From positions 4,688,501 through 4,752,500 of the forward strand of contig NZ_CP043626.1 of assembly GCF_008807415.1 (NCBI RefSeq): 64,000 nucleotides of DNA, read 5' to 3'. The number at the start of each line of letters is the position of its first letter. The first letter of the stretch is position 1. Both the position numbers and the translations under genes were made by a program. This document shows positions 1-64,000 of this stretch, piece by piece. The notes under the pieces are model-generated. The model ran no database searches. It saw only the letters and a list, made by a program, of their open reading frames with translations, and was not told where the DNA came from. The stretch comes from Pseudomonas denitrificans (nom. rej.). Its GTDB lineage: Bacteria; Pseudomonadota; Gammaproteobacteria; Pseudomonadales; Pseudomonadaceae.

Positions 1-64
1 GACCCATGTCAAACGCATCGCCCTTCGTTATGCTCGGCATATTCCTAAATACCAGTTTCACACC

Positions 65-811
65 ATGCGCCTGCGAATCCTGTCCGACCTCCACCACGAA
101 TACTTCCCCAACAGCCGCCGCGAACTGCCTCAGGCGGCCGCGGATGTCGTCGTGCTGGCCGGGGATATTCACGAGCACCTGCAGGGCCTGCACTGGGCGC
201 GGGAGGAATTCCCGGACAGCGACATCATCTACGTCGCCGGCAACCACGAGTTCTACCACTCCGACCTGCCCGAACTGACCCAGGCCATGCGCAACCTGGC
301 CCGCGCGCTGGATATCCACTTCCTCGAGAAGGATGCGGTGACCCTCGGCGGCGTGCGCTTCCTCGGCACCACGTTGTGGACGGACTTCCAGCTCTACGGC
401 GAACGCGCGTCGGAACTGGCCTGTGAGCAGGCGCAGTTGCTGATGCCTGATTTCAACACGGTGGATTACTTCACCCAGCCCTTCACTCCCGAGATGAGTC
501 GCGAGCTCTGCGGCGCCAGCTGCGAATGGCTGGCGGCGGAGCTGGATCAACCTTTCGCCGGCCCGACGGTGGTGGTGACGCACCACGCGCCCAGCGCTCG
601 CTCCATTCCCTCGCACTATCTCGGCGACGCCCTGTCGCCCGCCTTCGCCTCGAACCTGGAAGCCCTGGCCGAACGCTGCGACCTGTGGATTCACGGACAC
701 GTGCACGAGTGCCTGGATTATCGGGTCGGCCGGGGTCGGATCATCGCCAACCCCGGCGCCTACCCTGGAGAGGACAGCGGCTTCGATCCCTGTCGGGTGG
801 TCGAACTCTAG
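65..811 (+). CDS. Calcineurin-like metallophosphoesterase
   Basis: A 248-residue cytosolic protein with the full calcineurin-like phosphoesterase motif set: D8-x-H10 near the N-terminus, GDIH around D34, GNHE at N60-H61, a THH pair near 173, and GHVH at 211-214. These residues bind a two-metal centre in this family. The fold predicts hydrolysis of a phosphomono- or diester, but the substrate cannot be read from the sequence. There is no signal peptide. Its stop overlaps by four bases the stop of the convergent esterase gene. The upstream Shine-Dalgarno is poor, so the start is the first Met that keeps the DxH motif close to the N-terminus. The 64 bases before it show nothing assignable. Confidence 0.85.
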   Translation: MRLRILSDLHHEYFPNSRRELPQAAADVVVLAGDIHEHLQGLHWAREEFPDSDIIYVAGNHEFYHSDLPELTQAMRNLARALDIHFLEKDAVTLGGVRFLGTTLWTDFQLYGERASELACEQAQLLMPDFNTVDYFTQPFTPEMSRELCGASCEWLAAELDQPFAGPTVVVTHHAPSARSIPSHYLGDALSPAFASNLEALAERCDLWIHGHVHECLDYRVGRGRIIANPGAYPGEDSGFDPCRVVEL

Positions 812-1806
812 AACGGCGGCTCGATGCGTGGCGGCTCGTCAGGTGACAGCTCGCTGAAGAAGCGCCAGATCTCAGCCGGCCCGTCCAGTTGCGGGTCGAC
901 TCGGCCAAGCAGGCGCGGCGGTCGGTACAGCGGCTGCGAAATCAGATGGCCGCCGCCGAACACTGTCACCAATTCCACGGGCGGCCCGTCGCCGGCAGCC
1001 CAGCGCTGCCGCTGCGTCCACACCGGGCCCGGCTGGGTCAGCTTGTCCACCTGCGGCTCGCCGCCCTGGCCATTGCGCCGCGCCAGCGCGAGGGCAGAGT
1101 CCTCGGCGGAAAGCACGGTGCCGCGATCACCGAAGCCGAACAGCGTGACCCGGCCACCCGCGTAGGGATTGATCGGGTCACGCGTACCATTCATCAACAG
1201 CGCGGCCTTGGGTTGTTCGGCAGGACGGCAGGCGTCGTTGCCGGCGCCCGGCAGGCTGGCAGCCACGGCGGCGACGCCATCGACCTTGTCCGGCGCCTCG
1301 GCGGCCAGGCGCAGGGCCATCTGCCCACCGTTGGAGTAGCCGGTGACGAATACCCGAGCCGGATCGACGCCGCGCTCGCGCTGCAGGCTTTCGATCATCT
1401 GCGAGAGGAAGCCGACGTCGTCGATGTTCAGGCGCCGCGCGCTGTAGGAGGCCACCCGCCGACAGTCGTTCCAGTGCCCTTCGAAACCATCGGGATAGAG
1501 CACCAGGAAACCATCGCGATCGGCCAGGGCATCAAAGCGGTAGCCGCTGTCGCGGCGCATGCGCTCGCCGTTGCTCTGCGAGCTGTGCAGAACCACCAGC
1601 AGCGCCGGGCGCTCGGCCAGTTTCTGCGGCACGTAGAGGACATAGCTGCGGCGCCGTTCGCCCTGGCGCACCGAGGCATCCTCGCTGCTGCCGGTCAGCA
1701 CCGGCTGCAGCTTCAGCTCACCGGGCACGTACCACCAGCCGCCCACCAGCAGCGCCAGCACCAGCAGCGCGATGAGTGCCTGCACGATCCGCATCGCCAC
1801 CCGCAT
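808..1806 (-). CDS. Secreted PHB-depolymerase/feruloyl-esterase family alpha/beta hydrolase (LpqC-like)
   Basis: A 332-residue hydrolase. Residues 6-25 form a hydrophobic signal or anchor segment. The nucleophile elbow is GYSNGG with Ser near 158, followed by an acid-type loop (NGTRDP) and a late GGGH, giving a Ser-Asp-His arrangement as in the COG3509 depolymerase/feruloyl esterase family. Family members cleave esters outside the cytoplasm; the substrate here is unknown and PHB is not implied. The start was placed at 1806 because AAGGAG lies eight bases upstream, and the frame further upstream is Arg/Pro-rich and unlike a coding N-terminus. It converges on the metallophosphoesterase gene. 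Confidence 0.8.
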   Translation of the reverse strand: MRVAMRIVQALIALLVLALLVGGWWYVPGELKLQPVLTGSSEDASVRQGERRRSYVLYVPQKLAERPALLVVLHSSQSNGERMRRDSGYRFDALADRDGFLVLYPDGFEGHWNDCRRVASYSARRLNIDDVGFLSQMIESLQRERGVDPARVFVTGYSNGGQMALRLAAEAPDKVDGVAAVAASLPGAGNDACRPAEQPKAALLMNGTRDPINPYAGGRVTLFGFGDRGTVLSAEDSALALARRNGQGGEPQVDKLTQPGPVWTQRQRWAAGDGPPVELVTVFGGGHLISQPLYRPPRLLGRVDPQLDGPAEIWRFFSELSPDEPPRIEPPF

Positions 1807-1969
1807 ACCGCCTCTCCTTGCCCGCCTGGCGGGCCTTGCGAGTCCCGGCTTTCTCCTGGGCAATCGAACGGGGGCGATTGTCCTGGGGCAGCCCCTCGCC
1901 GCGCCGTCCATGGCAAACTCTAGCCGTTGACTCCAACGTCATAGTGTTTGGTAACCAAGGACTCCGAAA

Positions 1970-2368
1970 ATGTTCCGAAGCTCTGCCCTGATGGCCGCCG
2001 TTCTCGCCCTCGGCTGCGCAAACCCGCTGTTTGCCGCCGATGCCGCCAAGCAACCGCTGACCGGCTGCGCAGCCAAGCGTGCCGCCATCGAAACCCAGCT
2101 CGAGCAGGCCAAGGCCCAGGGCAACGGCAACCGCGTCGCCGGCCTGCAGACCGCGCTGGAGAAGGTGAAGACCTACTGCACCGACGCCAGCCTCACGCAG
2201 GAGCGCAAGCAGAACGTGCTGGATGCCGAGAAGGAAGTCGCCCAGCGCGAAAAGGACCTGCGCAAGGCGATGAACAAGGGCGACGCGGAGAAGATCGAGA
2301 AGCGCAAGGACAAGCTGGCCGAAGCCCGCGCCGAACTGGAGCAGGCCAAGCGCGAGCTGGAGGAGTAA
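1970..2368 (+). CDS. DUF1090 family periplasmic protein
   Basis: A 132-residue protein with a Sec signal peptide (hydrophobic core, likely cleavage after LFAA near residue 22). Two Cys in the mature part may form a disulfide. The long C-terminal half is rich in Glu, Lys and Ala and should form a coiled coil. This is the pattern of DUF1090 (E. coli YqjC-like) proteins, whose function is not established. It stands alone and is followed by a REP-like hairpin at 2395-2422. Confidence 0.8.
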   Translation: MFRSSALMAAVLALGCANPLFAADAAKQPLTGCAAKRAAIETQLEQAKAQGNGNRVAGLQTALEKVKTYCTDASLTQERKQNVLDAEKEVAQREKDLRKAMNKGDAEKIEKRKDKLAEARAELEQAKRELEE

Positions 2369-2394
2369 AGCCCTGCTTGGCGGGTCACGCTGAC

Positions 2395-2422
2395 TGCAGG
2401 GGCGAGCTTGCTCGCTCCTGCA
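2395..2422. repeat. REP-like hairpin
   Basis: Arms TGCAGGGGCGAG and CTCGCTCCTGCA pair over 12 bases with one G:T wobble around a four-base loop. The GAGCGAG/CTCGCTC core is the same as in the larger palindrome at 34207-34288, suggesting one family of extragenic repeats. It lies between two convergent genes and may also stop transcription, although no T tract follows. Confidence 0.6.
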
Positions 2423-2435
2423 AAGGACTACGGCG

Positions 2436-2903
2436 TTAGAGCGCGCGGAATTTCTTGTGGCAGGCTTCGCAGGCGTCTTCCACCGCGGCGAAGTCCTTGC
2501 GCACGCCCTCGGGCGTCGGCGTGGCATTGCGGGTGTTCTCGCCCAGCGCGTGGACGGCCTGCTGGAAGGTCTTGGCGTCGGCCTGGAACTCCAGCTGGCG
2601 CTGCCAGATTTCCGCCTTGGCGCGGGTATCGTCGCTTTCCACCTTGTCAGCCGGCGGCTGGGTAGTGGGGAAATACTGCCAGGGCTTGTCGGCCAGTTCG
2701 CCGAGCTTGGTCGAGTTCGCGCGGAACTTGTCCGCATCGAAGGGGATGCGTCCGCGCAGCATGCCGCCCATGTCCTCGCTGGTCTTGAGCATCTCCTTGA
2801 ACACCGCCTGGCGCTTGTACTCCGGCGAGTTGGGGTCCTGGCGATGGCAGCCGGCGAGCGCCGTGCCGGCGAGCAGCAGAACGAGCAGGGTCTTCAACTT
2901 CAT
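2436..2903 (-). CDS. Class II cytochrome c (cytochrome c'/c556 type) lipoprotein
   Basis: A 155-residue exported protein. It begins with a lipoprotein signal (lipobox LAGC, Cys19) and ends with a single CEACH haem motif (Cys145, Cys148, His149) eight residues from the C-terminus, the usual place in four-helix class II cytochromes c. The body is helical and charged. Family members carry electrons or bind small gases in the periplasm; this copy should be tethered to a membrane. Length fits the family (about 130 mature residues). The redox partner is not identifiable from the neighbours. Confidence 0.85.
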   Translation of the reverse strand: MKLKTLLVLLLAGTALAGCHRQDPNSPEYKRQAVFKEMLKTSEDMGGMLRGRIPFDADKFRANSTKLGELADKPWQYFPTTQPPADKVESDDTRAKAEIWQRQLEFQADAKTFQQAVHALGENTRNATPTPEGVRKDFAAVEDACEACHKKFRAL

Positions 2904-3047
2904 GGGGGACTCTTGTAGGACGGCTATTCACGGAAGCGCCGGATTATCCGCCCCGATGTCCGAATGTTCCAGACCACGCCCAAGCAGCTGCGGCCATCCG
3001 CCGCAGCCGTGCGCCTTTCGTTCAGCCGCCGTTCAGGCGCGCACAGG

Positions 3048-3434
3048 TCAGGCCGAAACGACGAAGATCGCGATGATCAGGCCCATGCCGAGGAACCAGA
3101 CCAGCGAACGCAGCAGCGCCAGGTCCGCGACGTAGAAGATCAGGTAGAGCAGACGGCTGGTGACCCAGGCGATGGCCAGGCGGTCGATGGTGGCGGGTTC
3201 GGCGTTGTTCACCACGTAGGCGATGATCACCGCCGCGGCGAAGGCCGGGGTGACCTCGAAGCTGTTCATCTGGAAGGCGTTGGCGCGCTTGCGGTAGCCC
3301 TCCAGGGTGGCGAGGAAGGTACGCGGGTCGTGGTTCTGCCGGGGGCCGAAACCACCGCCGGTGAACTTGGCGAGGCTGGTGCCGACGTAGGGCAGGAAGA
3401 TCGCGATCAGGACGCACCAGAAGGCAATGGGCAT
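3048..3434 (-). CDS. MAPEG family integral membrane protein
   Basis: A 128-residue protein with four predicted membrane helices and the short loop pattern of the MAPEG superfamily (microsomal glutathione transferase-like). An Asn/Glu/Arg-rich stretch follows the first helix, and the sequence ends in a hydrophobic helix. Bacterial members are widespread and mostly uncharacterised, so glutathione transferase activity is only a family possibility. It is monocistronic; 100 bases separate its start from the end of the EamA transporter gene on the same strand. Confidence 0.75.
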   Translation of the reverse strand: MPIAFWCVLIAIFLPYVGTSLAKFTGGGFGPRQNHDPRTFLATLEGYRKRANAFQMNSFEVTPAFAAAVIIAYVVNNAEPATIDRLAIAWVTSRLLYLIFYVADLALLRSLVWFLGMGLIIAIFVVSA

Positions 3435-3534
3435 GGGAAGAATCTCGTCGAGGGGAAAGCGCGCAGCTTAGGTCATCGCCACACGCCGCGTCCTTGACCG
3501 GCTTGGCGCCACGCGGCGTAGCGCGGGCCAATCC

Positions 3535-4365
3535 TCACAGCTTCATCACCAGCATGCCCGCCAGCACCAGGCTACAGGCGGCCAGGCGCGGCAGGCCGAA
3601 GGGCTCCTTGAGGAAGCGCATGCCGAACAGCACCACCAGCAGCACGCTGGTCTCGCGCAGCGCGGCAGCCTCGGCGATGGAGCCCATCTGCATGGCCCAG
3701 AGCACCAGCCCGTAGCTGAGCAGGACGCAGAAACCGACGCTCAGGCCGAGCTTCCAGTCGTTGATCCAGAACTTGGCGAAGGCCCGTGTGCGCCCGACCA
3801 GCGCCACCAGCGGAAACGGCAGGCCGGACAGCAGCGACAGCCAGACCAGGTAGTCCAGCGGCTTGGGCCAGAGCTTCAGCGCGTTGCCGTCGGTCCAGGT
3901 GTAGCTGCCGATGCACACGCCCATCAGCAGCACAGTGGGATAGGCGATCCACGGCAGCTTCGAGCCGCCCCCGCCCTTGAGCAGGAACAGCATGCCGACC
4001 GGGATCAACAGGATGCCGAGGATCTGCTTGTCGGTCAGGTGCTCGCCGCCGAAGGTCAGGGTCAGCGCCAGCACCACCAGCGGCGACAGGCCGCGCATCA
4101 GCGGGTAGACCAGCCCCAGGTCACCGACCTTGTAGGCCTGGATCAGCAGCACCCGGTAGACCAGTTGCAGCGACACGGCGGCCAGCAGCCAGGGCCAGAC
4201 CGCCGCAGGAGGAATCTCGATCCATGGCAGCAGGACCAGCGCGGCTGCCAGGCCGACCATGTCCATGCAGGCGACCACCAGCAGGCGGTCGCTGCTGAAT
4301 TTGACGAGGGTATTCCAGGTGGCGTGCAGCAGGGCGGCCAGCAGCACCAGGGTAGTGGCGAGCAC
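3535..4365 (-). CDS. EamA/DMT-superfamily transporter
   Basis: A 276-residue inner-membrane protein with about nine to ten hydrophobic helices in the two-repeat EamA arrangement. The first helix carries the typical HATWNTLVK-type motif. DMT transporters export or import small metabolites such as amino acids or nucleosides; the substrate cannot be inferred. It is divergent from the LemA-TPM operon, with a shared 146-base control region. Confidence 0.8.
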   Translation of the reverse strand: MLATTLVLLAALLHATWNTLVKFSSDRLLVVACMDMVGLAAALVLLPWIEIPPAAVWPWLLAAVSLQLVYRVLLIQAYKVGDLGLVYPLMRGLSPLVVLALTLTFGGEHLTDKQILGILLIPVGMLFLLKGGGGSKLPWIAYPTVLLMGVCIGSYTWTDGNALKLWPKPLDYLVWLSLLSGLPFPLVALVGRTRAFAKFWINDWKLGLSVGFCVLLSYGLVLWAMQMGSIAEAAALRETSVLLVVLFGMRFLKEPFGLPRLAACSLVLAGMLVMKL

Positions 4366-4511
4366 GAAAACGAACTCCTGGTATAGACCAGATGAATTCT
4401 ACCCTGAGCCACCCCATGGCCGGCAAGTGCTGGCTGTTTCGGACATTTCCATCTGACTCCTCAGCCGGAACTGACCTAGACTGGGCCTTTTCGTCAGCAC
4501 GAGCGTCTGCC

Positions 4512-5126
4512 ATGCCCCGTTTGATCAAGTTCCTCACCGGCTACATCCTGGTCACCCTGCTCTCCGGCTGCGGCTACAACGCCATGCAGGCCGGTGACGA
4601 GCAGGTGAAGGCCGCCTGGTCGGAAGTGCTCAACCAGTACCAGCGCCGCGCCGACCTGATCCCCAACCTGGTCAGCACCGTGAAGGGCTACGCCTCCCAT
4701 GAAGCCAGCGTGCTGACCCAGGTGACCGAGGCCCGCGCCAAGGTTGGCAGCACCACGCTCAATGCCGACCAACTGGACGATCCGGAAGCGGTCAAGCGCT
4801 TCCAGCAGGCCCAGGGCCAGCTCAGTTCGGCGCTCTCGCGCCTGCTGGTGGTCTCGGAGAACTACCCACAACTCAAGGCCGACGGTCTGTTCAAGGACCT
4901 GCTGACCCAGCTCGAAGGTACCGAGAACCGCATCACCGTCGCCCGTGGCCGCTATGTGAAGTCGGTGCAGGAGTACAACGTGATGATTCGCCAGTTCCCC
5001 CAGGTGATCACCGCGAAGATCTTCGGCTACAAGCCCAAGGCCAACTTCAGCGTGGAGAACGAAGCCGCCATCTCCACCGCGCCTAAAGTGGACTTCGGCA
5101 ACGCGCCGGCGCAGCCCGCGCAATGA
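4512..5126 (+). CDS. LemA family lipoprotein
   Basis: A 204-residue LemA-type protein. The start at 4512 gives a clean lipoprotein signal (LLSGC, Cys20). An earlier in-frame Met at 4392 would add a non-conserved 40-residue leader and was rejected. After Cys20 comes the family core: a Trp-containing helix, an NQYQRRADLIPNLV segment, and long amphipathic helices. LemA proteins are envelope-associated and of uncertain role. The stop overlaps the start of the TPM gene as ATGA, so the two are translationally coupled, a pairing often seen for LemA and TPM/YgcG genes. Confidence 0.85.
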   Translation: MPRLIKFLTGYILVTLLSGCGYNAMQAGDEQVKAAWSEVLNQYQRRADLIPNLVSTVKGYASHEASVLTQVTEARAKVGSTTLNADQLDDPEAVKRFQQAQGQLSSALSRLLVVSENYPQLKADGLFKDLLTQLEGTENRITVARGRYVKSVQEYNVMIRQFPQVITAKIFGYKPKANFSVENEAAISTAPKVDFGNAPAQPAQ

Positions 5127-6130
5127 CCCTGCCGCGCTGGCTGCTGGCCGCCCTGCTGCTGTGCTGGGCGGCCGTTCTGCAGGCGGCGCCGGTCGCCATC
5201 CCGCCGCTCGGCGCCCGCGTCACCGACCTCACCCAGACCCTCGACGCGGGCCAGCGCACGCAGCTGGAAAGCCAGCTCGCCGGCCTCGAACAGCGCAAGG
5301 GAGCACAGATCGCCGTGCTGGTGGTCCCGAGTACCGGCGATGACAGCATCGAGGATTACGCGGTGCGCGCCTTCGAGCAGTGGAAGCTGGGCCGCAAGGG
5401 CGTGGACGACGGTGTGCTGCTGGTGGTCGCCAAGAACGACCGCACGCTGCGCATCGAGGTCGGCTACGGCCTGGAAGGCACCATCACCGACGTGCAGGCC
5501 GGGCGCATCATCCGCGATCAGATCGTCCCGCACTTCAAGACCGGTGATTTCGCCGGCGGCATCCAGGCCGGCGTGGACAGCCTGGTAGCGCTGATCGAGC
5601 CGCCAGCGGTAGCCCCAGCCGAACCCGACGAAAGCGCAGCCGACCAACTGCCGCAGACCGGCCCGGTGACGGGCTACAGCGATGCCTACTCCAACCGCAA
5701 CGCCAGCGACGCCGAGGAAATCCCGCCCGCGCGCCTGATCGGCCTGCTCGCCCTGCTGGTCGGTGTGCCGCTGCTGTGCCTGCTGCTCCCGGTGCAGTGG
5801 CTGCGCCAGCGCAGCATGGGCCGCTACCTGCTGTGCAGCGCACTGGTCGGCGGCGTGGCCTCGGCAGTATTGCTGTTCAGCGAAGCCAACCCCGAAGCCC
5901 TGCAGCAGCAGATGATCGGTTCCTTCTCGATTCCGCTGGTGCTGTACATCTTCTTCCTGCCGCCGATGTGGCTGACCTCGGGCGTGCTGCAGCTGCTGCT
6001 GATGATCATCAGCTCGATCGGCCGTGGCGGCGGTGGGCGTGGGGGCGGCGGAGGCGGAGGCTTCCGAGGGGCGGTGGCTCCAGCGGCGGCGGCGGGGCCT
6101 CCGGCCGCTGGTAAGCCCCTGCACGCTTGA
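5123..6130 (+). CDS. TPM-domain (YgcG-like) exported membrane protein with apparent 3' frameshift
   Basis: As read, 335 residues: signal peptide (1-22), TPM domain (about 30-150), a Pro/Glu linker, three to four C-terminal membrane helices, then a Gly-rich tail. In this family the tail is normally poly-Gly/Ser ending in GASGxW. Here the tail reads FRGAVAPAAAAG and runs on to a stop at 6130. The next frame from about 6070 reads GGGSSGGGGASGRW and stops at 6114. One missing G in the GGGG run at 6068-6071 explains this. The break may be a sequencing error or a real mutation; it alters only the last ~20 residues. The gene is coupled to lemA by a four-base overlap. Confidence 0.8.
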   Translation: MTLPRWLLAALLLCWAAVLQAAPVAIPPLGARVTDLTQTLDAGQRTQLESQLAGLEQRKGAQIAVLVVPSTGDDSIEDYAVRAFEQWKLGRKGVDDGVLLVVAKNDRTLRIEVGYGLEGTITDVQAGRIIRDQIVPHFKTGDFAGGIQAGVDSLVALIEPPAVAPAEPDESAADQLPQTGPVTGYSDAYSNRNASDAEEIPPARLIGLLALLVGVPLLCLLLPVQWLRQRSMGRYLLCSALVGGVASAVLLFSEANPEALQQQMIGSFSIPLVLYIFFLPPMWLTSGVLQLLLMIISSIGRGGGGRGGGGGGGFRGAVAPAAAAGPPAAGKPLHA

Positions 6131-6133
6131 GAA

Positions 6134-6910
6134 TTACAGGGCGGCGACGCCCTGTTCTTCTTCGCGGATCGAACGCAGCACCTGGCGCTGCAGGTCGATG
6201 AACTCGGCACTGGCGGCCATGTCCTCATGGCGCGGACGACCGAGCTTCACGTCGAAGGTGGTCTTGATCCGCCCCGGGCCCAGGCCCATTACCACGATGC
6301 GGTCGGACAGGTAGACCGCCTCTTCCACGTCATGGGTGACGAACATCACCGTCAGCCGGTGGGTCTCCCAGATGCGCGTGAGCAGCTCCTGCATCTGGTG
6401 ACGGGTCATGGCATCCAGCGCGCCGAAGGGCTCGTCCATCAGCAGGATCTTCGGCCGGTAGGACAGCGCTCGGGCAATCGCCACGCGCTGCTTCATGCCG
6501 CCGGACAATTCGTTCGGATAAGCCTCGGCGAACTTCGTCAGCTTCACCAGTTCCAGGTGCTCATCGGCGATCTCGCGGCACTGCGCGCGGGACATGCCGG
6601 CCGCCTTGAGGGCGAACTCGACGTTCTGCCGCGCAGTGAGCCACGGCAGCAGGGTGTAGGACTGGAACACCACCCCACGGTCCAGGCCGGGACCTGCGAT
6701 CGGCACGCCATCCACCTTGACGCTGCCGCTGTCGAACTCCTCCAGGCCGGCGGCAATGGACAGCAGCGTGCTCTTGCCGCAGCCCGAGGTGCCGACGATG
6801 GAGACGAACTCGTTGTCCGCCAGGGTCAGGTCGATGTTGCGCAACACCTCGCGGCGCTCCTTGCCGACCGCGAAGCTCTTGTTCAGGCCGGAGATTTCCA
6901 AAGTCGCCAT
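6134..6910 (-). CDS. ABC transporter ATP-binding protein (nitrate/sulfonate/taurine family)
   Basis: A 258-residue ATPase with Walker A (GTSGCGKST), Q-loop (FQSYTLLPWL), signature LSGGMKQRV, Walker B (ILLMDEPFGALD) and switch His (THDVEEA). The PFGALDAMTR sequence is typical of SsuB/TauB/NrtD-like ATPases. The start at 6910 shares one base with the permease stop (TGATG), showing coupling; longer readings of the same frame run into permease-coding DNA and are not real. With the permease and binding protein it forms a three-gene operon transcribed leftwards. Confidence 0.9.
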   Translation of the reverse strand: MATLEISGLNKSFAVGKERREVLRNIDLTLADNEFVSIVGTSGCGKSTLLSIAAGLEEFDSGSVKVDGVPIAGPGLDRGVVFQSYTLLPWLTARQNVEFALKAAGMSRAQCREIADEHLELVKLTKFAEAYPNELSGGMKQRVAIARALSYRPKILLMDEPFGALDAMTRHQMQELLTRIWETHRLTVMFVTHDVEEAVYLSDRIVVMGLGPGRIKTTFDVKLGRPRHEDMAASAEFIDLQRQVLRSIREEEQGVAAL

Positions 6911-7716
6911 CAGCTGCGTCTCCGGTTGTAGCGGAACAGGACCTTCTCGCCGGCGCGCATGGCCTGGTCGGTGACCAGCCCGAGGAAGCCCAGCAGAAGG
7001 ATGTAGCCGATGATGGTGTCGGTCTGGAAGAAGCGCTGGGACACGGTGATGCGGTAGCCCAGGCCGGAGGTGGCGGCCACCAGTTCGGCCAGCACCAGCC
7101 AGGTCCAGGCCCAGCCGAGGCTGATCCGCAGCGCGTCCCAGATGCCCGGCAGGGCGCTGGGCAGGACGATCCTCAGGAGGATGCGGCGATCCGGCATACC
7201 GAGGGTGCGGCCGAGGCCGACGAAGTCCGCCGGCACGCGCTTGATGGCGTCCATCACCATCAGCACCTGCTGGAAGAAGGTGCCGATCCAGATGATGAGG
7301 AATTTCTGGAAGTCGCTGGTGCCGGCCCAGAGGATGGTCAGCGGAACGAAGGCGACCACCGGCATGTAGCGCACGAAGTCCACCAGCGGCTCGGTGGCGG
7401 CTTTCCAGAAGCCGTAGCAGCCGGCGAACACGCCGATCACGATGGACATCGCCGAGGACACCAGGAAGGCCACGGCGATGCGGTACACGCTGACCTTCAG
7501 GTCCGACCACAGGGTTCCGTCGGCGGCCAGCTTGAGCATGCGCGCCCAGACGTCGCCGGGCGCCGGCAGGAATATCTTCGGCACCGCGCCGCTCGCGCCG
7601 GCCAGCCACCAGAGCAGCGCCAGCAGGACGAACACGGCGCCGCCGATGAGCAGGAAGTGGCGCTGCGCGATCGGCTTGCCGATGGTGAACAGCGGGTTGG
7701 ATTTACGGGCTTTCAT
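6910..7716 (-). CDS. ABC transporter permease (nitrate/sulfonate/taurine family)
   Basis: A 268-residue inner-membrane protein with about six helices and the BPD-type EAA loop (a VGLGRTLGMPDRRI segment, residues about 170-190) that docks with the ATPase. An N-terminal cytoplasmic stretch precedes the first helix. Length and helix layout match SsuC/TauC-like permeases. It lies between the binding-protein gene, separated by a GC-rich hairpin at 7743-7767, and the ATPase gene, which it overlaps. Confidence 0.88.
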   Translation of the reverse strand: MKARKSNPLFTIGKPIAQRHFLLIGGAVFVLLALLWWLAGASGAVPKIFLPAPGDVWARMLKLAADGTLWSDLKVSVYRIAVAFLVSSAMSIVIGVFAGCYGFWKAATEPLVDFVRYMPVVAFVPLTILWAGTSDFQKFLIIWIGTFFQQVLMVMDAIKRVPADFVGLGRTLGMPDRRILLRIVLPSALPGIWDALRISLGWAWTWLVLAELVAATSGLGYRITVSQRFFQTDTIIGYILLLGFLGLVTDQAMRAGEKVLFRYNRRRS

Positions 7717-7742
7717 GTCGGGCTCGTCGAACGGAGAAAGAC

Positions 7743-7767
7743 GCGCGCCGGCTCAGGGCCGGCGCGC
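7743..7767 (-). terminator. Intercistronic hairpin between binding-protein and permease genes
   Basis: GCGCGCCGGC and GCCGGCGCGC form a perfect 10-bp stem around TCAGG. There is no T tract, so full termination is unlikely. Such stems usually stabilise the upstream mRNA or attenuate, giving more binding protein than permease. A hairpin with the same loop occurs at the equivalent place at 20728-20752. Confidence 0.6.
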
Positions 7768-7783
7768 GGGGTGTTTCAGAGGA

Positions 7784-8791
7784 TCAGAGAGCCTCGACGA
7801 AGCGCGCGTCGATGGCCTGCGCCGGGGTGACCGGCTGCTGGAGGATGCCGGCTTCGCTGGCGGCCTTCTGGATGTGCTCGAACGAGCCCTTCTGGAAGGC
7901 GCCCTTCAGCTCGGCCTGGTTTTCCTTCACCGAGTAGAAGTGCACGCCGTCGAAGGCACTGGTCAGCTCGGACTCGTCGGCGCCCACGCCCTTGGCGATG
8001 GCGGCGCGGCCTTCGGCCCCCTTCTCGTTGTAGTGCTTGAGGCCGGCTTCCCAGCTCTTGATCAGCGCCAGCACCTGGCCGGGACGTTCCTTGAGGACTT
8101 CGTCGCGGACCACGAACACGTCGCTGATGATGCCCGGATCATCCGAGCCCTTGTACAGCAGGTTGACCTTGGGGTTCTGCTGCTTGGCGGCGGACAGGTA
8201 GGGCTCGTAGGTCACGGCAGCCGGGACCTGGCCGGCGATCAGCGCGCTGCCGGCGTTGGCGGCGGGCATCGGCACCGGCTGCACGTCGGCGATAGTCAGG
8301 CCGGCCTTGCGCAGGGCGCTGTGCAGGAGGATGTCGCTGGTGGTGCCTTCTTCGTAGGCAACCTGCTTGCCCTTGAGGTCGGTCAGTGTCTTGATCGACG
8401 GGTCGACGATCAGCGCGTCGGCGCTGGTGCTCTGGTCCAGCAGCAGGACGATCTTCACCGGCAGGCCGGCAGCGACCATGGCCATGGCGGTGTGGGTGGC
8501 GAGGTTGCCACCGTCGATCTGGCCGCTGGCCAGGGCGGCGTTCATGTCCTTGTCTTCGGTGAAGTTGACCAGCTCGACCTGCTCCAGGCCGTTGGCCTTG
8601 AAGGCGCCAGCCTGTTCGGCGACATACCACTGGCCGTAGCCCAGCCAGGGCTGCATGCCCATCTTGAAGGTGCCGGCTTCGGGCTTGGTGTCGGCCTTGA
8701 TCGCTGCGGCGTGCGCGGCGCCGGCCAGCAGCAGGCTGGCACAGGTGGCCACGGCCAGTTGGCGCAGCGCGGATGCGAAGGTGGTGTGCAT
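7784..8791 (-). CDS. ABC transporter periplasmic substrate-binding protein (NMT1/SsuA-like)
   Basis: A 335-residue exported protein with a clear Sec signal peptide (cleavage after AHA near residue 28). The mature start (GYGQWYVAEQAGAF) resembles the ligand-binding opening of nitrate/sulfonate/taurine/thiamine-precursor binding proteins. The start at 8791 has GGGGAGAG nine bases upstream; an in-frame Met 11 codons earlier lacks a better site. It is the first gene of the operon. The ligand is unknown: no sulfonatase, desulfonation or nitrate-assimilation gene is adjacent. Confidence 0.85.
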   Translation of the reverse strand: MHTTFASALRQLAVATCASLLLAGAAHAAAIKADTKPEAGTFKMGMQPWLGYGQWYVAEQAGAFKANGLEQVELVNFTEDKDMNAALASGQIDGGNLATHTAMAMVAAGLPVKIVLLLDQSTSADALIVDPSIKTLTDLKGKQVAYEEGTTSDILLHSALRKAGLTIADVQPVPMPAANAGSALIAGQVPAAVTYEPYLSAAKQQNPKVNLLYKGSDDPGIISDVFVVRDEVLKERPGQVLALIKSWEAGLKHYNEKGAEGRAAIAKGVGADESELTSAFDGVHFYSVKENQAELKGAFQKGSFEHIQKAASEAGILQQPVTPAQAIDARFVEAL

Positions 8792-8984
8792 GGTCTCTCC
8801 CCGGTCATTGTTTTGCAGGCACATTCGGGTGAATGCGTGCTGCTGGATCGGCGGGGAGCGTGCGTCGGCCCATGCCCGCCGTGGGCGGGCACAGGCTCAC
8901 ATTCAATCGACGCAAATGCAAAGGTTTTCGCCGCGGTTCGGCTTGGCTCCGGGCACGCTGGCAATCACCTCGGCGAGCCAGCCA

Positions 8985-9392
8985 TCAGGGCTGGGGAATG
9001 GCGTCGTCCTTGAACTGGTCCTTGATGTAGAGGATCTCGGTGCGACCATGGGGCGCCGGCTGACCGTCCGGACCGATGTTGACGAAGACCATCTTGTCGA
9101 CCGTGAGGATGCTCTTGCGGGTGATCTTGTTGCGCACCTCGCAGGTCAGGGTGATCGAGGTGCGACCGAACTCGGTGGCGGTGATGCCCAGTTCGATGAT
9201 GTCGCCCTGGCGTGCCGAGCTGACGAAGTTGATCTCCGAGATGAACTTGGTCACCACGCGCTGGTTGCCCAGCTGGATGATGGCGTAGATCGCCGCTTCT
9301 TCGTCGATCCACTTCAGAAGACTGCCGCCGAACAGGGTGCCGTTCGGGTTGAGGTCTTCAGGCTTGACCCATTTGCGGGTATGGAAATTCAT
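8985..9392 (-). CDS. Hotdog-fold acyl-CoA thioesterase
   Basis: A 135-residue single hotdog domain. The N-terminal NPNGTLFGG turn followed by the helix LLKWIDEEAA, with the catalytic Asp, is characteristic of the YciA/BACH acyl-CoA hydrolases. It is soluble and probably forms a hexamer as in the family. It lies just downstream of the LysR gene gcdR and may act with CoA metabolism, but no operon link is visible: about 105 bases separate the genes. Confidence 0.82.
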   Translation of the reverse strand: MNFHTRKWVKPEDLNPNGTLFGGSLLKWIDEEAAIYAIIQLGNQRVVTKFISEINFVSSARQGDIIELGITATEFGRTSITLTCEVRNKITRKSILTVDKMVFVNIGPDGQPAPHGRTEILYIKDQFKDDAIPQP

Positions 9393-9497
9393 GGAAGCTC
9401 CTTCTTGGGAGGTTGCGCCTCGTGAGCGCGATGACGGGGAAAGCCCCGCCGGCTATGCAAGTCTGGACCCGGCCGGCGCCTGTCTGCTTGTCATGGC

Positions 9498-10406
9498 TCA
9501 GCCAAGGCCGGCTTCGGCTCTGTACCGTGCCGCCTCGTCGACCAGCCAGTCGCGGAACGCGCCCAGGGTCGCCGACTCCACCTTGCGTTCGGGAATCATC
9601 AGGTAATAGGCATTTTCGCTCAAATAGGCATGTTGCATCGGCACGATCAGCCGGCCGTCGGCCAGCTCCTGCTGGATCAGCATCGGCGGGATCAGCGCCA
9701 CGCCCATGCCGTGCATCGCCGCCTGGGCGAGCATGGAAAACAGCTCGTAGCGGGTGCCGCTCATGTCGTGCGCCACGCTCATGCCCAGCGAACCGAACCA
9801 CTGGCGCCAGGCGTAGGGCCGGGTGGTCTGTTGCATCAGCGGCAACTCGGCGATCTGGGCCGCGGACAACGCCCGTTGCCCACCCAGCAGCTCGGGGCTG
9901 CACACCGGCACCGGGTTCTCGTGCATGAGGAAGTTGGCGACCGTACCGGACCACACGCCATCGCCGAAATACAGCGCGGCGTCGAATTCGGTGTCAGCGA
10001 AGAGGAACGGCCGGGTGCGGTTGGTCAGGTTGACCGTGACTTCCGGGTGCAGCCGCTTGAAATCCTTCAGCCGCGGCAACAGCCACTGGGTGGCGAAGGT
10101 CGGCACCACCGCCAGCTCCAGCGTACCGCCACCCTGCTGGCCCATCACCGCCAGGGTGTCGCGCTCCACGGCGTCCAGGCGCTGGGCCACGCGGCGGCTG
10201 TAGTTGAGCCCCGCCTCGGTCAGCTTCACCCCGCGCCGCGAACGACGGAACAGCTCGACGCCGAGGAACTCCTCCAGCGTGGCGATCTGCCGGCAGATGG
10301 CGCTCTGGGTCAGCGACAGTTCGTCCGCGGCCTTGGTGAAGCTTTCGTGGCGGGCGGCGGATTCGAAGGCGACCAGCGCCGCGGTGGTCGGGATCTTGCG
10401 TCGCAT
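9498..10406 (-). CDS. gcdR: LysR-family regulator of glutarate catabolism (GcdR)
   Basis: A 302-residue LysR protein: winged HTH at about residues 8-65 (FTKAADELSLTQSAICRQIATLE), then a two-lobed effector domain. The start at 10406 (MRRKIP) matches LysR length; a Met 21 codons upstream is not in a plausible context. It is transcribed divergently from gcdH across a 229-bp gap, as for GcdR in P. putida and PA0448 in P. aeruginosa, so the gcd assignment rests mainly on synteny. It should activate gcdHG in response to glutarate or a CoA derivative. Confidence 0.82.
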   Translation of the reverse strand: MRRKIPTTAALVAFESAARHESFTKAADELSLTQSAICRQIATLEEFLGVELFRRSRRGVKLTEAGLNYSRRVAQRLDAVERDTLAVMGQQGGGTLELAVVPTFATQWLLPRLKDFKRLHPEVTVNLTNRTRPFLFADTEFDAALYFGDGVWSGTVANFLMHENPVPVCSPELLGGQRALSAAQIAELPLMQQTTRPYAWRQWFGSLGMSVAHDMSGTRYELFSMLAQAAMHGMGVALIPPMLIQQELADGRLIVPMQHAYLSENAYYLMIPERKVESATLGAFRDWLVDEAARYRAEAGLG

Positions 10407-10635
10407 CGAATGCCTCTTCGGAATATCGTGATGCGCAGAATTCGCCAGGAACGCCTGATATAGAGGCAACTCCTGGAAAAAATCGCATCAACCCTGCGAT
10501 TACGGAGTGACAAAATAGCACAACAGCGTGCGAATTAGTCGGTTGCCCGGCTTCCCGACGGCTGACTAGGATGGCCCACACCGAGCCCGCCTAGACTTGT
10601 GCGGGTCTTTCACTGTCTGCGTTCGAGGTTTCTCC

Positions 10636-11817
10636 ATGGCGACCAAAGCAAGCTTCAACTGGGAAGATCCGCTGCTGCTGGATCAGCAACTCACCGAAGA
10701 AGAGCGCATGGTGCGCGACAGCGCCCAGCAGTTCGCCCAGGACAAGCTGGCCCCGCGCGTGCTGGAGGCCTTCCGCCATGAACAGACCGACCCGGCGATC
10801 TTCCGCGAGATGGGCGAAACCGGCCTGCTCGGCGCGACCATCCCCGAACAGTACGGCGGTAGCGGCCTGAACTACGTGTGCTACGGCCTGATCGCCCGTG
10901 AAGTCGAGCGCATCGACTCCGGCTACCGCTCGATGATGAGCGTGCAGTCCTCCCTGGTGATGGTGCCGATCAATGAATTCGGCAACGAAGCCACCAAGCA
11001 GAAATACCTGCCGAAACTGGCCAGCGGCGAGTACATCGGCTGCTTCGGCCTGACCGAGCCGGACCACGGCTCCGACCCGGGCTCGATGATCACCCGCGCC
11101 AAGAAGGTCGACGGCGGCTACCGCCTGACCGGCGCCAAGATGTGGATCACCAACAGCCCGATCGCCGACGTCTTCGTGGTCTGGGCCAAGGATGACGAAG
11201 GCCAGATCCGCGGCTTCGTCCTGGAAAAAGGCTGGGAAGGCCTGTCCGCCCCGGCGATCCACGGCAAGGTCGGCCTGCGCGCCTCGATCACCGGCGAGAT
11301 CGTGATGAACAACGTGTTCTGCCCGGAAGAGAACGCCTTCCCGGACGTGCGCGGCCTGCGTGGTCCGTTCACCTGCCTGAACTCCGCCCGCTACGGCATC
11401 TCCTGGGGCGCCCTGGGTGCCGCCGAAGCCTGCTGGCACACCGCTCGCCAGTACACCCTGGACCGCAAGCAGTTCGGCCGCCCGCTGGCTGCCAACCAGC
11501 TGATCCAGAAGAAACTGGCCGACATGCAGACCGACATCACCCTCGCCCTGCAAGGCTGCCTGCGCCTGGGCCGGATGAAAGACGAAGGCACCGCCGCCGT
11601 CGAAATCACCTCGATCATGAAGCGCAACAGCTGCGGCAAGGCCCTGGACATCGCCCGCCTGGCCCGCGACATGCTCGGCGGCAACGGCATCTCCGACGAA
11701 TTCGGCGTCGCCCGCCACCTGGTCAACCTGGAAGTGGTGAACACCTACGAAGGTACCCACGACGTCCACGCGCTGATCCTCGGCCGCGCCCAGACCGGCA
11801 TCCAGGCGTTCTTCTAA
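10636..11817 (+). CDS. gcdH: Glutaryl-CoA dehydrogenase
   Basis: A 393-residue acyl-CoA dehydrogenase. It oxidises and decarboxylates glutaryl-CoA to crotonyl-CoA in lysine/glutarate breakdown, using FAD. The C-terminal YEGTHD segment holds the catalytic Glu (Glu372), where human GCDH has Glu370. An internal [11 protein letters not shown] segment and KMWITNSP are typical FAD and substrate contacts. The start at 10636 (MATKAS) is the family start; an upstream in-frame Met lies in untranslated sequence. The gene is followed by a hairpin (11825-11856) and gcdG. Confidence 0.95.
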
Positions 11818-11824
11818 GCGCCTC

Positions 11825-11856
11825 GCGCCAGTTCCTTCGGAGCTGGCGCCCGTTTT
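11825..11856 (+). terminator. Hairpin after gcdH
   Basis: GCGCCAG and CTGGCGC pair around an inner TCC/GGA stem and are followed by CCGTTTT. It lies eight bases past the gcdH stop. It may terminate or attenuate before gcdG, which starts 85 bases further on. Confidence 0.6.
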
Positions 11857-11941
11857 ACCTCTCGCCCGAGAGGCCCCGGGGAGGACCGTGGAGTCCCCGC
11901 ACTGCGCCCTCCCCGCCCCTATTCAAGCTGCAGGTGATTGC

Positions 11942-13165
11942 ATGTCCGGCGCCCTTTCGCACATCCGTGTCCTCGACCTCTCCCGCGTTCTCGCCGGCCC
12001 CTGGGCCGGGCAGATCCTCGCCGACCTCGGCGCGGAAGTGATCAAGATCGAGCGTCCCGGCAGCGGCGACGACACCCGCGCCTGGGGCCCGCCGTTCCTG
12101 AAGGATGCAGACGGCCGCGACACCAGCGAAGCGGCGTATTACCTGTCGGCGAACCGCAACAAGAAATCCCTGACCATCGACTTCACCCAGCCCGAAGGCC
12201 AGCGCCTGGTGCGCGAACTCGCCGCCAAGGCCGACATCGTGCTGGAGAACTTCAAGGTTGGCGGGCTGAAAGCCTACGGCCTGGACTACGAGTCGCTGAA
12301 AGCGCTGAATCCGAAGCTGATCTACTGCTCGATCACCGGCTTCGGCCAGTTCGGCCCCTACGCCAAGCGCGCCGGCTACGACTTCATGATCCAGGGCCTG
12401 GGCGGCCTGATGAGCCTGACCGGCCGTTCCGACGCCGAGGAAGGCGCCGGCCCGGTGAAGGTCGGCGTCGCGCTGACCGACATCCTCACCGGCCTGTACT
12501 CGTCCACCGCGATCCTCGCCGCCCTCGCCCATCGCGATGTCAGCGGCATCGGCCAGCACATCGACATGGCGCTGCTGGACGTGCAGGTCGCCTGCCTGGC
12601 CAACCAGACTCTGAACTACCTGACCACCGGCAACCCGCCGCGTCGCCTGGGCAACGCGCACCCGAACATCGTGCCGTATCAGGACTTCCCCACTGCCGAT
12701 GGCGACCTCATCCTCACCGTCGGCAATGACGGGCAGTTCCGCAAATTCGCCGAACTGGCGGGCCACCCGGAATGGGCCAGCGACGAGCGCTTCGCCACCA
12801 ACCAGGCGCGCGTGGCGCACCGCGAGGTGCTGATCCCGCTGATCCGCCAGTCCACCGTGATGCGCACCACTGCCGAATGGATCACGCTGCTGGAACAGGC
12901 CAGCGTACCCTGCGGTCCGATCAACGACCTGGCGCAGGTCTTCGCCGACCCGCAGGTGATCGCCCGCGGCCTGCGCGTGGACCTGCCGCATCCGCTGGCT
13001 GGCAGCGTGCCGCAGGTGGCCAGCCCGATCCGCCTGTCCGAGACGCCCGTGGAATACCGCAATGCCCCGCCGACCCTCGGCCAGCACACCCAGGAAATCC
13101 TCGAAGGCGTGCTGGGCCTGGACCAGGCGGCCATCGGCAAGCTGCGCGACGACGGCGTGATCTGA
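11942..13165 (+). CDS. gcdG: Family III CoA-transferase, glutarate CoA-transferase
   Basis: A 407-residue CaiB/BaiF-type CoA-transferase. The N-terminal LDLSRVLAGPWAGQ segment and the YDFMIQG motif with the presumed catalytic Asp147 are diagnostic. Next to gcdH and gcdR it most likely activates glutarate to glutaryl-CoA using succinyl-CoA, as for GcdG in P. putida. The start at 11942 (MSGALSH) fits the family; an in-frame Met 18 codons upstream adds only non-conserved residues. A palindromic repeat begins 25 bases after the stop. Confidence 0.9.
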   Translation: MSGALSHIRVLDLSRVLAGPWAGQILADLGAEVIKIERPGSGDDTRAWGPPFLKDADGRDTSEAAYYLSANRNKKSLTIDFTQPEGQRLVRELAAKADIVLENFKVGGLKAYGLDYESLKALNPKLIYCSITGFGQFGPYAKRAGYDFMIQGLGGLMSLTGRSDAEEGAGPVKVGVALTDILTGLYSSTAILAALAHRDVSGIGQHIDMALLDVQVACLANQTLNYLTTGNPPRRLGNAHPNIVPYQDFPTADGDLILTVGNDGQFRKFAELAGHPEWASDERFATNQARVAHREVLIPLIRQSTVMRTTAEWITLLEQASVPCGPINDLAQVFADPQVIARGLRVDLPHPLAGSVPQVASPIRLSETPVEYRNAPPTLGQHTQEILEGVLGLDQAAIGKLRDDGVI

Positions 13166-13190
13166 CGCCTTCGGCCGAACGATAAACGTC

Positions 13191-13283
13191 CGTAGGGCGA
13201 ATAACGCCTCAAGCGTTATCCGCCGCCTGTCGGCTCAAGCGCCAGGGCCGGCGGATAAAGCGTGCCGCTTTATGCGCCCTACG
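13191..13283. repeat. Cloverleaf-like palindromic repeat, copy 1
   Basis: The ends CGTAGGGCG and CGCCCTACG are inverted. Inside are three hairpins: ATAACGC/GCGTTAT, ATCCGCCG/CGGCGGAT and ATAAAGCG/CGCTTTAT. This is the longest of four copies in the window because the middle loop carries extra sequence. It lies in the gap after gcdG. Confidence 0.85.
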
Positions 13284-13420
13284 ACTGACCATCGGTGCCC
13301 GCTCCCGCGAGCGCCCAACGATCCCCGCAACGACGCCCGCGCCAGGGTTTTCACGGCCCCTGGCGCGGGCGCGACGGGGATCCCGGCCGCGATGCAATAC
13401 GTGAACGCGACCAAAAGCCT

Positions 13421-13448
13421 TTGGCTTGTCATGCGCCATGGCTATAAT
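13421..13448 (+). promoter_or_regulatory. Likely sigma70 promoter of sahH
   Basis: A perfect TATAAT at 13443-13448 with TTGGCT 16 bases upstream (4 of 6 to the -35 consensus). A start near 13455 would place the whole SAH riboswitch in the leader. Confidence 0.7.
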
Positions 13449-13464
13449 CCGCAAGCTTCAATAA

Positions 13465-15039
<1,575 letters not shown>

Positions 15040-15045
15040 TGTGCC

Positions 15046-15077
15046 AGAGGGCAGACGAGCAATCGTCTGCCCTCTTT
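15046..15077 (+). terminator. Rho-independent terminator after sahH
   Basis: A perfect 13-bp stem (AGAGGGCAGACGA with its complement) around GCAA, ending in a short T run. It starts six bases past the sahH stop, so the following HD-hydrolase gene must depend on read-through or on its own promoter. Confidence 0.85.
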
Positions 15078-15092
15078 GCCATCTGGTGCCCC

Positions 15093-15623
15093 ATGGACCT
15101 GCAGGACAGCTACAACCAGGCCTGGCTCTTCGCCGCCGGCGCTCACGCCGGGCAGACGCTGACCGCCTCGTCGCTGCCCTACGCAGTCCACCTGGCGATG
15201 GTGGCCAATGAAGTGATGGCGGCCGACCGCGAAGCGCCCATCCAGCGCCTGGCGGAGACCGTCCAGATTGCCCTGCTGCACGACGTACTCGAGGACACCC
15301 CGGTGCCCTTCGAGGAACTGCAGATGCGTTTCGGCGAGTTCGTCGCCGACGGCGCCCAGCGCCTGAGCAAGGTGGTGAATGGCGAGAAACTGCCATTCGA
15401 CATCTACCTCGAAAGGCTGGCGACCGGCGCGCCGCAGTATGCGATCGTCAAGCTGTGCGACCGGATCACCAACCTGCAGCCGCCACCCTCGACCTGGGCG
15501 CGGAGCAAGATCGCCGAATACCATGTTCAGTCGCAGCGCATCCTGGCCGTCCTCGGCCATGCGCACGAGCCCAGCGCCGAGCGACTGCGCACGAAGATAG
15601 ACAACTACCGCCGTTACTTCTGA
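15093..15623 (+). CDS. HD-domain hydrolase, MESH1/SpoT-like
   Basis: A 176-residue stand-alone HD protein. It has an early AGAHAGQ segment, the metal motif LLHDVLEDT (HDxxED, about residues 70-77), and KLCDRITNL, the pattern of the ppGpp hydrolase domain of SpoT and of MESH1. No synthetase or TGS domain is present. Family members remove the 3'-pyrophosphate of (p)ppGpp or, for MESH1, the 2'-phosphate of NADPH; which applies here is unknown. The start at 15093 follows the terminator of sahH; the frame before it encodes terminator sequence. It sits between sahH and metF, as the PA0431-like gene does in P. aeruginosa. Confidence 0.78.
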   Translation: MDLQDSYNQAWLFAAGAHAGQTLTASSLPYAVHLAMVANEVMAADREAPIQRLAETVQIALLHDVLEDTPVPFEELQMRFGEFVADGAQRLSKVVNGEKLPFDIYLERLATGAPQYAIVKLCDRITNLQPPPSTWARSKIAEYHVQSQRILAVLGHAHEPSAERLRTKIDNYRRYF

Positions 15624-15677
15624 AGTCGACGGCACATGCCGGCAGCCACGCGATGACGGGGCGCCGAAGGAACGACC

Positions 15678-16526
15678 ATGAGTCAGAAAGAACGCCGTTT
15701 CAGCTTCGAGTTCTTCCCCGCCAAGACCGAAGCCGGCCATGAAAAACTGCTGGCCACTGCAAGCCAGCTGGCCGCGAAAAAGCCCGACTTCTTCTCCTGC
15801 ACCTATGGTGCCGGCGGCTCCACCCGCGATCGCACCCTGACCACCGTGCTGCAGCTGGATGGCGAAGTGAAGGTGCCGACCGCACCGCACCTGTCCTGCG
15901 TCGGCGACACCAAGCCCGAGCTGCGTGCCCTGCTGGCCCACTACAAGGACGCCGGCATCCGTCGCATCGTCGCCCTGCGCGGCGACCTGCCCTCAGGCAT
16001 GGGCATGGCCAGCGGCGAGCTGCGCTACGCCAACGAACTGGTGGAATTCATCCGCGCCGAAACCGGCGATCACTTCCACATCGAAGTTGCCGCCTATCCG
16101 GAAGTTCACCCGCAGGCGCGCAATTTCGAGGATGATTTGGCGAATTTCGTGCGCAAGGTCAAAGCCGGCGCCGACTCTGCCATCACACAATACTTCTTCA
16201 ACGCCGACAGCTACTTCCATTTTGTCGAGCGTGCGGAGAAACTCGGTGTCAGCATTCCGGTCGTACCGGGTATCATGCCGATCACCAACTACACCAAACT
16301 GGCCCGCTTCTCCGACGCCTGTGGCGCGGAAATCCCCCGTTGGATTCGCAAGCAACTGGAAGCCTACGGCGACGACATCGCCAGCATCCAGGCCTTTGGT
16401 GAGCAGGTCATCACCGACATGTGCGAACGCCTCCTCGAGGGCGGCGCACCCGGTCTGCATTTCTACACCCTGAACCAGGCTGAACCCAGCCTGGCGCTCT
16501 GGAACAACCTCAAGCTCCCCCGCTGA
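15678..16526 (+). CDS. metF: 5,10-methylenetetrahydrofolate reductase
   Basis: A 282-residue FAD enzyme making 5-methyl-THF for methionine synthesis. Key segments: FSFEFFPAKT with the catalytic Glu, FFSCTYGAGGSTRD, the FAD-binding RGD region, and a GAPGLHFYTLN end. An AAGGA site sits eight bases upstream. The neighbouring sahH supplies homocysteine, the acceptor of the methyl group, so the locus covers both arms of the SAM cycle. Confidence 0.96.
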   Translation: MSQKERRFSFEFFPAKTEAGHEKLLATASQLAAKKPDFFSCTYGAGGSTRDRTLTTVLQLDGEVKVPTAPHLSCVGDTKPELRALLAHYKDAGIRRIVALRGDLPSGMGMASGELRYANELVEFIRAETGDHFHIEVAAYPEVHPQARNFEDDLANFVRKVKAGADSAITQYFFNADSYFHFVERAEKLGVSIPVVPGIMPITNYTKLARFSDACGAEIPRWIRKQLEAYGDDIASIQAFGEQVITDMCERLLEGGAPGLHFYTLNQAEPSLALWNNLKLPR

Positions 16527-16680
16527 GGATCATTGCTCCGGGCTTACCGTCCGCGATCCCGGCCAGCGCAACGCCGGCGTATCGTGGACGGGGCGCTTCC
16601 AGCCATCGGCTGAGCGCTCGCCCCGAGCCTGAAATCACGCGCCCTCGAGCCGGCAGGTCGCCGGCCTACAGGAACCCCGC

Positions 16681-18789
16681 ATGTCCTTTACTTCCCTCGG
16701 TCTCTCCGAGGCCCTGGCTGGCGCCGTTGAAGCCGCCGGCTACGCGCGCCCCACTCCCGTCCAGGAACGCGCCATCCCCGCAGTACTGCAAGGCCGCGAC
16801 CTCATGGTTGCCGCCCAGACCGGCACCGGCAAGACCGGCGGCTTCGCCCTCCCGGTGCTCGAACGCCTGTTCCCCGAAGGCCACCCGGACCGCGAACACC
16901 GCCACGGCCCGCGCCAGGCCCGCGTCCTGGTACTGACCCCGACCCGCGAGCTGGCTGCCCAGGTGCACGACAGCTTCAAGGTCTACGCCCGTGACCTGCC
17001 CCTGAAAAGCGCCTGCATCTTCGGCGGCGTCGGCATGAATCCGCAGGTCCAGGCGATGTCCAAGGGCGTCGACGTCCTGGTCGCCTGCCCCGGCCGCCTG
17101 CTCGACCTGATCGGCCAGGGCAGCGTCGATCTGTCCCGCGTGGAAATCCTCGTCCTCGACGAAGCCGACCGCATGCTCGACATGGGCTTCATCCACGACG
17201 TGAAGAAGGTCCTCGCCAAGCTTCCGGCCAAGCGCCAGAACCTGCTGTTCTCCGCGACCTTCTCCAAAGACATCATCGACCTCACCAACAAGCTCCTGCA
17301 CAACCCGGAGCGCATCGAGGTCACCCCGCCGAACACCACCGTCGAGCGTATCGAGCAGCGTGTGTTCCGCATTCCGTCGGTACAGAAGCGCGCGCTGCTG
17401 GCGCACCTGGTGACCATGGGCGCCTGGGAGCAGGTGCTGGTGTTCACCCGCACCAAGCACGGCGCCAACCGCCTGGCCGAGTACCTGACCAAGCACGGCC
17501 TGCCGGCCGCCGCGATCCACGGCAACAAGAGCCAGAACGCGCGCACCAAGGCCCTGGCCGACTTCAAGGCCAACGACGTGCGCATCCTGGTCGCCACCGA
17601 CATCGCCGCCCGCGGCCTGGACATCGACCAGTTGCCCCACGTGGTCAACTACGAGCTGCCCAACGTCGAGGAAGACTACGTCCACCGCATCGGCCGTACC
17701 GGCCGCGCCGGTCGTACCGGTGAAGCCATCTCGCTGGTGGCGCCGGACGAGGACAAGCTGCTCAAGGCCATCGAGCGCCTGACCAAGCAGCGCATCCCCG
17801 ATGGCGACATGCTCGGCTTCGACCCCGACGCCGTGCTGCCGGAAATCCAGCAGCCCGAGCCGAAGGAAGCCCCGCAGCGCCAGCCGCGCAAGGACAAGGC
17901 CAAGCGCGGCGAGCGCAAGGACCGCAACAAGGACAAGCCGCAACAACCGCACGCCGAAGAGCAGCAGAGCGCCGCTCCCAACGCTGAAGGCGAGGCCGTC
18001 GACGGCGACAAGCCGGCCGGCAAGCGCCGCCGTCGTGGCGGACGCGGCAAGAAGAAGGGCGACGGCCAGGGCGGCGATGCTCAGCCGAACGCCAACGCTC
18101 AGGCTCGTGAGCCGCGCGAACCGCGCGAACCCCGTCAACCGCGCCAGCCCCGCCAGCAGCAAGAGCAGCAGGGCCAGGGCCGTCAGCAGCAGGCCAAGCC
18201 GGCTCGCGCGCCGAAAGCTGTCGATGGCAATCGCGATCCGGAAGAATTCCTCGACGACGACTTCGACAACTTCGGCAACCGCGCCGACTACGTCAGCCCG
18301 TTCCCGGACAAGGACCAGCAACGCGGCCAGCGCCGCCGTGGCGGTCAGGGCCAGGGACAAGGCGCAGGTCAGGGCCAGAACCAGGGTCAGGGCCAGCAAC
18401 GCGCCCGCGGCCAGGGTGGTCAGGGCGGCGGCCAGGGCGGCAGCGGTCAAGGCCGCAGCCAAGGTCAGGGGCAAGGCCAGGGCCGTGCTGCCAAGAAGCC
18501 TGGCGCCGGCGGTCGTGGACAAGGCCAGGGCGGCAACGGCCAGGGCAAGCAGGGGCAGGGGCAAGGCCAGCGCAAGCGCGGTGGCAAGGCTCCGGCTTCG
18601 CGCATGAACGACGCCCCGCTGCGCGAGCCGAGCGAGTACGGCGCCGCCAAGCCGACCCGCCAGCCGGTAGTGATCAACAAGCGCGACCTGGTCCGTACCG
18701 ACCGCTTCCCGACGCCGGAGCAGCTGGAAGAACTGGAACCGCGCCGCAAGACCGAGCGTCCCGCGCTGCTGACCCGCAACCGCGAGTGA
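16681..18789 (+). CDS. rhlE2: DEAD-box RNA helicase RhlE2 with long disordered C-terminal tail
   Basis: 702 residues. The helicase core (1 to about 380) shows the Q motif, [29 protein letters not shown] and [13 protein letters not shown]. The remaining ~320 residues are a low-complexity basic tail: Lys/Arg/Glu blocks, then from about 555 to 640 an almost pure Gly/Gln tract, and a conserved-looking end with [20 protein letters not shown]. In P. aeruginosa the orthologue by synteny (PA0428, RhlE2) uses such an extension to bind RNA and modulate unwinding; this tail looks somewhat longer. AGGAACCCC precedes the start. A terminator follows 11 bases past the stop. Confidence 0.92.
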
Positions 18790-18799
18790 TGCTGTAGAA

Positions 18800-18827
18800 G
18801 AAGCCGCCCTCCGGGCGGTTTCTTTTT
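18800..18827 (+). terminator. Terminator of rhlE2
   Basis: GAAGCCGCCC and GGGCGGTTTC form a 10-bp stem with one wobble around TCC, followed by a run of five T. Confidence 0.88.
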
Positions 18828-18889
18828 GCCCGCGATTTGTCGCCGACACACCCTGTGATCCTACAAAAGCCCCGCACCTCATTTGCCCG

Positions 18890-18962
18890 CGTAGGGCGCA
18901 TAACGCCGACGGCGTTATCCGCCGCCCTGGCGGATAACCCGTTCCGGGTTATTCGCCCTACG
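18890..18962. repeat. Cloverleaf-like palindromic repeat, copy 2
   Basis: The ends GTAGGGCG and CGCCCTAC are inverted, with inner hairpins ATAACGCC/GGCGTTAT, ATCCGCC/GGCGGAT and ATAACCCG/CGGGTTAT. The third stem differs from copies 1 and 4 at both arms yet still pairs. It lies between the terminators of rhlE2 and of the amino acid ABC operon, where gene order departs from P. aeruginosa. Confidence 0.85.
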
Positions 18963-18971
18963 GGCAGGCAC

Positions 18972-18998
18972 AAAAAAGCCGCCCGAAGGCGGCTTTTT
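18972..18998 (-). terminator. Bidirectional terminator for the amino acid ABC operon
   Basis: A symmetric stem of AAAAAAGCCGCC with its complement around CGAA, giving a T run on either strand. It ends 17 bases from the stop of the leftward ATPase gene. Confidence 0.88.
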
Positions 18999-19014
18999 CA
19001 GCAGTGCATGAAAC

Positions 19015-19749
19015 TCACAGCACCTGGCGCAGGAAGCTCTGCGCACGCGCATCCTTGGGCTGGGCGAAGAACTCCGCCGGAGCGGCGTCCTCCAGCAGCT
19101 TGCCGTGATCGAAGAACAGCACGCGGTCCGCTACTTCGCGGGCGAAGCCCATCTCGTGGGTCACGCAGACCATGGTCATGCCTTCCACGGCCAGGGTCTT
19201 CATCACGTCCAGCACCTCGCCGACCATTTCCGGGTCGAGCGCGGAGGTGGGTTCGTCGAACAGCATCACCTTCGGCTCCATGCACAGCGCACGGGCAATC
19301 GCCACGCGCTGCTGCTGGCCGCCGGAGAGGCGCGACGGGTACTCGTTGGCCTTCTGGCCGATGCCGACCTTTTCCAGCAGCGCACGGGCCTTGGCTTCGC
19401 GCTCGGCCTTGCCGCGCTTGCGCACGACCTTCTGCGCCAGGCACAGGTTCTCCAGCACGGTCATGTGCGGGAACAGGTTGAAGTGCTGGAACACCATGCC
19501 GACTTCGCGGCGGTAGGCGTTGATGTCGGTCTTCGGGTTGGCGAGGTCGACGCCGTCGATGCTCACCGAGCCGGAGTCGAACTCTTCCAGGCCATTCAGG
19601 CAGCGCAGGAAAGTAGATTTGCCCGAGCCAGACGGCCCGATCACCACCACCACTTCGCCGCGGGCGACGCCGGTGCTGACATCGTCCACCGCGCGCACGA
19701 CCAGCCCGCGGGTGTCGTAGACCTTGGTCAGATTACGGACTTCAATCAC
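19015..19749 (-). CDS. Polar amino acid ABC transporter ATP-binding protein (GlnQ-like)
   Basis: A 244-residue ATPase with [48 protein letters not shown] and a THEMGFA switch: the exact GlnQ/HisP-class motif set. It is the last gene of a binding protein-permease-ATPase operon and overlaps the permease end by eight bases. It energises import of a polar amino acid; the operon matches PA5076-PA5074 of P. aeruginosa by context. Confidence 0.92.
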
Positions 19750-20704
19750 TTTGGCCGAGCCTCCGCTCCAGACGCCCCGCCAGATGCGACAGCGGCAGGT
19801 TGATCACGAGGTAGAGCGCGGCGACGCAGAACCAGATCTCGAAGGTGGAGAACGAGGTGGTGATCGCCTCGCGGCCGCTCTTGGTCAGCTCGGTGATGGC
19901 GATCACCGAGACCAGGGAAGTGTCCTTCACCAGGCTGATGAACTGCCCGGCCAGCGGCGGCAGCACGCGCTTGAATGCCTGCGGCAGGATCACGTGGCGC
20001 ATCGACTGCGCGGCGTTCAGCCCCAGGGAGCGCGCGGCCTCATCCTGGCCACGGGCGATAGACTGCACGCCGGCGCGGACGATCTCGGCCACGTAGGCGC
20101 CGGTGAACAGCGCCAGCGCCGCCACACCGGCGAACTCGCGGGACAGGTTCAGCACGGTGCCGATGAAGAAGTAGAAGATGAAGATCTGCACCAGCAGCGG
20201 CGTGCCGCGTACCAGTTCGACATAGAGCGTCGAGAGGTCGTGCAGGGTTGGATTCTTCGACAGGCGACAGAGACCGGTGAACAGGCCGATGAACAGGCCG
20301 AACGCGCCGGAAACGAAGGAGATCCACACCGTGGTCCACAGGCCCCAGGCCAGCGGGCCGGCAGCCCAGTGACGGGTCGAGCCGACCACATCGCCCTCGG
20401 CGACGTCGTCGTTCTCGGAGAACTGCAGGGTGTCGGCAGCCACGCTCAGCACCTGCTGCTTGCCGTCTTCGTCCACCAGGGTGACACGGGCGTTACCGCC
20501 CTGATCCTCGATCTTCTCGACCCGCGAGATGCTCTCCGCGCGCAGCGGTTCTTCGGCCTGGTAGGCGAAGTACTGCGGGACGCGGTTCCAGCGCCACTCG
20601 TAGGAGATCAGCGAAGTGGAGTACCAGAGGGCCAGACCGATCAACAGCAGGATCAGTCCGGTCAGCCCGTGCCAGGGCCAGGTTGCGCGTTTCGTTCTAG
20701 CCAC
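19742..20704 (-). CDS. Polar amino acid ABC transporter permease
   Basis: A 320-residue HisM/GlnP-family permease. It is longer than the usual ~220-240 residues because about 90 residues of periplasmic sequence lie between the first helix (residues 10-30) and the core, starting around the [11 protein letters not shown] segment. The core has about five helices and the ATPase-docking [20 protein letters not shown] loop. Only one permease gene is present, so a homodimer is likely. A hairpin separates it from the binding-protein gene. Confidence 0.9.
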
Positions 20705-20727
20705 GAATCTCTACCGTGAAAATGCGA

Positions 20728-20752
20728 ACGCGCAGGCTCAGGGCCTGCGCGT
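20728..20752 (-). terminator. Intercistronic hairpin between binding-protein and permease genes
   Basis: ACGCGCAGGC and GCCTGCGCGT form a perfect 10-bp stem around TCAGG, without a T tract. The same loop occurs in the hairpin at 7743-7767. It probably protects the abundant binding-protein message. Confidence 0.6.
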
Positions 20753-20777
20753 CGGGTCAACCAGCGTCAGACGTGGA

Positions 20778-21575
20778 TTATTCCATGTCCTTGAGCCAGT
20801 CGGTGTTCTTGAACCACTTGTCATGCAGGCGATCGTAGGTGCCGTCTTCGCGAATCTGCTTGAGGAAGTTGTTGATGAAGTTGATCGAGTCGTAGTCGCC
20901 CTTCTTCAGACCAAAGGCCAGCGGCTCGTAGGTGAACGGCTGGTCCAGGTGCACCAGCTTGCCGGCGCCGAACTTGCTCACGCCGACAACGTTGTAGGGC
21001 GAGTCGTAGATGAAGGCGTCAGCCTTGCCGTTGACCACATCCATGACCGCTTCGGGCTCGTTGTCGAAACCGTGGTACTGGGCCTTGGACAACTGCTTCT
21101 TGGCAACGAATTCGCCGGTGGTGCCGATCTTGGAGGTGATGCGGTATTTCGCGTCGTTCAGGTCCCTGTAGGACTTGATCTCGCCCTGCAGTTCCTTGCG
21201 GATCAACAGGGTCTGGCCGACCACGATGAAGGGATCGGAGAAGTTCAGGCGCAGGTTGCGTTCCTGGGTCAGGGTCATGCCCGAGCCGATCATGTCGAAC
21301 TTGTCGGTGAGCAGGGCCGGGATGATGCCGTCATAGGCGGTGGAGACCAGCTCCAGCTTGACGTTCATGGATTTGGCCATGGCCTTGAGCAGGTCCACTT
21401 CGAAACCGACGATCTGACCGCGCTTGTTGGTCATCTCGAACGGCATGTAGGTCGGGTCCATGCCTACGCGCAGGGTGCCGCGCTTGGCCGCTTCGTCGAT
21501 GGCGCCGGCCTGAGCCGCGCTCACGCTGACCAGGGCGCAGACGCCCATCACCAGCGATGCCAGGTACTTTTTCAT
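20778..21575 (-). CDS. Polar amino acid ABC transporter periplasmic binding protein
   Basis: A 265-residue exported family 3 solute-binding protein with a signal peptide cut near residue 23 (AQA|GA). It carries the LRVGMDPTYMPFE opening, a GFEVDLLKAMAK segment and a DMIGSGMTLTQER segment, typical of polar amino acid receptors; the specificity is not readable. The start at 21575 was chosen because GGGAG lies seven bases upstream; a Met two codons earlier would sit too close to that site. First gene of the operon. Confidence 0.9.
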   Translation of the reverse strand: MKKYLASLVMGVCALVSVSAAQAGAIDEAAKRGTLRVGMDPTYMPFEMTNKRGQIVGFEVDLLKAMAKSMNVKLELVSTAYDGIIPALLTDKFDMIGSGMTLTQERNLRLNFSDPFIVVGQTLLIRKELQGEIKSYRDLNDAKYRITSKIGTTGEFVAKKQLSKAQYHGFDNEPEAVMDVVNGKADAFIYDSPYNVVGVSKFGAGKLVHLDQPFTYEPLAFGLKKGDYDSINFINNFLKQIREDGTYDRLHDKWFKNTDWLKDME

Positions 21576-21759
21576 CCCCATACTCCCAAGCAAGTGAAAG
21601 AACTTCTTGTTTTTTCCAGCGATCGAATCGCGCGCGCCCAGGCATGCCGGGCACAGAAGGGTGCGAAGCGTACCCCATGCGGCGGATATCTCAATCTTTT
21701 CTGGATAGCTGGCGAAGGGTACCAGCAGCGGTGCGCGGGGAAAACAGGCTAAACCGCCA

Positions 21760-21793
21760 CGCCTCCCTCGCCCCGGACGGGACGAGGGAGGCG
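21760..21793 (-). terminator. Hairpin downstream of opgH
   Basis: CGCCTCCCTCG and CGAGGGAGGCG form a perfect 11-bp stem around a 12-base loop, six bases beyond the opgH stop. The trailing sequence on that strand is only mildly T-rich, so termination is likely but not certain. Confidence 0.6.
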
Positions 21794-21798
21794 CTGGG

Positions 21799-24372
21799 TC
21801 AGGATTGCGCGGCGGGCAGTGCCATGGCGCCCTGCTCCGCGACCGGCGCCAGGGGCACGGCCGGAGCATGAGCGTCGGCCTGCAGCGATTGCCGCCAGGG
21901 GCCGATCCACTGTTCCTTGTCACCCTGCCAGAGCGCCAGGTGCAGGCGCGACAGCGCCACCGGGTCACTCAGCAGCGCCAGGCGGCGGTTGCCGTCGAGC
22001 TGCTCGGGGCCGGCTTCCAGTGCCTTCTCGACCAGCGCGGTACGGGTCGCCTCGATGGCGGCGGACTGACCGTGGCGGGCGGTGCCCATGGCGCACGCCA
22101 GGGCGTTCAGCACCGGGTCGACGGCGGAACGGACGAAGCCGTCCTTCAGCGCCTGCCAGCGGTTCTGGTAGGTGTACTCGTCGGTGGCACGCAGCTCGCG
22201 CGGGGTGTCGTACTCCTCGGGGATGAGGAACAGTTTCTCGTCGCGCGAGGCCAGGCCCAGCTTGACCCGGCTGCTGATCACCGAGACCGGGATCGACAGC
22301 ATCAGGGCGCCGACGATGGGCGACAGCCACCACAGGAAGCGCGGGTTCAGCCACGCCACCAGCAGCGCCCAGCACAGGCCCAGCAGGGTCTGCAGGCCGT
22401 GGCGACGGATCGCCTCGCTCCACGGGGTATCGTCGTCGTCACGCTGCGGCGACTTCCACTGGGCTTCCCAGCCGAGGAACGCGGCCAGCACGAAGCGGGT
22501 ATGGAAGAGCATGCGCACCGGGGCGAGCAGCACGGAGAAGAACATCTCCAGGAGCATGCTCAGGGTCACCTTGATCACACCGCCGTAGCCCTTGGCGCCC
22601 TTGGCCCAGATCAGCATGACGCTGAGCAGCTTGGGCAGGAACAGCAGGGTCAGGGTGGTGGAGAACAGGGCGATGGCCTTCTCCGGGTGCCACTGCGGCC
22701 AGATCGGGAACAGCTGGCGCGGCTCCAGGAAGTACTGCGGCTCCATCAGCTGGTGCACCGCCAGCAGCGCGGTGGACAGCACCAGGAAGAAGAACCACAG
22801 CGGCGCCGACAGGTAGGACATCACCCCGGTAAGGAACACCGCGCGGTGCACCGGGTGCATGCCCTTGACCAGGAACAGGCGGAAGTTCATCAGGTTGCCG
22901 TGGCACCAGCGGCGGTCGCGCTTGAGTTCGTCCAGCAGGTTGGGCGGCAATTCCTCGTAGCTGCCTTCCAGGTCGTAGGCGATCCACACGCCCCAGCCGG
23001 CACGGCGCATCAGCGCGGCTTCGACGAAGTCGTGGGAGAGGATCGCGCCAGCGAAGGAACCCTTGCCCGGCAGCGGCGCCAGGGCGCAGTGCTCGATGAA
23101 GGGCTTCACCCGGATGATCGCGTTGTGGCCCCAGTAGTGGGATTCGCCCAGCTGCCAGAAGTGCAGGCCGGCGGTGAACAGCGGACCGTAGACGCGGGTG
23201 GCGAACTGCTGCATGCGCGCGTAGAGGGTGTCCATGCCCGACGCCTTGGGCGCGGTCTGGATGATGCCAGCCTCGGGGTTGGCCTCCATCAGGCGCACCA
23301 GCTTGGTCAGGCAATCGCCGCTCATCACGCTGTCCGCGTCCATGACGACCATGTACTTGTACTGGCCACCCCAGCGACGGCAGAAGTCGTCGATGTTGCC
23401 GCTCTTGCGCTTCACCCGGCGCCGGCGGCGACGGTAGAAGATGCGACCAAAACCCAGGGCTTCCTTGCACAGCTCGATCCAGGCCTTTTCTTCGGCCATG
23501 GCGATGTCGGGCTGGTTGGTGTCGCTGAGCACGAAGAAGTCGAAGCGATCCAGCTCGCCGCTGGCCGCGACCGACTCGTAGGTCGCCCGCAGGCCGGCGA
23601 AGACGCGCGGAACATCCTCGTTGCAGATCGGCATGACGATGGCGGTGCGTGCGTCGGCGGCGATCGGCTCGCTGCCCGCGCTGCTGCCGGAAATGCGGTA
23701 GCGGTCGCGGCCGGTGAGCAGTTCCCAGAAGCCCATCAGGGCAGTCCAGAAACCTGCCGAGACCCAGCAGAAGAGGATGGCGAAGAGCGCCAGCACGCCG
23801 AACTGGATGACGTACGGCAGCACCTGCTCCAGGGTCTGCAGGAAGGTCTGGCGGTTGATTTCTTCGAGATCGACGAAAGCCCAGCCCTGGTAGGGCAGGA
23901 TGCCTTTCATGTAGTAGGTGGCGACGCTGGTCTGGCCGAGCATGAGCAGGACCAGGATGAACCGGCGCAGCGAGCCGACCCGCTGCCAGCGCGCCTTGGG
24001 CAGGTCGCGGGAGGGCTTGGAGGGGTTGCTGCGACCGGTCAGGCGGCGCCAGCCGCGCATGATCGGATTGGTGCGCCAGGGCTCGGGGATCACCTTGGTG
24101 CGCTGGATCGGCGGCGCGGCCTTGAGGTAGGTACGACCGTTGTCGTCCATGCCCAGCATCTGGGCATCGTCGAGGTCCTGGCCGTAGCCGTGGCGCAGAC
24201 GTGCGCCGACCGAAGCCAGCGCAGCGTCATCACCCTCGACGTCGCCAGCGAGCTGCTCGTGCAGCTCGCTGATGGAACCGGCCTTGGCCAGCCGCTCACG
24301 CTCCTGCGCCGACAGCGGCAGGTGCGCGAGATAATCGGCCACCGGCGCGGTGGTAGCGGTGGAGTTATTCAT
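21799..24372 (-). CDS. opgH: Glucans biosynthesis glucosyltransferase H
   Basis: An 857-residue inner-membrane family 2 glucosyltransferase that builds the beta-1,2 backbone of osmoregulated periplasmic glucans from UDP-glucose. Two helices precede the cytosolic catalytic domain, which shows [11 protein letters not shown] (metal/UDP Asp residues) and RDRRWCHGN (the RxxRW acceptor motif); five to six helices and a cytosolic tail follow. The start at 24372 (MNNSTA) overlaps opgG by eight bases, so the two are coupled. Length matches Pseudomonas MdoH. Confidence 0.95.
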
Positions 24373-25933
24373 CGGCAGGCAGCTGGTAGCTCCAGGTTTC
24401 GGAAATGGTCTGGCCACCGTTTACCAGGGCAGCGCGCATTTCCGTCGGCTTCTTCGGATCCTTGACCTTGATCCGCAGGGTCAGACGCCAGCCCTGGGTC
24501 ACTGCGTTGTAGCGCAGGCTGTTTTCCTTCACTTCTGCGTTGTCGTCGGTGCTCACCTGGGTGCTCACCGGGGCATCGCCTGCCAGCGCCTTCAGGGTCG
24601 GGCCGACGAAATCGACGACCAGGGCGACACTGCCATCCGGCTGGCGGATCAGGTTCTTCTGCTTCACGTCACCGACCGAGCGCAGGGTCTGCATGACCCA
24701 GGCGTTCTTCGGATCGTGCAGGGCCTGCTCGTCCTTGGTCCAGCGCATGCGGTAGGCGAAGTCCAGCGGCTCGCCGGCTTCCGGGCGCTTCTCGGGGTTC
24801 CAGAAGGCAACGATGTTGTCGTTGGTCTCGTCCGGGGTCGGGATCTCCACCAGCTCGATGGTGCCCTTGCCCCAGTCGCCCTGCGGCTCGACCCAGGCCG
24901 ACGGGCGCAGGTCGTAGCGGTCGTCGAGGTCTTCGTAGCGGGAGAACTCGCGGCCACGCTGCAGCAGGCCGAAGCCTTTCGGATTCTCGACGCTGTAGGC
25001 ACTGACGGACAGGTGTTTCGGGTTGTTCAGCGGGCGCCAGATCCACTCGTCGTTGCCAGCATGGATCTGCAGGCCGGTGGAGTCATGCAGCTCCGGACGG
25101 AAGTTGTGCTCCGGCGACGGCTGGTTGGAGCCGAACAGGAACATGCTGGTCAGCGGCGCCAGACCCAGCTTGGTCACCTTGTCGCGCAGGAACACGCGGG
25201 CCTTCACATCGACCACGGTGTCGTTGCCCGGACGGATGGTGAAGCGATACGCGCCAGTCGCACGGGGCGAATCCAGCAGCGCGAAGATCACCAGGTGCTT
25301 GTCCTTGGGCTTGGGTTTTTCGATCCAGAACTCGCGGAAGCGCGGGAATTCCTCACCCGACGGCAGCGCGGTGTCCAGCGCCAGGCCACGGGCGGACAGG
25401 CCCCACCACTGGTCCTTGCCGATGATGCGGAAGTAACTCGCCCCCAGGAAGGTGGCGATCTCGTCCTGCTTGTCCGGCGAGTTGATCGGGTACAGCAGGC
25501 GGAAGCCGGCGTAGCCCAGGTCTTTGGTGGCATTGGCGTCGAACTTCAGAGAACCGAAGTCGAAACGGGAGGGATCGTATTTGATCTCCTTGACGTCGGT
25601 CGCCGTGACTTCGTTGATCTTCACCGGGGTGTCGAAGTGCATGCCCTGGTGATAGAAGCTGAGCTTGAAGGGGGTCTTCTCGTCGGCCCAGTAGGCCTTC
25701 TCGTTACGGAAGCGAATCTGCTGGTAATCGGCGAACTTCATTTCGCTGAATTCCGATGGCAGGTTGCTCGTCGGTGCGCTGTACTTCTCTGCAGCCAGCG
25801 CCTTGGCCTTTTCGCCAACGTCGTCGAGATTGAAGGCCCAGGCATGGGTAGCGCTCAACGCCAACAGGGCGGAGCCGACCAGTCCGCGAAGGATTTGGCG
25901 CGAAAGCGGTTGTTGAACGGAACGGAAAATCAC
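24365..25933 (-). CDS. opgG: Glucans biosynthesis protein G
   Basis: A 522-residue periplasmic protein of osmoregulated glucan synthesis, acting with OpgH. It has a signal peptide ending AWA|FN at about residue 33, then the beta-sandwich MdoG domain (including [17 protein letters not shown] and [10 protein letters not shown]). The start is a GTG at 25933 preceded by GAGGGGGA; no ATG upstream gives the signal peptide. It heads the opgGH operon. Confidence 0.95.
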
Positions 25934-26134
25934 GAGTCCCCCTCGTCCGTGAACACAAAACGATTAAAGCCAGCAAAGGCGATGCCAATCTGCTGGCGAT
26001 TGAATTCCGACCCCGGTGAGCCTGAATGATTCCCCGATTTTTTCCACGGGTACTTCAGGCTCCCGGAGGCGCATTGTTCTAAGTGCATAAGCCCTAACCA
26101 TCATCCCACGGCGATATGACAAGCTGCCGCGCGT

Positions 26135-26572
26135 TCAAGCCTCCAGTAGAAAGGTCACCGGGCCGTCATTGACCAGGTGGACCTGCATGTTGGCGCCAAA
26201 ACGGCCAGTGGCGACCAGCGGATGACGCTCTCGCGCCTGTTCCACGAGTAGATCGAACAACGCGGCGCCCTTTTCAGGTGGCGCCGCGCTGGAAAAGCTC
26301 GGTCGCAGCCCCTTTCGGGTATCCGCGGCCAGGGTGAACTGCGAGACCAGCAGCAGACCGCCGCCGACATCGCTCAATGAAAGGTTCATTTTACCTTCAT
26401 CGTCGCCAAACACTCGATAGTTAAGCAGCTTGTGCAACAAACGGTTCACTGACTCTTCATCATCCTGGGGTTCTACCCCCACCAGGGCCAGCAGCCCATG
26501 GTCGATGGCGCCGACGATTTCGCCGTCGACCTCGACGCGGGCGCCACGCACCCGCTGGATCAGACCCTTCAT
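26135..26572 (-). CDS. dtd: D-aminoacyl-tRNA deacylase
   Basis: A 145-residue proofreading enzyme that removes D-amino acids from tRNA. It has the diagnostic [12 protein letters not shown] motif, and VNDGPVT near the C-terminus, which form the chiral active site across the dimer. Length is exactly the family norm. Its start overlaps the stop of pip by four bases, so the two are co-translated. Confidence 0.96.
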
Positions 26573-27540
26573 TCAGCCTCCGGCGGCAGGTTCAGCAGGC
26601 GCCGGCCGATCTCGTTGGTGGCGCGCACCAGCGCATCGGTGATGCCCGGCTCACCGGCCACGTGGCCGGCGTCGCGGACGATCTGCAGTTCGCTGTTGGG
26701 CCAGGCCTTGTGCAGCGCCCAGGCGTTGTCCAGCGGGCAGACCACGTCATAGCGGCCGTGGACGATCACGCCCGGCAGGTGGGCGATCTTGTGCATGTCG
26801 CGCAGCAACTGGTCGGGCTCGAGGAAGCCGTCGTTGACGAAGTAGTGGTTCTCGATCCGGGCGATGGACAGCGAGCGGTGCGGGTCGGCGAAGCGCTCGA
26901 CCACAGCCGGGTTCGGCCGCAGCGTGGCGGTACGGCCTTCCCAGGTGGACCAGGCACGGGCGGCGTGCATCTGGGCGATCTGGTCCGGACCGGTCAGGCG
27001 GCGGTGGAAGGCGTGCAGCAGGTCGTCGTGCTCATCGGCGGGAATCGGCGCCAGGTAGTCCTCCCAGTAATCGGGGAACAGGCGGCTCGCGCCTTCCTGG
27101 TAGAACCAGCGGATTTCCTGCGGGCGGCAGAGGAAGATGCCGCGTACGATCAGCGCCAGCACACGCTCGGGATGAGCCTGGGCGTAGGCCAGCGAGAGGG
27201 TCGAGCCCCAGGAGCCGCCGAACAGCACCCATTTGTCGATACCCAGGTGCTCGCGGATGCGCTCGATATCCTCGACCAGGTGCCAGGTGGTGTTGTTCTC
27301 CAGGCTCGCGTAGGGCGTGGAGCGGCCACAGCCGCGCTGGTCGAAGGTGACGATGCGGTAGATATTGGGATCGAAGAAGCGCCGCGACATGGCATCGCAA
27401 CCGGAGCCCGGGCCGCCATGGATGAACAGAACCGGCAATCCGTCGGGCGTACCGCTCTCGTCCACATAGAGGACGTGCGGCTCTTCGACGGCCAGTTCAT
27501 GGCGCGCGTGAGGCTTGATTTCCGGATACAAAGTTTGCAT
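26569..27540 (-). CDS. pip: Proline iminopeptidase
   Basis: A 323-residue alpha/beta hydrolase releasing N-terminal proline from peptides. It shows the oxyanion HGGPGSG, the FDQRGCGRS segment, the nucleophile GGSWGS, an Asp in [10 protein letters not shown], and a final His in DAGHVAGEP. The start at 27540 ([11 protein letters not shown]) is the conserved N-terminus; upstream in-frame codons are not conserved and were dropped. Cytosolic, upstream of and overlapping dtd. Confidence 0.94.
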
Positions 27541-27718
27541 GGCTCGCTCCTGGATCAGTGCGTACGGTCGCTCCGGACCAGTAACCATCCTAGGGCCTGT
27601 CGCCACCCAATAGAAAGTCGCGTTGCCGCGGCGCGACTTCCATCGAAAGTCTTCGGCCCCCACGGTGTCGGGCATGATACTCGGGCCAGCGAAAAACCCA
27701 TAAGGGAGTTAGTGAGCC

Positions 27719-28147
27719 ATGCCACGGAAGTTGTTTCTTTCTCTATTCATCCTGCTGCTTGCCTTGACCGGTTGCGGCCGGGACGACCCGCGCGCGCAAC
27801 TGGACGCTGCCGTCAAGCAATTGCAGGACAACCTCGAAGCCAAGAATAGCGGGGCCGTGATCGATCAGCTGGCCGGCGATTTCCGCGCCAATGGCGAGTT
27901 CGACCGCGACTGGGCCAGGCGCACCATGACGCTGATGTTCCTGCGCCACCAGCAGGTCAAGGTGATCCTGCTCAGCAGCGAGAGCCGGATCGACCCGACC
28001 TATACCAATCGCGGCCATACCGACGCGCAGGTCGCCCTTACCGGCGCCGAGAACCTCATCCCCGACAGCGCCGGGCATTACGCCGTGAAGCTGGAGTGGT
28101 GGCGCGAAGGTTCTGAATGGAAACTGGCGAGGCTCGAGTGGCAATGA
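27719..28147 (+). CDS. Small lipoprotein of unknown function
   Basis: 142 residues with a lipoprotein signal (LALTGC, Cys19). The mature part begins with a helix, followed by a beta-rich region with alternating charged strands and a WW(R)EGSEWKLARLEW end, reminiscent of NTF2-like or DUF4440-type folds. No enzyme motif is visible. It overlaps the NUDIX gene by ATGA, so the two are one operon. Orthologues sit in the same place near pip in P. aeruginosa, by memory of gene order. Confidence 0.75.
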   Translation: MPRKLFLSLFILLLALTGCGRDDPRAQLDAAVKQLQDNLEAKNSGAVIDQLAGDFRANGEFDRDWARRTMTLMFLRHQQVKVILLSSESRIDPTYTNRGHTDAQVALTGAENLIPDSAGHYAVKLEWWREGSEWKLARLEWQ

Positions 28148-28659
28148 CTCTCCCCCTGCAACACCGCATCCGCGCCGCCGGCCTGCTGCTGCGCAACGAC
28201 GAGATCCTGCTGGTGCGCCACGAGGTAGCCGGGGACGTTTACTGGATTCCGCCGGGCGGCGGCTTCGAGTCGGACAAGGACGAGTCCACCCGCGACACGG
28301 TGCGCCGCGAGTGCCGGGAGGAAACCGGGCTGGTGGTGGAGGTCGGCCCACTGGTCTATGTGCGCGAGTTCGCCGAGCCGGTGGCCGGGCGCTTCCACAT
28401 GGAACTGTTCTACCGCGTGGATGCCTGGGATGGCCGGGTCAGCCTGGACAACCTGCGCGGCCTGGGTGGCGACGAGTTCGATATCCGCGAGGTCGCCTGG
28501 GTACCGCGCCAGGAACTGCCGCGCCTGCCCTCCTACTACCCGCCGAATTGCTCGACGACGTCTGGGAACGCCTGGCCGAGGCGCAGCCGGTCATTCGCCA
28601 CCTCGGCCTGCAGCGCTAGCAGCGTTACTGCACCGGTTCGCTGGTGGGCTTGGCGATGA
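28144..28659 (+). CDS. NUDIX hydrolase with apparent frameshift near the C-terminus
   Basis: The Nudix box is clear: the REUxEExGU part reads RECREETGL, preceded by E-x7 and a Gly-rich loop with one residue more than the standard spacing. It should hydrolyse a nucleoside diphosphate linked to another group. As read, the frame after LPSYYPP becomes Ser/Arg-rich, misses the expected stop and runs 35 bases into the convergent dguC gene. Adding one G after 28545 gives PPELLDDVWERLAEAQ and a stop at 28617-28619, just before dguC. This strongly suggests a one-base deletion, either real or a sequencing error. The start at 28144 overlaps the lipoprotein gene stop. Confidence 0.8.
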   Translation: MTLPLQHRIRAAGLLLRNDEILLVRHEVAGDVYWIPPGGGFESDKDESTRDTVRRECREETGLVVEVGPLVYVREFAEPVAGRFHMELFYRVDAWDGRVSLDNLRGLGGDEFDIREVAWVPRQELPRLPSYYPPNCSTTSGNAWPRRSRSFATSACSASSVTAPVRWWAWR

Positions 28660-29524
28660 TCGCCTGCAGCTCGGCGGTCATGGGGAATTCCAGGTTGAGG
28701 TTCTTCGGCGGGATCGGCTGCTCGAACCAGCGCTGGTAGATGCCCTTGATCTCGCCCGAGGCGTAGAGGTCGGCCAGCGTCTGGTTGACCAGCGCGAGGA
28801 ACTGCGGATCGTCGCGGCGCACCATGCAGGCATAGATTTCCCGCGACTGCGGCTCGCCCACCACTACCCAATGATGCGGGTCGCGCGCCTTGGCCTTCTC
28901 GCCGTAGAGCAATGCGTCATCCATGTAGAAGGCTACCGCGCGGCCGGATTGCAGCATGAGGAAGGCTTCGCCATGGTCCTTGGCGCTGACCACGTTCATG
29001 CCCAGCTTGTGCTCGGCGTTGTAGGCCTTGAGGTAGCGCTCGTTGGTGGTGCCAGCGGTGGTCACCACGTTCTTGCCCTTGAGGTCATCGAAGCCCTGGA
29101 TGCCGCTGTCCTTGGCGATCAGCAACTGGCCCTTCACGTAGATGAAGCCGTAGGAGAAGGCGACCTGCTTCTGGCGCTCTGCGGTGACGCCGGTGGAGCC
29201 GCATTCCAGGTCGACCGTGCCGTTCTGCACCAGCGGGATGCGTGTCTGCGAGGTCACCAGGTTGTACTTCACTTTCAGGTCCGGCTTGTCGAGCTTCTGC
29301 TTGATGCGTTCAACCACCTTTCCGGCCAGGTCCACCGAGTAGCCCATGGGCTGCCCGCTGTTGTCGCCCAGGTAGGAGAACGGCACCGAGGCGTCGCGAT
29401 AACCCAGGGTTATCGCGCCTCGATCGTCGACTTTCTTCAACGTGCCATCCAGCGCTTCGTTCGCCTGCGCCAGCGCGCAGACCAGGCTGGACGCCGCCAG
29501 TATTCCCAGTGCGAGTCGTTTCAT
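28625..29524 (-). CDS. dguC: Periplasmic amino acid-binding protein DguC
   Basis: A 299-residue family 3 solute-binding protein (GltI-like) with a signal peptide cut after about residue 22. It shows VPFSYLGDNSGQPMGYSVDLA and DLECGSTGVTAER segments typical of glutamate/aspartate receptors. It is third in the leftward dgu operon. By synteny with P. aeruginosa PA5082 (dguC) it should bind D-glutamate or a related ligand and feed sensing or uptake. No permease or ATPase gene is adjacent. Confidence 0.88.
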   Translation of the reverse strand: MKRLALGILAASSLVCALAQANEALDGTLKKVDDRGAITLGYRDASVPFSYLGDNSGQPMGYSVDLAGKVVERIKQKLDKPDLKVKYNLVTSQTRIPLVQNGTVDLECGSTGVTAERQKQVAFSYGFIYVKGQLLIAKDSGIQGFDDLKGKNVVTTAGTTNERYLKAYNAEHKLGMNVVSAKDHGEAFLMLQSGRAVAFYMDDALLYGEKAKARDPHHWVVVGEPQSREIYACMVRRDDPQFLALVNQTLADLYASGEIKGIYQRWFEQPIPPKNLNLEFPMTAELQAIIAKPTSEPVQ

Positions 29525-29558
29525 GAGTTCGGTCCCTCTTGTTGTTGTGAGTCGTAGT

Positions 29559-29909
29559 TCAAGGGCGCGCGGCGATCACCGTGATTTCCACCAGCACCGA
29601 CGGCCGCGCCAGCAGCGCCTGCACCGTGGTGCGGGTCGGCGCGCAGCCTTCGGGCAACCAGGCGGACCAGATGCCGTTCATGGCTTCGAAGTCCGCGGCG
29701 ATGTCCTTCAGGTAAATGGTCGCGCTGAGGATGTTCGCCTTCCCGGTGCCGGCTTCAGCCAGTAGTGCGTCGATCTTCGCCAGCACCTCGCCGGTCTGGC
29801 CCTGGATATCGGTGGCCTGACCGGGCACCTGCCCGGAGAGGAAAACCAGCGAGCCGAAGACCATAGCGCCGGATAGGCGGTCGTTGGTGGCGATGCGTGT
29901 GAGTTGCAT
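29559..29909 (-). CDS. dguB: RidA-family protein DguB
   Basis: 116 residues with the YjgF/RidA fold signature: VFLSGQVPG near the start, a conserved-type Arg in PTRTTVQA (about 93-100) and VEITVIAA at the end. RidA proteins hydrolyse reactive imines or enamines to ketoacids. Here it follows dguA, whose product from D-glutamate would be an iminoacid, so a role in speeding release of 2-oxoglutarate is plausible. GGAGACC lies before the start. Confidence 0.9.
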   Translation of the reverse strand: MQLTRIATNDRLSGAMVFGSLVFLSGQVPGQATDIQGQTGEVLAKIDALLAEAGTGKANILSATIYLKDIAADFEAMNGIWSAWLPEGCAPTRTTVQALLARPSVLVEITVIAARP

Positions 29910-29934
29910 GGTGGGTCTCCTAAATCCGATGGAA

Positions 29935-31191
29935 TCAGCCGGCCAGCCGTTCGGGGGTCAGGCCGCTGGTGTCGATGGCGGGTTTGCTCCCACTGATCTG
30001 CGCGGCGATCAGCTGTGCGCTGCCGCAGGCCAAGGTAAAACCGAGAGCGCCGTGACCGAGGTTGAGCCACAGGCCGCGCGGCCCGCACGCGCCCACCAGC
30101 GGCACGCCAGTGGGTGTGGCCGGGCGCATGCCGGCCCATTCGATGGCGGCGCCGTAGTCGCAAGCGTCCGGCAGGGTATCCGCCGCCTGCTGGCGGATCA
30201 GCGCCAGCCGTTTGGGCTCCAGGCTCGGGTCGAAGCCGACGATGTCGACCATGGCGGCAATGCGCAGGCGCTCGCCGATGCGCGCGTAGACCACCTTGCG
30301 GTCGTAGTCGGTCAGGCTCACGTCCGGCGCGTGATCATTGGCGCGGATCGGCGCGGTCAGGCTGTAGCCCTTCAGCGGATAGAGCGGCAGGCGCGGCCCG
30401 CGCGGCAGCAGTGCTGCGCTGCGGTAGCCGGCGGCGAGCACGACGTGATCGGCCTCGAAGCTTTCCACACCAGCCGCCCCGCCCGCCTCCACGCCTGCCA
30501 CGGCGCCGTTGCGCAGAATCAACCGGGATGCCGGATGGCCATGGAGGATGCGGCAGCGCCCGGACGCCTGAAGCCGCTCCGCCAGCCGCTGGCAGAACAG
30601 GAAGCAGTCGGCAACCTCCTCGTCCGGCGTATGGATGCCACCGACGAAGGGCGCGCGCTCCAACGCCGGGTCCAGCTCGCGGCACTGCTGCGCCGAGAGC
30701 ACGAATTGTTCGGCAGGGTCGGACAGGTTCTGCCTCGCACTGAGGAAGCTGCCTTCATCGCGGAAGGCCACCAGCTTGCCGTTGCGCCGCCAGTCGAAGC
30801 CGTCCAGCCCATCCTCGCGCCACTGCGCCAATGTAGCCTGGCTGAACAGCGCAAGACGCAGAAGGCGTTTGGCGTTGGCCTGGTTCACCGAGCGCCGGCA
30901 GGCGGCGGTGAACTCCAGCAGCCAGCGCCATTGCGCCGGGTCCAGGCGCGGGCGCAGGCGCAGCGGCGAGTCCCCGCGCAGCAGCCAGCCCAGCGCCTGC
31001 TGCGGCACGCCGGCATCGGCCAGCGGCGCGACATAGCGGTAGGACAGCTGGCCGCCGTTGGCGAAGCTGGTTTCCAGCCCGGCCTGATCCCGCGCCTCCA
31101 GCACGGTGACGTCGAAGCCTTCGAGGACCAGCGCCTGGGCCGTGGCCAGCCCGACCACGCCCGCGCCGATGATGCAAACCCGCTGTGCCAT
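29935..31191 (-). CDS. dguA: FAD-dependent D-amino acid dehydrogenase DguA
   Basis: A 418-residue DadA-type flavoenzyme. The N-terminal VCIIGAGVVGLATA is the FAD Rossmann motif, followed by ETSFANGGQLSY, a DadA family hallmark; WAGMRPATPTGVP and GHGALGFTLACGSA lie near the end. It oxidises a D-amino acid; by synteny with PA5084 of dguRABC the substrate is D-glutamate/D-glutamine. A start six codons upstream (31209) is also possible; 31191 places the Rossmann motif at the usual distance. First gene of the operon, divergent from dguR. Confidence 0.9.
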   Translation of the reverse strand: MAQRVCIIGAGVVGLATAQALVLEGFDVTVLEARDQAGLETSFANGGQLSYRYVAPLADAGVPQQALGWLLRGDSPLRLRPRLDPAQWRWLLEFTAACRRSVNQANAKRLLRLALFSQATLAQWREDGLDGFDWRRNGKLVAFRDEGSFLSARQNLSDPAEQFVLSAQQCRELDPALERAPFVGGIHTPDEEVADCFLFCQRLAERLQASGRCRILHGHPASRLILRNGAVAGVEAGGAAGVESFEADHVVLAAGYRSAALLPRGPRLPLYPLKGYSLTAPIRANDHAPDVSLTDYDRKVVYARIGERLRIAAMVDIVGFDPSLEPKRLALIRQQAADTLPDACDYGAAIEWAGMRPATPTGVPLVGACGPRGLWLNLGHGALGFTLACGSAQLIAAQISGSKPAIDTSGLTPERLAG

Positions 31192-31263
31192 TGCCGTCTC
31201 ACTGCCCATCCAAACCTGGCCTCGACCTTAGGCGCGGGTGACAGGCGGCGAACAATGAATAAA

Positions 31264-31297
31264 TATGGGTAACCCATAAACCAGGGTTATACCCTGG
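31264..31297. promoter_or_regulatory. Paired palindromes between dguR and dguA
   Basis: Two perfect palindromes lie side by side: TATGGGTAACCCATA (31264-31278) and CCAGGGT-TAT-ACCCTGG (31281-31297), with centres 18 bases apart. Both carry GGGT..ACCC half-sites. They lie in the divergent gap and are the best candidates for DguR binding. The second also sits close to the dguR start. Confidence 0.75.
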
Positions 31298-31321
31298 CGA
31301 ATCCGCCTACGGAGGCAAGCC

Positions 31322-32233
31322 ATGCGCCTGCGCCATATCGAAGTGTTCCAGGCCATCCGCGAGACCGGCTCGGTCAGCGGCGCCGCGCAATTGCTGCACG
31401 TCTCGCAGCCGGCGGTGACCAAGGTGCTGCAGCATGCCGAGCAGCAGTTGGGCTTCCCGCTCTTTCTCCGTGTTCGCGGAAAGTTGCAGGCGACACCCGA
31501 GGCGCTGGAGCTGGAGCGCGAAGTGGCCAAGGTCAGCGAAAGCCTGCAGGGCGTGCGGCGCCTCGCGCAGAGCCTGCGCGGCCAGCCGGAAAACCGCCTG
31601 CGCGTGGGCGCCACGCCGGCGATGGCGCTATCGCTGCTGCCGCCAGTGATTCGCGAATGGACCGACCGCTACCCGCAGAGCAGCTGCGAACTGGCGACCC
31701 AGCACTCCCGCGAGCTGGTGCAGAACCTGCTGATGCGCGAACTCGACCTCGCCCTCACCCTGCAGCAGACCGACCACCCCGGCCTGCGCTCGCAGCCCAT
31801 CGCCAGCGGCCCGCTGGTCGCCCTGGCGCCGCGCGGCCACTGGCCGGCGGAGCACCTCGGCCAGCCCCTGACACTGAACGAACTGGCCGGCGAACCGATG
31901 ATCGGGCTGTCCACTTCCGACCCGCTGTCCGCCCGCCTGGAAAGCCATCTGGCCAACGTCGAACCGCCACCGCGCGTGCGCATCGCGGTGCAGACCTATG
32001 CGTTGGCAAGAACACTGGTGGAAGCCGGCACCGGACTGGCGCTGGTCGACCCCTTTACCGCCCTGGGTGCAGACGAGCGCCTGACAGTGCAGCGAACCTT
32101 GTCACCCACCGTAAAGGTGACGCTCTATGCCCTGACCCGCGCCGACGAAACCCCGCCGCACACCCAGGCGCTGCTGCTGGAAATGCTGGTGCGGCATGCC
32201 GAGAAGCAACTGGCGCAGCACCGCTTCGAATAG
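31322..32233 (+). CDS. dguR: LysR-family regulator DguR
   Basis: A 303-residue LysR protein: HTH at residues 3-60 (GSVSGAAQLLHVSQPAVTKVLQHAEQQLG), then an effector-binding domain. It is divergent from dguABC, as in P. aeruginosa where DguR activates the operon in response to D-glutamate. GGAGGC lies at normal spacing before the start. Confidence 0.9.
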   Translation: MRLRHIEVFQAIRETGSVSGAAQLLHVSQPAVTKVLQHAEQQLGFPLFLRVRGKLQATPEALELEREVAKVSESLQGVRRLAQSLRGQPENRLRVGATPAMALSLLPPVIREWTDRYPQSSCELATQHSRELVQNLLMRELDLALTLQQTDHPGLRSQPIASGPLVALAPRGHWPAEHLGQPLTLNELAGEPMIGLSTSDPLSARLESHLANVEPPPRVRIAVQTYALARTLVEAGTGLALVDPFTALGADERLTVQRTLSPTVKVTLYALTRADETPPHTQALLLEMLVRHAEKQLAQHRFE

Positions 32234-32363
32234 TTTTCCCGGCAGTGCGGGCAAGCAGACCAGGCGGATCAACATCCTTGGTTTAAAGTGGCGCCCCATC
32301 TGCGCCCGTCTTCACTCATGGGCGTTTCAGGACACCGTTGAACCGGAATCGACAAGGAAAGCC

Positions 32364-33248
32364 ATGTCTCGCGAGCAAGCCGACGCACTGCACCAACAAG
32401 CCATGAACCTGGACGACCAGGGCGATAGCGATGCGGCCCTGGCGCTGTATCTCCAGGCCATCGAGCTCGCACCGGAGAAGTCGGAAACCCACTACAACAT
32501 CGGCCTGATCTACAAATACCGCGGCGACTGGCCGGCTTCGCAGCGCTACAACCAGCAGGCCGTCGACCTGACGCCGGACGATGAAGCGGCCAACTGGAAC
32601 CTCGCCATCGCCGCCACGGCGCTGCGCGACTGGAGCTGCGCGCGGGCCGTGTGGAACCGGCTCGGGATCGCCATCGAGCTGGGTGACCAGCCCATCGAGG
32701 CCGACTTCGGCATGACCCCGGTGCGCCTGAATGCCGACGAGAGTGCCGAGGTCGTATGGGCACAGCGCATCGACCCGGTGCGCGCCAGCCTGCTGAATAT
32801 CCCCTACCCGGATTCAGGCTTCCGCCATGGCGACATCGTCCTGCACGACGGCGCCGCGGTCGGCTACCGCGAAAACCAGGGCCGCGAATATCCGGTGTTC
32901 AACGTCCTCGAGCTGTTCACCGCCTCCCCGCACAGCACCTACGAAATCGACCTCCGCCTCGGCTCGCCGGAAGACCTCGACGAGCTGCAGCAACACCTGG
33001 ATGAGCTGGAGATCGCCAACGAATCCTGGTCGAAGAACGTGCGCGTGCTGTGCCGCCAATGCTCGGAAGGCCACCCGCACGAGCAGCACGATCACGAGCT
33101 GGAGGAAGAGGAAAGCTGGCAGCAGGAGCAGTTGCTTGCCGTCGCTACCAACGACGAAGCCCAGTTGCGCGCGGTCCTGGCCGACTGGGCGAACGATCAG
33201 CGGTGCGTCGAGCACATCGAATGCACGCTGGAAGGTGTGCGTTCCTGA
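32364..33248 (+). CDS. TPR-repeat protein with C-terminal Cys/His cluster
   Basis: 294 residues. The first ~110 are two to three tetratricopeptide repeats (ALALYLQAIELAPEKSETHYNIGLIYKYRGDW). The middle has beta-type sequence, and residues about 230-250 hold CRQCSEGHPHEQHDHE, a CxxC with several His that could bind a metal. The end is acidic and helical. No signal peptide, so cytosolic. The start at 32364 has AAGGAAAG upstream. Function unknown; TPRs suggest partner binding. Confidence 0.8.
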   Translation: MSREQADALHQQAMNLDDQGDSDAALALYLQAIELAPEKSETHYNIGLIYKYRGDWPASQRYNQQAVDLTPDDEAANWNLAIAATALRDWSCARAVWNRLGIAIELGDQPIEADFGMTPVRLNADESAEVVWAQRIDPVRASLLNIPYPDSGFRHGDIVLHDGAAVGYRENQGREYPVFNVLELFTASPHSTYEIDLRLGSPEDLDELQQHLDELEIANESWSKNVRVLCRQCSEGHPHEQHDHELEEEESWQQEQLLAVATNDEAQLRAVLADWANDQRCVEHIECTLEGVRS

Positions 33249-33293
33249 AGCGATGTTGCGAATGAAAAGACAGCCCCCTGCCGCACCGGGGAA

Positions 33294-33323
33294 GCGCCGC
33301 CGAGATGCGTGGTCCGGCGGCGC
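33294..33323. terminator. GC-rich hairpin between convergent genes
   Basis: GCGCCGCCG and CGGCGGCGC pair over nine bases around a 12-base loop between the stops of the TPR gene and hutG. No T tract follows, so a terminator role is only possible. Confidence 0.4.
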
Positions 33324-33363
33324 CGCGCCGACAGTCCCGGCGCGGCAGGAAGCTGCGTAAAAC

Positions 33364-34167
33364 TCAGCGGCCGTAGCGCTCGCGGCCCCAGGCGATGAAG
33401 GTTTCCAGCAGGCGCCGGAGCACCTGGGCGGTCGGCGCGGCGAGGTCTTCGCGGTAGCCAAACGGCGCCTGCTCATCCATGTAGTTGCACTGCGCGAGTT
33501 CCAGTTGCACCGCGTGCACGTTGTCCTGCGGCTGGCCGTAGTGGCGGGTGATGTGTCCGCCCTTGAAGCGGCCGTTGAGGATGTGCCGGTAGGCCGGCGC
33601 ATCGGCGCACACCGCGACCAGTCGCTCGGCCAGCTCCGCGTCGCAGCTCGCGCCGCTGTTGGTGCCGATGTTGAAGTCCGGCAGCTTGCCGTCGAACAGG
33701 TGCGGGATCACCGAGGCAATCGAGTGGGCGTCCCACAGTAGTGCGTAGCCGAATTCGGCCTTCAGGCGCGCCAGCTCCCCGGCCAGGGTGCGGTGGTAGG
33801 GCGTCCAGACTTCGGCGAGGTAGCGCGCGCGCTCTTCGGGCGACGGCGTCTGGCCGTCCTTGAACAGCGGGCGGCCGTCGAACAGGGTGTCCGGGTAGAG
33901 GCCGGTGGTGGCGGTGCTGTACAGCGGCTTGTCGTCGGCCGGGCGGTTGAGATCGATGACGTAGCGCGAGTAGCCGGCAGCCAGGGTGCTGGCGCCCAGT
34001 TCGTCGGCGAAGGCATAGAGCTGCGGGATGTGCCAGTCGGTGTCGGCCAGCTCGCGGGCTTCATCTACCAGGCCGTTTTCCACGGCTGGGGTCAGGCGGA
34101 TGCCGGGGTGCGGCATGCTGATCAGCAGCGGTACGCGACCGCGTTTGAAATCGAGAACGTTGTCCAT
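33364..34167 (-). CDS. hutG: N-formylglutamate deformylase
   Basis: A 267-residue amidohydrolase releasing formate and glutamate from N-formylglutamate, the last step of the five-step histidine route. The FGA family signature is present: MPHPGIRL near the start, a Tyr/Asp-rich middle with DLNRP, LLWDAHSI, and GGHITRHYG. It is the most downstream gene of the leftward hut operon and is separated from hutI by a REP-like palindrome. Confidence 0.93.
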   Translation of the reverse strand: MDNVLDFKRGRVPLLISMPHPGIRLTPAVENGLVDEARELADTDWHIPQLYAFADELGASTLAAGYSRYVIDLNRPADDKPLYSTATTGLYPDTLFDGRPLFKDGQTPSPEERARYLAEVWTPYHRTLAGELARLKAEFGYALLWDAHSIASVIPHLFDGKLPDFNIGTNSGASCDAELAERLVAVCADAPAYRHILNGRFKGGHITRHYGQPQDNVHAVQLELAQCNYMDEQAPFGYREDLAAPTAQVLRRLLETFIAWGRERYGR

Positions 34168-34206
34168 GGGGCTATCTCCAGTACGGGCGAGATGTACGCA
34201 TTGCGT

Positions 34207-34288
34207 GTAGGAGCGAGGGGGACGCCATCGTTATTGCTCGCGAACCGAGCTCCGCAGCAGGGCTGTTCGCGAGCAATCTCGCTCCTAC
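34207..34288. repeat. REP-like palindrome between hutI and hutG
   Basis: GTAGGAGCGAG and CTCGCTCCTAC form a perfect 11-bp outer stem. An inner TTGCTCGCGAAC/GTTCGCGAGCAA stem of 12 bp follows. The core matches the small hairpin at 2395-2422. It lies within the hut operon and could reduce hutG expression or stabilise upstream RNA. Confidence 0.8.
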
Positions 34289-34299
34289 GAAGAGCAGAC

Positions 34300-35496
34300 T
34301 CACAGCTCTTCGCCGTGACGAATGACGCGCTTGGGCAGGTCGCCTCCGAGCCAGTAGGCGAGTTCGGCGGGGCGCTGGATGTCCCAGGCGATGAAGTCGG
34401 CGACCTTGCCCGCTTCCAGGCTGCCGTGGCTGCCGGCCATGCCCAGTGCGCGCGCGGCGTTGAGGGTGACGCCGGCCAGCGCTTCTTCCGGGGTCAGGCG
34501 GAAGGCGGTGCAGGCCATGTTCAGCATCAGGCGCAGGGACAGCGCGGGCGAGGTGCCGGGGTTGAGATCGCTGGCAATGGCGATGTGCACGCCGTGCTTG
34601 CGCAGGGCATCCATCGGCGGCAGCTGAGTTTCGCGCAGGACGAAGAAGGCCCCCGGTAGCAGCACGGCGACGGTGCCGGCCTCGGCCATGGCGATGGCGT
34701 CGCTCTCGTCCATGAATTCCAGGTGGTCGGCGGACAGCGCGCCATAGCGCGCAGCGAGGCTGGAGCCATGTAGCGAGGACAGTTGCTCGGCATGCAGCTT
34801 CACCGGCAAGCCCAGGCGCTGTGCTGCCTGGAATACCCGCTCGACCTGCGCCGGGGAGAATGCCAGGTGCTCGCAGAAGGCGTCTACCGCGTCCACCAGC
34901 CCCTCTTCGGCCAGCGCCGGGAGGATGTGATTGCAGACCTGCTCGATGTACTCGTCAGCGCGGCCGGCGTATTCCGGCGGCAAGGCGTGGGCGGACAGGC
35001 AGGTGGTGCGCACCGTCACCGGCAGCTCCTGCTCCAGGCGACGGGCAACCCGCAGCATGCGCTGCTCGCTGTCCAGGTCCAGGCCGTAGCCGGATTTCAC
35101 TTCCAGCACGGTCACGCCATCGGCCAGCAGCGGGCGGGCGCGCTTGATGGCGCTGGCCAGCAGTTCGTCCTCGCTGGCTTCGCGGGTGGCGCGCACGGTA
35201 CTGGCGATACCGCCGCCGGCTGCGGCGATCTCGGCATAGCTGACACCGTTCAGGCGCTGCTCGAACTCGCCGCTGCGGTCACCGCCGAACACCAGGTGGG
35301 TATGGCAGTCGATGAAGCCGGGCGTGACCCAGGCGCCGCCCAGGTCGGTGCTCTGGATGGGGCGTTCGGGCAGTTCGGCGCGCGGGCCGATCCAGATGAT
35401 GCGCTCGCCCTCGGTGATGATCGCGGCGTCCTCGATGATCGAGTAACGGCCGTCCTTCATGGTCGCTGCGTGGCAGTGCTGCCAGAGGTGTTTCAT
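34300..35496 (-). CDS. hutI: Imidazolonepropionase
   Basis: A 398-residue amidohydrolase opening the imidazolone ring to N-formimino-glutamate (step three of histidine breakdown). Metal ligands appear in [18 protein letters not shown], with further His in the KLHAEQLS and SADHLEF segments, and a late Asp in IASDLNPGT. Length is typical. Its start overlaps the stop of the HutH-like gene by four bases. Confidence 0.95.
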
Positions 35497-37025
35497 TGCA
35501 GTCTCCCGATGCTCGCGCCGACGCTGTGCAGCGCCGCCGGGTTGGCCAGCAGCTCGGCGGCGCGGGCGATGTCCGGCGCCAGCCAGCGATCGCTGTCATA
35601 GGCCGGCACCTGCTCGCGCAACAGGCTCCAGGCGCAGTCGGTGCCGCTGCCGAAACGCTGCGGCTTGAGGAATTCGAAGGCCTGGGCGGCCAGCAGGTAT
35701 TCGATGGCGAGGATGCGCCGGCTGTTGTCCAGGGCGCGGCCGAGCTTGAGCGCGGCGCTGGTGCCCAGGCTCAGGTGGTCTTCCTGCAGGCCGGAGGTGA
35801 CGAAGTTGTCCACCACCGCCGGCTGCGCCAGCTGGCGGTTCTCGCCGGCCAGCGAGGCGGCGACGTACTGCACGATCATCATCCCCGAGTTGACCCCCGG
35901 CTTGCTGACCAGGAAGGCCGGCAGGCCGCTGACCAGCGGGTTGATCAGGCGGTCCAGGCGACGCTCGGAGACCCCGCCCAGCTCGGCCACGGCAATTGCC
36001 AGCAGGTCGGCGGCCATGGCCACGGATTCGCCGTGGGGGTTGGCCTGGGACACCACCCGGTAGTCGTCCGGCGTGCCCAGCACCAGCGGGTTGTCGGTGG
36101 CGGAATTGAGTTCGGTCTCGATCTGTTTCGCCGCATGCTCCAACTGGTCGCGGCAGGCGCCGTGGATCTGCGGCATGGAGCGGATACTCAGGGCGTCCTG
36201 GGTGCGGATACCCTTGCTGCTCGCGATCACTTCGCTGCCCTCGAGCAGCGCGCGCAGGTTGGCGCCGACCTTCTGCATGCCCGGGTGCGGCTTGAGCGCG
36301 ATGATCTCGGCGTCGAAGGCATCGATCTGCCCGCGCAGGGCTTCGAAGCTCATGGCGCCGATCACGTCGGCCCACTGCGCGAGGCGATTTGCCTCGTCGA
36401 GGGCGAGGCAGCTCAGCCCGGTCATGCAGGGTGTGCCGTTGACCAGGCAGAGCCCGTCCTTCGCGCCCAGCTGCACCGGCTCCAGGCCTTCGGCGGCCAG
36501 CGCCTGGAAGGCCGGCACCACTTCGCCGCGATAGCTCACTTCACCGATCCCGAGCAGCGCCACGCCGACATGGGCCATGTGGGTCAGGTAGCCCACCGAG
36601 CCCTGTGCCGGTACGCGCGGGGTGATGCCGTGGTTGAGCAGCGCCAGCAGTGCTTCCACCACGCGACGGTGCAGGCCGGATTTGCCATGGCTGTAGTTGG
36701 CGATGGCGGCGGCGATGATCGCGCGGGTCTGTTCGTCCTTGAGCGGCTCGCCCACGCCGCATGCATGGCTGAGCAAGGTGTTGCGCGACAGCTGCGCCAG
36801 TTGCTCGCCCTGCAGCACCACGCTGCACAGCGCGCCAAGGCCCGTGCTGATGCCGTAGGCCCGCTCGCCCCGGCTGACGATGCGCTCGACGATGCCGTGG
36901 GCGTTGTCGATGCGTGCCCAGGCGGCCGTCGACAGTTGCAGGTGCGCGCCCTGGCGGGCCACCTCGACCAGGTCCTGCCAGCGCAGCGGGCCGTTGCCGA
37001 AGGTGATGGTGGAAGAGGACGACAT
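35493..37025 (-). CDS. HutH-like aromatic amino acid lyase paralogue lacking the MIO triad
   Basis: 510 residues, homologous along its whole length to histidine ammonia-lyase. In active enzymes GSVG is followed by [10 protein letters not shown], whose Ala-Ser-Gly makes the MIO cofactor. Here residues 142-151 read [10 protein letters not shown]: the three MIO residues are missing and the rest aligns without gap. The active-site Tyr of HutH (in DPYSLRCQP) is Ala ([10 protein letters not shown]), and the Phe in GNFHAEP is Pro. Tyr57, the Asn of LVNGT and the Glu of QEDH remain. The same cluster has an intact HutH (44775-46304). The gene overlaps hutI and resembles PA5093. It may be a changed enzyme, a regulatory pseudoenzyme, or act on another ligand. 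Confidence 0.85.
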
Positions 37026-37074
37026 GCGGAACTCCTGTAGGCGGGGAAGCCCCCTTCCCCGCCGGCAAATGGTG

Positions 37075-37890
37075 TTACAGCGCGGCGACGCGGCGCTGGA
37101 CGAAGCGGTCGACGTACTCGTCGGCGGGCTTGTGCAGGATGTCAGCGGGCGCGCCCACCTGGATCAGCTGGCCGTCCTTGAGGATGGCGATCCGGTTGCC
37201 GATGCGCACGGCTTCATCGAGGTCGTGGGTGATGAAGACGATGGTCTTGTGCAGGGTCTTCTGCAGCTCCAGCAGCTGGTCCTGCATGTCCGCGCGGATC
37301 AGCGGGTCGAGGGCGCTGAAGGCTTCGTCCATGAGGATGATGTCGGTGTCCGCGGCCAGTGCGCGGGCCAGGCCGACGCGCTGGCGCATGCCGCCGGAAA
37401 GCTGGTGCGGGTAGGACTTCTCGTAGCCCTTCAGGCCCACGGTGGCGATCCAGTGCAGCGCGCGCTCCTGGCACAGCGCCTTGCTCTCGCCACGGATCTT
37501 CAGGCCGTAGGCGACGTTGTCGAGCACGCTCTTGTGCGGCAGCAGACCGAAGCTCTGGAACACCATGCTGATCTTGCGCCGGCGGAAGTTCTCCAGCGCG
37601 GCCGAGTCATAGGCGAGCACATCCTCGCCATCCACCAGGATCTGCCCGCTGGTGGGGTCGATCAGGCGGTTGAAGTGGCGCACCAGGGTCGACTTGCCGG
37701 AGCCGGACAGGCCCATGATGACGAAGATTTCCCCGGCCTCGATGGATAGCGAGAGGTCGTTGACGCCGACCACGCAATCGGTGGCGGCGAGCACCTCGGC
37801 CTTGCTCTTGCCCTGGCGGATCATCGCCAGCGCCGCATCGGCCTTGGCGCCGAAGATCTTGTAGACGTTCTTGACCTGGATCTTGCTCAT
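37075..37890 (-). CDS. hutV: Histidine/betaine-type ABC transporter ATP-binding protein HutV
   Basis: A 271-residue ATPase of the ProV/ChoV class: an N-terminal extension with a GKSKAEVLAAT segment, GLSGSGKSTL, LSGGMRQRVGLARAL, ILMDEAFSALDPLIR and a THDLDEA switch. No CBS domains follow, unlike osmotic ProV. Its place in the hut operon with a permease and binding protein indicates histidine or urocanate uptake. It overlaps the permease gene by four bases. Confidence 0.9.
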   Translation of the reverse strand: MSKIQVKNVYKIFGAKADAALAMIRQGKSKAEVLAATDCVVGVNDLSLSIEAGEIFVIMGLSGSGKSTLVRHFNRLIDPTSGQILVDGEDVLAYDSAALENFRRRKISMVFQSFGLLPHKSVLDNVAYGLKIRGESKALCQERALHWIATVGLKGYEKSYPHQLSGGMRQRVGLARALAADTDIILMDEAFSALDPLIRADMQDQLLELQKTLHKTIVFITHDLDEAVRIGNRIAILKDGQLIQVGAPADILHKPADEYVDRFVQRRVAAL

Positions 37891-38741
37891 TTGCTGGCCT
37901 CATGGTGGCGCGAGCGGCCGTATGCCTGGGTGATGCGGTCGATGACCACGGCGAGGATGACGATGGCCAGACCCGCTTCGAGCCCCTTGCCGACGTTGAG
38001 CGTCTGGATGCCCACCAGCACGTCCTCGCCCAGCCCACGGGCGCCGATCATCGAGGCGATGACCACCATCGACAGGGCCATCATGGTGGTCTGGTTGATG
38101 CCGGCCATGATGCTCGGCAGCGCCAGCGGCAGCTGCACGCCGAACAGTTGCTGGCGGCGGTTGGCGCCGAAGGCGGTGATGGCTTCCATCACCTCGCGGT
38201 CGACCTGGCGAATCCCCAGGTCGGTGAGGCGGATCAGCGGCGGAGCGGCGTAGATCACGGTGGCGAAGATCGCCGGCACCTTGCCCAGGCCGAACAGCAT
38301 CAGCACCGGGATCAGGTACACGAAGCTGGGCATGGTCTGCATGATGTCCAGCATCGGCAGCAGCACCGCGCGGAAGCGGTCGCTGCGGGCGGCGACGATG
38401 CCCAGCGGGATGCCGATCAGCACCGAGATGATGGTCGCCACCATCATCAGCGCGAGGGTCTGCATCAGCTTGTCCCACAGGCCCACGGCGCCTACCAGGA
38501 ACAGCAGGCCGACGATGACCACGGTCGGCAGGATGCGCCGGGTGGCGTGCCAGGCGATGCCGGCGACGATGGCCAGCATCAGCCACCAGGGAGTGGCCCG
38601 CAGCACGCTCTCCAGGTTGACGATGGCCCACAGCAGGGTGTCGGAGATGTGGCGGAACACGTCGCCGTAGTTGGTAACCAGGGCATCGACCCAACCGTTG
38701 ACCCAGTCGGCGATGGAGAAAGTGAAGCGTTCGGGAAACAT
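37887..38741 (-). CDS. hutW: ABC transporter permease HutW
   Basis: A 284-residue ProW-like permease with an N-terminal soluble stretch and about six helices. The docking loop (residues about 190-215) includes AITAFGANRRQQLFGVQLP, typical of betaine/proline-class permeases. Four-base overlap with hutV. It lies 62 bases after the binding-protein gene, with a hairpin in that gap. Confidence 0.9.
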   Translation of the reverse strand: MFPERFTFSIADWVNGWVDALVTNYGDVFRHISDTLLWAIVNLESVLRATPWWLMLAIVAGIAWHATRRILPTVVIVGLLFLVGAVGLWDKLMQTLALMMVATIISVLIGIPLGIVAARSDRFRAVLLPMLDIMQTMPSFVYLIPVLMLFGLGKVPAIFATVIYAAPPLIRLTDLGIRQVDREVMEAITAFGANRRQQLFGVQLPLALPSIMAGINQTTMMALSMVVIASMIGARGLGEDVLVGIQTLNVGKGLEAGLAIVILAVVIDRITQAYGRSRHHEASK

Positions 38742-38769
38742 GGCACGTACTCGTCAGGAGTGGGCATCA

Positions 38770-38792
38770 CCGGGGAAGCAGAGCCTCCCCGG
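38770..38792 (-). terminator. Intercistronic hairpin between hutX and hutW
   Basis: CCGGGGA and TCCCCGG pair around a nine-base loop, with no T tract. It sits between binding-protein and permease genes, as in the two other ABC operons of the window. Confidence 0.5.
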
Positions 38793-38803
38793 ATTCGGCG
38801 GCG

Positions 38804-39775
38804 TCAGAGCGCGGCCTGGACCTTCTTCGCAGCGTCCTCGCTGACCCAGGTGGTCCACACTTCCGGGTGCTCCTTGAGGAAGGCCTTGGCCAGTTGCTCG
38901 GAGGAGAGTTTCTCCTTGGCCATCTTCGCCAGGTTCTGGTTCAGCAGGTCGATGGGCAGGTTGACCTTCTCCAGCACCGCCACCAGTTCCGGGGCCTGAT
39001 CGTGGAAGGCCTTGGACAGGCCGACCTGGATCTTCACATCCTTGTTCACGCCCGGCTCGTCCAGCTTCACCAGGTCGGCCTGGCCCATCAGCGGCGTCGG
39101 CGACCAGTAGTAGAAGAGGATAGGCTCCTTGCGCTTGTAGCTCGACAGCACGGCGGCATCCAGGGCCGGGCCGGTGCCGGGGCGGAAGTTGGTGTACTTG
39201 TCCTCGAGGCCGTACTTCTTCAGCATCTCGGAGTTTTCCAGCTCGCAGGTCCAGCCGGCCGGGCAGTTGTAGAAGCGGCCCTTGCCCGGCTCTTCCGGGT
39301 CGCGGAAGACTTCGGAGTACTGCGCAAGGTCGGTCACGGCCTTCAGGTTCGGCGCCTTGGCTTCGATGTTGCGCGCCTTGTCGCCCTCGATCACGAAGCG
39401 CGGTACGTACCAGCCCTCGGTGGCGCCGACGATGGGCGCGCCCACGCCGACCACTTTGTTCGCGGCGGCGGCCTTGTTCCAGGCGTCGCTGCGGCCGATC
39501 CATTCCTCACTGAATATCTGGATGTCGTTGTTCGCCAGCGCCTGCTCCATGGTGATGGAGTTGCCCGGCAGGCTGTCGGTTTCGCAGCCGTAGCCGTTCT
39601 TCAGGATGATCTGCATGAGGTCGGTGAGCAGCATGCCGCTCTCCCAGTTCAGCCCGGCGAACTTCACCGGCTTGCCACTCTCGCACCAGCCGGCGGCCTG
39701 GGCCGATGCCAGGGTGCCGCCCAGCAGTCCGGCGGACAGGAACAGGCCCAGCAGCGTCTTCTTGGTGTTGTTCAT
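38804..39775 (-). CDS. hutX: ABC transporter periplasmic binding protein HutX
   Basis: A 323-residue betaine/proline/histidine-type binding protein with a signal peptide cut near residue 27. Key segments are KFAGLNWESGM, ILKNGYGCETDSLPGN, FYNCPAGWTCE (two Cys likely bridged) and FYYWSPTPLM with aromatic residues that could cage a ligand. It heads the transporter genes hutXWV. It is clearly paralogous to the protein at 43526-44539. Confidence 0.9.
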   Translation of the reverse strand: MNNTKKTLLGLFLSAGLLGGTLASAQAAGWCESGKPVKFAGLNWESGMLLTDLMQIILKNGYGCETDSLPGNSITMEQALANNDIQIFSEEWIGRSDAWNKAAAANKVVGVGAPIVGATEGWYVPRFVIEGDKARNIEAKAPNLKAVTDLAQYSEVFRDPEEPGKGRFYNCPAGWTCELENSEMLKKYGLEDKYTNFRPGTGPALDAAVLSSYKRKEPILFYYWSPTPLMGQADLVKLDEPGVNKDVKIQVGLSKAFHDQAPELVAVLEKVNLPIDLLNQNLAKMAKEKLSSEQLAKAFLKEHPEVWTTWVSEDAAKKVQAAL

Positions 39776-39854
39776 CTGATGCTCCTAAACGTGAATGAGG
39801 TTGGGCAGTGCAAGGGCCGCGCGAGCTTGTAGCTGCGCAGCCGGGCCGGTCTGT

Positions 39855-41267
39855 TCAGGTGCGGGCCGGCAGGATCAGCCGGTCCGGTACTGCCCGCGTG
39901 ACGCGGCGGGCGACCAGGTAATAGAGAACGGCCGGAACCACGAGGCCGATGATCCAGGAGATATCCACGCCACCCAGGGCATCCACCAGCGGGCCGGTGT
40001 AGAACTTGGTGGAGATGAAGGGCAGCTGCACCAGCACGCCGATCACGTAGACGCTGATGCCGGGGATGTTCCAGCGGCCGTAGCGGCCATCGGGATCAGC
40101 CAGCGCCGGCACGTCGTAATGCTCGCGGGTGATGCAGTAGTAGTCGACCAGGTTGACCGCGCTCCACGGGGTGAAGAAGGCCAGCAGGAAGAGGATGAAG
40201 GACTTGAAGGCGCCGAGGAACGAATGCTGGCCGAGCAGCGCGATCAGGGTCGCGGCGCCGACGATCAGCAGGACGAATACCAGGCGCTGCACGCGGCTCA
40301 CTTCCAGGTGGCCACGGAAGCCGCTGATCACCGTGGCGATGCACATGAAGCTGCCGTAGGAGTTCAGCGTCGAGATAGTGATCTTGCCGAAGGCGATGCT
40401 GAAATACAGCAGCGCGGCGACGGCGCCACTGCCGCTCAGGCCGACGATGTAGGCCACTTCATGGCCGGCGAACTGGCCGTTGGCCCCGGCCGCGGCGAAC
40501 ACGCCGAAGATCATCGCCACCTGCGCGCCGATCACCGAACCTGCGCCCACGGCGAGGAAGGTCTTCACCGAGGAAGTCTTGCTCGGCAGGTAGCGCGAGT
40601 AGTCGGCGACATAGGGGCCGAAGGCGATCTGCCAGGAGGCGGCCAGGGACACCGCGAGCAGGAAGCTGCTCCAGCTGAAATGACGAATCTGCAGCAGCGC
40701 GCTGACGTCGGTCTGGTTCACCAGGCGGCTGAACAGGTAGATGAAGGCGATCACCCCGATGATGCTGGCGATGCGGCCGATCACGTGGATCACCCGGTAG
40801 CCGAGCACGGTCACCAGCACGATCACGCTGGCGAACATCAGGATGCCGACGCTGTCGCTGACGCCGAACAGCTGGCCCAGCGCCTGGCCGGACAGCACCG
40901 TGCCGGTGGCGGTGAAGCCCAGGTACATCAGGCACACCAGCACGATCGGAATGGCCGCGCCGTAGACGCCGAACTGCACGCGGCTGGAGATCATCTGCGG
41001 CAGGCCGAGCTTCGGCCCTTGCGCGGCATGCAGCGCCATCACGCCGCCGCCCAGCAGCTGGCCGATGAGCAGGCCGATCAGCGACCAGAACACATCGCCG
41101 CCCAGCACCACGGCCAGGGCGCCGGTGACGATGGCGGTGATCTGCAGGTTGGCACCCAGCCACAGGGTGAACTGGCTGTAGAGCTTGCCGTGGCGCTCGG
41201 CCTCGGGGAGGTAGTTGATCGAACGCACTTCGATCAGGGGGTTGGAGCTATCACTGGCCTGGGACAT
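39855..41267 (-). CDS. NCS1-family permease (cytosine/purine/allantoin type)
   Basis: A 470-residue secondary transporter with about twelve helices and NCS1 features, including a GANLQI segment in helix 1 and a YVADYSRYLP segment. It lies in the hut operon between hutU and hutX, so it probably imports histidine or urocanate rather than a nucleobase, but this is inference from context (a PA5099-like gene). The start at 41267 has GGGAGAAC upstream. Confidence 0.85.
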   Translation of the reverse strand: MSQASDSSNPLIEVRSINYLPEAERHGKLYSQFTLWLGANLQITAIVTGALAVVLGGDVFWSLIGLLIGQLLGGGVMALHAAQGPKLGLPQMISSRVQFGVYGAAIPIVLVCLMYLGFTATGTVLSGQALGQLFGVSDSVGILMFASVIVLVTVLGYRVIHVIGRIASIIGVIAFIYLFSRLVNQTDVSALLQIRHFSWSSFLLAVSLAASWQIAFGPYVADYSRYLPSKTSSVKTFLAVGAGSVIGAQVAMIFGVFAAAGANGQFAGHEVAYIVGLSGSGAVAALLYFSIAFGKITISTLNSYGSFMCIATVISGFRGHLEVSRVQRLVFVLLIVGAATLIALLGQHSFLGAFKSFILFLLAFFTPWSAVNLVDYYCITREHYDVPALADPDGRYGRWNIPGISVYVIGVLVQLPFISTKFYTGPLVDALGGVDISWIIGLVVPAVLYYLVARRVTRAVPDRLILPART

Positions 41268-41394
41268 CGTTATTGTTCTCCCGAAGGGATTTATTGTCTG
41301 TCGATGTACTGCTGCTTCACGGACCGGGCCGCCGCACGACACCGTGCGGCGGCCCTCTCCCTGGTCCTGAATTTCTGCTACCGAATTACCGGTC

Positions 41395-41469
41395 CGTAGG
41401 GCGCATAACGCGCCAGCGTTATCCGCCGACACAACGGCGGATAACCTGTTCCAGGTTATGCGCCCCACG
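41395..41469. repeat. Cloverleaf-like palindromic repeat, copy 3
   Basis: Outer arms CGTAGGGCG and CGCCCCACG (one mismatch), inner stems ATAACGC/GCGTTAT, ATCCGCCG/CGGCGGAT and ATAACCTG/CAGGTTAT. It lies three bases from the hutU stop, inside the hut operon. Confidence 0.85.
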
Positions 41470-41472
41470 CGA

Positions 41473-43140
<1,668 letters not shown>

Positions 43141-43234
43141 GGAAGGCTCCTTCGCTTTGCTCGGGTCGTTGGCCGTGGGGGCGGCCTGGCGGTTCGTTCG
43201 ACGGTGTCGAGGGGTCGCCACCATCATGTCTATG

Positions 43235-43248
43235 CTTGTATGTACAAG
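43235..43248. promoter_or_regulatory. HutC operator at hutU
   Basis: CTTGTA-TG-TACAAG, perfect six-base arms, close to the known Pseudomonas HutC site. It is centred where transcription from the adjacent sigma54 promoter should begin, so bound HutC would block initiation. Confidence 0.85.
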
Positions 43249-43252
43249 TATA

Positions 43253-43268
43253 AGCAAAGCAAGGGCCA
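43253..43268 (-). promoter_or_regulatory. Sigma54-type promoter of hutU
   Basis: On the minus strand the sequence reads TGGCCC-TTGCT-TTGCT: GG and GC with exactly ten bases between, matching the -24/-12 consensus (TGGCAC-N5-TTGCW) with one change. Transcription should start near 43242. hutU is known to be sigma54/CbrB-dependent in other Pseudomonas. Confidence 0.7.
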
Positions 43269-43525
43269 ACCTTGGCTGGCGGGGTATTCCGCCAGCTATT
43301 CACCTAGATCAACTGATTGATTTATAAGGATTAAAACAGAATTCTAGTGATTCGCTGGCGGCTGACAGACATCGCTGTCCTTCAGACAATTGCACCAAAA
43401 GCAGGCTTCGCTGCACCGTTTCGTTGCGTTCGGTAACACCGCTCGCTACCAAGGGACACAGGTTGTATAGACAAGCTATGTCCGAGCAGGAAATGCAAGT
43501 CGGCAGCGAACCGCATACTGCCGCG
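43269..43525. other. Upstream control region of hutU
   Basis: A non-coding stretch between the second binding-protein gene and the hutU promoter. It is AT-rich around 43311-43345, unlike the rest of the window, and includes ATCAACTGATTG (43308-43319), one base short of the IHF consensus. This is where an enhancer-binding protein such as CbrB or NtrC would act; no specific site for it could be fixed by eye. Confidence 0.5.
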
Positions 43526-44539
43526 CTACTTCAACGCCGCATCGATCCGCGTCGCCGCCTCCGCCGTCACCCACTTCGACCACAGCTCCCGATGCTCGCG
43601 GAAGAACGTCGCCCGCACGTCCGCCACGTCCCGGTGGTGCTCGGCCATGTCCGCCAGCAGCGCGTTGAACAGCGGCAACGGCAGCTCGACCTTCTCGAAC
43701 ACCTGCACCAGCGCCGGCGCCTTGTCATGGAAGTCGCGGGACACGCCGATGCTGATCTTCGCCGGCAGCGAGCGCGAGCCCTTCGGGTTGGGATCGTTGA
43801 CATCGGTCAGGGTCTTCCACGCCGCCTCGTCGAACGGCGGCTCCTCCAGCTGCACCAGCTTGAAGCGCCCCAGCAGCGGCGTCGGTGCCCAGTAATAGAA
43901 GAGCACCGGCTTGCCCTGGGCGATGGCCGAGCTGATCGCCGCATCCAGCGCAGGGCCGGCGCCGGTGCGGAAGTTCACGAAGCTGTCCGTGAGCCCGTAG
44001 GCCTTGAGCTTCTGCGTGTTGACGATCTCGCAGGTCCAGCCGGTGGGGCAGTTGTAGAAGCGCCCCTTGTCCGGCTCCTCGTCATCCTTGAACAGCGCCT
44101 TGTACCTGGGCAGGTCGCTGACGGACTTCAGCTCCGGCGCAGAGGCCTTGATGCCCCGCTTCGCGTCGCCGTGCACCACGTAATCCGGCACCCACCAGCC
44201 TTCATTCGCGCCCTTCACCGTCTCGCCCACGGAGAACACCTGGCCGGCCTTCTCCGCCTGCTGCCAGACGGTGCTGCGCCCGGCCCATTGCTCGCCGGTG
44301 ACCTGGATATCGTTCTGCTTCAGCGCGTTCTCCATGGTCACGGTGTTACCCGGCACGGCGTCGGTCTGACAGCCGTAGCCCTTCTCCAGGATGAAGCGCA
44401 GCACGTCGGTGGTGAACATGCCGCTTTCCCAGTTCAGCCCGGCGAACACCACAGGCTTCGGATAGGGGCAGGCGGCGAAGGTTTGCGCGCACAGGCCCAG
44501 GGCCAGCAGCAGCGCGAACAGGCAACGGGGGGTGGACAT
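43526..44539 (-). CDS. Second HutX-like periplasmic binding protein
   Basis: A 337-residue exported protein with a signal peptide cut near residue 22. It aligns with HutX (38804-39775) throughout: VVFAGLNWESGM, EKGYGCQTDAVPGN, FYNCPTGWTCE and FYYWAPTPLL correspond to HutX segments. About half the residues look identical by eye. A short insertion (around the FDEAAWKTLTDV stretch) is extra. No permease or ATPase is adjacent, so it may share HutWV. Its start faces hutH across a region with a HutC operator. The frame upstream of 44539 was rejected because the signal peptide begins there. Confidence 0.87.
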   Translation of the reverse strand: MSTPRCLFALLLALGLCAQTFAACPYPKPVVFAGLNWESGMFTTDVLRFILEKGYGCQTDAVPGNTVTMENALKQNDIQVTGEQWAGRSTVWQQAEKAGQVFSVGETVKGANEGWWVPDYVVHGDAKRGIKASAPELKSVSDLPRYKALFKDDEEPDKGRFYNCPTGWTCEIVNTQKLKAYGLTDSFVNFRTGAGPALDAAISSAIAQGKPVLFYYWAPTPLLGRFKLVQLEEPPFDEAAWKTLTDVNDPNPKGSRSLPAKISIGVSRDFHDKAPALVQVFEKVELPLPLFNALLADMAEHHRDVADVRATFFREHRELWSKWVTAEAATRIDAALK

Positions 44540-44718
44540 GGGCGTCTCCGGGCGCGTTGGTGTCCCATTGGGTTTAGCCGCCGATCCGCGTTTTGCCCAC
44601 GACCATCGGACTGGAAATGCCACCGGCGGTGACATTCACGCCCTCCATGCACCACCGCACGCCAGGGTGAAATGCCGAACCACGCGCCCCTGCGTGCCAT
44701 GGCATAGCGATTGCTATA

Positions 44719-44732
44719 CCTGTATATACAGG
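44719..44732. promoter_or_regulatory. HutC operator between hutH and the second binding-protein gene
   Basis: A perfect 14-base palindrome, CCTGTATATACAGG, 42 bases before the hutH start. It shares TGTATATACA with the hutC/hutF site and could control both divergent genes. Confidence 0.85.
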
Positions 44733-44774
44733 AACGATCCACGGTAACACTTTCACCGAACCCAGGATGCTGAC

Positions 44775-46304
44775 ATGTCCGAAACCCTGCTCCTGACGCC
44801 CGGCCAGTTCGACCTCGACCAGCTGCGCGCCATCTACCAGCACCAACCCGACCTGCAGCTCGCGGACCATTGCCGCGAAGCCATCCTGCGCAGCGCGCAG
44901 ACGGTCAGCCAGATCATCGCCGACCAGCGCACCGTCTACGGCATCAACACCGGCTTCGGCCTGCTGGCGCGCACCTCCATCGCCGAGGACCAGCTCGCCA
45001 CCCTGCAGCGCAACCTGATCCTCTCCCACTGCACCGGCACCGGCCCACTGCTGGACGACGCCAGCGTGGCGCTGATCATGGCGCTGAAGATCGGCTCCCT
45101 GGCGCGCGGGTTCTCGGGCGTCGGCCTGCCGGTGATCGAGACACTGCTCAAGCTGTACCAGGCGCGGGTCTACCCGTGCATCCCGTCGCAAGGCTCGGTG
45201 GGCGCCTCGGGCGACCTCGCGCCGCTGGCGCACATGTCCTCGACCCTGCTGGGCGTCGGCCAGGTGCGCCATGAAGGGCACATCCTCGAAGCCACCGAAG
45301 GCCTCGCCATCGCCGGCGCCGAGCCGCTGGTGCTGGGGCCCAAGGAGGGCCTGGCGCTGATCAACGGCACCCAGGTGTCCACCGCGCTGGCCCTGCGCGG
45401 GTTGTTCGCGGTGGAGAAGCTGTTCATCTCGGCCGTGGTCGCCGGCAGCCTGACGGTGGAAGCGCTGAAGGGCTCGTTCGTGCCCTTCGATGCGCGCATC
45501 CAGGAAGTACGCGGCCAGCCGGGGCAGATCGCGGTCGCCGCGCTGTACCGCGAGCTGCTGCACGACAGCCCGATCAACCACTCGCACATCGACTGCAAGC
45601 GCGTGCAGGACCCGTACTCGCTGCGCTGCCAGCCACAGGTGATGGGCGCATGCCTGGATCACCTGCGCTTCGCCGCTGGCGTTTTCCTGCGCGAGGCCAA
45701 TGCCGTTTCCGACAACCCTCTGGTGTTCAGCGCTGACGGCGATGTTCTGTCAGGCGGTAACTTCCACGCCGAGCCGGTGGCCATGGCCTCCGACGTGCTG
45801 GCGCTGGCGATCTCGGAGATCGGCGCGCTGTCCGAGCGGCGCATCGCCCAACTGGTGGACCCGGCGATGTCCGGGCTGCCGGCCTTCCTGGTCAAGGAAG
45901 GCGGGCTGAACTCCGGCTTCATGATCGCCCAGGTCACCTCGGCGGCCCTGGCCTCGGAAAACAAGACCTGGGCCCACCCGGCCTCGGTGGACAGCCTGCC
46001 GACCTCGGCGAACCAGGAAGACCACGTCTCCATGGCCACCTTCGCCGCCCGCCGCCTGCAGGACATGGCCGGCAACAGCGCCGGCGTGGTCGCCATCGAA
46101 CTGCTCGCCGCCGCGCAAGGCGTGGACTTCCACGCGCCGCTGCAGAGTTCTCCGCAACTGCAGGAAGTGCGCACGCTGATCCGCAGCCAGGTGCCGCACT
46201 ACGAGCAGGACCGCTACTTCGCCCCGGACATCGCCGCGGCGCGGGCGTGGGTGGAGGATGGGGTGATGAGCCGCTGGATCGGTTACGCGCGGCTGTACTC
46301 GTAA
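44775..46304 (+). CDS. hutH: Histidine ammonia-lyase
   Basis: A 509-residue enzyme removing ammonia from L-histidine to give urocanate. The MIO-forming Ala144-Ser145-Gly146 lies in [15 protein letters not shown]; the catalytic Tyr (VYGINTGFG), the Asn of LINGTQ, Tyr-Ser-Leu-Arg of [16 protein letters not shown] and Glu in NQEDHVSM are all present. It is transcribed opposite to hutU and the rest of the catabolic operon, with its own HutC operator. A palindromic repeat and a bidirectional terminator follow. Confidence 0.97.
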
Positions 46305-46310
46305 CCACGA

Positions 46311-46391
46311 CGTAGGGCGCATAACGCCTGTGGCGTTATCCGCCGCTCGGTGATGACGGCGGATAAAGCGTTCCGCTTTATCCGCCCTACG
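46311..46391. repeat. Cloverleaf-like palindromic repeat, copy 4
   Basis: Outer arms CGTAGGGCG and CGCCCTACG, inner stems ATAACGCC/GGCGTTAT, ATCCGCCG/CGGCGGAT and ATAAAGCG/CGCTTTAT. It starts seven bases after the hutH stop. Confidence 0.85.
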
Positions 46392-46446
46392 GTTGGAGCG
46401 CAGCGATTGATGGGTATCGCTTCGCTCCACGCCATCCTACAAATGC

Positions 46447-46473
46447 AAAGGGCGCCTCCCGGCGCCCTTTTCT
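46447..46473. terminator. Bidirectional terminator between hutH and hutD
   Basis: AAAGGGCGCC and GGCGCCCTTT form a perfect 10-bp stem around TCCC, with T runs on both strands. It serves the convergent hutH and hutD genes. Confidence 0.85.
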
Positions 46474-46475
46474 GT

Positions 46476-47066
46476 TCAGCATGCATCGAGTTCGATCACG
46501 CTGATATCCGCACTCCCCACCACCGTCAACCGCCACTCGCGCAACGAACCGTCGCCCTCGGCGATCAATGTGTCATGCAGGCCCAGCACACCGCTGGCCG
46601 CGCCGTTGAGGCTGACATGGATGCCCTCGCCCGCACTGAACAACAGCACGGTCGAAGCGCTGCTGAAGAAGTGCACCGAGCCATCCAGCTTCAGCCATTG
46701 CAGGCGCGCACGGTAGCGAGCCGGCGAATAGATCAGGTTGAAGTCGCGGATCGCGCCGCCCAACAGCGTGCAATCCACCGCACTAGCGCCATCGAAGGCA
46801 AAGGCATCGAGCGCGCGCAGGTCGCGGGAGTCGGCGCCATCCACCTTCAGCCGCATGCCCTCGCCTTCCAGCACGCTGATGACGCGCTGGTAGCCGGTGA
46901 ACGCGGAGAACGGGCCCGGTGCGCCGACGTCGGCGATGGACACGCGCCAGCCGAAACCTTCCAGGCCGTCGCCGGCGTCGCGGACGATCTCGCGGGTGGT
47001 GCCCGCGCCGTTCTTCCAGGGCATTGCCGGATAGTCGGCGGCGCGCAGCAACTTGGTTGCGATCAT
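46476..47066 (-). CDS. hutD: HutD family cupin protein
   Basis: A 196-residue protein of the HutD/Ves cupin family. The N-terminal MPWKNGAGTTREI and GFGWRVSIADV segments are characteristic. HutD is not an enzyme of the pathway; in P. fluorescens it is reported to limit hut activity, possibly by binding N-formylglutamate. The start at 47066 overlaps the hutC stop as ATGA, so hutCD are coupled. Confidence 0.93.
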   Translation of the reverse strand: MIATKLLRAADYPAMPWKNGAGTTREIVRDAGDGLEGFGWRVSIADVGAPGPFSAFTGYQRVISVLEGEGMRLKVDGADSRDLRALDAFAFDGASAVDCTLLGGAIRDFNLIYSPARYRARLQWLKLDGSVHFFSSASTVLLFSAGEGIHVSLNGAASGVLGLHDTLIAEGDGSLREWRLTVVGSADISVIELDAC

Positions 47067-47830
47067 GAACTGAAACGTCCTTCCAGGCGGTAGCGCGAGC
47101 CCGGATACAGCAGGCGCGCGCTGGTGACGGTATTGCGCCCCGACCAGGTGCGCCGGCGGATCAGCAGGCACGGCTCATGGCGGTCGACGGACAGCAGCTT
47201 GCATTCCTCCGGGCTGGGCAGCACCGCCTCGACCACATGCTCGCCCTCGCTCAGCGGCGCCACTTGTGTGAGGTAGGCGAACGGCGTCTGCCCGGTGAAA
47301 TCCTGCTTCATGTAGTCCGGCGCCACGGCCGCGTTGACGTAGCGGTCCTCGATCTGCACCGGGATGTCGTTCTCGTAGTGCACGATGATCGAGTGGAAGA
47401 TGCGCTGCCCTTCGCGCACATCCAGCGCCAGCGCGCGCTCGGCGGTGGCCAGTTCCTCGATCAGGCTGACCACCACGCAGTGGTGCTTGTGACCGCGGGC
47501 GGTGATTTCCTCGGCGATGTTCTGCACCTGGAACAACGCCGACTGGCCCTTGGGCTCGGCGACGAAGGTGCCCACGCCCTGCATGCGCACCAGCAGGCCG
47601 TCGGCGGTCAACTCGCGCAGCGCGCGGTTGATGGTCATGCGGCTGACGCTCAGTTCCTCGACCAGCTCCGCCTCGGAGGGCACGCGGTGGTGCGGCGGCC
47701 AGGTGCCGGACTGGATCTGCTGGATGATCAGCTGCTTGACACGGGCATACAGCGGCGCGGGAATTTCCCCCATCTGCGCGGCGAGCGACGAACCCTCGGC
47801 GGGCGGGGTAGGCGTGGACGATGCGGGCAC
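47063..47830 (-). CDS. hutC: Histidine utilisation repressor HutC
   Basis: A 255-residue GntR/HutC-family regulator: N-terminal winged HTH (VPSEAELVEELSVSRMTINRALREL, about 45-85), then a UTRA ligand domain with QNIAEEITARGH and EDRYVNAAVAPDY. Urocanate is the known inducer. The start is taken as GTG at 47830 because AAGGAG lies at correct spacing; an ATG 17 codons downstream is an alternative, and the frame upstream is not conserved. It is divergent from hutF with an operator between them, so it probably represses itself. Confidence 0.93.
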   Translation of the reverse strand: MPASSTPTPPAEGSSLAAQMGEIPAPLYARVKQLIIQQIQSGTWPPHHRVPSEAELVEELSVSRMTINRALRELTADGLLVRMQGVGTFVAEPKGQSALFQVQNIAEEITARGHKHHCVVVSLIEELATAERALALDVREGQRIFHSIIVHYENDIPVQIEDRYVNAAVAPDYMKQDFTGQTPFAYLTQVAPLSEGEHVVEAVLPSPEECKLLSVDRHEPCLLIRRRTWSGRNTVTSARLLYPGSRYRLEGRFSS

Positions 47831-47950
47831 GGGAAACTCCTTGTCGTGGCGACGGCTGGTCTGACTCCGGCATGTACCGGATTCGACCGGTGCATACAAG
47901 CCCTCTGACGACCGTCGAGTGCCTTGCAGTTTACGGTCTCGGCAAACGTC

Positions 47951-47967
47951 TGTATATGTATATACAA
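47951..47967. promoter_or_regulatory. HutC operator between hutC and hutF
   Basis: TGTATATGTATATACAA, containing the perfect palindrome TGTATATACA (47957-47966) and a second TGTATA half-site six bases to the left. It lies in the divergent gap and could control both genes. Confidence 0.82.
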
Positions 47968-48008
47968 ATTCCCCGCTTATTTAACAAGAACCCTGCGAGG
48001 CCCCGCGC

Positions 48009-49373
48009 ATGCCCGTCCTGTTCGCCGAAACCGCCCTGCTGCCCTCCGGCTGGGCGCGCAATGTCCGCTTCGAGATCGATGCCGACGGCCTGTTCACCGC
48101 GATCACCCCGGACGCCAGCGCAGAGGGCGCCGAACGGGTTGCCGGGCCGCTGCTGGCAGGCATGCCGAACCTGCATTCGCATGCCTTCCAGCGCGCCATG
48201 GCGGGCCTGGCGGAAGTCGCCGGCAACCCCAACGACAGCTTCTGGACCTGGCGCGACCTGATGTATCGCCTGGTCGGCCGCCTGTCGCCCGAGCAGGTCG
48301 GCGTCATCGCCCGCCAGCTGTATATCGAGATGCTCAAGGCCGGCTACACCGGCGTCGCCGAATTCCACTACGTGCACCACGACTTCGACGGCAAGCCCTA
48401 CGCCAACCCGGCGGAACTGGCCCTGCGCGTCAGCCAGGCGGCGACGGACGCCGGCATCGGCCTGACCCTGCTGCCGGTGCTCTACTCCCACGCCGGCTTC
48501 GGCGGTCAGGCGCCCAGCGAAGGCCAGCGCCGCTTCATCAACAGCACCGAAAACTACCTGAAACTGATCGACGGCCTGCGCGCCCACCTGGCGACGCAGC
48601 CGCAGCAGGGCCTCGGCCTGTGCTTCCACTCCCTGCGCGCAGTGACGCCGCAGCAGATCGCCGAGGTGCTCGGCGCCGATTCCAGCGGTTGCCCGGTGCA
48701 CATCCACATCGCCGAGCAGCAGAAGGAAGTCGACGACTGCCTGGCCTGGAGCAGCCGTCGTCCATTGCAATGGCTGTACGAGAACGTCGAGGTGGATGAG
48801 CGCTGGTGCCTGGTCCACGCCACCCACGCCGAAGCCGACGAAGTGACCGCCATGGCCCGCAGCGGCGCGGTCGCCGGCCTCTGCCTGACCACCGAGGCGA
48901 ACCTGGGCGACGGTATCTTCCCGGCGGTGGATTACCTCGCTCAGCACGGCCGCTTCGGCATCGGCTCGGACAGCCACGTATCGCTCAGCGTGGTCGAGGA
49001 ACTGCGCTGGCTGGAATACGGCCAGCGCCTGCGCGACCAGCGCCGCAACCGCCTCTACGGGCAGGGCCAGCCGATGGTCGGCCGCACCCTGTTCGATGCA
49101 GCGCTGGCCGGCGGCGCCCAGGCCCTCGGCCAACCCACCGGCGAACTGGCGGTGGGCAAGCGCGCCGACCTGCTGGTGCTGGACGGCGGCGACCCGTACC
49201 TGCAGACCGCCCGTGGCGACGCCATCCTCAACCGCTGGCTGTTCGCTGGCGGCGATCGCCAGGTGCGCGACGTGATGGTGGCCGGGCAGTGGCGCGTGCG
49301 CGGTGGCCGGCATGCGCTGGAAGAACAGAGCGCCCGCGACTTCGCCCTCGTGCTCCGCGAGCTGCTGGGCTGA
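48009..49373 (+). CDS. hutF: Formimidoylglutamate deiminase
   Basis: A 454-residue amidohydrolase converting N-formimino-L-glutamate to N-formyl-L-glutamate and ammonia, the fourth step of the five-enzyme route (used with hutG). It shows GMPNLHSHAFQRAM for metal binding, a CFHSLRAV segment, VHIHIAEQ, CLVHATHA and GIGSDSHVS. Length matches Pseudomonas HutF. It is transcribed away from hutC. Confidence 0.95.
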   Translation: MPVLFAETALLPSGWARNVRFEIDADGLFTAITPDASAEGAERVAGPLLAGMPNLHSHAFQRAMAGLAEVAGNPNDSFWTWRDLMYRLVGRLSPEQVGVIARQLYIEMLKAGYTGVAEFHYVHHDFDGKPYANPAELALRVSQAATDAGIGLTLLPVLYSHAGFGGQAPSEGQRRFINSTENYLKLIDGLRAHLATQPQQGLGLCFHSLRAVTPQQIAEVLGADSSGCPVHIHIAEQQKEVDDCLAWSSRRPLQWLYENVEVDERWCLVHATHAEADEVTAMARSGAVAGLCLTTEANLGDGIFPAVDYLAQHGRFGIGSDSHVSLSVVEELRWLEYGQRLRDQRRNRLYGQGQPMVGRTLFDAALAGGAQALGQPTGELAVGKRADLLVLDGGDPYLQTARGDAILNRWLFAGGDRQVRDVMVAGQWRVRGGRHALEEQSARDFALVLRELLG

Positions 49374-49430
49374 CCCTGTCACCCATCCTACGTCGAGGCA
49401 CACGGTGAGATTCGGGAAATGCCGGCCATG

Positions 49431-49456
49431 AAAAAACGCCCCTCGGGGCGTTTTTT
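49431..49456. terminator. Bidirectional terminator between hutF and the lipocalin gene
   Basis: AAAAAACGCCCC with its complement around TC, so T runs occur on both strands between two convergent genes. Confidence 0.88.
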
Positions 49457-49458
49457 CG

Positions 49459-50022
49459 TCAGGGCGCGGTGGAGGTCTCCCCCGCCCGCCAGATCAGGTC
49501 GTCGGTCTGGTAACCGCGCTCGTGAGCCAGCTCCAGCAGCTTCATGCGGGTGGCGTCCGGCACCACCGGCTGGCGCGAGAGCAGCCAGAGGTATTCGCGG
49601 TTGGGGTTGCCGACCAGCGCGGTCTGGTAGTCGTCATCGACATAGAGCACCCAATAATCACCCTTGGCGAGGCCGGGGAAGATCCGCGAGAAGGTGTTGT
49701 CGAAGCGCACCCAGAGCTTGTCGGTGCGGCCCGGCACCTGCGCCTCGGCGCGGCCGGTGGCCTGGTCCCATTCGCCGTCCCTGGTCAGGCAGCGGTTGGT
49801 TACGGCGATGCTGGCATCGTCCTGCAGGCGGTAGTGGGCTTCGGACTGCGCGCACTGGCGCTGGAAGAACATCGGCTTGCGCGCCAGCTCGTACCAGGTG
49901 CCCTCGTAGCGCTTGAGGTCGACCTGCACGGTCTGCGGTGGCTGCTGGGTGGAGCCCGCGCAGCCACTCAGGGCGGCGAGGCAGGCCAGCCAGGTGAGGG
50001 ATCGAGGGGTGTATCGACGCAT
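49459..50022 (-). CDS. blc: Bacterial lipocalin (Blc-like) lipoprotein
   Basis: 187 residues with a lipoprotein signal (LAALSGC, Cys21) and the lipocalin motif YEGTWYELARKP at about 39-50, followed by eight-strand barrel sequence including DYWVLYVDDDYQTALVG and YLWLLSRQP. Blc-type proteins sit in the outer membrane and bind lipids. A downstream small lipoprotein gene lies 37 bases beyond its start on the same strand. Confidence 0.9.
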   Translation of the reverse strand: MRRYTPRSLTWLACLAALSGCAGSTQQPPQTVQVDLKRYEGTWYELARKPMFFQRQCAQSEAHYRLQDDASIAVTNRCLTRDGEWDQATGRAEAQVPGRTDKLWVRFDNTFSRIFPGLAKGDYWVLYVDDDYQTALVGNPNREYLWLLSRQPVVPDATRMKLLELAHERGYQTDDLIWRAGETSTAP

Positions 50023-50059
50023 TCTCTCCTCCTTGGCCGCCTGCCCTGCCCGGGCGCTC

Positions 50060-50314
50060 TTATTTCAAACCCTGGGCGGAGAACAGCAGCACTTTGTCGC
50101 CGGCGTACTGGATGCTGATGAAGGCCTTGTCGTCACCCCAGGTGCAGCTGGAAACGCCCAGGGCGCCGGAGCATTCGGTGGGCTTGCCGAGCAGGCTTTC
50201 CACTTCAGCCTTGGCCATGCCGGTTTTGATCTTGGAATAGTTCTCCTGGTTCACTTTGCTGCAAGCGGCCAGGACGACACAGAACGCGACGAGCGCGAGG
50301 CGGCGGAAGGACAT
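50060..50314 (-). CDS. Small SmpA/OmlA-like (DUF3862) lipoprotein
   Basis: 84 residues. Signal with lipobox LAAC. The mature part, YSKIKTGMAKAEVESLLGKPTEC, is the SmpA/DUF3862 fold motif, followed by CTWGDDKAFISIQYAGDKV. Two Cys may be bridged. Chosen start 50314 has GGAG seven bases upstream; a Met four codons earlier overlaps that site. It lies upstream of blc in the same direction; function unknown. Confidence 0.8.
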   Translation of the reverse strand: MSFRRLALVAFCVVLAACSKVNQENYSKIKTGMAKAEVESLLGKPTECSGALGVSSCTWGDDKAFISIQYAGDKVLLFSAQGLK

Positions 50315-50387
50315 CGACAACTCCATTGTTTTGGGGGGAGGCCAACAAGCTTGGCACAGGGCGACCGGTTCGGCCGCCGGGTTGGAG

Positions 50388-50993
50388 TCAGAAACGTGAG
50401 CCAGGTTCCGTGAGGAACGAAGCTTCTTCAGCCGTGGAGTCGCGGCCGAGAATGGCGTTGCGGTGGGGGAAGCGGCCGAAGCGCTCGATTACCACCTGAT
50501 GCTTGCGTGCGTAGGCGAGGTAGCCGGCGAACAGCACCTTCTCGCTCTCGCTGGATTCGCCCTGCAGGGCTTCATACAGGCGCACTGCCTCGTTCTGGCT
50601 GGCCAGGTCCTCGGCGTGCTCCAGCACGATGTAGACAAACACCCGCTCGATGCGCGGCAGCTGGCGGTCGAAACCGGCCTGCAGTCCCTGGCGCACCAGT
50701 TGCTGGGCGCGAGCGTCGCCGGCGTAGGCACGCGGAGAATCGCGGAAGACCATGCGCGGCAGTTGGTCCAGCAGCAGGATCAGCGCCAGCCAGCTCTGCG
50801 GCTCGTGCTCCCACTCCTGCAGCCCGCCGTCCAGGGCCTGGCGCACCAGGCCGCCGAAACGGTTTTCCGAGTCCACGTCCTGGCAGCCGCTCTTGCCGAA
50901 CCACAGCGCGTTGCGCTGGGCGGCGACCTCATTGGCATCCAGCGCAGTGCCGAACCACCAGTCGAGCAGGGTCTGCCAGGGCGCGGTGCTCAT
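50388..50993 (-). CDS. DUF924 family protein
   Basis: A 201-residue all-helical cytosolic protein. It has the family pattern WWFG, WFGKSG, LILLLDQLPRMVFRDSPRAYAGD, VYIVLEHAED and GRFPHRNAILGR. It resembles TPR-like folds but has no assigned reaction. Its ATG shares one base with the fbp stop (TGATG), so it is translated with fbp. Confidence 0.85.
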   Translation of the reverse strand: MSTAPWQTLLDWWFGTALDANEVAAQRNALWFGKSGCQDVDSENRFGGLVRQALDGGLQEWEHEPQSWLALILLLDQLPRMVFRDSPRAYAGDARAQQLVRQGLQAGFDRQLPRIERVFVYIVLEHAEDLASQNEAVRLYEALQGESSESEKVLFAGYLAYARKHQVVIERFGRFPHRNAILGRDSTAEEASFLTEPGSRF

Positions 50994-52006
50994 CAGCCTT
51001 CCAGGTGGTAGGCGGTGGCGCGCTCGACTTCTTCCTTCGAGCCCAGGAACACCGCAACACGCTGGTGCAGGCTATCGGGCTGGATGTCGAGGATGCGCTG
51101 GCGGCCGTTGGTGGCGGCGCCGCCGGCCTGCTCGATGATGAAGGACATCGGGTTGGCTTCGTACATCAGGCGCAGCTTGCCGGGCTTCTCCGGCTCGCGG
51201 GAATCGCGCGGGTACATGAACACGCCGCCGCGGGTCAGGATGCGGTGCACGTCGGCCACCATGGAGGCGATCCAGCGCATGTTGTAGTTCTTGCCCAGTG
51301 GGCCTTCCTTGCCGGCCAGCAGCTCGTCGACGTAGCGCTTCACCGGGGCTTCCCAGTGGCGCTGGTTGGACATGTTGATGGCGAATTCGGCGGTGCTGGT
51401 GGGCACGGTGATGTTGTCGTGGGTCATCACGAAGCTGCCCAGCTCGCGGTCCAGGGTGAAGCCTTTCACGCCGTTGCCCAGGGTCAGGATCAGCATGGTC
51501 TGCGGGCCGTAGATGGCGTAGCCGGCGGCGACCTGGGTGGTGCCCGGCTGGAGGAAGGCTTCCTCGCGCAGGCTGTCGTTCTGGCTCAGGTACTCCTGCG
51601 GGCAGCGCAGCACGGAGAAGATGGTACCGACCGAGACGTTGACGTCGATGTTGGAGGAGCCGTCCAGCGGGTCGAAGACCAGCAGGTAGGCGCCTTTCGG
51701 GTACTTGCCCGGAATCTGGTAGGGGTGGTCCATTTCCTCGGAGGCCATGCCGGCCAGGTTACCGGCCCACTCGTTGGCTTCCAGGAGGATTTCGTTGGAC
51801 AGCACGTCCAGCTTCTTCTGCACCTCGCCCTGCACGTTCTCGGTTTCCATGCTGCCGAGCACGCCACCCAGCGCACCCTTGGACACGGCGTGGCTGATCT
51901 CCTTGCACGCGCGGGCCACCACTTCCACGAGGTGACGCAGGTCGGCCGGGGTGTTGTGACTGCGGGTCTGCTCGATCAGGTAGCGGCTCAGGGTAACGCG
52001 GGACAT
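50993..52006 (-). CDS. fbp: Fructose-1,6-bisphosphatase class I
   Basis: A 337-residue gluconeogenic enzyme. Metal site [14 protein letters not shown] at about 115-128, and GGVFMYPRD plus [20 protein letters not shown] in the C-terminal part are class I signatures. Essential for growth on amino acids such as histidine, fitting the neighbouring hut genes. It is followed by the DUF924 gene with one shared base. Confidence 0.96.
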
Positions 52007-52186
52007 GGAAGACTCCAGGGGAGAAGATGGAAAAAATCAGGGCGCATTCTAGCGTGGAAACGACCGCGATGCCTCCTTGCGCAGAGGCTCGCCGAATGCT
52101 TGGAGCCCGCCGCGCACGGGCAGTTCCCCAAAGGCGATCGGCCCCGCGACCTTCGGCCGCGCGGCGAGCGGTGCGCTGGAAAGAAA

Positions 52187-52220
52187 GCGGGGTGACGGCC
52201 GCAACCGCCCGTCACCCCGC
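52187..52220 (-). terminator. Terminator of estA
   Basis: GCGGGGTGACGG and CCGTCACCCCGC form a perfect 12-bp stem around ten bases, followed on the minus strand by TTTCTTTCC. It lies 18 bases past the estA stop. Confidence 0.78.
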
Positions 52221-52238
52221 GACGCTCGGATCAGACGA

Positions 52239-54146
52239 TCAGAAGTCCAGGCTCAGCGCCAGGTTGATGCCCTGGGCCAGGTCGTCGCTGCTGCGGTGCG
52301 CGCTGTAGCCGCCGCGCAGCGACAGCTCCGGGGTCAGCTTCTGGGCGAAGCCGATGGTGGCACGCTGCAGGTGACTCTGCGGGGTGTAGCCCTGCAGGCT
52401 GAAGCCGACGTCCGGCAGGCTGGTGAAGTTCATCCCGACGTTCTGGGTGTCGTCGGCGTATTCGCGCTCCACGGCGACCTCGCCGAACAGCTGGGTGTCC
52501 TGGGACAGGTCCAGTTTGCCCTGCAGACCGACGCCGAGGCGGCGGGAGTAGCGTTTCTGCTCTTCAAAGGCCAGCGCGGTGGAGCGGCCGCTGTCCTCTT
52601 CGTAGCTGTCCACCTTCACCCGCGCCCAGTCGGCACTGACGAAGGGCGACAGGTGCCAGTTCTCGCCACCCTGGGCGATGTCGTAGCCCAGGCGGCCACT
52701 GAAGGCCAGGAGGCTGCCGTCGGTATCGGCCTTCTCCTCGACCTCGTGGTTGATGATGGAGAACTTCCGATTGGCGTCCTCGTAGTCGAGCTTGCCGCCG
52801 GTCACAGACGCGTCAGCCCACCAGCGGTTCTGCTGGAACTGCACGAACAGGCTGCCCAGGTAGCTGCCCAGCTTGTAGTCGGAGTCGTCGGAGCCCAGCT
52901 CCAGCTTCTGCCGGTAGAAGCCCAGCGAGCCGCCGACACGCCAGGCGTCATCGAGGCGGTAGCTGGTGCCCAGGGTCAGGTTGGCACCGTAGCCGGAGCC
53001 GTCGGCCGCGCTGTCCTGATCGTCGTAGTCCAGGTGCTGTGCGCCCCCGGTGACGAAGCCGCGCCACTGGCCGGTGCCCTGCCAGTTTTCCCAGTCCGCC
53101 AGCCACTGGCTGCGCAGTTGGTCCTGGTAGGCGTTGTACGTGCCCAGGGCCATTTCCGGCAGCATGGTCGCTTCCCACGGGGCGGAGAGCACCGAGTAGG
53201 CGTAGTCGGCGATCAGGCTCTGGCCGGCGATGGTCGGGTGCACGCCGTCGTTGAAGATCAGCTTGGTCGGATCGGGGTTGGTGCCGTGGCGGCCGTACAC
53301 CGCGTTCTCGGGGCAGCTGTTGCCGCTGAAGCAGGTGCCGATCAGGTTCTGATCGGTGGCCAGGCCATAGGCGCCCGGATTGGCCAGTACTTCCTTGAAC
53401 ATTGCCGGGATGTTCAGCGGAATGACGTTGGCGTCGGAGGCCGCCAGCTGGCTGACCAGCTCCTCGTTGAAGATGCCCGACAGCTGGGTGCCGAAGGACT
53501 CCAGCGCGGTGCCATTGGTGGCCGGGGTCTGACCGAGGTCGGGCAACAGCCAGACCATGATGTAGCGCGCTCCGGCGTTGTGCAGCGCATCCACGCTATC
53601 CACCAGGCGGCCGGCCGCAGCGCGGGCTGTGGGGTCGTTGGTGATGCGCAGCTGGAGGAAGTCGTTGCCGCCGCCGGTGAGGTAGTAGAGCGCGTTCGGG
53701 TCGGCGCGGTTGTTCACCAGGTAGCCGTCGCGGGTGCGGCTCGTGGAACCGGAGGTGACCACCGAGCCACCGGCTGCAGTGATCGAATCGTAGATCTGGT
53801 CGGTGCGGTAGCCGCCGACTGCCCAGTTGTTGCCGTCCACGGTGCCGGGGACCAGCGATGTCGAGGGGTTCAGGTCGGTGCCACTGATGCCCAGCTTGCC
53901 GCCCAGGATCATCGGTGCGGTGGGGCCGAAGATCTCGCCGCTGCCGTCCAGGTAGGTCGGGCCGACACGGTTGGTGAAGCGGATGCTGGCGCCGGCCGGG
54001 CCGCCGGCATCGGCGAACTGTCCGGAATCGCTCAGGCTGTCGCCGAAGACGACCAGGGTGGAATACGGCGAAGGGGCTGCGGAGGCCTGTGCGGCAATGG
54101 CCAACGCGCACGCAGCCGCCAGCGGGGTGAGCGCCTTTCTGATCAT
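52239..54146 (-). CDS. estA: Autotransporter GDSL esterase EstA
   Basis: 635 residues: signal peptide (about 1-24), GDSL lipase passenger with nucleophile Ser37 in FGDSLSDSG, a GGGNDF block and the catalytic DGVHPT, then a C-terminal beta-barrel of about 270 residues ending in Phe, as for type V secretion. P. aeruginosa EstA is displayed on the outer membrane and supports rhamnolipid production and motility. Length and position near fbp match PA5112. Confidence 0.94.
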   Translation of the reverse strand: MIRKALTPLAAACALAIAAQASAAPSPYSTLVVFGDSLSDSGQFADAGGPAGASIRFTNRVGPTYLDGSGEIFGPTAPMILGGKLGISGTDLNPSTSLVPGTVDGNNWAVGGYRTDQIYDSITAAGGSVVTSGSTSRTRDGYLVNNRADPNALYYLTGGGNDFLQLRITNDPTARAAAGRLVDSVDALHNAGARYIMVWLLPDLGQTPATNGTALESFGTQLSGIFNEELVSQLAASDANVIPLNIPAMFKEVLANPGAYGLATDQNLIGTCFSGNSCPENAVYGRHGTNPDPTKLIFNDGVHPTIAGQSLIADYAYSVLSAPWEATMLPEMALGTYNAYQDQLRSQWLADWENWQGTGQWRGFVTGGAQHLDYDDQDSAADGSGYGANLTLGTSYRLDDAWRVGGSLGFYRQKLELGSDDSDYKLGSYLGSLFVQFQQNRWWADASVTGGKLDYEDANRKFSIINHEVEEKADTDGSLLAFSGRLGYDIAQGGENWHLSPFVSADWARVKVDSYEEDSGRSTALAFEEQKRYSRRLGVGLQGKLDLSQDTQLFGEVAVEREYADDTQNVGMNFTSLPDVGFSLQGYTPQSHLQRATIGFAQKLTPELSLRGGYSAHRSSDDLAQGINLALSLDF

Positions 54147-54246
54147 TCTGCTACTCCATGCTTTGTTGTTATTGGTAATCAGAACAACCCAGACAGTATC
54201 AGAATTTCTACAGGCGACACCCCTATCTTGCGGCGATCCGCGTCGA

Positions 54247-55611
54247 TCAGCTCGCCTGGCGATTGCTCCGCAGCAGGCTCAGCGCCATCAGCGCGAGCAG
54301 GCCGACGCCAGCCAGCAGCAGCGCCCACAGGCCGTAGCGTTTCCAGTGGGTATCGGCTTTCGCGACATCGGCGGGCAATTGTGTCGCCGGCGCCTGAAGA
54401 GTGCCCTTGAGCCGCGCCTCGCCCATGCTCGCCAGGCGCTTGGGCTCGTAGCCGGGCACCAGGGTAGTCAGCGGCAGGCTGCCATCGCTGATCGAGCCGC
54501 TGCCCACCGCCAGTTCATAGGGCGCGCCGCCGCGGGCGAGGAACACCAGTTCGCTGGCGCGAACGCCCACGCTCAGGTGCGCCGTCGAACCGCCGAGGCC
54601 GCCGCCGCGCGAATCCACCTGCAGACGCAGCTGGCCCAGGGTGGTGCCCGGCAGTTCCAGCTCCTCCTGGGTGATTTCGCCGCCCTGCCCCGGCAGGCGA
54701 TACAGCACGCCGCGCGTCAGGGGAGTCCACTGCACATTGCCGTCATGGCGGCCGGAGATCACCACCGGCGCCAGGGTATTGTCCTGCTGCAGGGGAATCC
54801 GCACGCGCTCTACCGGCAGCGCCAGCGGCAGGCTCCAGCTGAAATCGCCATTGTTGTCGGCCTTGGCCGCCAGCGGCTCGGACCAGAGCATCGGCACCGG
54901 GCCGCTACTGCTGCGGCTGCCACTGAGCGTGGCGCCGACCAGTTGCGCGGCCTGCTCCGGCGATTCCCACCACAGGCGCAGGTAGCGCGCCGTCTGGCCG
55001 GGCAGCGCGATGTCGTTCTGCTCGATGCGTTGGCCGTTGAAATCCAGCCGCGCCAGCTGCCCTTCCCCCAGGGAACGCCAGTGCTCCAGGTCGTCGCTGG
55101 CCTCGATGCGCAGGCGCTGGAAGCCGTCGCTGTCCGCCGTCCAGTCCAGCTGCAGGCGGTCCAGCGGCAAATCGCCGGAACCGGTTTCCAGCAGCCAGCC
55201 GCGCAGTACCTGGGTCTTGTCCTGGGCAGGCGCGTTCGGAGTGATTTCGAGGATGGTGCCGGTGGTGCTGCGGACGATCTTCAGGTTGTCGCCGGCCGCG
55301 CTGCCGGAAGCACCGCGCAGCGGGAAGATGCGCGCCTGCACCTCGCTGCGCACCTCCTTCTCGCTGGCCGCACTGGTGCGCAGGCTGTAGGGCAGCGCCT
55401 CGCCTTCGGCATTGAAGATGCGCACGTCTCGCAGGTCGCCATGGCGGGCCGCGAACAGCACCTCGATGGGCAATTGCACGCGGTACCACGGACCGTCGCC
55501 GGACACTTCCAGCGGAACACGGTTGGCGAAGTCCGCCGGCGTGGGTGCGGCACTGGCCTGGTTGCCCGACAGGCAGGCACCGGCGAGCAGGATGAGGGTA
55601 TTGAGCTTCAT
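54247..55611 (-). CDS. DUF3999 family exported protein
   Basis: A 454-residue protein with a signal peptide, a large beta-rich periplasmic part, and a C-terminal membrane helix (about 425-445) ending in a short basic tail. The segment around RIEASDDLEHWRSLGEG...ARYLRLWW resembles a discoidin/carbohydrate-binding beta-sandwich. Its start at 55611 overlaps the DUF2339 stop by four bases, so the two are made together. Function is unknown. Confidence 0.8.
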   Translation of the reverse strand: MKLNTLILLAGACLSGNQASAAPTPADFANRVPLEVSGDGPWYRVQLPIEVLFAARHGDLRDVRIFNAEGEALPYSLRTSAASEKEVRSEVQARIFPLRGASGSAAGDNLKIVRSTTGTILEITPNAPAQDKTQVLRGWLLETGSGDLPLDRLQLDWTADSDGFQRLRIEASDDLEHWRSLGEGQLARLDFNGQRIEQNDIALPGQTARYLRLWWESPEQAAQLVGATLSGSRSSSGPVPMLWSEPLAAKADNNGDFSWSLPLALPVERVRIPLQQDNTLAPVVISGRHDGNVQWTPLTRGVLYRLPGQGGEITQEELELPGTTLGQLRLQVDSRGGGLGGSTAHLSVGVRASELVFLARGGAPYELAVGSGSISDGSLPLTTLVPGYEPKRLASMGEARLKGTLQAPATQLPADVAKADTHWKRYGLWALLLAGVGLLALMALSLLRSNRQAS

Positions 55612-58600
55612 GCGGAGGGTTGCTCCTGTTGCGGTTGCGCTTCGGGCACCGGCCGGCGCGGCGGCAGCGGGGCGAAGTAGCCGACGATCAGCATCAGCAC
55701 GCCGACGCCGATGAAGGAAATGATGCGTTCCAGGCTGCCGCCGCTGGCGCGGTCGACGAGGAACAGCTTGATCACCACCACGACCAGCAGCACCGCACCG
55801 ACCAGCCAGAAGTCGCGGCGGCCGCGCAAGTGCCCGGCGATCATCAGGCCCAGGGCGATCAGCGCCCAGACGATGGACAGGCCGGCCTGCACCAGCATGG
55901 ACTGGCTGAGGGAATCGAACTCGAACGGCACACCACCCCAGTGGTGGGCGGTGCGGCACACGGCCATGGTCAGCAGGGCGAACAGCGAAGCGCCCAGCAG
56001 CGCCTGCACCGGCAGGCGCAGAGTCGACTCGGCCACCCCCAGTTGCGGCAGGCCCAGGCGCGTCCACTGGAAGATCGCCGCCAGCACGATGAGCATGCCC
56101 AGCTCCAGCGGGTTCACCAGCGGCAGGTAGGGCAGCGGGTCGGCCGCGCCGTTGCTGAACAGGTTGACCAGCCAGAACCAGCCCAGCAGCGCCAGGGCTA
56201 CCGGGGCGGCGGCGATGGCGCGGTACTCGCGCTCGAAGGCCGCCACCGGCCACGGCAGGCGCGCGACTCCGCCGATGAGGATGAGGAACAGGCTCGGCAC
56301 CAGCGCCCAGCCCAGCCAGCGCCAGGCGTTGTAATGCTCGGCCAGGGCGAAGAACAGGTAGCGCAGCTCCAGCGCCAGCACGCCGAGGATCAGCCAGCAG
56401 CCCAGCACATGGGCTGCCTGTGCCGCACGGTGCGGCAGCAAGGCATCGAGGCGGCGCAGAGTGAAGAAGTGCACCGCGAACACCGCCAGCCAGCCAAGCC
56501 AGCCCAGCTCGGCGAGCGGGTGGTACTGCAGGTTCCAGGCACTGGCCAGCGCCACCCACGACACCGGCACCAGCGCCAGGCACAGCAGCGCCAGCGCACG
56601 CCATTGCTCGCGGCGCGCCAGCAGCGACCAGAGGCCGACGCTGACCGCCGCTACCAGCAACGCCGTGTGTTCACGCATCTCGCTCGGCACGAAGCGGGCG
56701 ATCTCCCACAGCGCGGTCAACGCCCACCAACCGGCGCCCCACACCAGCAGCAGCTGCGACAACTGCTCCAGGCCAAGGCCGCCCAGCGCCAGGTTGCGCT
56801 CGCGCTCGCTGGCCCGGTGCAGACGCCAGGCGCCTACCAGCGCGGCCAGTGCCAGCACTGCCGGAGTCCAGAAGCCCATGTGCGCCAGCGGCTTCAGGCC
56901 CTCGCTGGGCAGGTCGCCAAACAGCGCCGAGCCGCCGAACAGGAAGGCCCCGGCACCGATCACCTGCAGCACCAGGCCGAAGACGAAGGCCGCGCGCTGC
57001 TGCAACTGCAGGCTCAGCCAGAGGATCAGCAGCCCGCTGCCGGCCCAGACGGCGGCGGCGGTCTGCCATGGCAGCACGAAGAGTACGGCGAGGTTGATGA
57101 AGGCCAGGCCCAGCAGCAGGACTACGCTCAGGCCGAGCATCAGCCGGCGGTCGTCACGTACCAGGGAATCGCGCGCGGCGATCAGCATGGCGGCGATCAG
57201 CGCCAGGCCGATCAGCGAGGCAGTCACCAGCCCGCGCCAGCCTGAGCCGAGCACACCACTGCCCTCCTGCGCGCCGTGCAGATGCAGGAGGAACACCGCG
57301 CCACCCAGCAATTGCACCGCAAAGGCGCAGGCCAGGAAGGTGCGCGAGCGCAGGCGCAGCGCGGCGAACAGGGTCGCCAGCCCGGCGACGGCCCAGCTCA
57401 TGGCGGTTCCGTCCGCGCCCATCAGCAGCGGCGCGATCAGGTAAAGGAAGGCCAGACCGAAGGCCGCCAGCACCGGGCGGGCATTCGGCTCCCAGCTGCG
57501 CAGGGTTTGCGCATCGGCATTGCGCAGGTTCCAGAAGCTGAACAGCAGCGCCACGCCGAGCATCAGTGCGCCCAGCGGTGCGCCTTCGAGCAGTGTCAGC
57601 GACTGCGGGTCGGCGCGCAGTTTGCCGAGGAAGGCCAGCGCCGCACCGATTTGCAGCAGCAAGGCGAAAATCCGCGCCAGCGGCCGCTGCTGGCGCAGGC
57701 CTAGCCAGAAAATGCCGGCGCCTTCCACGGCCCAGGCGGCGGAGGTCCAGCGTGCATCCAGGCCCAGCGGGATCGCCAGCGTGCCGAACACCACGCCCAG
57801 CGCCAGGCAGGTTTCCACCAGCAGCAGCGCGCGGCCGGCGGTGCGCCCGGCCAGCAGGCGAGCGAGAAGCATGTAGAACAGGCCCAGCGCCAAGGCGCTG
57901 AACGCCGCGCCGAACTCCAGGTGCTGGATGATCCCGTATTGCAGGCCGAAGCCCACCAGCGGCGTGCCGAACAGCACAGTGCCGTCGACATAGTCGGTCT
58001 GCCGCGCCGACCAGCGCAGCAGTGCCTCGCGGGAATCATCCTCCGGCTCGCCAGCCGCCTCGCGCAGGCGACGGCGGGCGAACAGCAGGCCGATGGCGAC
58101 GTAGGTGAGGAAGAACAGGATCAGGAACGGCTCGGTCGTGCCGAACAGCTCCGGCTTGTACGACCGCAGCCCCCAGGCCAGGCCGATGCCGAAGGTGCCG
58201 AAGAAGCCGATCAGGTTGAGCATCCGCCAGGCCTTGAACCAGGCGATGGCGAAGATGCCGGCGTTCAGCAGGGCGAAGTAGCTGAACAGCGCGACATGGC
58301 TGCCACCGCCGGTGGACGCCAGGATCGGCGCGGCGAAACCGCCCAGCGCCGCGGCGGCGGCAAGGCCCACGGCATCCTGCAGGATAGCGAGGATCGCGGA
58401 GAACAGGGTGACCGCCACCAGCAGCACGAAGCCGGCTTTCGGGTCGATCAGCACTTCGCCATGGTTCATCGCCGGGTACAGCTTGATGCTGGCGAACACC
58501 GTCAGGTAGAGCACGGCGACGCCGGTGCCCTGGAGGATCAATGCATAGGCCGGGCGCCGATGACGCAGCCACCAACCGAGCCCGAGCAGCGCCAGCGCGG

Positions 58601-59318
58601 CGGCGGCGGTGCCGATGTAGGGCCCTTGCGGCGGCATGGTCATGCCTTCGGTGGCGTAGCGCAGCAGGAAGGCCAGGCCGAGGAACAGCAGCACAACGCC
58701 GACGCGCAGCACGGTGTTGCCGCCCAGCAGCCAGTCGCGGGCGGCGCCGAAGGCGCGGTCGAACAGGGAAGGCACGGGCGGAGATGGCGGCAGCGGTGGT
58801 GCGGCAGGAGCCGGCTGCGGCTGGGCCCCGGACTCCTCGGCGCGAGCCTGGGAGGCAGGCCTTTGCATCGGTTCGAGCACCAGGTCGGACCACTCGATGG
58901 GCGCTTCCACCCGCGCGGCAGCGGCCGGGGCCGGCGCCAGCTCGTCGGCGGGCAGCTCGATGTTCCAATCAAGCTCGGCTGCAGCGGGTTCGCTGACGGG
59001 CGCCTCAGGCTCGGGCACGTCCAGCGCAACCGGCGTTTCCGGTGCAACATACTCGACAACGGCCGGCGGCAGCGTCTGCCCGCTCGCGCCACGCTCCACC
59101 TGCAGCAGCCGCTCATACAGGGCCTTGGTGCCCTGGTCGAAGCGCTCGCCAAAGGCCTTCAGCTCACCGCGAAGGCTGGCGTTCTCCCGTTGCAGGCTGT
59201 GCAGCGCGAAGGTCTGCCCCAGCGCGAGACCAACCACCGCGCCCAATACCGCCCCGGTGATCGACTCGCCCGCAGCGGCGCCGATGACCAGGCCGACCAG
59301 CATGAAAATCCATTGCAT
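55608..59318 (-). CDS. DUF2339 family giant polytopic membrane protein
   Basis: 1236 residues. An N-terminal glycine-zipper-like helix (GLVIGAAAGESITGAVLGAVVG), a short coiled coil (SLQRENASLRGELKAF), an acidic Pro/Ala linker, then well over twenty hydrophobic helices to the end. DUF2339 proteins have no known role. The start at 59318 has AAGGA upstream and begins directly at the helix. It precedes and overlaps the DUF3999 gene, making a two-gene membrane module (PA5113-PA5114-like). Confidence 0.82.
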   Translation of the reverse strand: MQWIFMLVGLVIGAAAGESITGAVLGAVVGLALGQTFALHSLQRENASLRGELKAFGERFDQGTKALYERLLQVERGASGQTLPPAVVEYVAPETPVALDVPEPEAPVSEPAAAELDWNIELPADELAPAPAAAARVEAPIEWSDLVLEPMQRPASQARAEESGAQPQPAPAAPPLPPSPPVPSLFDRAFGAARDWLLGGNTVLRVGVVLLFLGLAFLLRYATEGMTMPPQGPYIGTAAAALALLGLGWWLRHRRPAYALILQGTGVAVLYLTVFASIKLYPAMNHGEVLIDPKAGFVLLVAVTLFSAILAILQDAVGLAAAAALGGFAAPILASTGGGSHVALFSYFALLNAGIFAIAWFKAWRMLNLIGFFGTFGIGLAWGLRSYKPELFGTTEPFLILFFLTYVAIGLLFARRRLREAAGEPEDDSREALLRWSARQTDYVDGTVLFGTPLVGFGLQYGIIQHLEFGAAFSALALGLFYMLLARLLAGRTAGRALLLVETCLALGVVFGTLAIPLGLDARWTSAAWAVEGAGIFWLGLRQQRPLARIFALLLQIGAALAFLGKLRADPQSLTLLEGAPLGALMLGVALLFSFWNLRNADAQTLRSWEPNARPVLAAFGLAFLYLIAPLLMGADGTAMSWAVAGLATLFAALRLRSRTFLACAFAVQLLGGAVFLLHLHGAQEGSGVLGSGWRGLVTASLIGLALIAAMLIAARDSLVRDDRRLMLGLSVVLLLGLAFINLAVLFVLPWQTAAAVWAGSGLLILWLSLQLQQRAAFVFGLVLQVIGAGAFLFGGSALFGDLPSEGLKPLAHMGFWTPAVLALAALVGAWRLHRASERERNLALGGLGLEQLSQLLLVWGAGWWALTALWEIARFVPSEMREHTALLVAAVSVGLWSLLARREQWRALALLCLALVPVSWVALASAWNLQYHPLAELGWLGWLAVFAVHFFTLRRLDALLPHRAAQAAHVLGCWLILGVLALELRYLFFALAEHYNAWRWLGWALVPSLFLILIGGVARLPWPVAAFEREYRAIAAAPVALALLGWFWLVNLFSNGAADPLPYLPLVNPLELGMLIVLAAIFQWTRLGLPQLGVAESTLRLPVQALLGASLFALLTMAVCRTAHHWGGVPFEFDSLSQSMLVQAGLSIVWALIALGLMIAGHLRGRRDFWLVGAVLLVVVVIKLFLVDRASGGSLERIISFIGVGVLMLIVGYFAPLPPRRPVPEAQPQQEQPSA

Positions 59319-59476
59319 GCTTTCGAATCCTTGAGGTTCTGTGCGAATCCATCCCGAACCGGACGGCAACGTCCGGCAGGCTGAGTATATCGGCCTGGTT
59401 CCCTGGCCTGCGTCCACTAACTCTCAGCTTCGAATACTCTGACGTCGCGAAGTTGCCTTGCAGCCACGCAGAAACG

Positions 59477-59503
59477 AAAAAGCCGGGCAGATGCCCGGCT
59501 TTT
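59477..59503 (-). terminator. Terminator of typA
   Basis: AAAAAGCCGGGCA and TGCCCGGCTTTT form a stem of about 12 bp with a tiny loop and T runs. It lies 18 bases past the typA stop. Confidence 0.88.
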
Positions 59504-59520
59504 CCTTGCTACCAGTCGAA

Positions 59521-61341
59521 TCAGACCTTGGCGCGCTCGTAGCGCTTGCGGTCGTTTTCGTTGAGCATTTTCTTGCGCAGACGGATGGACTTCGGAGTCA
59601 CTTCCACCAGCTCGTCATCGGCGATGAATTCCAGCGCCTGCTCCAGGGTGAAGCGGATCGGCGGAACCAGGGCGATGACTTCGTCCTTGCCCGAAGCGCG
59701 CATGTTGTCGAGCTTCTTGCCTTTGGTGGGGTTGATCACCAGGTCGTTGTCACGGCTGTTGATGCCGGCCAGCTGGCCTTCGTAGATCTCGTCGCCTGGG
59801 CCGAGGAACAGCTTGCCGCGGCTTTGCAGGGTTTCCAGCGAGTAGGTCAGCGCGGTGCCGGTGGCCATGGAGACCAGTACGCCGTTCTGACGGTTGGTCA
59901 CTTCGCCTGCCTTGATCGGGCCGTAGTGGCTGAAGGTCGAGGTCAGGATGCCGGTACCCGAGGTCAGGGTCAGGAAGTTGTTACGGAAGCCGATCAGGCC
60001 ACGCGCCGGGATGGTGTATTCCAGGCGCACGCGGCCCTTGCCGTCGGGGATCATGTTGGTCAGATCGCCCTTGCGCAGGCCCATCTGTTCCATCACCGAG
60101 CCCTGGTGCTGCTCTTCGATGTCGATGGTGACGTTCTCGTAAGGCTCCTGCTTCTCGCCTTCGGCGGTCTCGATGATGACCACTTCCGGACGGCCTACGG
60201 CCAGTTCGAAGCCTTCACGGCGCATGGTTTCGATCAGTACCGAGAGGTGCAGTTCGCCACGGCCGGAGACCTTGAACTTCTCCGGGGAGTCGCCTTGCTC
60301 GACGCGCAGGGCCACGTTGTGCAGCAGTTCCTTGTCCAGACGGTCCTTGATGTTGCGGCTGGTGACGAACTTGCCTTCCTTACCGGCGAACGGCGAGTCG
60401 TTGACCTGGAAGGTCATGCTCACGGTCGGCTGGTCGACGGTCAGCGGCGGGCGCGCCTCGACGTTCTGCGGGTCGCACAGGGTGTCGGAGATGTACAGCT
60501 CGTCCATGCCCGAGACGCAGACGATGTCACCGGCCTCGGCTTCAGCGACTTCAACGCGCTGCAGGCCCGAGTGACCCATGATCTTCAGGATGCGGCCGTT
60601 GCGCTTGGTGCCGTCGTCGCTGATGGCCACGACCGGGGTGTTGGTCTTGACCTTGCCGCGGGCGATACGGCCGATGCCGATCACGCCGAGGAAGCTGTTG
60701 TAGTCCAGCTGGGAGATCTGCATCTGGAACGGACCGTCGACGTCGACTTTCGGCGCCGGAACGTGGTCGATGATCGCCTGGAACAGCGCGTCCATGTTGT
60801 CGTCCATCTTCTCGTGGTCCATGCCGGCGATGCCGTTCAGGGCACTGGCGTAGACGATCGGGAAGTCCAGCTGCTCGTCGGTGGCGCCGAGGTTGTCGAA
60901 CAGGTCGAAGATCTGGTCGATGACCCAGTCAGGACGCGCGCCCGGACGGTCGATCTTGTTCACCACGACGATCGGACGCAGGCCGGCCTTGAAAGCCTTC
61001 TGGGTCACGAAGCGGGTCTGCGGCATGGGGCCGTCCTGGGCGTCGACCACCAGCAGCACGGAGTCGACCATCGACATCACGCGCTCAACCTCACCGCCGA
61101 AGTCGGCGTGGCCGGGGGTGTCGACGATGTTGATGCTGTAGTCATTCCATTTCAGGGCGGTGTTCTTCGCCAGAATGGTGATGCCACGCTCTTTTTCCTG
61201 GTCGTTGGAGTCCATCACACGCTCGTTTTCCGCTTCTTTGCGGTCGAGGGTGCCGGACAGGCGCAGGAGCTTGTCTACGAGGGTGGTCTTGCCATGGTCG
61301 ACGTGGGCGATGATGGCGATGTTGCGCAGTTTTTCGATCAC
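59521..61341 (-). CDS. typA: Ribosome-associated GTPase TypA/BipA
   Basis: A 606-residue translational GTPase. G motifs: [15 protein letters not shown] (G1), RGITI (G2), [14 protein letters not shown] (G3), [10 protein letters not shown] (G4) and YASALNG (G5), followed by EF-G-like domains and the BipA C-terminal domain. It helps 50S assembly and stress growth. Length is normal. Confidence 0.97.
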
Positions 61342-61511
61342 AGTGTCAGTCTCGATAGTGAATCTTCGGCTGCCGTTTTCGGCAGCGGGGGCCGGGCCGT
61401 GGCGCGGCGGTGCAAAAGGTCAGGGCGTGAGCCTACGCACCGAATGTGTCGGGAGGTCGGTGGCGGATACTGCCGCCGAACAGTCCGGGCTGGCGGCGTT
61501 GGTCCGCGCCT

Positions 61512-62966
61512 TTATTGCGGACGGTAAACACGCACATTGGTGTGCCCTTCGTTGACCAGGTGGTGGGCGTGCAGGCGACTCATCACGCCCTTGTCGCAAT
61601 ACAGGAGGTACTGGCGATTGGGGTCCAGTTCCTTGAACTTGCTGTTGATCGCGTAGAACGGCATGGCCAGGACTTCGATGCCCTCGATGGCCAGCGGTTC
61701 ATCTTCCTGGGCATCCGGGTGACGGATGTCCACGACGATCTGGCCAGCCAGCACTTCGTCGACCATTTCCACGGCGAGGTCCTTGCCCAGCTCGTCGATC
61801 ACGCGGTCGACGGTCATTTGGGTGGAACGCTCCAGAGCGCGGTCGAGCACGGCCATGTCGAACTTGGTTTCTTCGTGATCGACGCGGTACGGCTTGGCTT
61901 GGGTGGTCGGGTTTACCGAAATCACGCCGCAGTATTCTGGCATGTGCTTGGCGAACTCGGCGGTGCCGATCTTCGTCGCAGTGTCGATGATGTCCTGCTT
62001 GTGGCTGACGATCAGCGGGCGCAGGACCAGGGTGTCGGTCACCCGGTCAATCACCGAGAGGTTGGGCAGGGTCTGGCTGGAGACCTGGGAAATCGCCTCG
62101 CCGGTCACCAGCGCGTCGATCTCCAGGCGCTCGGCCACGCGGCTCGCGGCGCGCAGCATCATGCGCTTGAGGGTCACGCCCATGTAGCTGTCGTCGACCT
62201 TGGTGAGAATCTCGCCGACCACTTCCTCGAAGGGCACGCTGACGAACAGCACGCGCTGGGAGCTGCCGTACTTCTTCCACAGGTAGTGCGCGACTTCCAT
62301 CACGCCCAGTTCGTGGGCACGGCCGCCGAGGTTGAAGAACACGAAGTGGCTGATCATGCCGCGGCGCATCATCTGGTAGGCCGCCACGGTGGAGTCGAAG
62401 CCACCGGACATCAGCACCAGCACCTGCTCCAGCGCGCCCAGCGGGTAGCCGCCGAGGCCATCGTGCTGGGCGTGGATCACATAGAGGCGGTCATGGCGGA
62501 TTTCCACGCGCACTTGCACTTCCGGGTTCTTCAGCGACACGCCCGCCGCGCCGCAATGCTGGCGCAGGCCGCCGCCGACGTAGCGCTCCACATCGATGGA
62601 GGTGAAGGGGTGCTTGCCCGCGCGCTTGCAGCGCATGGAGAAGATCTTGCCCGGCAGCTGGTCGCCGAAGTGCGCCTTGCACTTCTCGAGGATGTCGTCG
62701 AAATCGCCCAGCGGGTATTCGTGCACTTCCAGGAAGTGGCCGATGCCCGGCGTGCAGGTCAGGCGCTCGATCATCTCGCGCAGGGCTTTCGGGTCGGTGA
62801 CCTTGGTCTCGACCTCGAGGTTGTCCCACTCGCCTTCGACCAGCAGCTCGGGATCGAGATCGCGGAGCACCGTGCGAATGTTCTTCGCCAGCTGGCGGAT
62901 GAAGCGCTTGCGCACCGGCCGGCTCTTGATGGTGATTTCCTGGAAGACCTTGACGATGAGTTTCAT
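61512..62966 (-). CDS. thiI: tRNA 4-thiouridine synthase / thiamine sulfur transferase ThiI
   Basis: 484 residues: N-terminal ferredoxin-like and THUMP domains, PP-loop [11 protein letters not shown] (about 185-195), and a C-terminal rhodanese domain with persulfide Cys457 in YCDKGVMS. It makes s4U8 in tRNA and passes sulfur to thiazole synthesis. The start at 62966 ([15 protein letters not shown]) is the conserved N-terminus; the longer frame upstream overlaps the glnA control region. Confidence 0.96.
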
Positions 62967-63062
62967 GCGGATCGGGCGATTGCCATGGGACTGAAAAAAA
63001 GGGGCGGAATTATATCCGAAATTGCTCAAGACTTGAGCAGAAATCGGAGACTTTCTTTTTAG

Positions 63063-63110
63063 TGCACCAAAATGGACTGACGCACCACGATTAAGCACCA
63101 AAGCGGTGCA
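63063..63110 (+). promoter_or_regulatory. NtrC enhancer sites upstream of glnA
   Basis: GCACC-AAAGC-GGTGC (63095-63109) is a perfect NtrC dyad. A weaker copy starts at TGCACC (63063) with GGACTG as the right half. They lie about 75-120 bases upstream of the -24 element, the usual enhancer position. Confidence 0.8.
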
Positions 63111-63182
63111 CTATTATCGCGCAATCCTCTATAACACCCGCCAAACCCCGTGATTTCAGGGCCTCTGCCCATTTACGGGCAC

Positions 63183-63198
63183 TGGCACGCAACTTGCT
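63183..63198 (+). promoter_or_regulatory. Sigma54 promoter of glnA
   Basis: TGGCAC-GCAAC-TTGCT, an exact match to the -24/-12 consensus. The transcript should begin near 63209, giving a leader of about 90 bases with GGAGGA before the start codon. Confidence 0.9.
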
Positions 63199-63298
63199 CT
63201 CTTGTGAGGCAGGTTGCCCTGGCCGACTATGCCGGCCGGCATCACCCGTTACTGGGGCACAGAAAGCTCCCAGCTCTAATCCCTCCTGGAGGACAGCA

Positions 63299-64000
63299 TG
63301 TCGTACAAGTCGCAACAACTGATCAAAGATCATGACGTGAAGTGGGTTGACCTGCGCTTCACCGATACCAAAGGCAAGCAGCAGCACGTCACCATGCCCG
63401 CCCGCGACGCGCTGGACGACGAGTTCTTCGAAGCCGGCAAGATGTTCGATGGCTCCTCCATCGAAGGCTGGAAGGGCATCGAAGCCTCCGACATGATCCT
63501 GCTCCCGGACGACAGCACCGCCGTGCTCGACCCGTTCACCGAAGAGCCGACCCTGATCATCGTTTGCGACATCATCGAGCCGAGCACCATGCAAGGCTAC
63601 GAGCGCGACCCGCGCAACATCGCCAAGCGCGCCGAGGAATACCTGAAGTCCACCGGTATCGGTGACACCGTATTCGTCGGCCCGGAGCCGGAGTTCTTCA
63701 TCTTCGACGAAGTGAAGTTCAAGTCCGACATCTCCGGTTCGATGTTCAAGATCTTCTCCGAGCAGGCCTCCTGGAACACCGACGCTGACATCGAGACCGG
63801 CAACAAAGGCCACCGTCCGGGCGTCAAGGGCGGCTACTTCCCGGTACCGCCGGTCGACCACGACCACGAAATCCGTACCGCCATGTGCAACGCCATGGAA
63901 GAAATGGGCCTGGTCATCGAAGTTCACCACCACGAAGTGGCGACTGCCGGCCAGAACGAAATCGGCGTGAAGTTCAACACCCTGGTTGCCAAGGCTGACG
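63299..64000 (+). CDS. glnA: Glutamine synthetase type I, 5' part
   Basis: The first 234 of about 469 residues; the gene runs off the window. Present are [16 protein letters not shown], the FDGSSIEGW loop, [15 protein letters not shown] and the metal/ATP segment [11 protein letters not shown], with [15 protein letters not shown] and [16 protein letters not shown]. It assimilates ammonium into glutamine. The sigma54 promoter and NtrC sites upstream indicate induction under nitrogen limitation. GGAGGA sits at ideal spacing. Confidence 0.97.

Follow-up and report, generated by a model that had tools for sequence, protein, structure and literature searches.

A HutH paralogue lacking the MIO-forming triad in the hut operon of Pseudomonas denitrificans (nom. 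rej.), a probable hercynine trimethylamine-lyase

The hut operon of Pseudomonas denitrificans (nom. rej.) contains a HutH paralogue from which the MIO-forming Ala-Ser-Gly is missing, and the loss is shared by the whole family of proteins aligned here (termed class Y). Based on this family-wide loss of MIO, the retention of other residues, the predicted fold, the genomic links and purifying selection, we consider it likely that the gene encodes a MIO-independent lyase that converts hercynine (N-alpha-trimethyl-L-histidine) to urocanate and trimethylamine; which compound is cleaved, by what chemistry, and what the individual residues do are inferred. We are further inclined to think that such MIO-free hercynine lyases are widespread, misannotated, and provide a second entrance to the histidine-utilization pathway in Proteobacteria, and in some genomes the sole entrance, where the "hut operon" would then not serve for histidine.

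The gene is located in a stretch of 64,000 nucleotides (referred to as the window; contig NZ_CP043626.1, positions 4,688,501 to 4,752,500, assembly GCF_008807415.1), and is in frame and of full length and overlaps hutI, as originally described. The features of the hut cluster and the diagnostic codons of the lyase are summarized in Table 1. The nearest protein to the lyase of the window is 98% identical (P0001, Pseudomonas sp. NPDC086581).

Table 1. Hut cluster of the window and diagnostic codons of the MIO-less lyase (positions are those of the window).
Feature	Position	Strand	Remarks
MIO-less HutH paralogue (class Y, our label)	35493..37025	-	510 aa (510 open codons), ATG start; proposed hercynine trimethylamine-lyase
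Codons of GSVGYLTH (residues 142-149)	36579..36602	-	Tyr146 at the place of the MIO-forming Ala-Ser-Gly of HutH
Codon of Leu279	36189..36191	-	Corresponds to HAL Tyr280; 12/12 ergothionase-class rows likewise have Leu
Codon of Tyr387	35865..35867	-	Tyr in 233/233 class-Y rows, Lys in 12/12 ergothionase-class rows, Val in 32/33 HutH rows (one gap)
Codon of Glu415	35781..35783	-	Equivalent of HAL Glu414, retained (alignment)
hutG	33364..34167	-	Family scan
hutI	34300..35496	-	4-bp overlap with the lyase gene (ATGA at 35493-35496: lyase stop/hutI ATG)
hutV-like ATPase	37075..37890	-	Betaine/proline/choline ABC family; TIGR01186 over cut-off
hutW-like permease	37887..38741	-	ChoW ranks first among NCBIfam models (below cut-off), followed by ProW
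hutX-like binding protein	38804..39775	-	ProX-like (score below cut-off); among solved structures, closest to binding proteins of the glycine betaine/proline type
NCS1-type permease of the hut operon	39855..41468	-	Possible urocanate or histidine carrier; family scan
hutU	41473..43269	-	True urocanate hydratase; 1034.5 bits with the hutU model and 693.9 with that of thiourocanate hydratase (cut-off of the latter, 930)
Second HutX-like binding protein	43526..44635	-	Shares 55% identity with HutX (residues 6-243); own permease absent beside it
hutH, canonical, with ASG	44775..46304	+	Transcribed opposite to the lyase gene; followed by hutD, hutC and hutF
GntR regulator	47063..47899	-	Presumably hutC-like, named by hut context

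In the alignment of the two lyases of the window, the MIO site reads [14 protein letters not shown] in HutH and [11 protein letters not shown] in the paralogue, so that the claimed loss of Ala-Ser-Gly from the latter is confirmed; whether the change is described as a deletion of ASG with D changed to Y, or as Y in place of ASGD, is arbitrary. The original prediction also had the Tyr of DPYSLR replaced by Ala and the Phe of GNFHAEP by Pro. The second replacement is correct (F329 to P330); the first is not, as QDPYSLR of HutH aligns with QDALSIR, i.e. Ala stands for Pro, and Leu (L279) for Tyr280. Tyr57, the Asn of NGT (N196) and the Glu of QEDH (E415) are kept as had been stated, and H87, Q276 and R282 are also present.

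The family alignment comprised 233 rows (228 distinct), i.e. the query, its 120 nearest proteins, and the proteins of 112 loci. These loci were 20, plus the best 80 loci for a rhizobial query, which are not an even sample (named genomes of Rhizobium, Sinorhizobium, Neorhizobium, Paraburkholderia, Burkholderia, Nitrospirillum, Leisingera and others), plus 12 from another family of the same order. Tyr was found at the MIO site in 233/233 class-Y rows and ASG in 33/33 HutH rows. Compared with HutH (Pseudomonas putida HAL, PDB 1b8f), class Y is thus without Ala-Ser-Gly, and carries Leu for Y280 (233/233 rows), Pro (143/233) or Ala (90/233) for F329, and Tyr387 for Val. The scored HAL active-site residues other than these, i.e. 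the equivalents of Y53, H83, N195, Q277, R283 and E414, are invariant in all 233 rows, and the family is predicted to keep the HAL/PAL/TAL fold. A GFP-like chromophore as a replacement of MIO was rejected, because GFP-like chromophores have Gly after Tyr and the motif here is Gly-Tyr-Leu.

The Tyr at the MIO site in all rows means that the loss of MIO is an old and fixed trait of the family. It had been proposed to check whether the motif is conserved among PA5093-like proteins, and close relatives carrying ASG had been named as evidence against the claim; the Tyr is conserved in class Y, and none of the 120 closest proteins contains GASGD. In an even sample of 397 Proteobacteria genomes, with at most three candidates scored in each, 27 encode a protein of at least 438 bits to the query, all 27 with the Tyr motif, and the next match below these (384 bits) carries ASG. 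The median dN/dS of the lyase is 0.19 (45 pairs, 10 genomes) and that of HutH 0.057 (15 pairs, 6 genomes), calculated from different sets of genomes and from ORFs cut stop to stop; the lyase gene is therefore maintained by purifying selection, as had been presumed, with a constraint weaker than that on HutH. A pseudogene or a local deletion is ruled out by the 233 Tyr rows and by the dN/dS values.

Hercynine is a betaine made by fungi and actinobacteria en route to ergothioneine. Ammonia leaves poorly, which is why HutH depends on MIO. Trimethylamine would already be a good leaving group, and MIO could thus be dispensable and lost, as in ergothionase. In the window, hercynine would be taken in by HutXWV, a betaine-type ABC importer whose genes lie immediately upstream of the lyase gene, the lyase would generate urocanate by 1,2-elimination of trimethylamine, and HutU, HutI, HutF and HutG would convert urocanate to glutamate; urocanate as the product would explain the linkage with HutU, HutI and HutC. 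Tyr146, at the MIO position, would be placed beside the site of the substrate amine in HAL, and may, together with the invariant Tyr57 and with Tyr387, surround the trimethylammonium group as an aromatic cage, while H87, N196, Q276, R282 and E415, which correspond to the residues for imidazole and carboxylate in HAL, would hold the rest of the substrate.

Ergothionases (Treponema denticola, PDB 6s7j/6s7q; Burkholderia sp. HME13; class E in the following) share with class Y the HAL fold, the lack of MIO and the Leu for Tyr280, and the equivalents of Tyr53, Gln277, Arg283 and Glu414 are kept (T. denticola chain compared). The two classes differ at the MIO site, where class E has a one-residue deletion (EGD, EAD, CAD, AAD or AGD) and class Y a three-residue deletion, and in the QK/EK/IK motif, whose Lys (residue 383 of 6s7j) is present in class E (12/12 rows) and is Tyr in class Y (233/233 rows). 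That a HAL-type fold can eliminate trimethylamine without MIO is stated for ergothionase in PMC13405746.

In the trees, class Y is the sister family of the ergothionases, the known MIO-less trimethylamine lyases (bootstrap 98-99). The two classes were joined with a support of 99/94, with 98/91 after removal of the trait columns and of the long T. denticola row, and with 98/93 after addition of the lyases linked to thiourocanate hydratase; class Y was placed outside the ergothionase clade (class E, 100/99; class Y, 100/99). Alternative placements of class Y were not rejected (AU p 0.086 and 0.072), and the sister relation hangs on one distant outgroup row.

Class Y might itself be an ergothionase, i.e. 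convert ergothioneine (or its sulfonate) to thiourocanate (or the sulfonate analogue) and trimethylamine, but this is very improbable in view of the missing Lys and of the following observations. The HutU of the window is a urocanase, and the genome of the window encodes no protein that scores over the cut-off for thiourocanate hydratase. Such hydratases are encoded in 7 of 200 genomes from the family containing Burkholderia (f20) and in 4 of 299 genomes of the phylum; at these 11 loci (18 kb fetched each), a class-E lyase was present at six and class Y at none, with the class judged by the lyases' own motifs and then confirmed by alignment and tree. Accordingly, six class-E rows, and no class-Y rows, originate from thiourocanate hydratase loci. 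The hydratase reference taken from L178 (longest ORF) is maybe a shadow frame; the true copies matched HutU at about 50%. Furthermore, three genomes (G043, G107, G209) hold lyases of both classes, at separate loci.

Class-E relatives were also observed in Rhizobiaceae-like genomes and in G254 (L038:4510-6045, L160-L171). These are MIO-less and carry Leu for Y280 in the aligned rows, as does class Y; unlike class Y, they keep the ergothionase Lys and a GSxGAAD or GSxGAGD motif. The class-E gene of L038 adjoins an Opu/Pro-type transporter.

The 112 loci represent 107 distinct loci, whose genes were named by BLAST matches to a small reference set, with family scans for some proteins. Hut genes were recognized at 97 of these (HutC-like, 91; HutI, 48; HutU, 41), where HutC-like denotes a BLAST match of at least 80 bits, and thus a putative orthologue. 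Against the hercynine reading, no recognized hut gene was found at 10 loci, two of which are on short pieces (L142, L146), and no gene for trimethylamine use was identified among the genes named beside the lyase.

A transporter gene on the same strand is found directly upstream of the lyase gene at 80 of the 107 loci, and belongs to one of three mutually unrelated types: HisJQMP-like ABC systems (53 loci; Burkholderia, Paraburkholderia, many Rhizobium, and others), ProXWV-like betaine ABC systems (14 loci; Pseudomonas including the window, part of the rhizobia, and G303), and BCCT betaine carriers (13 loci; family f3). BCCT proteins are a family of betaine, carnitine and choline carriers (two proteins scanned: Pfam PF02028, E 9e-117 and 2e-119), and their genes are located between hutU and the lyase gene with near or overlapping ends (gaps of -91 to +5 bp). 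At the other 27 loci, the upstream gene is hutF (six), hutC-like (five) or hutU (one), or nothing was recognized (15), which counts against the hercynine reading. Since the importers are both histidine-like and betaine-like, hercynine would fit as the substrate. Against hercynine, ProXWV-like systems can carry histidine or proline as well (S. meliloti).

For the HisJ-type binding protein of L034, the one tested, the nearest PDB entries are nopaline- and octopine-binding proteins, so that N-substituted histidines other than the trimethyl form may also be substrates. A MIO-independent lyase of such a compound (N,N-dimethyl- or N-methylhistidine, a histidine opine or a histidine metallophore), which would release urocanate and the amine of the substituent, is an unlikely alternative. 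A gene for an N-methyltryptophan-oxidase-like flavoenzyme directly downstream of the lyase at 14 of the 107 loci (416 bits on NF008425, cut-off 257, for L041, which was scanned) likewise suggests that N-methylated amino acids are handled there. However, protonated secondary and tertiary amines are poorer leaving groups in the absence of MIO, and the BCCT and ProXWV-like transporters, at 27 of the 107 loci taken together, point to quaternary amines.

Among 198 genomes of Pseudomonadaceae, the lyase is encoded in 54 and a HutX of at least 76% identity in 49, and both in 48; hence 48 of the 49 genomes with a close HutX have the lyase, and 51 of 62 when the tier of 68-71% identity is added. These genomes are related, and the Fisher p-values are not independent tests. 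The distance between the HutX and lyase genes is 1.7-1.9 kb in 14 of 15 genomes compared, and 6.5 kb in one. In genus g4, the HutX relative of 68-71% identity occurs mostly without the lyase (present in 3 of 13 genomes), which does not favor the hercynine reading.

In 15 of 20 lyase-bearing genomes that were searched with the HutH of the window, a close HutH was found (481-766 bits, 52-72% identical), and no canonical HutH was found in the other five (G254, G417, G442, G499, G518), which belong to one genus and are drafts of 96-100% completeness. In these five, the MIO-less lyase itself gives the best match (280-300 bits). It is followed by a paralogue (229-238 bits) that has ASG but carries Gln in place of E414 and is 71-73% identical to a paralogue in the genome of the window (L003). 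All five have the gene order hutU-BCCT-lyase-hutI, with hutF, hutC-like and hutD genes alongside, and their urocanate pathway appears to be fed by the betaine carrier and the MIO-less lyase alone. In G431, the remaining lyase-bearing genome of this genus, a HutH of 72% identity is encoded and no BCCT match precedes the lyase, which counts against the hercynine reading. A class-E protein is present in G254, too.

As the sole HutH-like gene of the hut cluster in these five genomes, the lyase might be a reserve HutH, i.e. a histidine ammonia-lyase that works without MIO, and the NCBIfam equivalog model for hutH (TIGR01225) accepts the protein of the window (544.4 bits, cut-off 539.15). We read this match as a false positive; three divergent class-Y proteins score below the cut-off (458-467 bits). 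HAL chemistry requires MIO, a close HutH is kept in 15 of the 20 genomes scanned, and the adjacency to BCCT would be left unexplained, such that a reserve HutH is hardly credible.

A MIO-independent enzyme, a HutH-binding regulator and a histidine/urocanate sensor had been offered as functions of the paralogue; the first is supported, and histidine betaine as a substrate was not among them. A non-catalytic role as regulator or sensor would be in line with the loss of the cofactor, the location inside the hut operon, and the constraint being weaker than that on HutH, but it is highly improbable: the gene is present in the five genomes for which the search gave no canonical HutH, and the scored active-site residues other than F329 are invariant and show no decay. 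Moreover, the lyase often has its own transporter and HutC-like regulator in fetched stretches where hutH is absent (e.g. in Burkholderia and Rhizobium). A MIO-independent enzyme is favored by this dedicated setting, by the invariant residues across 233 rows, and by the sister relation to the ergothionases.

In databases, the nearest proteins, where they have a name, are called histidine ammonia-lyase, histidine/phenylalanine ammonia-lyase or HAL/PAL/TAL family. HutH1 of Pseudomonas fluorescens SBW25 and PA5093 of P. aeruginosa are putative counterparts of the class-Y lyase; their operon position is expected to be the same, i.e. after hutXWV and before hutH/hutI, as in L050 and L051. To our knowledge, they have been described merely as a second histidase copy, and we know of no report of MIO loss or of a substrate. 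In PMC12772324, PA5093 is labelled "hutG" and a PA5093 mutant is said to grow poorly on urocanate, although hutG in the window is the gene that follows hutI. If PA5093 is the lyase, this label is probably a slip, or else the mutated gene is that of the lyase, and the growth defect on urocanate would need a different cause, such as polarity.

A limited literature search for a lyase that makes urocanate from hercynine found no report. If true, the hercynine reading would account for the additional hutH that many pseudomonads have and correct an annotation that is repeated in databases, and it would add a second lineage of MIO-less lyases beside ergothionase. It would also imply that an enzyme can shed its protein-derived cofactor when the substrate brings its own leaving group, and that the lyase is a possible unrecognized bacterial source of trimethylamine and a route of histidine betaine turnover in soils and around plants and fungi.

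Two apparent fusions of the lyase with an ABC ATPase (P0007, 785 aa; P0008, 726 aa; two Pfam domains) were treated as frameshift or assembly artefacts and left aside: P0007 apparently runs through a frame-shifted HutV tail, and P0008 is a HutV cut short and joined to the lyase.

An N-methyltryptophan-oxidase-like flavoenzyme is encoded directly 3' of the MIO-less lyase in 14 of the 107 distinct loci with this lyase, in Rhizobium, which suggests that N-methylated amino acids are handled jointly. Five genomes (G254, G417, G442, G499 and G518) carry hutU, hutI, hutF, hutC-like and hutD genes, and no canonical HutH was found in them; in these genomes the hut cluster may be used for a betaine rather than histidine. 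Within the window, the second HutX-like binding protein possibly provides HutWV with an additional ligand, and the gene group next to the LysR-like gene, just past hutG, is conserved in the fetched locus L052. The third HAL-like gene of the window's genome (L003) is not a HutH.

Coordinates of the additional features
Feature	Location	Remarks
Putative amino-acid-type binding protein and putative DadA-like FAD oxidase	window 28625-31209	named by eye; adjoin LysR-like gene
Putative LysR-like gene	window 31322-32233	just past hutG
Second HutX-like binding protein	window 43526-44635	between hutU and hutH; no own permease adjoining
Third HAL-like gene (L003)	G000:C1:4637789-4639156	ASG kept; HAL E414 replaced by Gln
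N-methyltryptophan-oxidase-like flavoenzyme	L041:9729-10889	directly downstream of MIO-less lyase; likewise in L044, L101 and others
Second type of MIO-less lyase	L038:4510-6045	

Two apparent HutV-lyase fusion proteins (P0007, P0008) look like frameshift or assembly artefacts and were set aside.

A second type of MIO-less lyase was observed in L038 and L159-L171, from Rhizobiaceae-like genomes (f59) and G254. Quick annotation of six stretches around such genes (L172-L177) gave no HutU-like or thiourocanate-hydratase-like match. The motif is GSxGAAD or GSxGAGD; in the aligned rows this type is class E and has the ergothionase Lys.

The gene order in the window is MIO-less lyase, hutI, hutG. 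By synteny, the MIO-less lyase is the gene preceding hutI, and hutG comes after hutI, in contrast to PMC12772324, where PA5093 is labelled hutG.
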